From the NCBI GenBank assembly GCA_014377665.1, contig JACMPF010000010.1:1-41488 (forward strand): 41,488 bases of DNA, read 5' to 3'. This document shows positions 1-41,488 of the stretch, in pieces. The stretch comes from Pedobacter sp. (lineage in GTDB: Bacteria > Bacteroidota > Bacteroidia > Sphingobacteriales > Sphingobacteriaceae). A model generated the notes under the pieces. The model did no database searches, was not told the origin of the DNA, and saw nothing but the letters and a program-made list of their open reading frames with translations. The translations under genes were made by a program, and so were the position numbers. Numbering within the stretch: the first letter of the stretch is position 1; every line of letters begins with the position of its first letter.

Positions 1-789
1 ATAATCCTGAAGAATTTGATAGATTTTATTGCCATTGTCTCCGGTACTTACCAAGAAACTGCTTTCGGTAACATGTCCGCTAAGAACCAGTAGTATGTTC
101 TTGTTTTTCTTGATGAAAAGGTCATACATCTCTTGCGGACTTAAAGCTCCATATCCGGCATTAGTAGGGTTGATTGTACCTTTTGGAGTTAGATAAAAAT
201 GCGTGATGACAATAGTGTTGTAAAACGGATGTGCTTTCGTGACGCTGTCAGCCCATAGCACGGCCGTCTTTCTAGGGCAAAACTCTAGATTGATGACTAG
301 CCAATTCATCCCACTGGCAAGGAAAGTGTGAAAAGCATTTTCATTTCGGCCTTTTTCGAATACCCCTCTTATGTTTCTGTACCTGGACGTAGGGAAATAG
401 CGGTTGTATTTTTCTGTATCCCTTACATTAATTCGGGTGTTCCCTGGTGCAGCACTACCGCTAAATTCGCCAACGGCTGCATTGTCGTGATTGCCGTTAG
501 CCAGTGCGTATGGTATGGCGGCTTGGTCTAGCCTTTCAAATGCTAAACTTGCACGGTCCCAGTGTATGTTATTATTGTAGTTGACGATATCGCCCATATG
601 GACTGCGAACGGGATATTTTCTTTCTTTTTATTGTTTACAATCCAGTCCATTTGACTGTAGAGCATGTCCATATGGAGATCTACTTCAACTTGGGTGTCA
701 GGGAAAATGGGTAAGGTGAATTCCTGTGCGCGTCCCTTAGTGTTTAATAGCATGAGCAGTACAACTGCAGGCAAAATATATTTTTTCAT
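1..789 (-). CDS. Secreted calcineurin-like metallophosphoesterase, 3' end cut off by the window
   Basis: The reading frame is open from an ATG at 789 to the window edge (263 codons), so the C-terminus is missing. It starts with a signal peptide (MKKYILPAVV, hydrophobic to about residue 15, cleavage probably after GRAQ), so the product is exported. Calcineurin-like motifs appear in order: FPDTQ (D31), GDIVN (D67), GNHD (100-102), ITHF and finally SGHVTES, which replaces the usual GHxH. These residues normally hold a two-metal centre that hydrolyses phosphoesters. The substrate cannot be read from the sequence. It stands alone, 266 bases from the next leftward gene, and shows no close resemblance to the phosphoesterase at 19299-20711, which has extra domains. 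The family call is firm and the function is general only. Confidence 0.88.
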   Translation of the reverse strand, partial: MKKYILPAVVLLMLLNTKGRAQEFTLPIFPDTQVEVDLHMDMLYSQMDWIVNNKKKENIPFAVHMGDIVNYNNNIHWDRASLAFERLDQAAIPYALANGNHDNAAVGEFSGSAAPGNTRINVRDTEKYNRYFPTSRYRNIRGVFEKGRNENAFHTFLASGMNWLVINLEFCPRKTAVLWADSVTKAHPFYNTIVITHFYLTPKGTINPTNAGYGALSPQEMYDLFIKKNKNILLVLSGHVTESSFLVSTGDNGNKIYQILQDY

Positions 790-1055
790 CTTTACATGGT
801 TCGTTTTCAAAATGGCAAAGTAATGTTAAGCATTACTAGCCTGAATTTTGCTTAAGCACCAGTAATTTACTGATATTATCTGCTTGTTAAGAGATTAAAT
901 TACATCGCCGCTGTATCTAATTGTTACTCTATAAGAAGAATTACAAATCGTATATTTTGTCTTAAAAAGGTAGCTATATAAGCGCCTTAGGAATATTCCA
1001 AACGCGCTTTGTTTGCTCGGTAGGTTTTGTGAATTGAAACTTTAAAATAACGGTT

Positions 1056-1574
1056 TTAGGTCAAATTCAAAGGTGTCATGGCATTGGTATTGATCTCGTA
1101 AATTGCCAATTGGGTTAATTCATCGTCTATATGTCTTTCATTCACTTCTGATTCGAAAAAGACCTTTGCGAATTCTTCCTTGCCGATCAGTTTTGCATAA
1201 GCTGCCGCAGTTCCGTAGCTACTGATCTTGAAATGACAGATTAATTGAATTCCGGCGAGTACACATGCGTCCCTAACTTCTGGATTTTTGCATACTTCCA
1301 GCTTTTCATCGATCAATTTAATAAAGGCTAGCATGATCGGATTGGCACTGCTAACAGAAAGTATTTTTTCGTTTTGCAGAAATGTATCCATACTTTGCAA
1401 ATGTTGACTCGTGAAACTGATGTATTTTTTTATAATCATCTTTAGCTGCATAGAACTGGCAGTGTTTGCCCATTGGAGCAGCTTTTTTTTCAGTTCTATT
1501 TCTGCGCTTGAAAATTGTGAGGTGTTCAGGTCGAGTAGATCCTGAAGGTTATTGATACTTACATTTGCTTCCAT
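1056..1574 (-). CDS. YciE/YciF-like ferritin-fold protein (DUF892) with a degenerate metal site
   Basis: This 172-residue, all-helical protein matches the DUF892 (YciE/YciF) family in length and in its C-terminal signature: NPEVRDACVLAG, then HFKISSYGTAAAYAKLIG, then ESEVNERHIDDELTQLA. Family members are stress-linked ferritin-like proteins with a two-iron site. Here the usual E-H-x-E-I-AGYGT reads C-H-F-K-I-SSYGT, so two expected carboxylate ligands are replaced by Cys and Lys. The mid-helix glutamates expected near residue 60 are also not evident. It may be structural rather than iron-oxidising. An upstream GTG at 1622 is in frame, but a -7-like TAGCTTTG (1595-1602, minus strand) lies inside that extension, so the ATG at 1574 is preferred. 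It is a single-gene unit. Confidence 0.72.
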   Translation of the reverse strand: MEANVSINNLQDLLDLNTSQFSSAEIELKKKLLQWANTASSMQLKMIIKKYISFTSQHLQSMDTFLQNEKILSVSSANPIMLAFIKLIDEKLEVCKNPEVRDACVLAGIQLICHFKISSYGTAAAYAKLIGKEEFAKVFFESEVNERHIDDELTQLAIYEINTNAMTPLNLT

Positions 1575-1750
1575 TTTCTTGTTCTTAAGATAACCAAAGC
1601 TAACGTTACCTTCTTGTAGCACGTATGATGACCATCACATGTATAGATGTTGCTTGTCAAATACTGATTTAATTAGTTCAAGTTCCCTGCGATATTGTGG
1701 CATTTTTTCTTTATTCTTATTAACCGCTTACAAATAGAAGTTACAAATTA

Positions 1751-1772
1751 TTTCAATGAAAAATATTGAACA
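1751..1772. promoter_or_regulatory. Candidate operator upstream of the MFS transporter gene
   Basis: The dyad TTCAAT-N7-ATTGAA (arms 1752-1757 and 1765-1770) is perfect. It sits 70 bases before the transporter start. A near-identical site with the same spacing lies at 9789-9810, upstream of the opposing operon, and 18 of 22 bases agree. It is inferred to bind the AraC-type regulator of this cluster. A second small palindrome, TGATTA-T-TAATCA, lies at 1780-1792. Confidence 0.4.
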
Positions 1773-1841
1773 CCTATTTTGATTATTAATCATTACTTGG
1801 TGATATCAAATAAATTGATTTTATAATATCAGTAAGTTCTA

Positions 1842-3137
1842 ATGGAATCTAAAATAAACGAACAACGAATTTTTAATGCCATTTGCCTTGCATTAGTTGT
1901 GGCTGCATTTACTTTTGCTATAAGAGCTAATCTTTTAGGAACTTTGGGGAAGGAGTTTGGATTAACACCCATTGAATTGGGAAGAGTAGCCTCGGCTGCT
2001 TTTTGGGGATTTACGATTGCAATGTTTGCCGGTGGATCGTTATGTGATTTGATAGGTTTAAAAAAAATGTACATACTGGCCTTTTTGGGTCATGCATCAG
2101 GAATTCTACTTACTATATATTCTCAAGGTTACATTTCTCTATTTATATCAACATTATTAATTGGGTTAGGAAATGGATTTATAGAATCTGCTAGTTACAC
2201 ACTTATTAGTAGCCTATACTCTGATGATAAAACAAGGAAGCTTAGCAGTTGGCATATTTGGTTTCCGGCAGGTATCATGATCGGCGGTCTGTTAGCCTTT
2301 TTCTTGACTTGGATGAATTTAAATTGGAAGTTCCATATGGCTATTATGCTACCTCCTACTTTAATCTATGGTGTGATGCTCTATAACCAAAAGTTACCTA
2401 AATCAGAGCGAATAATATTAGGGGTATCTAATAAAGAGATGATAAAAGCGTGCTTTAAACCACTCTTCATTTTTATGATTTTTTGTATGTTTCTGACTTC
2501 TGCAACGGAATTGGGAACTAATCAATGGATTGCCGAATTACTATCGACAGTAGGTGTACCTTCTATATTGTTATTGGTTTTTATCAATGGCATAATGACA
2601 ATTGGGAGAGCTAATACAAGATTTATGTTAAAAAAGTTTTCAATTACTAATTTACTACTTTTCTCAGCCGTGTTTTCATTTATTGGATTGGTTTGGTTGG
2701 GTAATACCCAGGGTTATATGACATTTGCGGCAGCAGGAATTTTTGCTATCGGTATTTGTTATTTCTGGCCAACAATGATTGGATTTGTATCAGAAACGAT
2801 GCCCAAAACCGGACCATTGGGCTTGTCTTTAATGGGGGGAGTTGGACTGCTTTCTACCGCCTTAATTCAGCCTTATTTTAGTGAAATATATTACAGCCAA
2901 TTGTCATCAAATATTCCAGTTGGAGTTAATCCTGAACTGTTAAAAAATGCTATTGCTGGCACAGAGGCTGCTGGTTTATGGGAACAGGTAAAACTTATAG
3001 CGGGCGCTAATACTTTGCTATATGTTTCTATACTTCCTGCCATTCTAATTGTGGCTTTTTCCATACTTCACTTCTTTAAGAATGTAGAAAAGCCTGGTTT
3101 TAGCCAAACAATGGATAAGACACTCCAAAATTCTTAG
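1842..3137 (+). CDS. MFS transporter, probably for a sugar or glycoside
   Basis: This is a 431-residue polytopic membrane protein with about 12 hydrophobic segments and a short cytosolic N-terminus (MESKINEQRIFNAICLALVV). The first-loop signature GGSLCDLIGLKKMYILAF corresponds to the MFS G-x-L-a-D-r-x-G-r-k motif. FAIRANLLGTLGKEFGLTP resembles the FucP/sugar-permease branch found in Bacteroidota sugar clusters. It should act in the inner membrane as a proton- or gradient-driven importer. The AraC-type regulator follows 34 bases downstream on the same strand, and the catabolic operon converges on both. The neighbours suggest the substrate is the sugar or glycoside processed by that operon. The specificity cannot be read from the sequence. 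Confidence 0.87.
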   Translation: MESKINEQRIFNAICLALVVAAFTFAIRANLLGTLGKEFGLTPIELGRVASAAFWGFTIAMFAGGSLCDLIGLKKMYILAFLGHASGILLTIYSQGYISLFISTLLIGLGNGFIESASYTLISSLYSDDKTRKLSSWHIWFPAGIMIGGLLAFFLTWMNLNWKFHMAIMLPPTLIYGVMLYNQKLPKSERIILGVSNKEMIKACFKPLFIFMIFCMFLTSATELGTNQWIAELLSTVGVPSILLLVFINGIMTIGRANTRFMLKKFSITNLLLFSAVFSFIGLVWLGNTQGYMTFAAAGIFAIGICYFWPTMIGFVSETMPKTGPLGLSLMGGVGLLSTALIQPYFSEIYYSQLSSNIPVGVNPELLKNAIAGTEAAGLWEQVKLIAGANTLLYVSILPAILIVAFSILHFFKNVEKPGFSQTMDKTLQNS

Positions 3138-3171
3138 ATTTGCAGATAGAAAATTATTGATTGTTGATACT

Positions 3172-4152
3172 GTGAAAAAAACTTACGAAGAAGACGGTAA
3201 AATTTATCATGCCGACAGCTGTAAAACATTAACAAATGCATGGAAGGAGGGCAGGATCCAGTTAGATGCATTGGCTAGGAATAACTATCCTGGTTATCGG
3301 CTAGAATCTAATATGATTCCTGGTATTAATACTATCGGTTATTGGAATGCGCAAACTGAGCAGGAATGGGGCTTAGACTGGCATCGCAATGAAGGAATTG
3401 AAATAACTTTCCTTGAAACAGGTACAATGCCTTTTTTATTAGAAGATGGAACTTATATTATGTTGCCAGAAGACCTTACCGTAACACGTCCCTGGCAAAT
3501 TCATAAAGTTGGAAACCCAATGATTGGAGTAGGTAAATTACATTGGTTGATTTTGGATGTAAAAGTTAGACAGCCGCATCAGGATTGGAAATGGCCTTCA
3601 TGGATTGTTTTGGCTGAGAACGATTTAAGGGAACTTACCAAGTTCTTAAGACAAAATGAACAGCCAATACTTAAAGCAAATTCTGATATTAAGAGATGTT
3701 TTCAGAAAATAGGGAATCTTATACATGACTCTTCAAGTCTTTGTGAATCCTGGATTATAATTTATGTTAATGAATTACTAATGTTGCTGTTAGAGTTATT
3801 TAAAACAGGAAAGTATGTGTTAAACGATACATTAACCAATAGTGTGCGTACAGTAGACCTTTTTCTTAAAGAATTAAATGAGAATTTTTCAGAACCATGG
3901 ACATTAGAATCAATGTCTTCTCATGTTGGTCTGGGTATTACCAGGTTTACGCATTACTTTAAACAGTTAACAAATAGGACACCCATGCAATATCTTAATT
4001 CAATTAGGTTAGAAGCGGCTCAAAAACGGTTGATTGAATATCCTAAAATAGGTATCAATACTATTTGTTACGATTGTGGCTTTGCCAGTACGCAATATTT
4101 TTCTACAGTTTTTGCCAAAAAATTTGGATGTCCACCATCTGCATATAGATAG
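3172..4152 (+). CDS. AraC-family transcriptional regulator
   Basis: The protein has about 326 residues. The N-terminal half is beta-rich and cupin-like (GIEITFLETGTMPFLLEDG around residues 75-95, then HKVGNP), typical of an AraC sugar-sensing domain. The C-terminal roughly 100 residues carry the two helix-turn-helix motifs: WTLESMSSHVGLGITRFTHYF, then the signature ICYDCGFASTQYFSTVFAKKFGCPPSAYR, which ends the protein as usual. No in-frame ATG is present. GTG at 3172 is chosen because homologous proteins tend to begin just before a DGKIYHAD-type segment; TTG at 3157 is the alternative. It is probably co-transcribed with the MFS gene and is the likely regulator of both that unit and the opposing operon. 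Its stop lies 5 bases from the stop of the PmoA-like gene. Confidence 0.88.
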   Translation: MKKTYEEDGKIYHADSCKTLTNAWKEGRIQLDALARNNYPGYRLESNMIPGINTIGYWNAQTEQEWGLDWHRNEGIEITFLETGTMPFLLEDGTYIMLPEDLTVTRPWQIHKVGNPMIGVGKLHWLILDVKVRQPHQDWKWPSWIVLAENDLRELTKFLRQNEQPILKANSDIKRCFQKIGNLIHDSSSLCESWIIIYVNELLMLLLELFKTGKYVLNDTLTNSVRTVDLFLKELNENFSEPWTLESMSSHVGLGITRFTHYFKQLTNRTPMQYLNSIRLEAAQKRLIEYPKIGINTICYDCGFASTQYFSTVFAKKFGCPPSAYR

Positions 4153-4157
4153 AAGTT

Positions 4158-5129
4158 TTAATTTTTAAACTTTTCAAAAATTTTGTTTAGTGACTTATCT
4201 TCTACGTCTCCACTATGGATATAAGTCCTATATTTCAACACCAACCGCTTATGGGCTTCAAGGTTCAAAGGTTGGTTATACAAGATAGCAGGCATGAAAA
4301 AAACATGCTGACCTGCTGCATACCAGATATACCAAGGTGATGGATGATGCGGGTTTTTAGGATGATCAAAAATTGTTATTCCTCCTTTTGAACTTTTCTG
4401 TGCTCCAAAGTACGCTGTCATGTCCATCCAATTTGCATTTTCGCCGTATCCTGTTAAGTCTTTTTTATTGGCCCAGCCATTTGAATCTCTAAAAACAGGA
4501 TCATTTAACGAATTAGCCCCCCTATAACCTAAACCCGCGTATCCTCCGTAAGCAAATCCACCCCTTTTAAGAGTAGGTACACAATCGAATACAAGTAATG
4601 AATCTTGTGCTGTAAAGTTTAAGGACCAGTCAATTGTATAATTGCCCTGTTGATCTGGTGCGGATATTAACAATACCCTGTTTTCTTTTAGAATTGTCTT
4701 CTTTCCTTCAGGCGCATATTCCATTCGAATATTAACTTTGACAGAAAAGTTTTTTTCAGGTTTAATGTCAACCTTTATAATTTTGCTTCTTCCTTCAGAA
4801 ACACCCCGCCCATGTATTTCTTCCCAATAATTAATTTTATTTATGTCGCGCCATGCAAACCACAGACCACGGTGATGCCCGTGGTCTGCAGGTCGTTCCA
4901 TTGTTAGGTCCTTGCCATTTACTCTTAGTGGATGAAAGTAGGGTTTATCCTGATCTTTATTGAAATTTAGTTGCCATACTATTTCTCCATTTTTGATTAG
5001 TGCAAAGGTAGAATCAGACCTACGCCAGTTATATTCATTTTTTATAGAGGTATCTAAAATTCCAGCTCTAGTATCCCAAATACATAAACTCAACAAACTT
5101 AACAGGCATAGTATTGGTCTGATTTTCAT
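4158..5129 (-). CDS. PmoA-family (DUF6807) secreted protein
   Basis: This 323-residue protein has a signal peptide (MKIRPILCLLSLLSLCIW, cleavage near TRAG). The body matches the family annotated as PmoA or DUF6807: HPLRVNGKDLTMERPADHGHHRGLWFAW around residues 85-115, YGGYAGLGYRG near 195, and IFDHPKNPHHPSPWYIWY near 255. The name comes from an old methane-oxygenase annotation; nothing here indicates methane oxidation. In Bacteroidota and Planctomycetota, members occur beside DUF1080, ThuA and sugar oxidoreductase genes, and the histidine-rich blocks suggest a metal or carbohydrate site. It is the last gene of the four-gene operon, 32 bases after the cupredoxin-fusion gene. The family call is good and the biochemical function is not established. 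Confidence 0.8.
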   Translation of the reverse strand: MKIRPILCLLSLLSLCIWDTRAGILDTSIKNEYNWRRSDSTFALIKNGEIVWQLNFNKDQDKPYFHPLRVNGKDLTMERPADHGHHRGLWFAWRDINKINYWEEIHGRGVSEGRSKIIKVDIKPEKNFSVKVNIRMEYAPEGKKTILKENRVLLISAPDQQGNYTIDWSLNFTAQDSLLVFDCVPTLKRGGFAYGGYAGLGYRGANSLNDPVFRDSNGWANKKDLTGYGENANWMDMTAYFGAQKSSKGGITIFDHPKNPHHPSPWYIWYAAGQHVFFMPAILYNQPLNLEAHKRLVLKYRTYIHSGDVEDKSLNKIFEKFKN

Positions 5130-5161
5130 AATAGTATTTTAATAATTTAAGCTATAATATT

Positions 5162-7267
5162 TTATTGTACTACAGCCATTTCGCCCCTCATTATGGTGTA
5201 GTGACCAGGGTAGGTACATAAGAACGGATATAATCCCTTCTTTAAAGGTGCAGTAAAGTATATAGTTTCAGAAGTTCTGGGCTGTAATAATTTGGTATGT
5301 TGTAGAATGGACTTCGAAATGGGTACATATTGCATGGAGGGGCCTTCTAGACCCAGCTTCATTGCTAGCTTACCTACCTCATCTGCAGAACTTGGTTGAA
5401 CCAGCACGAAATTGTGCTGCATATCGTCGTTATTATTAAAAACCAATTTGATTTTTGCTCCTGGCTTCACACTAAATTTATCAATGTCAAATTTTAATCC
5501 AGGTTGGGTTCCAATAATAATGGTTAAATCTGGACCATTTACCCATGAAGATGGTAATGTATTTACTATTTCCTTACTATTCGGAGCAATTGAATTTGTT
5601 TTATTGTCTTCTTTAAGTTGATTTTTAGCGGCATTTTCTTGCGCTGGATCTGATATTTTTAGGAGATCCTTATCCTGAAAAGATAGTTTTTCTCCAGCTG
5701 GAATTGCGTTTAAAGAATAGTAACCAAAGTCATGCAAAAGTGGTGTTTGATTAGCAGACCTTAAACCTGCACATTTTACCTCATGAATATACCCTTCCCT
5801 TAAGTTGCTGAGTACCAATCGAACGGTTAAACCATCATCAGATATCTTTATAGCTAGGATTTTGCATTCTTTTTTATCAAAAACCTCACTACCATACGTT
5901 TGATGATATTTATAATCAAAACCCGAAATATTATAACTTGCAGGATCAAGTGCTGTTTCCTTATTTAAAGGGGAAGTGAATTCAAGTTCAAATCCATCTG
6001 GCTTAGCTTTTATTGCTTTAATCTCAAAAGGAGTGTTGCCTGTCCATACCAAACGTTGTAATCCATGTCTAAAAGCAGCTGTTGAATTCCATCCTCGGTC
6101 TGACATACCTACAAAAATAGATTGATCGTTTCCCCATTCCAGACGAAGTATTCCAGACATAAAACCTTGTCTAAAGGGGAAAGCAGCTCCCTGATATTCT
6201 CCATTTACTTTTTCCATAAATACCCGCATTATACTTGCATGACCCTCATCTCCAACAAAATATTGACCAGCGAATGGTCCAAATCCTCCATTTGTATGGT
6301 CTTCAACAAGACCCGAAAGAGATATGCCTAAAATTCCATGGGGAAGTCGTACAGAAGGTAGCTTCATCCCCGGTATTCGTTTAACTGCATCATGAAATAA
6401 TGGGTTGTCAGTTGGAATATCACTGATTCTTGTTTTTAAAGTTGAGCCCGGTTTGTCCGCAGATTTTAATCCAGAGGGGTGACCAAAAAAATTGTCTTTT
6501 TGCACCTGAGTAATATAGCCAGTGCCTACCCATCCTCCCTGATTTTCAGTATAAAAGAGCTCACCTTTACTATTTGTCCCGATTCCGGCTGGAGATCGGT
6601 AGCCTGAAGCGAAAGGTGTAAGAACTCCTTCCGGAGTAACCTGGACCATCCATCCACGCCACAATGCATGGCTTCCCATTTCTCCGAAAAACGGCTCCGT
6701 ACTGCTGCCCATGCCGTTGTCGCCTAAATTGAAATTAATATAAAAATTACCATCTGCTCCAACTACGGGGCCATGGTTATACTCACAATAATTTCCAGAC
6801 AGTTCCCAGGTCGTAACTGTTTCAAACAGGTCTGCAATATCATCACCATTGGTATCTGATATTTTCGTCAATTCAGCTCTTTGTGCTACATATAGGGCAC
6901 CATTCTTATAGGCAAGACCAAGTGGCTCATGAAGACCTGATGCAAACAATTTAAAATAAGGTTTTGAATTGTTCAACATCCCTGGGTTCTCTATTATCCA
7001 TATGTCACCTAGTCTCGTGCATACAGCCAGTCTACCATCTGGTAGTTTTGCCAGACCCCCAACTTCTAATTCAACACCAACAGGAGCCTGAACATTAATA
7101 ATTTTATAAAAATCGTCCTCGGTTAAGGCTTTTGCAACTTCTGTTCCATGACCGGCATGCTGTGCAAAAGCACTATTCAGGCAGTATAGTATTTGTAAAG
7201 TAACAAGCAGAACGAATCTTACTTTGTATTTTAAGCTAAAAAATATAGTACAATAGTTTTTAAACAT
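5162..7267 (-). CDS. Secreted beta-propeller dehydrogenase-like protein fused to an azurin-like cupredoxin
   Basis: This is a 701-residue exported protein; a hydrophobic stretch (VRFVLLVTLQILYCLNSAFA) ends near residue 35. Residues about 50-430 form a beta-propeller of the sorbosone/glucose-dehydrogenase-like type, with GGLAKLPDGRLAVCTRLGDIW, GLHEPLGLAYKNGALYVAQR, SGYRSPAGIGTNSKGELFYTENQG and an SVRLPHGILG strand. Residues about 430-545 look like an Ig-type or similar beta domain. Residues about 590-701 are a cupredoxin with a complete type-1 copper set by azurin spacing: H618 in MQHNF, then C684, H689 and M693 in CTYPGHYTIM. The fusion suggests the propeller oxidises a sugar substrate in the periplasm and passes electrons to its own copper domain; that role is inferred. 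It is the third gene of the operon, 41 bases after the DUF1080 gene. Confidence 0.83.
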   Translation of the reverse strand: MFKNYCTIFFSLKYKVRFVLLVTLQILYCLNSAFAQHAGHGTEVAKALTEDDFYKIINVQAPVGVELEVGGLAKLPDGRLAVCTRLGDIWIIENPGMLNNSKPYFKLFASGLHEPLGLAYKNGALYVAQRAELTKISDTNGDDIADLFETVTTWELSGNYCEYNHGPVVGADGNFYINFNLGDNGMGSSTEPFFGEMGSHALWRGWMVQVTPEGVLTPFASGYRSPAGIGTNSKGELFYTENQGGWVGTGYITQVQKDNFFGHPSGLKSADKPGSTLKTRISDIPTDNPLFHDAVKRIPGMKLPSVRLPHGILGISLSGLVEDHTNGGFGPFAGQYFVGDEGHASIMRVFMEKVNGEYQGAAFPFRQGFMSGILRLEWGNDQSIFVGMSDRGWNSTAAFRHGLQRLVWTGNTPFEIKAIKAKPDGFELEFTSPLNKETALDPASYNISGFDYKYHQTYGSEVFDKKECKILAIKISDDGLTVRLVLSNLREGYIHEVKCAGLRSANQTPLLHDFGYYSLNAIPAGEKLSFQDKDLLKISDPAQENAAKNQLKEDNKTNSIAPNSKEIVNTLPSSWVNGPDLTIIIGTQPGLKFDIDKFSVKPGAKIKLVFNNNDDMQHNFVLVQPSSADEVGKLAMKLGLEGPSMQYVPISKSILQHTKLLQPRTSETIYFTAPLKKGLYPFLCTYPGHYTIMRGEMAVVQ

Positions 7268-7308
7268 GTCTTAATAATTTTTATTTAACACAAATAATTT
7301 TTTCAGAA

Positions 7309-8724
7309 TTACCAGATAATAGAATACTTGATCTCCGTTTGATTTTTCAATCCGGATATTGGCACAATCAACTCCTGGCCTAACCCTGCTTCTCTAAGAA
7401 TCGCCTTCGAGCTTTGATCATTTGTATATTTTATATAATAACTACTGTTATTTATACTATAAAGATCCTTCCCAACCTGTTTAATGTTAACTCCTTCTGC
7501 CAACTTAAACCATAGTATATTTGCGTCTTTTCCAGACGATACCTTATACTTTCTAGTTAGCAGACTGCCATTTTCCTGAGGTTCAATTTTATCTTCAATA
7601 CTAAAATTACTTACCGTATAAAGGAAGGTTGGTTTGCCATCTACATCGATTTTATATCCTTTAAATTTGAATTTATCAGACTGTTTTTCAGGCCATTTAT
7701 CTTTACTGTTTGATAATATTGCGAAGGCTGGCGATGGAGAAATCTCAAATTTGCTCCCAAGCGGTACAGCTATTTGAGTTTCCCCGCGCTGTGTCCACAT
7801 AGATGTTGCATCAATAAATCCGCCTTTCCAAAAATTAATTAGGGCGCCTTGCGAAAGGTCAATTGCATAATTGATTTTATCTGGATGACCAACAGCTGCA
7901 CAAAAAGTTCTTTTTTTGTGGTCATATTCGATAAAACATCTCTGAACAATTGTTTTAAGTTGTGGAGTGACTATGATTTGTCTATCCTGGATATTTTCAT
8001 TGGGAACTGTACCCATAAAATCTTTGACATTAGCTAGATTTTCGAATTGAAAATAACGAATATTTTTCAAAGCAATTGCTCCCCCGGCTGCTACCATCCA
8101 AGGGCCATTAATTACTTCTCCTTTTAGTGGACTATTGGTTGATGGCTCCTTAATCTCAATGTTTTCCTGGATCGTCACGCCATTATACTCAACTTTTAAG
8201 AACTTCGCATTATCAGTTTTGGTGCCAGAATTATTAAATTTTGGAGCCTGAAAAAAGACTGTCATTTTTTGCCATAAACCGGGAGCCCGACAAACATTTA
8301 TTCTGGCATCTGGAAGCAGCTCTTGATTGCTCCAGCTATCATTAAGTTTTATTGCATATCTGCCTTGCAAATACATGGTAGTCTGGGATCCTTTAGCAAG
8401 CATAAACTCAAATTCAATTGCAAGGTTATTGTGTTCCAGGTTTGAAACAAGAATGCTTTCACTTTTCCCTTTAGGGATGTTTACAAGAATTCCTGTTCCA
8501 TTCTTTATTTCACTTTTCTCCGGTTTGCTAAAATCATAAGAAACATCCTCAACAAGTTTCCATTTTTGTGGTACTGTTTTAAATCCTGAAAGATCATTTA
8601 ATGACAGATTTTTAAAGATTGTTTTAGTATCAGTTTGTGCCTGTAGCTGGGTTAAAGAAGTAAAATAATTACAGCAAACCAAAAGAAAGACAATTGATCC
8701 TCTAATAAAAGTTCTCATTAGCAT
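7309..8724 (-). CDS. Secreted DUF1080 (3-keto-glycoside-active) protein with an unassigned C-terminal region
   Basis: The protein has 471 residues and a signal peptide (MLMRTFIRGSIVFLLVCCNYF). Residues about 40-230 have the concanavalin-like DUF1080 fold: LVNIPKGKSESILVSNLEHNN, then the core strand LAIEFEFMLAKGSQTTMYLQGRYAI, GLWQKMTVFFQAP and the closing AGGAIALKNIRYFQFEN. DUF1080 proteins act on 3-keto sugars in known Bacteroidota pathways. Most are single-domain, about 200-280 residues, but this one has a further roughly 240-residue, strand-rich region that I do not recognise (landmarks FKFKGYKIDVDGKPTFLYTV and LLTRKYKVSSGKDANILWFKL). It lies between the TIM-barrel gene (41 bases upstream) and the cupredoxin fusion (41 bases downstream). 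A second in-frame ATG at 8718 is equally possible as the start. Confidence 0.78.
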   Translation of the reverse strand: MLMRTFIRGSIVFLLVCCNYFTSLTQLQAQTDTKTIFKNLSLNDLSGFKTVPQKWKLVEDVSYDFSKPEKSEIKNGTGILVNIPKGKSESILVSNLEHNNLAIEFEFMLAKGSQTTMYLQGRYAIKLNDSWSNQELLPDARINVCRAPGLWQKMTVFFQAPKFNNSGTKTDNAKFLKVEYNGVTIQENIEIKEPSTNSPLKGEVINGPWMVAAGGAIALKNIRYFQFENLANVKDFMGTVPNENIQDRQIIVTPQLKTIVQRCFIEYDHKKRTFCAAVGHPDKINYAIDLSQGALINFWKGGFIDATSMWTQRGETQIAVPLGSKFEISPSPAFAILSNSKDKWPEKQSDKFKFKGYKIDVDGKPTFLYTVSNFSIEDKIEPQENGSLLTRKYKVSSGKDANILWFKLAEGVNIKQVGKDLYSINNSSYYIKYTNDQSSKAILREAGLGQELIVPISGLKNQTEIKYSIIW

Positions 8725-8765
8725 TAAGTTAAGGGTTCAATATTAGCATATATTTAAACTATATT

Positions 8766-9614
8766 TTAATCATTAATTAGTAAAGGACCCAAGGCTTTCT
8801 TTAAAAATGCGATGCTTCTTTCTGCCTCGTCAAGTTTACCGCATTCTACACTCAAAAATATTTCTTTGTTTACAGGTTCCAATATTTCAAATACCTTATC
8901 CCAGTTTACCACACCTTCGCCGCATGCGCACCCTACTGGGGTACCAGTTATAGAACCACGTTGCTCAAGGCTTTGCTCCATACTTATATCCTTGGCATGG
9001 ATATGCAAAACTTTATCTTTTACAGCATTCAGTCCATCGTATGGATCTTCAACACCCGCTAAATAGGAGTTTCCGGTATCCCAATTTACACCGATCCATG
9101 GCGAATCTACAAGATTTACTATGCGCATAAGTCCCTCAGCTGTCTTGGTAAACACTCCATGCGGCTCAATACATACATTGATTTGATGACGATTTGCCAC
9201 TAAAGCTGCTTTTGTTAATGTGTATTTCATAACCTGATGTGCAAAATCATCATCCATCCAATCTGGTTTTACCATCTCGTCGGTGTTAACAAACTTTGCG
9301 TTAACAGCGTCTGCAAAAATGATAGCTCTTGTAAGGCGGGTAACTGCTGCTTCGGGCTTCATTAAAGGACTATGACCACTGATACTGCTAACCTTCATTC
9401 CATACTTATCACAAATCTCTTTCATTAAAAGCGTATCTTCTTCCATAGAAAATGAATGAAAATATTCAACCTCACTAAGTAATTCCCAACCGGTATGTAC
9501 CATTGGTTCTACATATTTATACCCTAGTTCCGATGCTAATTTTACACCAGCTTCAAAGCTCATGTCAGAACTTCTGCAGTATTCCATGTTGAGACTAATT
9601 CTAAATTTCGCCAT
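8766..9614 (-). CDS. Sugar phosphate isomerase/epimerase-like TIM-barrel enzyme
   Basis: This 282-residue cytosolic protein belongs to the xylose-isomerase-like TIM-barrel superfamily (AP endonuclease family 2 fold). The expected divalent-metal ligands are all present: E150 in CIEPHG, D179 in NWDTGN, H206 in HIHAKD and E257 in SVECGK. Length and ligand spacing match the epimerase/isomerase group. It is the first gene of the leftward operon. Homologues in 3-keto-glycoside loci of Bacteroidota, such as the B. thetaiotaomicron BT2156-BT2160 region, accompany DUF1080 proteins and oxidoreductases. It lacks a signal peptide while the next three gene products have one, so it should act on an imported product, perhaps delivered by the MFS protein at 1842-3137. 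The exact reaction is not deducible. Confidence 0.87.
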   Translation of the reverse strand: MAKFRISLNMEYCRSSDMSFEAGVKLASELGYKYVEPMVHTGWELLSEVEYFHSFSMEEDTLLMKEICDKYGMKVSSISGHSPLMKPEAAVTRLTRAIIFADAVNAKFVNTDEMVKPDWMDDDFAHQVMKYTLTKAALVANRHQINVCIEPHGVFTKTAEGLMRIVNLVDSPWIGVNWDTGNSYLAGVEDPYDGLNAVKDKVLHIHAKDISMEQSLEQRGSITGTPVGCACGEGVVNWDKVFEILEPVNKEIFLSVECGKLDEAERSIAFLKKALGPLLIND

Positions 9615-9788
9615 TTTTATTAATACAATTAATTTAATATTGTTTGAATTGATTATTAAGCTCGTCTTGCTAGACTATAATCTTTAATCAGAATATTTCG
9701 GACTTAAAATAAAGATAGACTCCTGTATCTGTTAAAAAAATTACCAACACAATATTAAAAGATATACTTTGGCTAATTGTGCATAATG

Positions 9789-9810
9789 TTTCATTGAATG
9801 AAATTGAACA
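9789..9810. promoter_or_regulatory. Candidate operator upstream of the sugar-catabolic operon
   Basis: TTCATT-N7-ATTGAA (arms 9790-9795 and 9803-9808) is an imperfect dyad with one mismatch, flanked by CA exactly as at 1751-1772. It also contains the palindrome TTTCATT-G-AATGAAA (9789-9803). It lies 175 bases upstream of the operon start, rather far for a core operator. It is inferred as a second site for the cluster's AraC-type regulator. Confidence 0.35.
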
Positions 9811-10061
9811 TATTAAAGATCTATTGTTATGTCCGTTCTATCCGAATGTAACTTGGAGCCTGGATTTCAAGACTAAATAGGACAAAACGGAAAACAGAAG
9901 ATCCTGTACAAAATATTACAAACAATACCTTTAAACATAGGTTATTGAGGTAATCGAAATTCTTCCTGATGGGTTCTGCCTGCGATGAACAAACCTTTGA
10001 CTAGGGTACTACTGTGTATAAAAGCAGGCAGGAATCACTTAAACTACATATGAAAAACATA

Positions 10062-10166
10062 GTTGCCGTATCCTTGCCCTATCTTTGAGTTATCATTGCT
10101 GTATCCATGGAGATATAGCAATGATACGGCAACTATATAGTAAGGATATAGCAAGGATACGGCAAC
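10062..10166. repeat. Cluster of short inverted and direct repeats around GATACGGCAAC
   Basis: Two direct copies of a 22-base unit, GATATAGCAA-(T/G)-GATACGGCAAC, lie at 10112-10133 and 10145-10166 and differ at one base. An inverted copy starts the cluster at 10062-10083, with its first 16 bases an exact reverse complement of the last copy. Inside, 10091-10106 and 10111-10126 form a 14-of-16 hairpin with a 4-base loop. The whole region can fold as nested hairpins. Its composition differs from the flanking AT-rich spacer. It may be a REP- or MITE-like element; no transposase gene is nearby. Confidence 0.6.
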
Positions 10167-10273
10167 CCTGAATCTAAGTTGAATTTTATATGTGTTGTAT
10201 ATGGCGTATTATTTTGTTCATAGTAAGTTTACCACATTGACGGGGTCAGTAGCCAAAATAGAGTATATTAATT

Positions 10274-11626
10274 TTATGATTTATTCCAGTTGATTTTTAC
10301 CGTGAAGTACATGAGGCAAGCTACAATTATAAACAGTCCGATACTTCCAAATAATAAGGCCAGATCCTGCAGCTGAATGATAACATAAATAAAGCTGTAA
10401 AAAATGCCCAGTATCGCTGAGAAGACAAAAGCCGTTCTTCTGTTCTGCAAAAATGCGCCGATAAAAGTGCTCACAAGCGTAATGGTTGCTAATGAAGCAA
10501 TTAAGTAAGCAAGGTCAAATCCCACTTGTTCAGAAAATGATAGTAGCATTGTGTAGTAAATGCACATTGCAGCTCCAATTAACAAATAATGGAGTATGCT
10601 CACTGGGGTTTTTCGGAGCAACTCGATAAAAAATAACGAAACAAAGCTTAATAAAATAACCAATATGGCATACTTAGCGGATCTCATGATCTTTTGGTAC
10701 TGATCAACAGGGAGCATAAATTTTACTCCAAACGTAGCTTTTTCCTTTGCATCCTTTTTGATTGAACTACTGTTTCCTTGCCATTGTTGTGGGAAAGGCC
10801 TGTTGAAGTTCGACATTTTCCAATTACCTGAAAATCGCTTGTCGGTTATTTTCCTTTTTACTGGAAGATAGCTTCCAGTAAAACTTGGGTTATTCCACGA
10901 GCCACTAACATCTACGGATGTATTTCTTCCCAGGTGCATGAAGTTTAATTCTCCACTTCCACGTAAGTCGAAACTATATTTAAATTCAATCGCAGAGCTC
11001 TTTTTTTCAGTAAAATTGATCTGAACTGCCAGGCTATTCGCAAATAAATTTTCCGCAGCAAAATCTGGCTCTGCTGTGTAAGCTGTATCACCTATCATAA
11101 CCTTCGGACTATTCTTTAAACCCTTAAAGTCTGTGAGACCGGCAATAATCTTCACTTTATCCCATAATATCATATCCGTATTGATCCCTGATTTCTTAAT
11201 TTCAAGCGAACTGAAACTTCCTTCTATTTGTACAGTGGAGTTATAAACGACTGCATCAAATATTCCCCTATGCAAAATTTCTGGTATTACTTCCGATTTA
11301 ATATTCAAATTTTCCGGTAGAATATACACTGTAGAAATGCCTTCCCGAAATGTAATTTTTCCAGCTGTATCAATTCCTTTCGTGAAAGTTTTTATTGGAA
11401 GTTGCATCACTGGACTTTCTATGAGCTGCGTGCCAGACCATTTGCTGGCAATCTCAGCTGTTGCATCATCCTGATTTTGCTTGCGCTCCGAAATTAAAGA
11501 CTGTACCCAACTTGAAGGTAATAGCAGTATTAGTGTTAATACACCTATTAGGAAAAGTTTGAGGCCTACTGACTCGTTCAGTTGCGCATAAAATGATCTT
11601 GGTTGTTGCGATTGTTGTGTTTCCAT
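10274..11626 (-). CDS. creD: CreD-like inner-membrane protein
   Basis: The 450-residue protein matches the CreD (inner membrane protein) family. It has a cytosolic N-terminus with SFYAQLNESVGLKLFLIGVLTLILLLPSSWV as first membrane segment (about residues 12-42), then a large extracytoplasmic beta-rich region (about 45-310, with ISTVYILPENLNIKSEVIPE and YSFDLRGSGELNFMHLG), and then about five closely spaced C-terminal membrane segments from about residue 315. CreD has been linked to envelope integrity and beta-lactam or colicin tolerance in gamma-proteobacteria; its molecular activity is not known. Here it is the last gene of a three-gene unit with its own regulator, 56 bases downstream of the winged-helix gene. 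That gap contains a copy of the operon's operator, so creD may also be transcribed separately. Confidence 0.9.
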   Translation of the reverse strand: METQQSQQPRSFYAQLNESVGLKLFLIGVLTLILLLPSSWVQSLISERKQNQDDATAEIASKWSGTQLIESPVMQLPIKTFTKGIDTAGKITFREGISTVYILPENLNIKSEVIPEILHRGIFDAVVYNSTVQIEGSFSSLEIKKSGINTDMILWDKVKIIAGLTDFKGLKNSPKVMIGDTAYTAEPDFAAENLFANSLAVQINFTEKKSSAIEFKYSFDLRGSGELNFMHLGRNTSVDVSGSWNNPSFTGSYLPVKRKITDKRFSGNWKMSNFNRPFPQQWQGNSSSIKKDAKEKATFGVKFMLPVDQYQKIMRSAKYAILVILLSFVSLFFIELLRKTPVSILHYLLIGAAMCIYYTMLLSFSEQVGFDLAYLIASLATITLVSTFIGAFLQNRRTAFVFSAILGIFYSFIYVIIQLQDLALLFGSIGLFIIVACLMYFTVKINWNKS

Positions 11627-11646
11627 AATATTTAAGAATTAAAAAG

Positions 11647-11665
11647 TACTTTGTATCTCAAAGTA
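11647..11665. promoter_or_regulatory. Perfect inverted repeat upstream of creD, candidate operator
   Basis: TACTTTG-N5-CAAAGTA is a perfect 7-5-7 inverted repeat 20 bases upstream of the creD start. The same arms and spacing recur at 12607-12625 before the first gene of the operon. One arm resembles a -7 promoter element on the minus strand, so binding would be expected to block transcription. It is inferred to be the target of the winged-helix protein at 11683-11982. Confidence 0.68.
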
Positions 11666-11682
11666 TATTTGTAAAAAAATTA

Positions 11683-11982
11683 CTATTTCTGTTGTTTAAT
11701 TAAATTTTCAAGTGCTTGAAGGTGCATCCTAAAAGCTTTTCTCCCATTTTCAGTTGCAGCGTAGGTGGTGTTCGGCTTTCTGCCAAGAAAGGATTTGTGC
11801 ACAATGATGTATTTTTCCTTTTCAAGGGCCTTGAGATGGGATGCGAGGTTGCCATCGGTTACGCTCAGCAACTCTTTCAGCGAGTTAAAGTCGTAGTTTT
11901 CATTGGCAACCAGTACACTCATAATTTGAAGCCTGATCCTATTCTCAAATGCTTTATCAAAATTATCTAATGCTGACTTCAC
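11683..11982 (-). CDS. Winged-helix transcriptional regulator (MarR/ArsR-like, single domain)
   Basis: This small 99-residue DNA-binding protein starts with a helix and MSVLVANENYDFNSLKELL. The recognition region is VTDGNLASHLKALEKEKYIIVHK, followed by a wing (FLGRKPNTTYAATENGRKAF) and a C-terminal helix. This is the compact winged-helix type found beside creD in many Bacteroidota. The start is GTG at 11982, overlapping the stop of the upstream gene by four bases (GTGA), which indicates translational coupling. It probably represses its own operon through the TACTTTG-N5-CAAAGTA sites at 12607-12625 and 11647-11665. No effector-binding domain is present, so the signal may come from the membrane partner encoded just upstream. 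Confidence 0.88.
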   Translation of the reverse strand: MKSALDNFDKAFENRIRLQIMSVLVANENYDFNSLKELLSVTDGNLASHLKALEKEKYIIVHKSFLGRKPNTTYAATENGRKAFRMHLQALENLIKQQK

Positions 11983-12599
11983 TTATCGTATCTAAAATGC
12001 ATAATTGAACCATAAATGATATGCAGTACTCCAAACCCGATCGTCCAGAAAAAAATTCCGAATCCAGGAAGGCAAGCAGCAATGAGCCCTAGCGTGATCT
12101 CATATATACCTAGCCATTTAACATCAGTAAATGTATAATGACTGCCCGCCACCAATGCCAGGCCATAGAAAATTAATGTAGCAGGGGCGATGATCCCGAA
12201 ATAGCCCCGTAACAGAAGTATAAGTATCAAAATCCCACCAGTAACTAAAGGGATCGCCATATTGACAAGTAGCTTTTTACTGCTGGGGTTCCAAACTTTT
12301 TCGCCCTTAATTTTTGCCTTGCGAACAGTAAGCAAAATACCGGTGCTCAGTGATAAAACCAATACCACAATCGCAATAAAAAATAACTGCAGAACAACGG
12401 CTTCTTCATTCACATAGTGATCTCCGTAATCTAAACCACCAGTAGTGCCATAAACCAGATAATATGCTAAGCAAGCACCAACTAGTGCATATACCCCTGC
12501 CAAAATTCCCGAGAGCCCACTTAAGGATATGAACTTAGCTGAGCGCTCCATCAGGTTCCTGATGGAATTAAGTTCAGAATAGATGTCTTGATCTTGCAT
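11979..12599 (-). CDS. Membrane protein of unknown function, first gene of the creD operon
   Basis: The protein has 206 residues. A short N-terminal cytosolic helix (QDIYSELNSIRNLMERSAKF) is followed by about six hydrophobic segments arranged in pairs (around residues 27-50, 68-92, 110-132, 135-155, 160-178 and 180-198). I do not recognise a catalytic motif. Proteins of this layout are usual partners of the small winged-helix regulator and CreD in Bacteroidota. The coupling of its stop codon to the regulator's GTG start suggests stoichiometric production, so it could be a sensor or anchor for the regulator; that is inference. A perfect inverted repeat (12607-12625) lies 7 bases upstream of the ATG. 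Confidence 0.78.
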   Translation of the reverse strand: MQDQDIYSELNSIRNLMERSAKFISLSGLSGILAGVYALVGACLAYYLVYGTTGGLDYGDHYVNEEAVVLQLFFIAIVVLVLSLSTGILLTVRKAKIKGEKVWNPSSKKLLVNMAIPLVTGGILILILLLRGYFGIIAPATLIFYGLALVAGSHYTFTDVKWLGIYEITLGLIAACLPGFGIFFWTIGFGVLHIIYGSIMHFRYDK

Positions 12600-12606
12600 A
12601 AGAAAG

Positions 12607-12625
12607 TACTTTGTTATTCAAAGTA
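12607..12625. promoter_or_regulatory. Perfect inverted repeat at the creD-operon promoter, candidate operator
   Basis: TACTTTG-N5-CAAAGTA is perfect and has the same arms and spacing as the site before creD at 11647-11665; only the 5-base spacer differs (TTATT here, TATCT there). It ends 7 bases before the start of the first gene. Its closeness to the start, plus an arm that resembles a -7 element, fits autorepression by the winged-helix regulator. Confidence 0.7.
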
Positions 12626-12738
12626 AAGTATAAATTTTCAGTTGTGCAAGCTGCAACATAAAATTCCCAGCAATATTACTTAGATATTAATCTTCTATCA
12701 GGATTGATACTCAAGTACAACCTCATCTTAATAGCGAC

Positions 12739-12802
12739 TTAACACACGCTTAACGTGATCCGGAGACCTTTGCCAAAAATAGTGTGTGTTAAACTAAAGT
12801 TG
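12739..12802 (+). promoter_or_regulatory. Possible promoter and flanking inverted repeat upstream of the SusC gene
   Basis: A 9-base inverted repeat, TTAACACAC (12739-12747) and GTGTGTTAA (12784-12792), flanks a possible -33 TTTG (12769-12772). It is followed by TAAAGTTG (12795-12802), one base off TAnnTTTG, with a 22-base spacer. The ATG is at 12819. The inverted repeat could be an operator. The -7 match is imperfect, so confidence is limited. Confidence 0.35.
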
Positions 12803-12818
12803 TAATAAACAGATCAAC

Positions 12819-15800
12819 ATGAATAAAACTTTTACTAAAGAAATGCAGTGGACAAGGATGCTAAAATACGGGTTATGCATTTTTGCTGCATCAGTTTTCC
12901 AGATGCCACAGCCAGTATTTGCTTCAGAGAATACGCTATTTACAAAAGGCTTCTTCCAGGAAACAGTTACAGTTAAAGGAACTGTAATAGATGATAAGGA
13001 TGGCCAGCCAATTCCGGGAGCTACCATTACCGACAATCTCCGTAAGGTATTGGGCACTACTAATGGAAATGGTGAATACAGTATCAAAGTACTAGCAGGA
13101 ACAGAGATTTCTTTTTACATGATCGGTTACTCAACAGTAAAGCAAACTGCAGCTGCGGGACAAGATAAATTGGTGATCAGATTTAAAGAATCAGTTAATG
13201 ATCTAAATGAAGTTGTGGTCACAGCTCTCGGAATCAAAAGAGAAGAGAAGTCATTGGGTTACGCAGTTACCAAAATTGACAGCACTCAATTAACGGAAGC
13301 AGTTTCCAGTAACTGGACAGATGCTTTGTCTGGTAAAGTTGCAGGTTTAAACCTGGTAAGGTCTAATGGTGGACCTGCCGGATCGAATAAAATTATTCTG
13401 CGTGGTGAAAATAATCTTACCGGTGATAACGAAGCGCTAATCGTATTGGACGGAGTTGTTATTAACAATAGTAGTGGTAGACGTACTGCCAATGCATCGG
13501 ATGCAACATACGGAACAGGCAGTGACAACATGCCCGCAGATTATGGTAGTAATCTGAATGATATTAATCCAGAGGATATCGAAAGCGTTACCGTATTAAA
13601 GGGGCCGGGCGCTTCTGCACTCTATGGTCAGCGCGGTGCCAATGGAGCAGTTATCATCACTACAAAATCAGGTAATCCAAATAAAAAGAAACTGGGTATT
13701 AAGTTTACTTCAAATGGTTCAATTGAGGAGGTTAACCGATGGCCGGATATGCAATATGAATACGGACAAGGTCTGGACGGTGCTGCGCACTATTCTTACG
13801 GAGCCGGTCTGGATGGTGGAAGTACAAGTGGAACAAGTTCCGCTTATGGGCCACGTTTCGACGGACAAAGCTTTTTTCAATATGATCCTGCAACTCAGGC
13901 ACAGGGCACGGTAAGAACGCCTTGGGTGCCTTATGAGAATCAGATCAGACAGTTCTTTGAAAAAGGATATAATCTAACTAACTCTTTAACTTTGGATGGA
14001 GCCTATAAAAATACTAATGGGAGGCTCTCGGTAACACACCTGGAAAATACCTGGATTGTTCCAAATACAGGGATGGAGCGTACCTCGCTTTCCTTATCCG
14101 TAAATTCTAAAATTACTAAGAAGTTAAACATATCTGCTAAGGCAAGTTATAACAACAGGTATAGTGATAACCTTCCGGGCAATGGGTATGGTAACCAGTC
14201 ATTAATGTACTGGTTCATTTTCTGGCAGCCAAGTGCCGATCTTAATTGGTTGAAGAATTATTGGGTAAATGGGCAGGAAGGTAAATTAATAAAATATCCT
14301 TTTAGCTCTTTTCCTGAAAATCCGTATGCCATCTCGAATGAGTTCATTAATAGAACTGGTCGCCATGGCTTGACAGCAAGTCTTCAGGCAACATATCAAC
14401 TTACCAAAGATTTAAACGTATTGTTACGTAGCACTGCAGATCTTTCCTCCGAAAAGCGTGGTCAGGAACGTCCTTATGATGCGGGTAGTAGACTTCCACA
14501 GGGGTCATACCGTACTCAAAATATCTACGGACAAGAAACGAACAACGATTTCTTAATTACTTACAATAAGAAAGTAACGAGCGACTTTGGTCTTGTTGCA
14601 ACAGTAGGAGGAAGTCAGCTTAAAAATAAATATAACAAGAGGGATTTAAGAGCGGACGGTTTGAGAACGCCCGGTTTATACAGATTAGAAAATAACTTAT
14701 ATCCATTGATTTCTATTCCAGATACCAGCCGATACCGCATTAACAGTTTCTATGGGTTGTTGTCGTTAAGTCTTAAAGATTATTTATTCCTGGATGTAAC
14801 AGGAAGACAAGATTGGAACAGTGTTTTGGCAACTCCTACAAGGACAGACAATGTTGGTTTCTTTTATCCATCGGCGAGTTTGAGTTTTGTCTTGTCAGAT
14901 TATTTCAAGTTACCAACTGCGGTTAATTTCGCAAAGTTGAGGGCATCTGCATCGCAGGTTGGCAGTGGTACCAGTATTCCTTACAGAACGGCCTATACTT
15001 ATGGGCTGGCAGCTAACGGAACTTTCCCGGACAGCTCATTGACAAATCCTGGCTTGCTTCCTAATCCTAACCTTAAACCACTTAAAACCATCACTTATGA
15101 ATTTGGTGCTGATTTAAGATTTCTTAAGGGCAGAATCGGAATGGATGTTGCTTATTATGTAGGTAACACAAAAAACCAGATTCTTACACGTATTGTAGAC
15201 CGTTCATCGGGTTATAACTCTGCAGTTATTAATGCAGGTCAGGTGAATAACACTGGTATCGAAGTTGCCTTAAATGGTATTCCAGTACAAAATAAAGAGG
15301 GGTTTACCTGGAGTACTTACATGACATTTGCTTCCAATAAGAACCTTATCAAATCTTTACCAGACAGTTCTATCGTTATAGGCTTAGGCCCTGTTGGTGG
15401 TGGACAAATCGTCGCGAAAGTAGGCGGTAGTATGGGTGATCTTTATGGTAGAGGCTACGAAAGGGCTCCGGATGGTCAAGTTGTGTACGACGAAGCTACA
15501 GGCTGGGCTAAGATTACCACCGATGTAATTAAGATTGGTAATACGATTCCCAAGTTTAAATTCAGTGTAGGTAATAATTTTAGTTACAAACGCCTAAGCT
15601 TAAATGTGCTGTTTGATGCCCAAATGGGTGCTGTAGCCCACTCGCTGCTAAACTATAAAATGGTGGAACAGGGTAAACTGAAAAGTACGCTTCCTGGTCG
15701 TTACAATGGTATCATTGGTAAAGGGGTTATTAAAAATGCCGATGGGTCATATCGTCCAAATGACGTGATCACTTACGAAATTGATGATTACTACCGTTCA

Positions 15801-16085
15801 CAAATGGGGTCAGATAATGCAGAAGGAAGTACGTTCAGTACGGATTTCATTAAGTTCCGCGAAGCTAGCTTAAGTTACAAATTAAGCAGCAAATTGCTTA
15901 GAAATACCGGACTATCGTCAGTTTCTCTGGGTGTTTACGGGCGTAACCTATTCATCTGGTCTCCATGGCCAATGTTCGATCCTGAGTTCGGTACCCTTAG
16001 CGGAAATGATATTGTGAGGGGCTTCGAGGTGGGCCAGTTTCCATCTACCAGAAGCTATGGATTTAATTTAGTTGTAGGCATTTAA
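12819..16085 (+). CDS. SusC/RagA-type TonB-dependent outer-membrane transporter
   Basis: This 1088-residue protein starts with a long signal region (MLKYGLCIFAASVFQMPQPV, cleavage near VFAS). A carboxypeptidase-regulatory-like domain follows (about residues 50-125, VKGTVIDDKDGQPIPGATI). Next come the SusC hallmark LNEVVVTALGIKREEKSLGY and the TonB plug (about 140-285, with LIVLDGVVINN and VTVLKGPGASALYGQRGANG). The rest is a beta-barrel ending in SYGFNLVVGI. It would import a large or complexed substrate across the outer membrane with the SusD partner encoded 10 bases downstream. No sigma/anti-sigma pair or other PUL regulator is adjacent. The downstream phosphoesterase suggests the ligand is phosphorylated rather than a plain glycan. 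The family assignment is secure; the substrate is inferred. Confidence 0.96.
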   Translation: MNKTFTKEMQWTRMLKYGLCIFAASVFQMPQPVFASENTLFTKGFFQETVTVKGTVIDDKDGQPIPGATITDNLRKVLGTTNGNGEYSIKVLAGTEISFYMIGYSTVKQTAAAGQDKLVIRFKESVNDLNEVVVTALGIKREEKSLGYAVTKIDSTQLTEAVSSNWTDALSGKVAGLNLVRSNGGPAGSNKIILRGENNLTGDNEALIVLDGVVINNSSGRRTANASDATYGTGSDNMPADYGSNLNDINPEDIESVTVLKGPGASALYGQRGANGAVIITTKSGNPNKKKLGIKFTSNGSIEEVNRWPDMQYEYGQGLDGAAHYSYGAGLDGGSTSGTSSAYGPRFDGQSFFQYDPATQAQGTVRTPWVPYENQIRQFFEKGYNLTNSLTLDGAYKNTNGRLSVTHLENTWIVPNTGMERTSLSLSVNSKITKKLNISAKASYNNRYSDNLPGNGYGNQSLMYWFIFWQPSADLNWLKNYWVNGQEGKLIKYPFSSFPENPYAISNEFINRTGRHGLTASLQATYQLTKDLNVLLRSTADLSSEKRGQERPYDAGSRLPQGSYRTQNIYGQETNNDFLITYNKKVTSDFGLVATVGGSQLKNKYNKRDLRADGLRTPGLYRLENNLYPLISIPDTSRYRINSFYGLLSLSLKDYLFLDVTGRQDWNSVLATPTRTDNVGFFYPSASLSFVLSDYFKLPTAVNFAKLRASASQVGSGTSIPYRTAYTYGLAANGTFPDSSLTNPGLLPNPNLKPLKTITYEFGADLRFLKGRIGMDVAYYVGNTKNQILTRIVDRSSGYNSAVINAGQVNNTGIEVALNGIPVQNKEGFTWSTYMTFASNKNLIKSLPDSSIVIGLGPVGGGQIVAKVGGSMGDLYGRGYERAPDGQVVYDEATGWAKITTDVIKIGNTIPKFKFSVGNNFSYKRLSLNVLFDAQMGAVAHSLLNYKMVEQGKLKSTLPGRYNGIIGKGVIKNADGSYRPNDVITYEIDDYYRSQMGSDNAEGSTFSTDFIKFREASLSYKLSSKLLRNTGLSSVSLGVYGRNLFIWSPWPMFDPEFGTLSGNDIVRGFEVGQFPSTRSYGFNLVVGI

Positions 16086-16095
16086 TTTTTCGACC

Positions 16096-17655
16096 ATGAA
16101 AAGTACAAAACATAAAATCATTGGGCTGTTAGCAGTATTGGCCCTAAGCTTCTCTTCTTGCGATAAAGATTTTGAAGCAATCAATACTGATCCAATAAAC
16201 ATTCTGAACACAACACCAGACAAATTACTGGCACCTGCTTTAGTGAGCACGTTAAACTCAAATATGTCTCGTAATAGAAGCTTCAACAATGAGTTGATGC
16301 AGGTCACAGTAAACATCAGTGATGGCGATGGAACTGTTTTTAGGTATGACTTCAGACGTACCTGGGCAGATTACCTTTGGAACAGTTGGTATGTTCAGTT
16401 GAATAATTATCGAGACATCAGAACGTTGGCTAGTCGCCCAGAAAGTTTGAATACTTCCTACCAGGGTATATCTTTGATTTGCGAAGCATGGGTATTCTCG
16501 TTACTGACTGATACCTACGGTGATATTCCTTACACACAAGCAAATGCTGGTAAAGATGGTTTGCTCGAACCAGTTTTTGACAAACAAAAAGACATTTATG
16601 AAGACCTATTTAAAAAATTGGAAGAGGCAAATAAATTGTTAACCGCGGGAACTTCGATCGTTCCTTCCAGTGATCCTGTTTATAAAGGTAATGTAGCTAA
16701 ATGGAGGAAGTTTGGCAATTCATTATACTTAAGGTTACTAACCAGAGTTTCGGGAAAAGCTGAAGTTACAGCTTCAAGCATAGCTAAGATAAAGGAAATC
16801 GTTGAAGGAGGAGCAAAGTATCCTTTGATCAGTAACAATAGTGAATCAGCCACTTTGGAATGGACAGGAGAGGCCGGAAGTGGGCCCTATGTTAATCCCT
16901 ATGTAAACGGTGTCAGAGTTCAAGATTTTAGGTCTCCTGGCATGGGAAGCTTTTTTATTGAGCACCTGAGAGATTGGAGTGATCCCCGAATTGACTTTTC
17001 ACGATACGGTAATAGTGGCGTCAATGCCTTGGGTATTAATCCAGGGAGCAATAGCTTTGCTGGTGTGCCAAGTGGTTACGAAATCGGTGTAATTCCAGTT
17101 AAGTCAGCATATTTCTATTCTTCAGACCAATTGGTTTCAAACAAGGCAGTTGCGGAGCGATCTTTACAGCAATCAGCTAAGACTGGTATTATTATGAATT
17201 ATGCAGAGTTGCAGTTTATCCTTGCAGAGGCTGTGGTTAAGGGTTGGGTCGGTGGTTCAGCAGAAAATTACTACAATGCTGGAATCGCAAATGCGATCAA
17301 TTATTGGGTTCCTTCCTTTCCAGCAGATGCAAACTCAAGTGATTTTAAAAAATACGTCGCAGGAGCAGATATTAATTGGAATCCAACGGCCTCTTTAGAT
17401 GGTAAAATGGAACAGATTCACTTGCAAAAGTACTTTGCCCTATTTCTTGTAGACATGCAGCAATGGTTTGAATACAGACGTACTGGCCACCCGATTTTAC
17501 CAAAGGGAAAAGGTCTTAGAAATAATGGTGTAATGCCTGCAAGACTTTACTATCCTGTTTATGTTCAATCGGCAAATCCCACAAATTATAAACTCGCTAT
17601 AGCCTCACAAGGCCCCGACGAAATCTCCACTAATGTATGGTGGCAAAAACCGTAA
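16096..17655 (+). CDS. SusD/RagB-type surface lipoprotein (SusD-like_2 group)
   Basis: This 519-residue lipoprotein has a signal ending in a lipobox (LALSFSSC, lipidated Cys near residue 22) followed by DKDFEAINTDP, which is typical of the SusD-like_2 branch. TPR-like helices carry family landmarks: ISLICEAWVFSLLTDTYGDIPYTQA, a NYAELQFILAEAVVKGWVGG helix, and near the C-terminus KYFALFLVDMQQWFEYRRTGHP. It should form the lid of the SusC barrel and bind the ligand at the cell surface. It is separated from SusC by 10 bases and from the DUF5689 gene by 29, so the genes are co-transcribed. Confidence 0.95.
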   Translation: MKSTKHKIIGLLAVLALSFSSCDKDFEAINTDPINILNTTPDKLLAPALVSTLNSNMSRNRSFNNELMQVTVNISDGDGTVFRYDFRRTWADYLWNSWYVQLNNYRDIRTLASRPESLNTSYQGISLICEAWVFSLLTDTYGDIPYTQANAGKDGLLEPVFDKQKDIYEDLFKKLEEANKLLTAGTSIVPSSDPVYKGNVAKWRKFGNSLYLRLLTRVSGKAEVTASSIAKIKEIVEGGAKYPLISNNSESATLEWTGEAGSGPYVNPYVNGVRVQDFRSPGMGSFFIEHLRDWSDPRIDFSRYGNSGVNALGINPGSNSFAGVPSGYEIGVIPVKSAYFYSSDQLVSNKAVAERSLQQSAKTGIIMNYAELQFILAEAVVKGWVGGSAENYYNAGIANAINYWVPSFPADANSSDFKKYVAGADINWNPTASLDGKMEQIHLQKYFALFLVDMQQWFEYRRTGHPILPKGKGLRNNGVMPARLYYPVYVQSANPTNYKLAIASQGPDEISTNVWWQKP

Positions 17656-17684
17656 GTAGAACTGACACTTTAAAAGAAATAAAG

Positions 17685-19262
17685 ATGAAAAAGATAATAT
17701 TTAATAGTTTCCTGCTACTCTCGATGGCATTTGTTTGGTCGGGATGTGAGAAACAGAATTACCAGGGGGGCGACATTAGTCCTTACATGCCATTGTTTGA
17801 CCTAAGAAATTTATATAAAGGAAGCGACATCACGCTCAGTAAAGACAACATGTTCGGATCTGATAAAATTGATGGAATTGTTGTTTCAGACCACTCCGGG
17901 GAAAACCTTCCCGAAGGCCTTCTGATCATACAGCAAAAAAGGCGATTGGGTTTATGGAGGGGCATTGCGATTGATTTGGGGACTGCTGCAGCTAATTATG
18001 TGCCTGGAGACTCCGTGCAGATCACCGTTGCAGGAGGAGTATTAAAACGCGTTGATGGAATGCTAGAAATCACAGGGGTTCAGGCTAGCGCGGTAACAAA
18101 GGTAACTTCTGGAATTAAAATAGCTCCTTATCGTGTCGCAAGTAGTTTAATCCTGGCTAAGCCAAACGATTATGAAAGTGTTTTGGTAGCAATTGTAAAA
18201 GCTGGCTTTTCGGTACCCGCAACGCCAACTGAAACTTATGCTGGTGATAAATTGATCAATGATGGCTTCGGTAATTTTCCTTTGCATACTGAGCGAACAG
18301 CGACCTTTGCGGGTTCAACCGGTTTAAATTTTAACGCAAACTATTATGGGATAATCATTAATAAAATAGAAGACGGTAAGCTAAAACCACGTCAGCAGAT
18401 CCGTACATTGAAGGATGTGAGGCCATTAAGTTCAACACCAGATATCGCTTCGATCATAATTTCGGGATTTATGGCTGATGTTAAAGGTGGTGATGGTAAC
18501 TATGAATACATGCAGTTTATTGCGACCAGAGACATTGATTTTACAAAAACACCATTCTCTGTTGTCGTTACTAACAACGCAGGTGCATCTGTACCAATCG
18601 GACTCCCAACTCTTGGCTGGGCGACCGGTAGCTTAGCTACCAGCGGAAATGCCAGAACATATAAGTTTAACTTAACTTCAGGAACAGTAAAAAAAGGTGA
18701 ATTCTTCTACGTTGGAGGTTCAACCAAGATGATCAACGGTGATTTATCAACTTCAATGGCTAGCTCAAAATGGATCAGGGCATTTGATTACTCAAAGATA
18801 AATGGTGATGGATTCGGGAGAGCAACCAGCGGACTATTCGCAAATAGTGGTAATGCATCAGGCTTTGCTGTTTTTGAAGGCTTAGTAATAGATAAAGATA
18901 AGGCTCCCGTTGACGTTGTATTCATAGGTACGGGTGGAAGTATGGTAAGCGGGACACAAGGTTATAGAATCGCCAATACAGATTTTTACGATAAGGTGGA
19001 TGTATTAAGTGATGATCTAACTCCTCAGCCCTTTTATAGGAGTGGAACAAATACAATGAACTTCGCCTATCTAACCTCAGATCTGGGTTACTTCAATAAA
19101 CTAGGAGGAGAATACGATCCTTCTCTTGGGAAATGGATCAAAGCCAGAACTCAAAGTCCTGTTTTACTTACCAAAGAATCGCCAATTACTGAAATTGAAG
19201 GTGTATATCCTATTCCTACAATAGAAAATCCTCTAGGGGCTCCTTCAACGGTTGTCAAATAG
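17685..19262 (+). CDS. DUF5689-containing surface lipoprotein
   Basis: The protein has 525 residues from the ATG at 17685. An in-frame ATG at 17637 lies inside the SusD gene and would put 16 polar residues before the signal, so it is rejected. The signal peptide ends in a lipobox (MAFVWSGC), followed by EKQNYQGGDISPYMPLFDLRNLYKG, the usual opening of DUF5689 proteins. Residues about 40-250 form the DUF5689 region (GIVVSDHSGENLPEGLLIIQ, RGIAIDLG), an OB- or beta-sandwich-like domain. The rest is strand-rich without a motif I can name. DUF5689 proteins accompany SusCD pairs and phosphoesterases or nucleases. A role in surface binding of the substrate is inferred. Confidence 0.85.
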   Translation: MKKIIFNSFLLLSMAFVWSGCEKQNYQGGDISPYMPLFDLRNLYKGSDITLSKDNMFGSDKIDGIVVSDHSGENLPEGLLIIQQKRRLGLWRGIAIDLGTAAANYVPGDSVQITVAGGVLKRVDGMLEITGVQASAVTKVTSGIKIAPYRVASSLILAKPNDYESVLVAIVKAGFSVPATPTETYAGDKLINDGFGNFPLHTERTATFAGSTGLNFNANYYGIIINKIEDGKLKPRQQIRTLKDVRPLSSTPDIASIIISGFMADVKGGDGNYEYMQFIATRDIDFTKTPFSVVVTNNAGASVPIGLPTLGWATGSLATSGNARTYKFNLTSGTVKKGEFFYVGGSTKMINGDLSTSMASSKWIRAFDYSKINGDGFGRATSGLFANSGNASGFAVFEGLVIDKDKAPVDVVFIGTGGSMVSGTQGYRIANTDFYDKVDVLSDDLTPQPFYRSGTNTMNFAYLTSDLGYFNKLGGEYDPSLGKWIKARTQSPVLLTKESPITEIEGVYPIPTIENPLGAPSTVVK

Positions 19263-19298
19263 TAATTTATTATATTCTTAATCAATATTTGTTATCAC

Positions 19299-20711
19299 AT
19301 GAAAAGAAGATCATTTATACAGAGCCTGGGGTTTATTGCCGGAAGTGCATTTATTTCTTTAAATTCAAATGCCTTTACCAACTTGAACCGTGACAAAGCG
19401 ATCCGTGGCAAGGTAATGGATAAAAATAAGGGTGTTGCGAACGTAGTGATTTCAGATGGTTTTTCTGTTGTCAAAACTGATGTAAAAGGTCAGTACAGCA
19501 TAGATCTGAACGAGAAAGCAACCAACTTGTTTATGAGTACGCCATCTGGTTACGAATTTAAAACGAACGCCAACATTGCAAAACAGTATCAAGTTCTTGG
19601 GGCTAAAAACGAATATGATTTCGTGCTTACCAGTCTTAAGAAAAACGATGTCAAGCACAATTTCGTCATATGGGCAGATCCACAGGTAAGAACCAAGGAC
19701 GATGTTCAGCAAATGATGGATACTTCGGTACCTGATACGATAGCAACGATCAAAGCTTTAGGCCCGGACGCATTAGTTCACGGAATTTGCGTTGGGGATA
19801 TTGCATGGGATTTCCTGGAATACTTTGAAGATTATAACAAAGCTGTAGCCATGATGGGAATCCCTTTCTTTCAGGCTTTAGGTAACCATGATATGAACTA
19901 CAGAGAGGGTGGGGACGATACATCCGACCGGACCTTTAAAGAGTTTTTTGGGCCTACATATTATTCCTTCAACAGGGGGAAGGCTCATTATGTAGTCATG
20001 GATGATGTAAGGTATTTGGGTGTTGAACGTACCTACGATGGGCATATTAGCGAAACGCAGCTCAGTTGGCTGGCTAAGGATCTGGAGCATGTTAAAAAGG
20101 AAGATTTGTTGGTCATTAATCTCCATATTCCAGTTCACAACTCTATTAAAAACAAGGAAGAACTGTATAAGAGATTAGAAGGTTTTACTAACGTTCACAT
20201 CATGTCTGGCCATACGCACTACAATGTGAATAAGATCACTGATAATATCTTTGAGCACAATCATGGTGCTGTTTGTGGCGCATGGTGGGCAGGTGACATT
20301 TGCTCAGATGGAACTCCAAGAGGATATGGGGTGTATGAAGTTGATGGCAATGACTTAAAGTGGTTTTATAAGCCTACTGGACTTTCCAAAGCACATCAGA
20401 TAAGCCTAACGCTAGATACACTTACGAATCAAAAGCGGTTACTCGCTAATGTATGGAACTGGGATCCCCAATGGAAGATTGAGTATGAGCTTGACGGAAA
20501 GAATATGGGTTCGCTCGAACAGCAGACAGGTAGTGATCCACAAGCTGTAAAGTTAAATGCCAAGGGTAAGCCCGCAAAGGGTCGAGCTTTTACTAAGCCG
20601 TCACAGACCGAACACCTATTCATGGCTCATTTCAAACCTGAAGTAAAACAGGTTAAAGTGATTGCAACGGATCGTTTTGGAAATAAATATACTCAGGAGA
20701 TTAGCGCATAA
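19299..20711 (+). CDS. Calcineurin-like phosphoesterase with MetallophosN and MetallophosC domains
   Basis: This 470-residue exported enzyme has a Tat-like start (MKRRSFIQSLGFIAGSAF). An N-terminal beta-sandwich (about 33-115, IRGKVMDKNKGVANVVISDG) precedes the catalytic domain (about 120-350). The metal and catalytic motifs are WADPQ, GDIAWD, GNHDMNY, NLHIPVH and SGHTHYN. A C-terminal domain follows (about 360-470). This three-domain arrangement (MetallophosN, calcineurin-like, MetallophosC) is common in Bacteroidota. It is the last gene of the SusC/SusD/DUF5689 unit, 36 bases after the lipoprotein, so it probably dephosphorylates or cleaves a phosphodiester taken up or trimmed by that system. 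Whether it is a monoesterase or a diesterase cannot be decided. Confidence 0.92.
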   Translation: MKRRSFIQSLGFIAGSAFISLNSNAFTNLNRDKAIRGKVMDKNKGVANVVISDGFSVVKTDVKGQYSIDLNEKATNLFMSTPSGYEFKTNANIAKQYQVLGAKNEYDFVLTSLKKNDVKHNFVIWADPQVRTKDDVQQMMDTSVPDTIATIKALGPDALVHGICVGDIAWDFLEYFEDYNKAVAMMGIPFFQALGNHDMNYREGGDDTSDRTFKEFFGPTYYSFNRGKAHYVVMDDVRYLGVERTYDGHISETQLSWLAKDLEHVKKEDLLVINLHIPVHNSIKNKEELYKRLEGFTNVHIMSGHTHYNVNKITDNIFEHNHGAVCGAWWAGDICSDGTPRGYGVYEVDGNDLKWFYKPTGLSKAHQISLTLDTLTNQKRLLANVWNWDPQWKIEYELDGKNMGSLEQQTGSDPQAVKLNAKGKPAKGRAFTKPSQTEHLFMAHFKPEVKQVKVIATDRFGNKYTQEISA

Positions 20712-20728
20712 ACTACCAAGGGTAGGTT
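20711..20728 (+). terminator. Weak hairpin between convergent genes
   Basis: AACTACC, a 3-base loop and GGTAGGTT form a short imperfect stem directly after the phosphoesterase stop, with only a short T-rich tail. It may end the SusCD operon transcript, but it is weak compared with the terminators at 23074 and 28229. Confidence 0.3.
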
Positions 20729-20760
20729 GTTGTGTTCATATGCGGCGCCAAGGATACTAA

Positions 20761-21909
20761 TTAAGCGTATATCGGAGAAACCTTTCTGGTTTGGGTACAG
20801 GATGCCTGATTAACGTACTTATTTTCTTTATAAGCCTCTTTCCCTAATTTGCGAAGAATCTTGTAGTGTGACACTAATGCTCCACTAAAAGTTTTGCTTT
20901 CTATGTAAGGCAAGCCGAACTCTAATGCGGTTTGCTTTACAATTTTTCCAATTTCAGGATAATGAATATGGCACACTTTTGGGAACAAATGGTGCTCCAC
21001 TTGTCTGTTTAATCCACCGCAAAGAAATGCTGCCAATTTGCTTTCTACCGCGAAGTTAGCGGTTGTTTGTAACTGATGTTCTGCCCAGGCTTCTTCAATA
21101 TTTCCATCTTCATCAGGTAGCGGAAAACTAGTTCCTTCCACCACATGAGCAAGTTGAAAGACCAATCCAAGTACAAGACCCTGCGCAAACTGCATTGCCA
21201 TAAAACCAATTAAAAATTGCCACCAGGTTACATTCATAACAATCATAGGCAGAATTATGAAAAGGAAGTAATAGATCGACTTGTAAAAGAAGAGCTTGAA
21301 ATATTCTATTCTTGGGTGGTCACAAACGTGCTCACCAATTTTTTTCTGAAAGAACTTTTTGTAATCTTTTCTAAAAACCCAAGAAAGCATGGCTAAACTA
21401 TAGAGACCAAAGGCATAAAAATGCTGGTACCGCTGAACTTTGTTTACTATTTCAGATTCCGAGAACCTGATTAATCCTGGTGCTACATCTATGTCTTCAT
21501 CATGGCCCGCAATATTGGTGTAGGTATGGTGTACAATGTTATGGCAAATATTCCATACATATGGACTAGCGCCTATCAAATTAAAGACAAAACTAAAAAC
21601 TTCATTTACCGTTTGATTGGAGGAAAAAGACTTATGGATCGCATCATGACAAATGTTAAAGCCGACAAAGGCACCAGTCATTCCAAGCAATACAGCCAGT
21701 ACTAGCATCACAGGATTACTTAAATTTCCCAGTAATAGACTACAGTACAAGCCGATGAGTATAGTCAAAAAGAATATGGCTTTGAACCACATTGCCCCGT
21801 TAGCATAGGTGGAAAGGTTATTTTCATTAAAATAGTGATCTACTCGGGAACGAACTGTTGCATAAAAGGCAGATTTATTACCATTCTTAAATTTAAGCTT
21901 TTTAGCCAT
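20761..21909 (-). CDS. Membrane fatty-acid desaturase (acyl-lipid type)
   Basis: This 382-residue integral membrane enzyme has the three histidine boxes of the FA_desaturase family: HDAIH (88-92), HNIVHH (123-128) and QVEHHLFP near residue 305, whose first residue Q marks front-end/acyl-lipid desaturases. Four to six membrane segments lie between the boxes. It would bind two irons and introduce a double bond into membrane lipid acyl chains using an external electron donor, since there is no fused cytochrome b5 domain. It converges on the phosphoesterase gene and diverges from accA, a lipid-synthesis gene, across 179 bases. The precise position of desaturation cannot be read from the sequence. 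Confidence 0.92.
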   Translation of the reverse strand: MAKKLKFKNGNKSAFYATVRSRVDHYFNENNLSTYANGAMWFKAIFFLTILIGLYCSLLLGNLSNPVMLVLAVLLGMTGAFVGFNICHDAIHKSFSSNQTVNEVFSFVFNLIGASPYVWNICHNIVHHTYTNIAGHDEDIDVAPGLIRFSESEIVNKVQRYQHFYAFGLYSLAMLSWVFRKDYKKFFQKKIGEHVCDHPRIEYFKLFFYKSIYYFLFIILPMIVMNVTWWQFLIGFMAMQFAQGLVLGLVFQLAHVVEGTSFPLPDEDGNIEEAWAEHQLQTTANFAVESKLAAFLCGGLNRQVEHHLFPKVCHIHYPEIGKIVKQTALEFGLPYIESKTFSGALVSHYKILRKLGKEAYKENKYVNQASCTQTRKVSPIYA

Positions 21910-22070
21910 TCTTAACTTTGTTATAATTCATATGATTCTTATCCCCTCGATATTTAGCTAATGTAATACAATATGATTACAATATAAAGTGATATATGTT
22001 ACCATAAAGTTACGTAGATAATGGGATTCCAGATGTTTGATTGTAATTCATGCATTAAAAATAAATTCCC

Positions 22071-22078
22071 TACTTTTA
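22071..22078 (+). promoter_or_regulatory. Possible -7 element of accA
   Basis: TACTTTTA matches TAnnTTTG except for the last base and lies 10 bases before the accA ATG. No TTTG at a suitable -33 distance was found. It would give a very short leader. Confidence 0.3.
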
Positions 22079-22088
22079 CACCCCGCTT

Positions 22089-23051
22089 ATGGAACAGATA
22101 AAAATATCATTTGATTTTGAAAAGCCTTTGGCTGAATTGATTCAGCAAATTGATAAGGTTAAACAAATTGCCGATAAAACAAAAGTAGATATGTCTGCAA
22201 CTTTAACTGAACTCGAAGAGAAGATTTTTGAAACCCAAAACAACCTTTATAGCAACTTGACCGGTTGGCAAAAAGTTCAGATGTCTCGTCACCCTGAGAG
22301 ACCACAGACACTCGACTACATCAGTATGATCTGTGATGACTTTATTGAAATGCATGGTGACAGAACCGTAAAGGATGACAAAGCGATAATAGGTGGTTTT
22401 GCAACCGTTGGTGGACAATCAGTAATGATCATTGGTCATCAAAAAGGTAAGAATACAAAAGAACGCCAGTTTCGTAATTTCGGCATGGCTAATCCAGAAG
22501 GTTATCGGAAAGCTTTGCGTTTAATGAGACTGGCAGAAAAGTTTAATAAGCCAGTTATATCATTTATTGATACCATGGGGGCCTATCCTGGTCTTGAAGC
22601 TGAAGAGCGTGGTCAGGGTGAGGCTATCGCAAGAAACCTGTTAGAAATGTCTATTCTTAAGGTTCCGATTCTTTGCTTTGTCGTAGGAGAAGGCGCATCG
22701 GGAGGGGCTTTAGGTATCGGTATTGGTGATAAAGTTTATATGCTTGAACATACCTGGTACTCAGTGATCTCTCCGGAGTCCTGCTCTTCCATTTTATGGA
22801 GGAGCTGGGATTATAAAGAACGTGCTGCCGACTGTCTTAAATTAACTTCCGACGATATGTTTAAGAACAAGTTGATCGACGGTATAATTAAGGAACCGCT
22901 GGGCGGTGCTCATCAGAATCCTGAAGCAATGGCCGAAACAGTTAAAGCTCAGATTTTAAAAGATCTTCAAGAACTAAAGAAAGAAAAAATACAGACAATG
23001 GTCTCGAACAGGATAGACAAATTCTGCGCCATGGGTGTAGTAGTAGAATAG
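22089..23051 (+). CDS. accA: Acetyl-CoA carboxylase carboxyltransferase subunit alpha
   Basis: At 320 residues it has the normal length for AccA. The N-terminal helices ([20 protein letters not shown]) are followed by the crotonase-like carboxyltransferase core: [64 protein letters not shown], then [19 protein letters not shown] and [12 protein letters not shown]. With AccD it transfers the carboxyl group from biotin to acetyl-CoA, the first step of fatty-acid synthesis. It is a single-gene transcript ending in a strong terminator at 23074-23112. It is divergent from the desaturase gene. Confidence 0.98.
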
Positions 23052-23073
23052 CTGCTGAGATTACTAAATATGT

Positions 23074-23112
23074 AAAAGCCTTGCAAATGTTAAATTGCAA
23101 GGCTTTTTTTTT
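23074..23112 (+). terminator. Strong intrinsic terminator of accA, possibly bidirectional
   Basis: A perfect 13-base stem (23074-23086 with 23095-23107) with an 8-base loop is followed by T to 23112. The four As at the left edge could let it also serve the leftward DUF2723 gene, whose stop is 17 bases away. Confidence 0.92.
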
Positions 23113-23128
23113 ATGGGATGAATTTCAG

Positions 23129-26100
23129 TTATTGAGGGGCATAGAACGCGGAAAAACGTCCTTCCAATGCTTTATACTGGTTAAGCAAATTTTCGCTTAT
23201 TTTCGTTTGGTTATATTTTGCGGCCGTTTTAGACATTTGGTTTAAAAACGACATCCCCAATTGGATATTCTGACCACCTGTGAACTTACCTTTACTTGCA
23301 GAAACATCTGCCAGGTATACTAATTCTTTTTGGATGTACACTGCACATTTCTCAATCATCTCATTCGCACGTTTCGTATCGTTCAACGCATAAAGGTTTT
23401 CTGCCATGAAGTATTTACCCATCATTGAACGCAAACCAAAGAACTTATCAGGCATCACTTCAAAATATTTAGCAACTACCTTTTTAGCCTCTTCAGTTTT
23501 GCCTTCATTTAGCAATCCAGAGATGGTATTATTGAAGACATTGGTGAAAATAGATACATCGTCTGTAGACTGTGTATCAAGGTAACTGGCATTTTTGACA
23601 TTACCCCATACAAATTTGTTCATGATGTTGTTGTACAGAACCGGAACATTCAATAGTTCAGTCTTAGCTGCTAATGAGGTATCCACTTTCAAAGGGCGCA
23701 ACTGTAAAGCCAGGCCTGAGTTGTAAAGATAGTTGTCCAAGCCGTTGTATTGTTCTGATGGAACTGTGCTTGCAAAGTAGATTGGTCTTTTCCAATTGTT
23801 GTGCACCAATATATCAAACATTGCAAGGGTGCCTTTAGTAACGTAGTTTTTGTTAAATTTCCACTCCATTGCAGGAACAATTTTTGCGGAATCTTTGGCA
23901 TCGACGATGTTGTTTTTAATTACCTGATCACGGTTGACAGTCAATTTAAAGTTTTTAGTGAAAATAAAATTTTCCTTTCCGCCACCTTGTAATGGCACTT
24001 TATCTTCATCGTTGTCAGATAGTAATACCGCCAGTACGTCTGCTAATTCAACTGATCCAGGTATATTGGAGTCCCTGTATCGCAGGATATCTCTCACACC
24101 CTGAACATACTTGGATTCATTCATGGAAATAGGTAATGGCGCCGATTCGTTTTGAACGCGCTTCATCCCATTTATATACCAATCGGTATCAAATAGACTT
24201 AAGTTAACCAAACGGATATCCGGTCTTATATTCTCAACCTCTTGTGCATACCACAATGGATAGGTATCGTTGTCACCATAAGTGAATAAGATTGCGTTAG
24301 GGGCACAGGACTGAAGATAATCCACGGCAATATCATGCGCTACCATTTTCTCCGACCTATTATGATCATCCCATCCTTGCTGGGCCATTATTACGGGAGC
24401 CGCAAACAAGCCAATAATTGAAGCGAAAATACCTGCATTTAGCGGGTTCACTTTTTTAGCAAGCCATTCTCTGATGGCTAAAACACCAAGACCAACCCAA
24501 ATTGCAAATGCATAGAATGATCCTGCATAAGCATAATCACGCTCTCTGGGCTCCATCGGCTTCTGATTTAGATATAGCACGATCGCCATACCTGTAAAAA
24601 AGAATAGCAGACCAATGATTCCTGCATCTTTCTGATTTCTTTTAAAATGCCAGATCGCACCCAATAGCCCCAATATCAAAGGAAGGAAGAAGAAACGATT
24701 GTATGCGTTGCTCTCAATTATAGTCGGCGGTAAATTGCTTTGATTTCCTAAGAAAATTGCGTCTATAGGCTTAATTCCGCTTAACCATTGACCCTCATAT
24801 ACACTACCTTGTCCTTGTTCGTCATTTTGCCTACCGACAAAATTCCACATGAAATACCTCATGTACATCATTCCTGTTTGGTAGCTGAAGAAGAATTTGA
24901 TATTGTCAAATAATGTTGGGAATGCGGTGTCATCAAGACCTAATAAATCTTTATAATAGCCAATATGCCTAGCGTCATCACTATACATTCTAGGGAAAGG
25001 GGTGGTTCTGTCGTAGATATAATCAGTCTTTTTACCCGCTACCTCATACTTATCAATGCCTTTCCTGTAGGTTGTTTTCCCCTCTTCGACTTCTACAACC
25101 TCAGAATTATAGTTCGGTCCGAAAAGTAATGGCCTGTCGCCGTACTGTTCTCTATTCAAATAACCAAGGAAAGCGAATGCATTGTCCGGGTCACTGTTGT
25201 TTAAGTTGGTATCTGCTTTAGCTCTGATGATGATCATTGCGAACGATCCGTATCCAAAAACGATCAGTACAGTTGATAGTAAAGCCAAGTTAAGAATTTT
25301 TTTCTCGTGTTTGATAGAATACCTGATTCCCCAAACCAATGCGGCAATTACTAGAATTGCGAAGAACAAAATACCTGTTCCGAATCCAAGGCCTAAAGTA
25401 TTCACAAAGAAAAGGTCAAAAGATGCTCCGGTTGATACTAGGTATTGAATGATACCATACTGAATCACGGCAAGAATTAAGATGCCTATGGCTGCGGTTT
25501 TGAAGATTCCCACAGAGGTTGGGTTTTTTGTTTTCTTGAAATAGTATACAAATGCTATTGCAGGGATAGTTAAAAGATTCAATAAGTGGATTCCGATCGA
25601 TAACCCCATGATGTAGGCTATAAATAGCAACCATTTATCCGCACGGGGTTCATTGGCATTCGCTTCCCATTTTAAGATAGCCCAAAAAACAATTGCAGTG
25701 AAAAGCGATGATAGTGCATAAACCTCAGATTCAACTGCTGAAAACCAGAAACTATCTGAAAAGGTGTACGCCAAAGCACCAACAGCCCCTGCTCCCATAA
25801 TTGATATTAAGTTGCTTTTACTAACCTCTTCATTTTCTTTAATCAAAATTTTCTTAGCTAAAGCTGTTATTGTCCAGAATAAGAACAGGATGGTAGCGCC
25901 ACTTGCAATTGCTGAACCAACGTTCATGAAATAAGCGATCTTAGTAAGATCTCCAAAAGCGAATAGTGAAAAGAAGCGCTGGATGATTAGGAATAATGGA
26001 GCTCCCGGTTGGTGTACAACCTGCATTTTTAATGCAGCAGCGATAAATTCACCGCAATCCCAAAAGCTTACTGATGGCTCTAATGTTAAAATATAGGTTA

Positions 26101-26158
26101 GGGTGGCAAGGACGAAACAGATCCAGCCAGTAATGTTATTAATCTTAGAATAATTCAT
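23129..26158 (-). CDS. DUF2723 large membrane protein, probable GT-C-type glycosyltransferase
   Basis: This 1009-residue protein opens with the DUF2723 signature: a first membrane helix, then LTLEPSVSFWDCGEFIAAALKMQVVHQPGAPLF around residues 24-57. The acidic DCGE cluster in the first outer loop is reminiscent of GT-C-fold protein mannosyltransferases. About 12 membrane segments fill residues 8-620 (further landmarks: PMEPRERDYAYAGSFYAFAIW). A soluble C-terminal part (about 620-1009) includes a DNDTYPLWYAQEVENIRPDIRLVNLSLF segment and a helical, TPR-like end. A role in protein O-glycosylation or lipid-linked sugar transfer at the inner membrane is a family-level inference, not shown here. It stands alone, between the accA terminator and the tRNA-Gln region. 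Confidence 0.82.
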   Translation of the reverse strand: MNYSKINNITGWICFVLATLTYILTLEPSVSFWDCGEFIAAALKMQVVHQPGAPLFLIIQRFFSLFAFGDLTKIAYFMNVGSAIASGATILFLFWTITALAKKILIKENEEVSKSNLISIMGAGAVGALAYTFSDSFWFSAVESEVYALSSLFTAIVFWAILKWEANANEPRADKWLLFIAYIMGLSIGIHLLNLLTIPAIAFVYYFKKTKNPTSVGIFKTAAIGILILAVIQYGIIQYLVSTGASFDLFFVNTLGLGFGTGILFFAILVIAALVWGIRYSIKHEKKILNLALLSTVLIVFGYGSFAMIIIRAKADTNLNNSDPDNAFAFLGYLNREQYGDRPLLFGPNYNSEVVEVEEGKTTYRKGIDKYEVAGKKTDYIYDRTTPFPRMYSDDARHIGYYKDLLGLDDTAFPTLFDNIKFFFSYQTGMMYMRYFMWNFVGRQNDEQGQGSVYEGQWLSGIKPIDAIFLGNQSNLPPTIIESNAYNRFFFLPLILGLLGAIWHFKRNQKDAGIIGLLFFFTGMAIVLYLNQKPMEPRERDYAYAGSFYAFAIWVGLGVLAIREWLAKKVNPLNAGIFASIIGLFAAPVIMAQQGWDDHNRSEKMVAHDIAVDYLQSCAPNAILFTYGDNDTYPLWYAQEVENIRPDIRLVNLSLFDTDWYINGMKRVQNESAPLPISMNESKYVQGVRDILRYRDSNIPGSVELADVLAVLLSDNDEDKVPLQGGGKENFIFTKNFKLTVNRDQVIKNNIVDAKDSAKIVPAMEWKFNKNYVTKGTLAMFDILVHNNWKRPIYFASTVPSEQYNGLDNYLYNSGLALQLRPLKVDTSLAAKTELLNVPVLYNNIMNKFVWGNVKNASYLDTQSTDDVSIFTNVFNNTISGLLNEGKTEEAKKVVAKYFEVMPDKFFGLRSMMGKYFMAENLYALNDTKRANEMIEKCAVYIQKELVYLADVSASKGKFTGGQNIQLGMSFLNQMSKTAAKYNQTKISENLLNQYKALEGRFSAFYAPQ

Positions 26159-26302
26159 TTGTTATAAATGTAGTTCTTATTACGATTACGCTTAATTGCT
26201 GCCGAAAATAAAGAATAAGATTGATATATGATTAAATATAATTGAGTTTAACATTTGTCTCCCTTTGCTTAAATAGACTATTGAAGGGGCCTCTAACTGA
26301 CT

Positions 26303-26348
26303 TTGATCAGGGGTTGATATTGCCAAAGGCGGATCAACCCTTGATCAA
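26303..26348. repeat. Long 16-base hairpin in the DUF2723/tRNA-Gln intergenic region
   Basis: Arms 26303-26318 and 26333-26348 are complementary over 16 positions with a single G-T wobble. The 14-base loop contains GCC-AAA-GGC. No T-tract follows on the plus strand. It lies in the 342-base region without a gene (26159-26500), between divergent transcripts. It could be a REP-like palindrome, a binding site or part of a small RNA. Apart from this and the tRNA promoter, nothing else is seen in that region. Confidence 0.6.
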
Positions 26349-26435
26349 TACCGTACCAAGCTCCTATGAAAATCAGACCATTAGGAAGACGAATTATTAG
26401 TCACTTAAATTATTTCATATTTTTTCGACTCTGGT

Positions 26436-26466
26436 ATTGCAGAAGTGAAAAATCTGCGTAAATTTG
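26436..26466 (+). promoter_or_regulatory. Promoter of tRNA-Gln
   Basis: ATTG (26436-26439, -33-like) and TAAATTTG (26459-26466, an exact TAnnTTTG followed by C) are 19 bases apart, which fits the Bacteroidota primary-sigma consensus. The mature tRNA starts 35 bases further on. Confidence 0.6.
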
Positions 26467-26500
26467 CATTCCATTTAAAAGCAACCCTTTTGTGGAAGAT

Positions 26501-26574
26501 TGCCCGATAGTATAAAGGTAGTACAACGGTTTTTGGTACCGTTTGTCTAGGTTCGAATCCTGGTCGGGCAACCA
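26501..26574 (+). tRNA. tRNA-Gln (anticodon TTG)
   Basis: A full cloverleaf is visible. The acceptor stem TGCCCGA (26501-26507) pairs with TCGGGCA (26564-26570). The D-arm is GTA/TAC. The anticodon stem ACGGT/ACCGT holds the loop TTTTGGT with anticodon TTG at 26533-26535. The T-arm has loop TTCGAAT with one G-T wobble in its stem. Discriminator A and an encoded CCA end at 26574. A terminator follows, then prs. Confidence 0.96.
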
Positions 26575-26582
26575 AACATTAT

Positions 26583-26622
26583 TCGGATTGTGGTTAAAGC
26601 GCAATCCGATTTTTTTAACCAC
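26583..26622 (+). terminator. Terminator after tRNA-Gln with an overlapping alternative pairing
   Basis: TCGGATTG (26583-26590) pairs with CAATCCGA (26602-26609), followed by seven Ts (26610-26616): a standard intrinsic terminator. The terminator loop also contains GTGGTTAAA (26590-26598), a perfect 9-base complement of TTTAACCAC (26614-26622), which includes the end of the T-tract. The two pairings could compete or form a pseudoknot. Seen directly; a regulatory role for prs, starting at 26641, is inference. Confidence 0.72.
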
Positions 26623-26640
26623 TATTGATCCCGTTCAATA

Positions 26641-27582
26641 ATGCCATTGCAATTCAACCCCGTTAAGCTTTTTGCCGGAACTGGTACAAGAGAATTAGCA
26701 CTTAAGATTGCCGAGCACTACGGTAAGCCTTTAGGAGTCGTTACCTTAAACCGATTTAGCGATGGTGAGTTTCAGCCTTCTTATGATGAAACTGTTCGTG
26801 GATGTGATACTTTCATAATTCAGTCTACCAACCAGCCTTCAGATAATATAATGGAATTGTTGTTAATGATTGATGCTGCCAAAAGGGCATCAGCGCATTA
26901 TATAACTGCCGTTGTTCCTTATTATGGGTTGGCTAGACAAGATAGAAAGGATAAGCCACGTGTTGCTATCGGAGCGAAATTGGTAGCAAACCTCTTAAAA
27001 TCTGCGGGGATTCACAGGATCATGACCATGGATTTACATGCTGCTCAAATTCAGGGATTTTTTGATATCCCTGTTGATCACCTTGACGGTTCAGTAATAT
27101 TTGTTCCTTACATTAAAAGCTTAGGATTGGAAAACCTGACTATAGCATCACCTGATATGGGTGGTTCTTACCGGGCACGTACATTTGCTAAGTTCTTCAA
27201 CGCTGAGGTTGTGATTTGCGATAAACGTCGTAAAAGAGCAAACGAAATTGAGTCAATGTCCATCATAGGGGACGTGACTGATATGGATATTGTATTGATT
27301 GATGATATCTGTGACACTGCGGGCACGCTTGCGAAAGCCGCTGCACTGATCATGGAAAAAGGAGCGAGAAGTGTTAGAGCGGTTTGTACGCACCCTGTAC
27401 TTTCAGGAAAGGCTTACGAAACGATAGAAAATTCGATGTTGACGGAGTTAATCGTAACCGATACGATCCCATTGAAACGTCCGAGTGATAAAATACGGGT
27501 ACTCAGCACAGCCCCATTGTTTGCGAAGGCTATTGCCAATGTAAATGAGCATGGTTCGATTAGCGGACTTTTTGAAGTTTAG
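26641..27582 (+). CDS. prs: Ribose-phosphate pyrophosphokinase
   Basis: The 313-residue protein is of normal length for PRPP synthetase. It makes PRPP from ribose-5-phosphate and ATP for nucleotide, histidine and tryptophan synthesis. Landmarks in order are FAGTGTRELALKIAEHYG, NRFSDGEFQPSYDETVRG (ATP site), YGLARQDRKDKPR (catalytic loop), MDLHAAQIQGFFDIPVDHL (allosteric and metal region), SPDMGGSYRARTFAK and the PRPP-binding loop VLIDDICDTAGTL. It is followed at 49 bases by rplY and then pth, an order often kept in Bacteroidota. Its leader may include the structure at 26583-26622. Confidence 0.98.
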   Translation: MPLQFNPVKLFAGTGTRELALKIAEHYGKPLGVVTLNRFSDGEFQPSYDETVRGCDTFIIQSTNQPSDNIMELLLMIDAAKRASAHYITAVVPYYGLARQDRKDKPRVAIGAKLVANLLKSAGIHRIMTMDLHAAQIQGFFDIPVDHLDGSVIFVPYIKSLGLENLTIASPDMGGSYRARTFAKFFNAEVVICDKRRKRANEIESMSIIGDVTDMDIVLIDDICDTAGTLAKAAALIMEKGARSVRAVCTHPVLSGKAYETIENSMLTELIVTDTIPLKRPSDKIRVLSTAPLFAKAIANVNEHGSISGLFEV

Positions 27583-27630
27583 TATTAATAATTTATATAT
27601 CGGGGCTCAGGCCTCACAACAATCAAAAAA

Positions 27631-28209
27631 ATGAAAACAATCGCAATTAGCGGTTCTCCAAGAGAGAACGTAGGGAAACGCGATGCTAAAGAGCTTCGCT
27701 ATGAAGGCAAAGTTCCTGCAGTATTGTATGGTGGGAAGGAACAAGCACATTTCGCTGTAGTTTCTACCGATTTGAAAGATGCTATCTATACTCCAGAGGC
27801 AAACTTTGTTGAGATTACTTTAGGTACTCAAAAAATCAAAGCGATCATCAAGGAATTACAGTTCCATCCATTAACAGATTTATTATTACATGTTGATTTT
27901 CTTCAACTGTTTGATGATAAGGAAATTGTTATGGAGATCCCTATTAAATTAACCGGAACTTCTCCAGGTGTAAAAATGGGTGGTAAACTAGTTCAGAAAT
28001 TACGCAAACTTCGCGTTAAAGCATTACCGAAAGATATGCCACAAACTGTTGAAGCAAGTATCTCTAAAATGGAAGTTGGTAGTTTGTTCCGCGTACGTGA
28101 CCTTGCCCAAGGTAACTTTGTGGTAACTAACACTCCCGAAGACACTATCGTATCTGTTGGTATGTCTAGAGCATTAAAACAAGCAGAACAAGTTGGCGGA
28201 AAGAAATAA
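27631..28209 (+). CDS. rplY: Ribosomal protein L25, CTC (general stress protein) form
   Basis: The 192-residue protein has the two-domain CTC layout. The N-terminal 5S-rRNA-binding L25 domain (about 1-95) includes SGSPRENVGKRDAKELRYEGKVPAVLYGG and LLLHVDFLQL. The beta-rich C-terminal TL5-like domain (about 98-185) includes VMEIPIKLTGTSPGVKMGGKLVQ and SLFRVRDL. It binds 5S rRNA in the large subunit. It is longer than E. coli L25, which lacks the second domain. It probably shares a transcript with prs and is followed by a strong terminator. Confidence 0.96.
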   Translation: MKTIAISGSPRENVGKRDAKELRYEGKVPAVLYGGKEQAHFAVVSTDLKDAIYTPEANFVEITLGTQKIKAIIKELQFHPLTDLLLHVDFLQLFDDKEIVMEIPIKLTGTSPGVKMGGKLVQKLRKLRVKALPKDMPQTVEASISKMEVGSLFRVRDLAQGNFVVTNTPEDTIVSVGMSRALKQAEQVGGKK

Positions 28210-28228
28210 TTTCCATCAGTCTTTTGTT

Positions 28229-28264
28229 AAAGGCGTTGCAGCGTTATACCTGCAACGCCTTTTT
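28229..28264 (+). terminator. Strong intrinsic terminator after rplY
   Basis: A perfect 13-base stem (28229-28241 with 28250-28262) with an 8-base loop is followed by a T-run ending at 28264. It separates prs-rplY from pth, which has its own -7 element. Confidence 0.93.
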
Positions 28265-28305
28265 GCGTTTTCTATAGTTCGCATCTGCTATATCCGCTAA
28301 ACTAT

Positions 28306-28313
28306 TATCTTTG
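28306..28313 (+). promoter_or_regulatory. -7 promoter element of pth
   Basis: TATCTTTG matches TAnnTTTG exactly and is followed by C, 7 bases before the pth ATG. No clear -33 element was found. The transcript should have almost no leader. Confidence 0.5.
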
Positions 28314-28320
28314 CTTCATC

Positions 28321-28881
28321 ATGAAATATCTAATCGTAGGTTTAGGGAACATTGGTCCTGAATATGCATACACCAGGCACAACATCGGATTTTTAATTGC
28401 TGATCAACTGGTAAAGGGTTTGGGTGGTAGTTTTTCTAATCTTCGCCTTGCCTACTATTCGGAAGTTTCCTACAAAGGGAAAAAACTTTATGTGATCAAA
28501 CCAACAACCTTCATGAATTTAAGCGGAAAAGCCGTGAACTATTGGATGCAGGAATTTAAAGTACCCTTCGAAAATGTGGTTGTTCTTGTAGATGATCTGG
28601 CTCTTCCGTTGGGTAAGCTAAGACTTAAGCTTCAGGGAAGCAGCGCAGGCCATAATGGATTAAAAAGTATTGAAGCGCTTTGTGGGGGACAGGCTTATCC
28701 AAGATTACGATTTGGAATTGGAGACAACTTTCCAAAAGGCAGGCAGGCAGATTATGTGTTGTCAAACTTCGATAAAGAGGAACTACCCGAACTGCCTGGA
28801 TTGATTGATAAAAGTACAGAACTGATCAAGAGCTTTGTAACCATTGGTCCAGCCAAAACGATGACTGCCTTCAATCAATAG
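28321..28881 (+). CDS. pth: Peptidyl-tRNA hydrolase
   Basis: This 186-residue cytosolic enzyme frees tRNA from prematurely released peptidyl-tRNA. Family residues are in place: N10 in VGLGNIGPEY, catalytic H20 in TRHNIGF, TFMNLSGKAVN around residue 65, the VDDLALPLGKLRLK segment with the catalytic-site Asp near 91, GSSAGHNGLKSIE and RLRFGIG. It has its own promoter after the rplY terminator. Its stop is 3 bases from the stop of the opposing hybrid kinase gene. Confidence 0.98.
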   Translation: MKYLIVGLGNIGPEYAYTRHNIGFLIADQLVKGLGGSFSNLRLAYYSEVSYKGKKLYVIKPTTFMNLSGKAVNYWMQEFKVPFENVVVLVDDLALPLGKLRLKLQGSSAGHNGLKSIEALCGGQAYPRLRFGIGDNFPKGRQADYVLSNFDKEELPELPGLIDKSTELIKSFVTIGPAKTMTAFNQ

Positions 28882-28884
28882 CGG

Positions 28885-30483
28885 TTATAGCCGGGCTTTG
28901 CCGTCCGTGTACATCGTTAGTTTATTATGTAAGGTCTCCAAGTCGAAGGGCTTACCCACTACATCATTTGCTCCGGCTTCGATAGCCGTTTTCTTATCGT
29001 TATCCATTACTGCTGCCGAGAAGGTAATAATGGGAATACTTTCCTTTCCTGGAGCGTAGCCACCTCTAATGTGTTTTATAGCATCAAGACCATTCATGAC
29101 TGGCATGAAGGTGTCCATTAAAATGATGTCGTATTGATTTAACTTTAACTTATCGATTGCTTCTTTGCCATTTTCTACTACGTCGGCATCGATTTCCCAG
29201 TCTTTTAGAATTCTAATGATCAGAAATTTATTAATTGGGTTATCTTCGGCTACAAGAACTTTCAGGTATGGCAGGGGTTCGAAATTCTTTTTATTACTCT
29301 TAATTAAGGGCTTCAATTCCTTTACAATCTGATACCAATTTTCGAAGCTAAAAGTAGTTCCAGACCCTAATTTACTCTGAACCTGCAGGGTTCCGCCTTT
29401 TAATTTAGTAAGATTTTTAACTATTGATAGTCCAAGGCCTGTGCCTCCAAAATTGATCGTCGTGTTATCATCAGCTTGTTCGAAAGTTTCAAATATTTTT
29501 TCGATATTTTCTTTAGCTATGCCAATACCAGTATCGATGACAAGAAATCTTAATTTTACGCTATTTCCCTTAAAATCTGCAGCTTCTACCCTTAAAGTGA
29601 CACTCCCTTCGGAGGTAAACTTAACGGCATTACCAATCAAATTCATTAAAATTTGATTTAACCTTAAAGAATCTGCTAAGATTTGGTTAGGCAACATGGG
29701 GTCCAGTTCTGTTATCAATCTTAAGTTTTTCTCTTTCGCACGGATGCTAAGCAGATTTACGACAGAATCACATAGTCTTGGCAGATCAGTTTCAGTTCTG
29801 GTAATTTTGAACTTGCCAGCCTCAATTTTAGAAAGGTCAAGGATATCATTGATTACGCCTAAGAGAGAATCCGAAGAAATTGCCAAAAGTTTAAGCATCT
29901 CGTGTTGTTCCTCTGATAAATCTGTCTTTGCCAACAAATGGGCGATCCCAATGATACCATTTATCGGTGTCCGAAGCTCATGGCTCATACTTGCAAGGAA
30001 ATTTTCTTTAATTCTTTTTCCCTGTTCGGCATGTTTCTTTGCCAAGATCAATTCCTTTTGATAAGCTTCTAATTCTTTGTTTTTCTTTTTAAGTTCACGC
30101 TGGTTTCTCACGAACTGAATAAATGAATCGACTTTTGCAGAAGTCACAAATGGGTCTAAAGGTTTATATAAGTAATCTACGGCACCAGTATTCAGCCCCT
30201 TAACAGCGTATTTCGTTTCTTTAGAAATCGCCGTTACAAAAATTATTAAGATATCTTTGGTTCTAGGGTTACTCTTTAAAATCTCTACTAATTCGAACCC
30301 ATCCATTTCAGGCATCTGAACGTCGATGAGGCCTATGGCTATGTCCATTTCCCAAGAGAGTTTTAATGCTTCATTTGGGTTGGTAGTAGAAATGATATTT
30401 ATATCGTCGCGTTGCAATAAAGCCTCAAGGGCAATGATGTTTTCAGGTCGGTCGTCGACTATAAGAATATTTATTTTTTCCAT
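28885..30483 (-). CDS. Hybrid regulator: REC - histidine kinase - REC
   Basis: The protein has 532 residues and no membrane segment. An N-terminal receiver has phosphoacceptor D54 (GLIDVQMPEMDG) and KPLD. A short coiled coil (about 125-160) leads to HisKA with H168 (SMSHELRTPINGIIG), then HATPase_c (NLIGNAVKFTSEGSV, DTGIGIAKENIEKIFE, FGGTGLGLSIVKNL), and a C-terminal receiver with Asp in IILMDTFMPVMNG. It is a soluble kinase switched by upstream phosphorylation. A TTG at 30516 would lengthen it by 11 polar residues and overlap the CheR gene; the ATG at 30483 is preferred because the receiver begins directly (MEKINILIVDD). It is the last gene of the signalling block, 25 bases after CheR. Confidence 0.92.
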   Translation of the reverse strand: MEKINILIVDDRPENIIALEALLQRDDINIISTTNPNEALKLSWEMDIAIGLIDVQMPEMDGFELVEILKSNPRTKDILIIFVTAISKETKYAVKGLNTGAVDYLYKPLDPFVTSAKVDSFIQFVRNQRELKKKNKELEAYQKELILAKKHAEQGKRIKENFLASMSHELRTPINGIIGIAHLLAKTDLSEEQHEMLKLLAISSDSLLGVINDILDLSKIEAGKFKITRTETDLPRLCDSVVNLLSIRAKEKNLRLITELDPMLPNQILADSLRLNQILMNLIGNAVKFTSEGSVTLRVEAADFKGNSVKLRFLVIDTGIGIAKENIEKIFETFEQADDNTTINFGGTGLGLSIVKNLTKLKGGTLQVQSKLGSGTTFSFENWYQIVKELKPLIKSNKKNFEPLPYLKVLVAEDNPINKFLIIRILKDWEIDADVVENGKEAIDKLKLNQYDIILMDTFMPVMNGLDAIKHIRGGYAPGKESIPIITFSAAVMDNDKKTAIEAGANDVVGKPFDLETLHNKLTMYTDGKARL

Positions 30484-30508
30484 TCTAGTGGTAGTATCAG
30501 TTGAGGAG

Positions 30509-31336
30509 TTATGCAATTTTTTGATAGATATTGTTCTTCTTGTCGACTACTTTAAAACGGCCGTTTTCATTACTTCGTAATGTCTCTTTAGATCCAAGGC
30601 AAAGGAAACCGAAATTAGCTAAACTATTATAGAATAGTTCAATGACTTTCATTTGAAGCTCCGGATTAAAGTAAATTAGGACATTTCTACAGGAGATCAC
30701 TTGAAATTCATTAAATACGCCATCTGAAGCAAGATTATGAACAGAGAAAAGTACATTCTTTTTCAGGGAATAGTTAATAATGGCCGCATCATACTTTGCA
30801 GTATAAAAATCAGATAGGGTATGTACCGTTCCCGTTTGGTGGAAATTCTCGGAATTTTGCTTCATTTTTTGTAGCTCGTAGATGCCTGAACGCGCATGCT
30901 CTAAAACATCACTGTTAATGTCTGTTCCGTAAAAAAACGTTCGATCGTAAAGCTTTTCTTCGGAAAACAAGATCGCATAGGAATACAACTCTTCGCCGGT
31001 GGAGCAACCGGCATTCCAAACTTTCAGGCGTTGGTAAGATCTTAGATAGGGAATCACATTTACTGCTAATGACTTGTAAAATTGTGGGTCTCTGAACATC
31101 TCAGTCACGTTCACCGTAATTTCGATCAAAAATGACTCGAAATAATCCAAATCGTTTGTTAATAATGTACGTAGATCGAAAAGGCTTAGTTTTTGCAAAC
31201 CCATAATTCTCGTCACCCTTCTTTTTAACGAGGCGGCAGAATAGCTGCTAAAATCAAAATCCTGCGTATTCCTGATGAGGTCAATCAAGCTATTGAGCTG
31301 TTCGTAGGTTATTATTTCTTGGTTTAAATTGTGCAT
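30509..31336 (-). CDS. CheR-type SAM-dependent methyltransferase
   Basis: The 275-residue protein has an N-terminal helical CheR domain (FSSYSAASLKRRVTRIMGL, about 28-50) and an SAM-dependent methyltransferase domain: VTEMFRDPQFY, NAGCSTGEELYSYAI (SAM loop; canonical CheR has GEEPYS), FYGTDINSDVLEHARSGIYE, VISCRNVLIYF and the end FLCLGSKETL. CheR methylates glutamates of chemoreceptors, but there is no CheA, CheB, CheW or MCP gene in the window. It starts one base after the stop of the giant hybrid kinase, so the two are translationally coupled. The target may be a kinase in this block; that is inference. Confidence 0.9.
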   Translation of the reverse strand: MHNLNQEIITYEQLNSLIDLIRNTQDFDFSSYSAASLKRRVTRIMGLQKLSLFDLRTLLTNDLDYFESFLIEITVNVTEMFRDPQFYKSLAVNVIPYLRSYQRLKVWNAGCSTGEELYSYAILFSEEKLYDRTFFYGTDINSDVLEHARSGIYELQKMKQNSENFHQTGTVHTLSDFYTAKYDAAIINYSLKKNVLFSVHNLASDGVFNEFQVISCRNVLIYFNPELQMKVIELFYNSLANFGFLCLGSKETLRSNENGRFKVVDKKNNIYQKIA

Positions 31337-31337
31337 A

Positions 31338-34300
31338 CTAACTTAGCCAAACTCTGAGCATAGATAAAAGTTTATCCATATCTACAGGTTTAGAGATATA
31401 ATCGTTTGCACCAGCCTCTATACATTTTTCCCTGTCATTTTTCATTGCTTTTGCCGTAAGTGCAATGATCGGTAGCTTAGCATACTGCTTACCCTTCCTA
31501 ATTTCCCGCATTGCTTCATAACCATCCATCTCAGGCATCATAATGTCCATTAGGACGATGTCAATCTGATTGTTCTCTGCCAGTCGGGTTATCGCCTCGC
31601 GACCGTTGTTTGCAATCAGAATGTTCATGTTGTAAAGCTGCAATGCACTTGATAAAGCAAAGATATTTCTCATGTCATCATCAGTAATCAAAACAGTCTT
31701 ATTTTCCAAGGCCTTTTCGATACTCGATACACCTTTTTCTACAGTGTTGCTCTTGATAGATACGGCCTTTCCATCACCTTGTTTCAGTTTGTTCATAAAT
31801 AAACTCACTTCATCTATCAGGCGATCGTTAGATTTGTTGCTCTTCAACACCATAGCTTCACTATGCTTCAGGATTCTGGCCATCTTTTCCTGGTCCAATT
31901 CCATCGCAGTGTTTATGATTACAGGAACATGTGTTAGTTCAGGCTGCTCTTTAATTTGATCAAGGAGATCAAAACCAGAAATATCAGGAAGGTTTAAATC
32001 TAAAATGATACAATCGAAACGTTGCTCTTTAAGCATTTGCAAAGCCTGTTCGCCAGTGTATGCCTGTTCCACTTCAACGCCTTTACTCGTTAGCTGCTCA
32101 GTCAATATCTTACTCTGAAGTTCCTGGTCCTCAATAATTAATACTTTTTTGAGGTTGTACCTTAGATGAGCGGAACTCAAGAGGCTAAAAGCTTCGTCCA
32201 GGGCATCCTTTTCGACGGGTTTCTTAAGGAAACCAATGGCTCCTTCATTCTTAGCCCGATCATCTTTTTCGTTCCCGGCAGACATCATATGAACAGGAAT
32301 GTGCCTGGTACGCGGATCTGCTTTTAACTTTTTCAGAATTTGCCATCCATCCATTACGGGCAGCATTATATCTAGTACTATGGCATCTGGTAATTCTGAA
32401 ATTGCCATCTCGAGACCGATATCGCCACGGGTAGCAAGCATTGGTTTAAATCCTTTTTCTATTGCGTAGTCGGTCAATAATTCAGCAAAAGTAGGGTCGT
32501 CCTCAACTATCAGTAAGCTTTGCGCTGATCCTGGCTTATTCGCTATACTATTGACTATATTATATGCAGGAGGAGGATTATGGATTTGCACCTCTACAGT
32601 TTGGGTCAGCTGTTCTTCAGGTTTGAGGTCCACGTTCCGTTCGGGAAGGTATAGCGTAAAAGTGCTACCAATATTTGGCTCGCTTTGGATTTGGATCTCG
32701 CCGCCAAGTAAATGTGCTAGTTCCTTACTGATAGATAGGCCTAACCCAGTGCCACCATATTTTCTGCTTGTTGATCCGTCTGCCTGCTGGAATGCTTCGA
32801 AAATCAGTTTCTGTTTTTCGAGAGGAATTCCTATTCCAGAGTCTTTCACCTGAATGCCAATAATCTTTTCTTTTGTTTCTTTTAGTTGGTCCGAGAAATA
32901 ATTTGTTTGCGGATCGGCTAAAAGAAATTCTAAACTGATCTCGCCATGTTCAGGAGTGAACTTGAATGCATTAGATAACAGATTTTTGATAACCTGCTCG
33001 ACTCGGGATTGGTCAGAAAGAATCGCCTTTGGTAAGTTACTAGCTACTAAGGCCTTGAAAATGATCTTCTTGCTTCGTGCGAGTTCTGCAAATAGGGATT
33101 CTGTATTGTGTTGTATCTCTGCAGGATCAATAGGAGCTATTTCCAGGTCAATTTTTCCTGATTCGATTTTAGAAAGGTCAAGTATGTCATTGATCAGCGT
33201 AAGTAAGTCGTTTCCGGCATTGTGTATTACGCCTGCATACTTGATTTGATCTTCTGTAAGGTTATCTGGTTTGTTTTCCTTCAATATTCTGGCCAGAATA
33301 AGGATGCTGTTTAAGGGGGTTCTTAACTCATGGCTCATGTTAGCAAGAAACTCTGATTTGTAACGGCTGGAGATCTCGAGCTCTTCTGCCTTGAGCATCA
33401 TTGCTTCCCGTGATTGGTTAACAACAATATTTCGTTCTTCTAATTGCTGAGCCTTTTCTTCTAATTCTGCGTTCGTTTGTCTTAACTCCTCCTGCTGAAC
33501 CATAAGCTCCTCCTCCGACGCTTGAAGCTGTTCTGATTTGTAAATCAATTCTTCGTTCGTAGTCCTTAATTCTTCTTGTTGACTCTCTAACTCCTCTGCT
33601 TGCTGTTGGGTTTCTTCAAATAAATCTCTTAGTTTAACTCTTGCCACCGCGCTATTTATAGCTACCCCAACATTATCTGAGATAGTGTTTAAAAATTGAA
33701 TTGTTACTGGGCCTGGCTCTTTTAGTAGTCCGAGTTCTACTACAGCAATAGTATATTTCTCGAATATCACTGGTAAAAGCATTAATGACGTCGGGTTTGT
33801 GTTGCCTAAGCCTGAATTTACCTTGATGTAATCTTTAGGAAGTTCGTTTATCAATCGAAAGCGCTTCTCTAATGCAGTTTGCCCAACTAAACCTTCACCA
33901 GTCTTGTATCCTTTTTCTGCACCCGGAGCTTTCTTATATGCATAGCCGGCAGTTAAATCGAAGGATTTTTTGGAAGAAAGCAGGTAGATCGCTCCTACAG
34001 GCGCTCCAATATAATTGCAGATTTCCGTGATAATGTTTGTTGCGAGCTGGTCAATCTCCTGTTCTCCCTGCATCGCCTCATTTAATTTTGTTGCACCAGA
34101 AAGCAACCAGTTCTTTTGCTCATTGTCTGCCGAAATATCTGCCAATTGGATGTTGGATTCCCGAATTTGTTTTTCAGTAAGGGCTTGCTGGTCAAAGGTT
34201 TTCTTTATGTAAGAGAAAAGGAATAGAATTAAACAAAAAATGATAAACGAGCTCGTCCAGACTATCCAAGTGCTTTGAGTGCTACTTTTTAGGGTATTGG

Positions 34301-34820
34301 CTTTTCGTATCTTTAGCAGATTCACCTCTTCCTGAATAATTCTGTTGCTTACACCAAGCATCAACATCTTAATCCTTTGTCCGCTGCCTCCTATCACCAT
34401 TTTATTAGCGCTCTCCCTACCTCCGATGGCGTTGAATCGCAGAACGGTTTGCATGTCGGCGATTTTTTGCTTCGCATAGCGCTCCAGCGTATCTATTCTT
34501 AGTAGTTGTCTAGCGTTGTCCTCCACAAGTATGCTTAATTCTACGATTGTAGGGGCGATTTTGTCCACATTTTCCGTGTAAGGGTCGAGAAAATCCTTTT
34601 TCTGTGTCAGGATAAAACCCCTCATTGAGGTCTCTGAATTGAGCATTTGTGTTTCGATCTTTTGGGTGATATTTATCACTTCAGAAGTGTGGCTTTGCCA
34701 TTTTGCATCCTCAGCTAAATTTTTAACACTATAATAAGAGGTTATAGCAGATAAAAGGACAAAAAGTAATGAGAAGCCAAAGCCGGTCATTACTTGTTGT
34801 TTAAAGGATAGTTTAAACAT
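31338..34820 (-). CDS. Giant membrane hybrid histidine kinase: CHASE3-GAF-HisKA-HATPase-REC-REC-REC
   Basis: The protein has about 1160 residues. TM1 (about 8-28) and TM2 (about 187-207) flank a CHASE3-like sensor (TQKIETQMLNSETSMRGFILT). A GAF domain follows (about 250-385, VGAIYLLSSKKSFDLTAGYAYK). A long Glu/Gln-rich coiled coil (about 395-480, repeated EELxxxNEEL) leads to HisKA (ANMSHELRTPLNSIL), HATPase_c (NLLSNAFKFTPEHGEI, GTGLGLSISKEL) and three receivers (IVLDIMLPVMDG, IILDLNLPDISG, IVLMDIMMPEMDG). Several receivers suggest phosphate is distributed to different partners. The frame begins at a TTG (34859), but the ATG at 34820 directly precedes the first membrane helix. CheR follows one base after its stop; the LytTR gene is 76 bases upstream. 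Confidence 0.93.
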   Translation of the reverse strand: MFKLSFKQQVMTGFGFSLLFVLLSAITSYYSVKNLAEDAKWQSHTSEVINITQKIETQMLNSETSMRGFILTQKKDFLDPYTENVDKIAPTIVELSILVEDNARQLLRIDTLERYAKQKIADMQTVLRFNAIGGRESANKMVIGGSGQRIKMLMLGVSNRIIQEEVNLLKIRKANTLKSSTQSTWIVWTSSFIIFCLILFLFSYIKKTFDQQALTEKQIRESNIQLADISADNEQKNWLLSGATKLNEAMQGEQEIDQLATNIITEICNYIGAPVGAIYLLSSKKSFDLTAGYAYKKAPGAEKGYKTGEGLVGQTALEKRFRLINELPKDYIKVNSGLGNTNPTSLMLLPVIFEKYTIAVVELGLLKEPGPVTIQFLNTISDNVGVAINSAVARVKLRDLFEETQQQAEELESQQEELRTTNEELIYKSEQLQASEEELMVQQEELRQTNAELEEKAQQLEERNIVVNQSREAMMLKAEELEISSRYKSEFLANMSHELRTPLNSILILARILKENKPDNLTEDQIKYAGVIHNAGNDLLTLINDILDLSKIESGKIDLEIAPIDPAEIQHNTESLFAELARSKKIIFKALVASNLPKAILSDQSRVEQVIKNLLSNAFKFTPEHGEISLEFLLADPQTNYFSDQLKETKEKIIGIQVKDSGIGIPLEKQKLIFEAFQQADGSTSRKYGGTGLGLSISKELAHLLGGEIQIQSEPNIGSTFTLYLPERNVDLKPEEQLTQTVEVQIHNPPPAYNIVNSIANKPGSAQSLLIVEDDPTFAELLTDYAIEKGFKPMLATRGDIGLEMAISELPDAIVLDIMLPVMDGWQILKKLKADPRTRHIPVHMMSAGNEKDDRAKNEGAIGFLKKPVEKDALDEAFSLLSSAHLRYNLKKVLIIEDQELQSKILTEQLTSKGVEVEQAYTGEQALQMLKEQRFDCIILDLNLPDISGFDLLDQIKEQPELTHVPVIINTAMELDQEKMARILKHSEAMVLKSNKSNDRLIDEVSLFMNKLKQGDGKAVSIKSNTVEKGVSSIEKALENKTVLITDDDMRNIFALSSALQLYNMNILIANNGREAITRLAENNQIDIVLMDIMMPEMDGYEAMREIRKGKQYAKLPIIALTAKAMKNDREKCIEAGANDYISKPVDMDKLLSMLRVWLS

Positions 34821-34896
34821 AAATGCTATGGTTGATTTGTGCTGAAAATTTGTATGCAATTATAACGAATATTCCCGTGAAATATTTAACGGAGTC

Positions 34897-35583
34897 CTAG
34901 CTAAATCCCTGCAGACATTGAGAATAAGTATTCCCGATTGGAATAGTTTTATCACCCATCCAAATCAGGTTACGGTCGTACTTGTCTATCTTATTTATTG
35001 CGACTATAAATGCGCGATGTGTTCTGATAAATTTTTTAGCCGGCAGCATCTGCAGCATTTCATTGATAGGAACGCGTGTACTTAGCAGTTTTTTATTCTT
35101 AAGATTAATTCTGGTGTAATTACCCGCTGCTTCGATATATAGGATGTCGTCTATCTGCACCTTAATTTGTTCGTAGCTATCCTTAATAAAGAGAAAATCT
35201 TGTTCTTTATCACCAAATGCGTTAAGTCTTAAGTTGTAAATTTCGTTCGCTTTGTTGCAAGCCTTTAAGAAACGAGGCAATGAAAACGGCTTTAGCAGAT
35301 AGTCAATAGCATCCAATTCGAAGCTTTTAACCGCATGTTCTGAATATGCTGTTGTGAAAATAACCATCGGTGGGTTGCTAAGTGCATGAAGAAAATCGAT
35401 GCCATTGATGTCGGGCATCTTAATGTCAAGAAATATCAGGTCGACTTGGTGCTGCTGCAAGTAATGCATCGCGTCAAAAGCATTTGTAAATACTTCTGCT
35501 AATGTTATAGTCAATACTTTCGAAGCATGAGACCTAACAATATCAAGAGCAATGGGTTCGTCATCTACAGCAATAGCAATCAT
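34897..35583 (-). CDS. LytTR-family response regulator
   Basis: The 228-residue protein has a receiver domain (DDEP at 7-10, phosphoacceptor D53 in LIFLDIKMPDING, FTTAYSEHA, YLLKPF) and a C-terminal LytTR DNA-binding domain (about 125-225, IKVQIDDILYIEAAGNYTRINL, FIRTHRAFIVAINKI). It is the output partner of the LytS-type kinase encoded 8 bases upstream on the same strand, a standard Bacteroidota pair. It may also respond to the hybrid kinases downstream. Target genes are not evident. Confidence 0.95.
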   Translation of the reverse strand: MIAIAVDDEPIALDIVRSHASKVLTITLAEVFTNAFDAMHYLQQHQVDLIFLDIKMPDINGIDFLHALSNPPMVIFTTAYSEHAVKSFELDAIDYLLKPFSLPRFLKACNKANEIYNLRLNAFGDKEQDFLFIKDSYEQIKVQIDDILYIEAAGNYTRINLKNKKLLSTRVPINEMLQMLPAKKFIRTHRAFIVAINKIDKYDRNLIWMGDKTIPIGNTYSQCLQGFS

Positions 35584-35591
35584 GCTTAAAA

Positions 35592-36977
35592 CTACTCAAT
35601 TTCCTTAAGGTCGATGGTCAGGTGAACAAAAAATTCTTTAGCATTTTCACGGATGATTAACTCATGGTGATTTGGATATAGCAAGATCAATCGTTGTTTT
35701 ACGTTTTGTAATCCTATTCCTCCATGTGATTTTTCGGGATCACTCTCATTTGCCTTATTAATACTATTGCTGACATCAAGGTATAATTTAGCGGCTTTGG
35801 TTTGAAGGGTGATCCTAATTTGAGATGGATTATTTAGACTTATACCATGCTTAAATGCATTTTCGACAAATGGTAGTAACATCATTGGTGCGATTAAGTA
35901 TTGTTCTTGAGGCTCTTCAATATCTGTTTCAATATGGATGTTCGGGCTTGTCGCAATTCTAAGTTTTTGTAAGGAAATATAGTTTTTGAGATACTCTATG
36001 TCCGTTGCCAGAAGTGTTTTATCTGCCACATTTTCTTCGAGCATGAAACGCATCATATCACCAAGTTTTTGAATGCCTTCACCTGTTCGGGCTGCACCTT
36101 CCTGCAGAGCTGTTCCATATAAAGTATTCAGCGCATTGAATAAAAAGTGTGGGTTGATCTGAGATTTCAGGAAATTCAAATTTGCGTCAGCTTTACCAAG
36201 CTCAGTTTTAAGTGATCTTATCTCTTCGACCTCTCTTTTATTTCTTGCTTTATAAATTATCCATGATAAGACGGGTACCACAACAAATTGAGCAGGCATG
36301 TTCATTAAATATAAGTAGTCAAATTTATCTCGGGCTGGGTAGAAGGTATATACCATCATTAACAACAAAAGATAGGTCACTACGGCATTTACAATGGTTC
36401 GCCCTATAAATTTAAGCCCGGTTTTGTTGGTTTTACTTAATTCCGGAAGAAGCACATGCACTGCATACAGGTAGTGAAGAATTGCTATAGGGATTAAAGT
36501 GCTAAAGACCGCGCGGATGTCTAAGTTATAATTTAGAATGACGCAAATTGCATGTTGGAATAAAAACAGGGCAAACAGCATCAGTCCTTCTTGAGCAAGA
36601 GTAAGCTTCTCTCCATCTTTTGTTGAGGTGATAAAAATAACCATCATTTTTATCGCAAGTAGTAATGCGAAGTACTCATTAATAAGTCCCGCGACCCAGC
36701 AAAGGTGAATCAGCAGACAAACCAGGATTACTCCGTTGGATGGTTTTCGTTCTTTTTGTTCTATTTCAGTGTTGACGTAAAAAAACAGCAGGGAATAGCA
36801 AAGACAAGTGATTACATAAGTAGAGAAAAGGTTAATCCAAAACCTGTTATAATAGATATGGTTGGGTATGGTAATATGCTCACTTACCGCTGCGCCGGCG
36901 CTAACAATAAAAGCGACTACCGCACATGCAGTGAATGCTATAAGTTCAATTTTCGCTACCTCTTGAAGTTTTGTCAT
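35592..36977 (-). CDS. LytS-type (His_kinase family) membrane sensor kinase
   Basis: The protein has 461 residues. The N-terminal half has about seven membrane segments without a recognised sensor fold. A short coiled coil (KREVEEIRSLKTELGKADANL) leads to the His_kinase domain with phosphoacceptor H277 in KSQINPHFLFNALN. The HATPase region has APMMLLPFVENAFKHGI and GGIGLQNVKQRL. A TTG at 37028 would add 17 residues; the ATG at 36977 is chosen because the first membrane helix starts soon after it (MTKLQEVAKIELIAF). It is the first gene of the five-gene signalling block and partner of the LytTR protein. Confidence 0.93.
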   Translation of the reverse strand: MTKLQEVAKIELIAFTACAVVAFIVSAGAAVSEHITIPNHIYYNRFWINLFSTYVITCLCYSLLFFYVNTEIEQKERKPSNGVILVCLLIHLCWVAGLINEYFALLLAIKMMVIFITSTKDGEKLTLAQEGLMLFALFLFQHAICVILNYNLDIRAVFSTLIPIAILHYLYAVHVLLPELSKTNKTGLKFIGRTIVNAVVTYLLLLMMVYTFYPARDKFDYLYLMNMPAQFVVVPVLSWIIYKARNKREVEEIRSLKTELGKADANLNFLKSQINPHFLFNALNTLYGTALQEGAARTGEGIQKLGDMMRFMLEENVADKTLLATDIEYLKNYISLQKLRIATSPNIHIETDIEEPQEQYLIAPMMLLPFVENAFKHGISLNNPSQIRITLQTKAAKLYLDVSNSINKANESDPEKSHGGIGLQNVKQRLILLYPNHHELIIRENAKEFFVHLTIDLKEIE

Positions 36978-37082
36978 GGTTGTTTTTCTTTGCACAATGT
37001 TACAAAGTGTTATTTTTAGAAATTTCAATAAGTGATGAACTTACTAAAAAATGTGACGAACGGTGATTTCGTCTTGTTTTTT

Positions 37083-37090
37083 TAGATTTG
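37083..37090 (+). promoter_or_regulatory. -7 promoter element of the ArsC/Spx-like gene
   Basis: TAGATTTG matches TAnnTTTG exactly and is followed by C. Only 4 bases separate it from the ATG at 37095, so the mRNA may be leaderless. Confidence 0.5.
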
Positions 37091-37094
37091 CAGT

Positions 37095-37442
37095 ATGAAA
37101 GTATATGGCATTCCAAATTGTAACACAGTAAAAAAGTCAACTACCTGGTTAACCGGGCATGGTCTGTCTTACGAATTTCACGATTTCAAGAAAAAGGGAA
37201 TAACTGTTGAAGAGCTTAATCGTTGGTGTGACTTTTTTGGTTGGGAAAATGTTTTGAATAAGAAAGGTACGACCTATAGGAAATTAACATCTGAGCAACA
37301 AGCAGCGGTATTCGACCAAGGTTCTGCAGTGGTGTTAATGGTTGCTAGTACTAGTTCCATCAAGAGGCCAGTTGTAGAAGTGGATGAGAGGCCTGTTTTA
37401 ATCGGATTCAGAGAAGAAGCCTACGCCCTAGATTTTAAATAA
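37095..37442 (+). CDS. ArsC/Spx-like (YffB-type) thioredoxin-fold protein
   Basis: This 115-residue single-domain protein of the ArsC/Spx/YffB family opens with MKVYGIPNCNTVKKSTTWL, with the conserved Cys at position 9. LNRWCDFFGWENVLNKKGTTYRKL around residues 47-70 and SSIKRPVVE near 95 are family landmarks. The arsenate reductases have the CX5R loop; here the residues after Cys9 are NTVKKS, without Arg, so arsenate reduction is doubtful and the YffB-type glutathione-linked group fits better. Its stop overlaps the start of the next gene (TAATG), indicating co-translation. Confidence 0.88.
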   Translation: MKVYGIPNCNTVKKSTTWLTGHGLSYEFHDFKKKGITVEELNRWCDFFGWENVLNKKGTTYRKLTSEQQAAVFDQGSAVVLMVASTSSIKRPVVEVDERPVLIGFREEAYALDFK

Positions 37443-38176
37443 TGTTTATGCGACTGATCTTTCTTTTGTTTTTAATACTGTTACAGCCATTAATAAATAT
37501 GGCTCAAGAAACGGTTTTGGGTCATGTTTATGATTCTGAGAAGAAAACATCACCATTAGAAGGAGTTGTTGTTCAGAACTTAAACAATGGGAAAGCTTTG
37601 CAAACACCGATATCCGGACAGTTTAGGATTTCGGCTAAGAAGGGCGATCTTTTAGTATTTTCTAAAAATGGATATCATACAGATACTTTGTTTTTGATAA
37701 ATCTTGCAGATAAGCGAATTTTTTTGCCTGTTAGTGCCAATCAGTTGAATGAAGTAAGCATTCTCGGCGCAAGAGTTAACTTAGGTGTTTTCTATAAAGA
37801 TCTTGAGGTCCAGGAATTTAAAAGATTTGAAACGGACGATTTAAGGGGGAAGAAGAACAATGATCGGGCAGGCGGTTTGAAACTTAATTTAGGATACGGG
37901 AAGTATCGCCGTGAGCAGATTAAGAAAGCGTTGTTGGAACAGCGGGAGGGATTTGACGAAGAGATCAATTCAAACTTTAACAACATCGTCATTTCCAATT
38001 TGATTAAGCTCAAAGACGAGGAGTTAAAGGCTTTTATATATCTATATAGGCCTTCGGCTTTGCGGGTTTCGTCGGAACGGCCTTTTAATTACAGTAGTTA
38101 CATTATTAAAGCCTATAGTACCTGGCTTAAGCTGCCCTTTAAGCAACGCAAATTACCAGCCATGCCTAAATTGTAA
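37442..38176 (+). CDS. Secreted protein with a carboxypeptidase-regulatory-like domain, unknown function
   Basis: This 244-residue protein has a signal peptide (MRLIFLLFLILLQPLINMAQ; ATG at 37442 or 37448 both possible). Residues about 25-105 form a CarboxypepD_reg-like beta-sandwich (VLGHVYDSEKKTSPLEGVVV, ISGQFRISAKKGDLLVFSKNGY) like the N-terminus of SusC proteins, but no plug or barrel follows. The C-terminal part is helical and charged, rich in K/R (GKYRREQIKKALLEQREG), with no motif I recognise. It overlaps the ArsC-like gene and probably shares its transcript. A periplasmic or envelope location is likely. Confidence 0.75.
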   Translation: MFMRLIFLLFLILLQPLINMAQETVLGHVYDSEKKTSPLEGVVVQNLNNGKALQTPISGQFRISAKKGDLLVFSKNGYHTDTLFLINLADKRIFLPVSANQLNEVSILGARVNLGVFYKDLEVQEFKRFETDDLRGKKNNDRAGGLKLNLGYGKYRREQIKKALLEQREGFDEEINSNFNNIVISNLIKLKDEELKAFIYLYRPSALRVSSERPFNYSSYIIKAYSTWLKLPFKQRKLPAMPKL

Positions 38177-38210
38177 GATCTTTTTGGTCTTTACTTGCTA
38201 TTATTGGCGT

Positions 38211-38218
38211 TACATTTG
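38211..38218 (+). promoter_or_regulatory. Possible -7 element of the M1 peptidase gene
   Basis: TACATTTG matches TAnnTTTG and is followed by C, 49 bases before the ATG at 38268. The nearest TTTG upstream (38183-38186) is 24 bases away, somewhat too far for a -33 element. Confidence 0.4.
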
Positions 38219-38267
38219 CCTTGGCATATAATGTTATTTATACATTTAATTCAAATTTTGCATTACT

Positions 38268-40235
38268 ATGAATATTATTGAAAAATCTATTGTGTCTTCG
38301 CTATTTTTTGTAGCGATAGGAGGATCTGTGTTTGCACAGAATGCGAGTCCTACCTCGAATTATGATCCCCACGAAGCATTTAATCCGCTATTCTACACTC
38401 AGAATGGGAATGAATTCCGTTCAGCAAGTGGATATCCCGGACCAAAGTATTGGCAAAACAAGGCTGATTATGTGATTGCAGCAGAACTAAATGACGTTAC
38501 GAATACCGTTTCGGGATCTGTGACGATAACCTATAAAAACAATAGCGCTGATAAGTTGCCGTATTTATGGCTACAATTAGACCAGAACCTTTTTGCGGAA
38601 GGCTCAAGAGGAAATGCATTGATCACTGGAAACAGTCGCTATGGCAACCGTGGCGAAAAGCTACAGGGAGGTTATAAGATTGAGGGGCTTGATGTTTCTA
38701 ATAAGGCCAAGACAGTAAAGTTTAGTTCGCTAACTGAAGATACCAGAATGCAGATTAGATTGGACCAGCCCTTGGGTGCAGGGGAGGTAATTACAATAAA
38801 AATGAATTTCTCTTTCGTGATTCCAATCAACGGATCAGACCGTATGGGGCACCTCGCCACCAAAAATGGGGAAATTTTCACTATCGCACAATGGTTTCCA
38901 AGAATGTCTGTATATGATGATGTTTTGGGTTGGAATACTTTGCCTTATTGGGGTGCTGGCGAGTTTTATTGCGAGTATGGTGATGTAGATTTCGCTATCA
39001 CGGCTCCCGCAAGCCATATTGTGATGGGATCTGGAGAACTATTGAATCCTCAAGAAGTATTTACAACCGAGCAGTTGAAACGTTGGAATGCAGCAAAAAA
39101 TAGTGATCAAACAGTAACTGTCAGATCAGAAGCAGAGGTATTAGACCCGGCTTCAAGACCATTAAAAGAAAAACTAACCTGGAAATTCAGGATTAAAAAT
39201 ACCAGAGATGTAGCCTGGGCATCATCGAAGGCATTTGTGCTTGACGCTTCCCGTATTAATCTTCCTAGTGGAAAGAAAGCCTTGGCTGTATCTGCACAAC
39301 CTGTGGAGAGTAATGGTAAAGATGGATATGGAAGGGGTGCGGAGTACGTTAAAACGTCAATAGAGCATTATTCAACGAAATGGTTTGAATACCCTTATCC
39401 GATGGCAGTAAATATCGCCAGTAACGTTGGTGGAATGGAGTACCCCGGAATCGTGTTTTGCGGTTGGAAAGCAAAGAATGAAAGCTCGTGGGGCGTGATA
39501 GATCATGAGTTCGGGCATACCTGGTTTCCAATGATCGTTGGGAGTAACGAGCGTAAATTTGGCTGGATGGATGAAGGATTCAATACTTTTATAAATGGTA
39601 TTTCTTCCCAGGCATTCAATAATGGAGAGTACAAACAAGGGCGGACAGATATGCGTAGTGCAGCTTTAATTTATCAAAAGCCTGAAGCCGAATACATCAT
39701 GTTGAGTCCAGATGCAATGAGAGAAGCGAATATTGGACGTAACCTATATAGCAAGCCTGGACAGGGTCTGGATTTTTTGAGAAACCAGGTGCTTGGTGCT
39801 GATCGTTTTGACTATGCTTTTAGGAAATATATTGAAGAGTGGTCTTTTAAGCATCCTACACCTGTTGATTTTTTTAGATCAATGGAGAATGGTGCTGGCG
39901 AGGATTTGTCATGGTTCTGGAAAGGATGGTTCCTAGAAAACTGGAAAATGGATCAGGCGATTACATCTGTTACCCCTAGCAAAGGTGCTAATACCAGTCC
40001 AGGTTACGATATTGAGGTAAGCAACTTAGAAAAGATGCCAATGCCCATTATTTTGGAGATTAAAACCAAAAGTGGTAAAACAGATATTGTAAAGCTGGGA
40101 GTGGATGTTTGGATGAGGAACAAAAGTTGGGTTGTAAGGTATCCAACTGCCGAAGAAGTAGTATCGGTGAAGCTGGATCCTGAAAAAGTGTTGCCAGATG
40201 TGAACCCTGCTAACGATAGCTGGCCAGCTAACTAA
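38268..40235 (+). CDS. Secreted M1-family zinc metallopeptidase
   Basis: The 655-residue protein has a signal peptide ([17 protein letters not shown]). The N-terminal beta domain (about 50-260) is typical of M1 aminopeptidases. The exopeptidase-type motif is GGMEYPG near residue 387. The zinc site is HEFGH (413-417) with E436 in MDEGFN, exactly the HExxH-x18-E spacing. A helical thermolysin-like part follows, and a C-terminal beta region (about 570-655). The family normally removes N-terminal residues from peptides; the export signal suggests peptide scavenging outside the cytosol. Its stop codon directly abuts that of the opposing DUF2027 gene, with no base between. Confidence 0.94.
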
Positions 40236-40871
40236 TTATTTAAAAAAGCTATTTTTTAGCTTTTCAGCGTCTAACACGGGGACTGGTGTATCTAAACGGA
40301 TAGACCAGCCCTTCGTTTTTAAAAGCGGAATATCCACTTTTGAGACAGAGAGGTCTTTACCTTTAATGCTTTGGTGGTAGATGAGTGGGCTTAAGGGCTC
40401 CACATCCCCTTTTGTGTTGAACAAAATCTCTAGTCTGAACTTAGGCCAAAGTTGGATGTCGCTCATATTGGCAACGTAAATCTTGGTGCTACTATGTGGC
40501 TTTACGATGCCGGAATATTCACCATTAAAAGCACCATTCCTCTCTGTTGTTAAGCTTGCCAGAAGGGTGAATGAGCTTTCGTTAACCAGGTGAAAATGTG
40601 CGACAGATGAAATGTGCTGATCGCTGATCAACCCGAGTGAAACACCTTCTTTGACAAAAACCTCTGGGGCAATGTTTACTGGCGTGCTGGTAGCAAGGGG
40701 ACCGTTCTTTGAGATCTCTCCATGTATCAAAGTTACCTTTGACGCCATTACTGGAATCTCAAAGTCATTGGCATCGGTAACCCCGATAGTTTCTTTATCT
40801 ATGATGCGTGTGATGTAGCCTTCCAGGTTTTCATCCACAAAGCGAACAAAGTCTCCGATTTTTAAATGCAT
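40236..40871 (-). CDS. DUF2027 protein lacking the usual C-terminal Smr domain
   Basis: This 211-residue protein opens with the Bacteroidota DUF2027 signature MHLKIGDFVRFVDENLEGYITRIIDKETIGV, a small SH3-like region, followed by the DUF2027 beta-sandwich (about 65-195; FHLVNESSFTLLASL, YVANMSDIQLWPKFRLEILF). In the relatives I know of, an Smr (MutS-related nuclease-like) domain follows. Here the frame ends at KLKNSFFK, and the next base belongs to the M1 peptidase stop codon. It may be a natural short form or have lost its C-terminal half. No second-half fragment is visible nearby. Its function is unknown. Confidence 0.78.
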   Translation of the reverse strand: MHLKIGDFVRFVDENLEGYITRIIDKETIGVTDANDFEIPVMASKVTLIHGEISKNGPLATSTPVNIAPEVFVKEGVSLGLISDQHISSVAHFHLVNESSFTLLASLTTERNGAFNGEYSGIVKPHSSTKIYVANMSDIQLWPKFRLEILFNTKGDVEPLSPLIYHQSIKGKDLSVSKVDIPLLKTKGWSIRLDTPVPVLDAEKLKNSFFK

Positions 40872-40932
40872 GTCGTTTTGTATTTAAGATTCAAATTTAC
40901 GAAAAATGCGAGCCGAACTGCGTTTAAGTTTT

Positions 40933-40940
40933 TATTTTTG
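40933..40940 (+). promoter_or_regulatory. -7 promoter element of the VF530-like gene
   Basis: TATTTTTG matches TAnnTTTG and is followed by C, 4 bases before the ATG at 40945. It lies inside the longer reading frame that starts at 40906, which argues for the shorter protein and a nearly leaderless mRNA. Confidence 0.5.
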
Positions 40941-40944
40941 CAGC

Positions 40945-41166
40945 ATGGCGGCAGATGAACAAAAAAATAATCCACTACATGGCAAAACTTTAGAGTTCAT
41001 TTTAAAACAGTTGGTCTGGAAATATGGCTGGGAGGAAATGGGTGCCTTGGTGAAGATAGATTGTTTCAACAACAACCCGACAATGAATTCAAGTTTAAAG
41101 TTTCTTAGGAAGACAGACTGGGCCAGGAAAAAAGTGGAGAAATTGTACCTGAATACTTTCCATTAA
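40945..41166 (+). CDS. VF530 (DUF2132) family small DNA-binding-like protein
   Basis: The protein has 73 residues. The sequence [25 protein letters not shown], then [31 protein letters not shown] covers the whole VF530 domain, a small four-helix protein. The family is structurally characterised, but its role is unclear; DNA binding has been proposed. The frame extends upstream to 40906, but those residues ([11 protein letters not shown]...) are not part of the family and overlap a promoter element, so the ATG at 40945 is chosen. Confidence 0.88.
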
Positions 41167-41194
41167 GAATCCACAATAAATTTATGTTAACAGC

Positions 41195-41225
41195 TTGATT
41201 TATAAAATGTATTGTCTTACCTTTG
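41195..41225 (+). promoter_or_regulatory. Promoter of rpsL (str operon)
   Basis: TTG (41195-41197, -33-like) and TACCTTTG (41218-41225, exact TAnnTTTG followed by C) are 20 bases apart, a close match to the Bacteroidota primary-sigma consensus. The rpsL ATG lies 57 bases downstream, leaving a leader of about 50 bases. Confidence 0.65.
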
Positions 41226-41282
41226 CAGTCCCTTATTGAGGGGTAAAGTTTTTAAACATAAATAGAAAAACAAAAAAGAACA

Positions 41283-41488
41283 ATGCCAACCATTCAGCAA
41301 TTAGTTAGAAAAGGTAGAGTAGCACTGGAGTTCAAGAGTAAGTCTCCGGCGTTGGACAGTTGTCCACAGCGAAGAGGTGTATGTACACGTGTATATACTA
41401 CTACCCCTAAAAAACCAAACTCAGCAATGCGTAAAGTTGCCCGTGTACGTTTAACCAATGGAAAAGAGGTGAATGCCTATATTCCTGG
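41283..41488 (+). CDS. rpsL: Ribosomal protein S12, 3' end cut off by the window
   Basis: The first 68 codons are present and the rest lies beyond the window. The sequence [12 protein letters not shown] is followed by the decoding-centre segment [37 protein letters not shown]. The Lys in TPKKPNS at which streptomycin-resistance changes occur is the normal residue. S12 sits in the small-subunit decoding site. A strong promoter lies upstream, and rpsG and fusA are expected after it, as in most bacteria. Confidence 0.97.

Follow-up and report, generated by a model that had tools for sequence, protein, structure and literature searches.

Proteins of the TIGR02604/DUF7133 'PVC-type' group have received little attention. 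In the literature searched, PVC-type heme-binding, Piru_Ver_Nterm, DUF7133 and TIGR02604 are hardly covered, no paper on DUF6797 was found, and nothing, judged by title, concerned cupredoxin-dehydrogenase fusions of this propeller family. This scant record stands against the abundance of the propeller, which is matched in 117 of 301 genomes of the bacterial family examined here and in 47 of 395 of its phylum. One described example is Lac161_ORF7, a propeller-HEAT-cytochrome c protein encoded in a putative operon that likewise includes PF14100 (DUF6807); the only activity reported for such a TIGR02604-HEAT-cytochrome c protein, a distant relative of the one considered here, is lactose cleavage after expression in BL21(DE3)pLysS with IPTG, measured as glucose release and not as oxidation (PMC5342196). 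Literature searches, partly confined to excerpts, yielded no function for DUF6807 and no experimental report on a close member of the propeller-partner family described below. A second relevant system is LacABC, a lactose 3-dehydrogenase of the periplasm. Caulobacter, and probably Pedobacter too, uses it together with DUF1080 proteins, so that GFO/IDH/MocA oxidoreductases are not the sole known route associated with DUF1080 (PMC9007349).

The locus considered here lies in a window (the whole stretch of DNA analysed) of 41,488 nucleotides from Pedobacter sp. Four intact minus-strand genes, encoding proteins of 323, 701, 471 and 282 amino acids, occupy positions 4158-9614, as a preliminary description of this DNA had stated. 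The features are as follows.

1842..3137, plus strand: MFS transporter, upstream of the AraC gene, both converging on the operon (Pfam)
3157..4152, plus strand: AraC-type regulator, convergent on the operon (Pfam)
4158..5129, minus strand: DUF6807 (PF14100) protein, 323 aa, signal-like N-terminus (Pfam, 172.9 bits)
5162..7267, minus strand: propeller-cupredoxin fusion, 701 aa, signal-like N-terminus (Pfam; AF2 model, pLDDT 83.6)
5168..5536, minus strand: azurin/auracyanin-like cupredoxin, residues 578-700 of the fusion (Pfam, alignment, structure match, own profile)
5693..7120, minus strand: propeller region with C-terminal extension, residues 50-525 of the fusion (own profile; structural match, VIA-align)
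7309..8724, minus strand: partner protein, 471 aa, N-terminus signal-like, gene immediately upstream of that for the propeller (Pfam; AF2, pLDDT 87.5; pairing)
7312..7986, minus strand: domain X (DUF6797-like, conserved), partner residues 247-471 (own profile, structure match, pairing)
8059..8595, minus strand: degenerate DUF1080-like sandwich, partner residues 44-222 (Pfam, 31.2 bits; structure match; motif loss)
8766..9614, minus strand: TIM-barrel isomerase/epimerase-like protein (AP_endonuc_2), 282 aa, without evident signal peptide (Pfam, 105.2 bits)

The 701-aa protein is predicted from its hydrophobic N-terminus to be exported. Chance fusion or assembly error was set aside as its origin because the fusion recurs in many genomes. 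Like Lac161_ORF7 (PMC5342196), it matches DUF7133 (30.9 bits against a cut-off of 27), resembles the TIGR02604 PVC-type heme-binding family weakly (34.6 bits, far under the cut-off of 122.2) and carries a redox domain in cis; unlike that protein, it has no HEAT match, a copper domain in place of heme and a separate DUF6797-like partner. We consider it on balance likely that the 701-aa protein and its 471-aa partner constitute a two-protein periplasmic oxidoreductase whose outlet, copper or heme, is interchangeable and which is here embedded in a sugar operon.

Structure prediction (AF2) upheld the earlier reading of the propeller as dehydrogenase-like. Model residues 49-411 adopt the fold of the PQQ aldose sugar dehydrogenases, which provide the best matches (VIA-align: 2ism, Z 29.1 over 285 residues, rmsd 2.7; 3a9g, Z 28.5; 3das, Z 27.5); across the soluble enzymes (2ism, 3das, 3a9g, 1cq1) and the AA12 pyranose dehydrogenase 6jt5 Z ranges from 22 to 29. 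The fold also serves many lactonases and scaffolds (Z 22-24), which tells against the oxidoreductase reading. The ranking of the matches favours an ordinary PQQ-dependent aldose dehydrogenase that uses scavenged PQQ and a built-in blue copper acceptor, as does R224, which aligns with the Arg of the PQQ-site Arg-Asn pair. We nevertheless regard such an enzyme as quite unlikely. The 701-aa protein has no PF07995 (GSDH) match at E 0.001, the Asn of the pair is replaced by S225, and no conserved His lies near the place of the catalytic His of soluble GDH; the positions of that His and of the Arg-Asn pair are those we assume for soluble GDH, and the profile alignments were so weak (probability 48-54) that mapping the PQQ site by them was set aside. 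A PqqC search of the genome likewise gave no match, as did its control. Moreover, we know of no obligate partner for soluble GDH, whereas the window protein comes with a partner gene as well as a copper domain. R224, Q359, R375 and W393 are kept in nearly all propeller rows of all classes.

Nitrous oxide reductase, an enzyme with CuA and CuZ centres and seven blades, likewise has a cupredoxin behind a propeller in the same chain. It appears at Foldseek rank 9 and below; the likeness extends to domain order only, with TM about 0.2-0.25.

The cupredoxin itself is well defined. PF00127 matches residues 589-699 (35.3 bits against a cut-off of 21.2), whereas azurin proper, the TIGR02695 equivalog, is not reached (35.5 against 105.1). 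The type-1 ligand set is that of azurin and auracyanin (6kol, 2aan), the former match to auracyanin reaching 38% identity in the structural alignment; these proteins are free carriers, whereas the window domain is fused to an enzyme-like propeller. The four ligands named in the preliminary description, H618, C684, H689 and M693, are all present and invariant in an 18-row alignment, and the complete set occurs in 109/109 propeller-fused and 15/15 partner-fused cupredoxins, against at most 8/9 of the other cupredoxins in the same loci.

The most telling evidence for the role of this domain comes from its replacement. Two paralogous propellers in the same genome, on C262 and C257, end in cytochrome c domains with the CxxCH motif, which is absent from the 701-aa protein; this genome thus holds three propeller-partner pairs, one copper and two heme. 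Among 139 such pairs classified with our own profiles, the cupredoxin is on the propeller in 99 and on the partner in 15, cytochrome c is on the propeller in 24, none has two modules, and a single pair (L160), whose partner gene is at a contig end, has neither. In a tree of the propellers (47 of 94 dereplicated rows, selected by us) the heme rows are nested within the copper rows at two places; on the same selection a single origin of the heme class is rejected (p-AU 2.9e-43), and heme rows were united in 0% of 200 bootstrap trees. Two or more copper/heme exchanges are needed to account for the tree. In the second, the L233 heme propeller shares 63% identity with propellers of the copper class and 50% with the remaining heme ones; its cytochrome domain is recognised by our profile and by CxxCH, whereas Pfam at E 0.001 does not report it. 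The copper-class propeller of L084, which carries an out-of-frame extension, is not among the 94 rows.

Because relatives, including both paralogues in its own genome, carry cytochrome c in the place of the cupredoxin, the electron-transfer role proposed earlier for that domain is well supported by comparative data, and the pair is probably a machine for oxidising some sugar-like compound and feeding the electrons into respiration. The repeated exchange of copper for heme constitutes strong comparative evidence for electron-transferring enzymes. The redox domain has stayed attached, to the propeller itself or to the partner, despite two or more exchanges and one relocation, and this suggests tight coupling. 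Such retention also speaks against a propeller that is no redox site at all, but a glycoside-cleaving or sugar-binding scaffold whose copper or heme domain serves some other, external enzyme or senses redox state. The lactose cleavage reported for the heme-bearing relative and the lack of clearly conserved PQQ-site residues would fit such a scaffold; that activity may, given the lacZ status we assume for the expression host, be host LacZ, and we judge the scaffold distinctly improbable.

The gene pairing is near-obligate. Domain X is followed directly downstream by a propeller in 41/41 cases from 24 genomes, chosen because they contain the propeller. Conversely, 41/44 propellers have domain X; of the other three, two stand at the start of a contig and one is a 989-aa frame. 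With the search in propeller-bearing genomes as positive control, domain X found no match in 20/20 genus-mates without the propeller. Among 80 named loci, four have no partner gene (L084, L098, L100 and L114); L081, L136 and L143, first listed with them as seven partnerless propellers, do have one. Such locus counts are not fully independent because some genomes repeat others (L061 and L129, L050 and L079).

The partner was previously taken for a DUF1080 protein. PF06439 does exceed its cut-off, modestly (31.2 against 26.8 bits), but only the N-terminal half of the 471 residues is DUF1080-like, residues 247-471 forming the separate conserved domain X. The N-terminal sandwich scores Z 18.5 against 4qhz and has the fold of BT2157-type DUF1080 3-keto-glycoside enzymes (Z 16.4 to 9fbe and 15.0 to 3osd); unlike these enzymes, it lacks the motifs and is joined to an additional conserved domain. 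The motifs meant are NSG and E-x-Q, defined by being common among the other DUF1080 domains of this genome and not by a role taken from a paper: in eight read of the 16 in the genome, NSG is present in 7/8 and E-x-Q in 6/8. The window domain has QTT and A-I-K instead, and in its subgroup either motif is kept in 0/4 partners. Eleven copper-class partner rows begin with domain X; two (L095 and L134) are split frames, leaving 9 of 90 rows, from eight genomes, in which the DUF1080-like domain is absent. We accordingly rejected the view of the 471-aa protein as a plain DUF1080 lyase: what is conserved in it is X, while the DUF1080-like part has degenerated in the window and is missing from some relatives. 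For that part a binding or vestigial role is more likely.

Judged by profile comparison, the conserved part is DUF6797-like. PF20601 (DUF6797) does not list the window partner at E 0.001, and a relative (L062) scores 22.3 bits against a cut-off of 24.9. Ten single-chain relatives were scanned by Pfam, six of which bear cytochrome c and DUF6797 above cut-off (62-114 bits) besides the propeller. Sequence searches for solved structures gave no relative of domain X or of DUF6807.

The preliminary description proposed that the propeller replaces the GFO/IDH/MocA oxidoreductase of the 3-keto-glycoside pathway. As it had noted, the cluster has no such gene: PF01408, searched over the whole genome, and an own-genome profile find none in the window, and none lies on contig C201. 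This part of the proposal found no firm support: the genome contains 15 PF01408 matches, some beside ordinary DUF1080 genes; on four contigs the two lie within about 1.1 kb. Nor is the pair generally linked to TIM-barrel and DUF6807 genes, a connection we rejected since they are near only 4/119 pairs by our profiles (L060, the window and two loci closely akin to it, L049 and L070). In favour of the proposal, a same-strand GFO gene no more than 6 kb away accompanies just 6/119 pairs. The named operon most closely related to this one, L069, has a GFO gene 2.8 kb downstream, past two opposite-strand genes.

A fuller form of the proposal makes the fusion the C3 oxidase of that pathway, with a DUF1080 protein, here or elsewhere, cleaving the product. 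The rarity of nearby GFO genes and the presence of DUF1080-like and TIM genes in a cluster without GFO agree with it, as do the eliminase fold of the partner's N-domain and two single chains (L201 and L202) in which a strong DUF1080 domain is combined with cytochrome c and propeller. Separate DUF1080 genes are, furthermore, the commonest neighbours of the pair in our scan (11/118, with ThuA at 6/118; 118 of 249 same-strand neighbours of 230-480 aa were scanned), which makes a link to keto-sugar breakdown possible. Against these points must be set the degeneracy or absence of the DUF1080-like domain described above, the GFO-DUF1080 neighbours elsewhere in the genome, and the scarcity of TIM genes, found near 3/119 pairs by our profiles, Pfam agreeing for two full-length ones (the same 118 neighbours hold two TIM and three DUF6807 matches by Pfam). 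We therefore consider a C3 oxidase unlikely. LacABC likewise couples periplasmic oxidation to DUF1080 proteins; its components are presumably unrelated to the window pair. PF13618, which we take to be the family of its small subunit (LacC-type), is not matched anywhere in the genome, which is 81% complete; the control matched in 2/14.

Returning to the two-protein oxidoreductase, we propose that propeller and domain X would together bind and oxidise a carbohydrate-type substrate, and that the azurin-like domain would accept electrons singly and feed them into the respiratory chain, a task that would fall to cytochrome c in relatives; the genome has four matches to the terminal oxidase COX1, one a fragment. 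The oxidised product might then be handled in the periplasm by the DUF6807 protein, enter the cell through the MFS carrier and, in the cytoplasm, undergo rearrangement by the TIM-barrel protein. More tentatively, and short of thinking it probable, we suggest that a widespread class of periplasmic oxidoreductases acting on carbohydrates has so far escaped recognition. The DUF6797-like domain would supply one half of such an enzyme and the propeller related to DUF7133 the other; the catalytic site would be neither of the known PQQ type nor NAD-based, and single electrons would leave through a plug-in module that holds either blue copper or heme c and sits on one protein or the other, or within a single chain that unites all parts. 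Were this true, the 'beta-galactosidase' of the heme-bearing relative would be an oxidation-assisted glycoside cleavage. The electron-transfer idea is directly testable, since copper and heme pairs occur together in this one genome, and the partner protein shows what to co-express with the propeller.

SusCD and DUF6807 genes occur in the sister operons L049 and L069, which gives the pair a sugar setting there as well. In the latter, from Dyadobacter, a related AraC-type gene is likewise convergent on its operon.

The operon belongs to a 3.0-Mb genome that is 81% complete, and consists of four genes, towards which an MFS gene and an AraC gene are oriented:

8766-9614, minus strand: TIM barrel protein (Pfam)
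7309-8724, minus strand: 471-residue partner protein; signal-like N-terminus, read from the sequence
5162-7267, minus strand: 701-residue fusion of propeller region and cupredoxin; signal-like N-terminus, read from the sequence
4158-5129, minus strand: DUF6807 protein; signal-like N-terminus, read from the sequence

Imperfect 22-nt direct repeats and inverted repeats occupy positions 10059-10166, in the interval from the TIM barrel gene to creD.

The preliminary description of the fusion, a dehydrogenase-like propeller joined to a cupredoxin with four copper ligands, has held up. The AlphaFold model (mean pLDDT 83.6) finds its top structural matches in PQQ aldose sugar dehydrogenases (2ism, Z 29.1; 3a9g, 28.5; 7cgz, 27.9; 3das, 27.5), with SMP30/lactonase and NHL propellers ranking lower (Z ~24 and below). 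The cupredoxin scores 35.3 bits against Copper-bind (Pfam), has auracyanin A and 6kol as its best solved relatives (E ~2e-14) and is 38% identical to auracyanin 6kol in the structural match. In related loci the four-ligand set is complete in every cupredoxin fused to a propeller (109 of 109) or to a partner (15 of 15), and in at most 8 of 9 other cupredoxins of the same loci.

In relatives, the redox domain behaves as an exchangeable module. Two paralogues in the same genome (contigs C262 and C257) have the same propeller with a C-terminal CxxCH cytochrome c domain, while in a third class the propeller has no redox domain and the cupredoxin is fused to the partner instead. Sorting 165 propellers with purpose-built profiles over the loci compared yielded 99 pairs with copper on the propeller, 24 with heme on the propeller and 15 with copper on the partner, along with one pair devoid of a redox domain (L160, partner at a contig end); the remainder were 8 copper propellers without a script-detected partner, 16 single chains, one mislabelled entry (L084) and one other. 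By this profile classification no pair among the 139 carries a second redox domain. Azurins and small c-type cytochromes have electron transfer as their common function. Because cytochrome c takes the place of the cupredoxin in relatives, the electron-transfer role previously proposed for the copper domain is likely; this replacement is the main argument. By analogy, the auracyanin of Roseiflexus, which receives electrons from alternative complex III (PMC8552683), hints that copper proteins of this sort may serve electron-transport chains.

The tree built from 94 dereplicated propellers has heme emerging twice within the copper class. A stricter tree of 47 rows of our choosing united the heme rows in 0 of 200 bootstrap trees, and a single origin of the heme class was rejected on these chosen rows (log-likelihood 114 lower, p-AU 2.9e-43). 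The second heme case is a lone locus, L233, whose propeller is 63% identical to the copper class and 50% to other heme-class propellers. Since its cytochrome domain resembles the other heme-class ones by eye and by our own profile (Pfam lists none at E 0.001), the exchange may represent recombination of the module.

Three loci (L199, L200 and L208) encode a DUF7133 protein (966, 892 and 916 residues) with HEAT-like repeats, scoring above the HEAT cut-off in L199 only, and a C-terminal Copper-bind domain. It adjoins a single-chain cytochrome c-DUF6797-propeller protein and is a further copper-for-heme exchange, in the Lac161_ORF7 family. According to PMC5342196, Lac161_ORF7, a TIGR02604-HEAT-cytochrome c protein from a verrucomicrobial clone, is reported to release glucose from lactose; it may share an operon with a PF14100 gene, and was produced in BL21(DE3)pLysS with IPTG. 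A PF14100 (that is, DUF6807) gene is common to that putative operon and the window's. Given this expression host, LacZ from the host is a possible contaminant of the lactose assay.

The wider finding, on sequence comparison, is a near-obligate pair of propeller and DUF6797-like protein whose outlet, copper or heme, can be exchanged. The partner family lies in the same gene run in 75 of 80 named loci, the best of 579 confirmed and hence a set biased to close kin, in which the next most frequent family, SusC-like, reaches 8; at L099 the partner is present beyond a 356-base gap. Invariant residues of 21 aligned partners are confined to the C-terminal domain X, which is DUF6797-like (22.3 bits in L062, slightly under the cut-off of 24.9). 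Among 24 genomes selected for carrying the propeller, 41 of 41 domain X genes have a propeller directly downstream and 41 of 44 propellers have X, the other three being two at contig starts and one 989-residue frame. Twenty of 20 genus-mates that lack the propeller gave no match to domain X. The partner consists of X without the DUF1080-like domain in 9 of 90 copper-class rows, which come from 8 genomes, each Pedobacter or same-genus. Ten single chains from more distant genomes were scanned with Pfam: six (912-1070 residues) combine cytochrome c, DUF6797 (62-114 bits) and propeller, two (1223 and 1226 residues) combine cytochrome c, PA14, propeller and a strong DUF1080 domain, and two match neither DUF6797 nor DUF1080. 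No mention of DUF6797 was found in the literature searched, in which TIGR02604 occurs in a single paper. In Spirosoma-Larkinella kin (L082, L088, L090, L094, L095, L097, L113, L123), partner and propeller are separated by a gene whose product has 111-114 residues (MTTDYLTWTDFEKVEIRTA in L082).

R224, Q359, R375 and W393 of the propeller are at least 97% kept in the three paired classes and 92-100% in single chains. In a weak profile alignment with GSDH proteins (probability 48-54), R224 pairs with the Arg of an Arg-Asn motif, with Ser instead of Asn, and no conserved His occupies the catalytic place; these are positions of the GSDH PQQ site. PMC6657660 describes PQQ sugar dehydrogenases as donors to cupredoxins in Thaumarchaeota.

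The model of the partner (pLDDT 87.5) gives its N-domain a 3-keto-glycoside eliminase fold (4qhz, Z 18.5; 9fbe, 16.4; BT2157, 15.0). The C-domain aligns best with the sandwich domains of polysaccharide lyases and mannosidases (HepC, Z 11.7), a common arrangement and no guide to function. The genome has 16 PF06439 domains; in the eight inspected for motifs, NSG occurs in seven and E-x-Q in six. Among 24 partner N-domains, NSG is kept by 15 and E-x-Q by 14; the window's subgroup (window, L049, L069, L070) keeps neither motif (0 of 4). With these motifs lost, though their role is not drawn from a paper, a working lyase in the window partner is doubtful.

As first reported, the cluster lacks a GFO/IDH/MocA gene: none lies in the window by a genome-wide PF01408 search or by our own-genome profile. 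The proposal that the fusion is the missing 3-keto oxidase is a possible but less likely reading. The genome holds 15 GFO/IDH/MocA matches and, since some lie within ~1.1 kb of a DUF1080 domain on four contigs (C122, C228, C254, C257), the usual keto-sugar pathway seems to be encoded apart from this operon. When same-strand genes up to 6 kb from 119 pairs are searched with our own profiles, GFO/IDH/MocA is detected near only 6, TIM near 3 and DUF6807 near 3. Of 249 neighbours of 230-480 residues, 118 (250-345 residues) were scanned with Pfam; separate DUF1080 proteins (11) and ThuA (6) were most frequent, followed by DUF6807 (3), TIM (2) and GFO (2). As the commonest scanned neighbours are separate DUF1080 proteins, the pair is possibly tied through them to keto-sugar breakdown in general. 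LacABC, as described in PMC9007349, is a periplasmic dehydrogenase acting with DUF1080 proteins.

The closest operons, L049 and L069 of Dyadobacter, run TIM (incomplete in the stretch of L049 compared), SusC, SusD, partner, propeller, DUF6807; the window has no SusCD genes at that position. L069 shares the convergent AraC gene; past two opposite-strand genes, at 2.8 kb downstream of DUF6807, it has a GFO gene. In the region 9000-9180 of L069 (Dyadobacter sp. LHD-138) an in-frame stop splits the propeller gene into 370 and 307 residues, the operon being otherwise intact. Elsewhere the pair is frequently solitary, or accompanied by SusCD, sulfatases or other genes. In the marine Flavobacteriaceae loci L137 and L145 it sits amid sulfatases, with an alpha-L-fucosidase in L137 (four neighbours Pfam-checked, others judged by sequence start), surroundings that hint at sulfated fucose-rich glycans. 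A GSDH-cytochrome c protein adjoins a heme-class pair in L040 (8303-10195), and a ThuA-GSDH-PKD-cytochrome c protein adjoins a copper-class pair in L063 (3369-6755).
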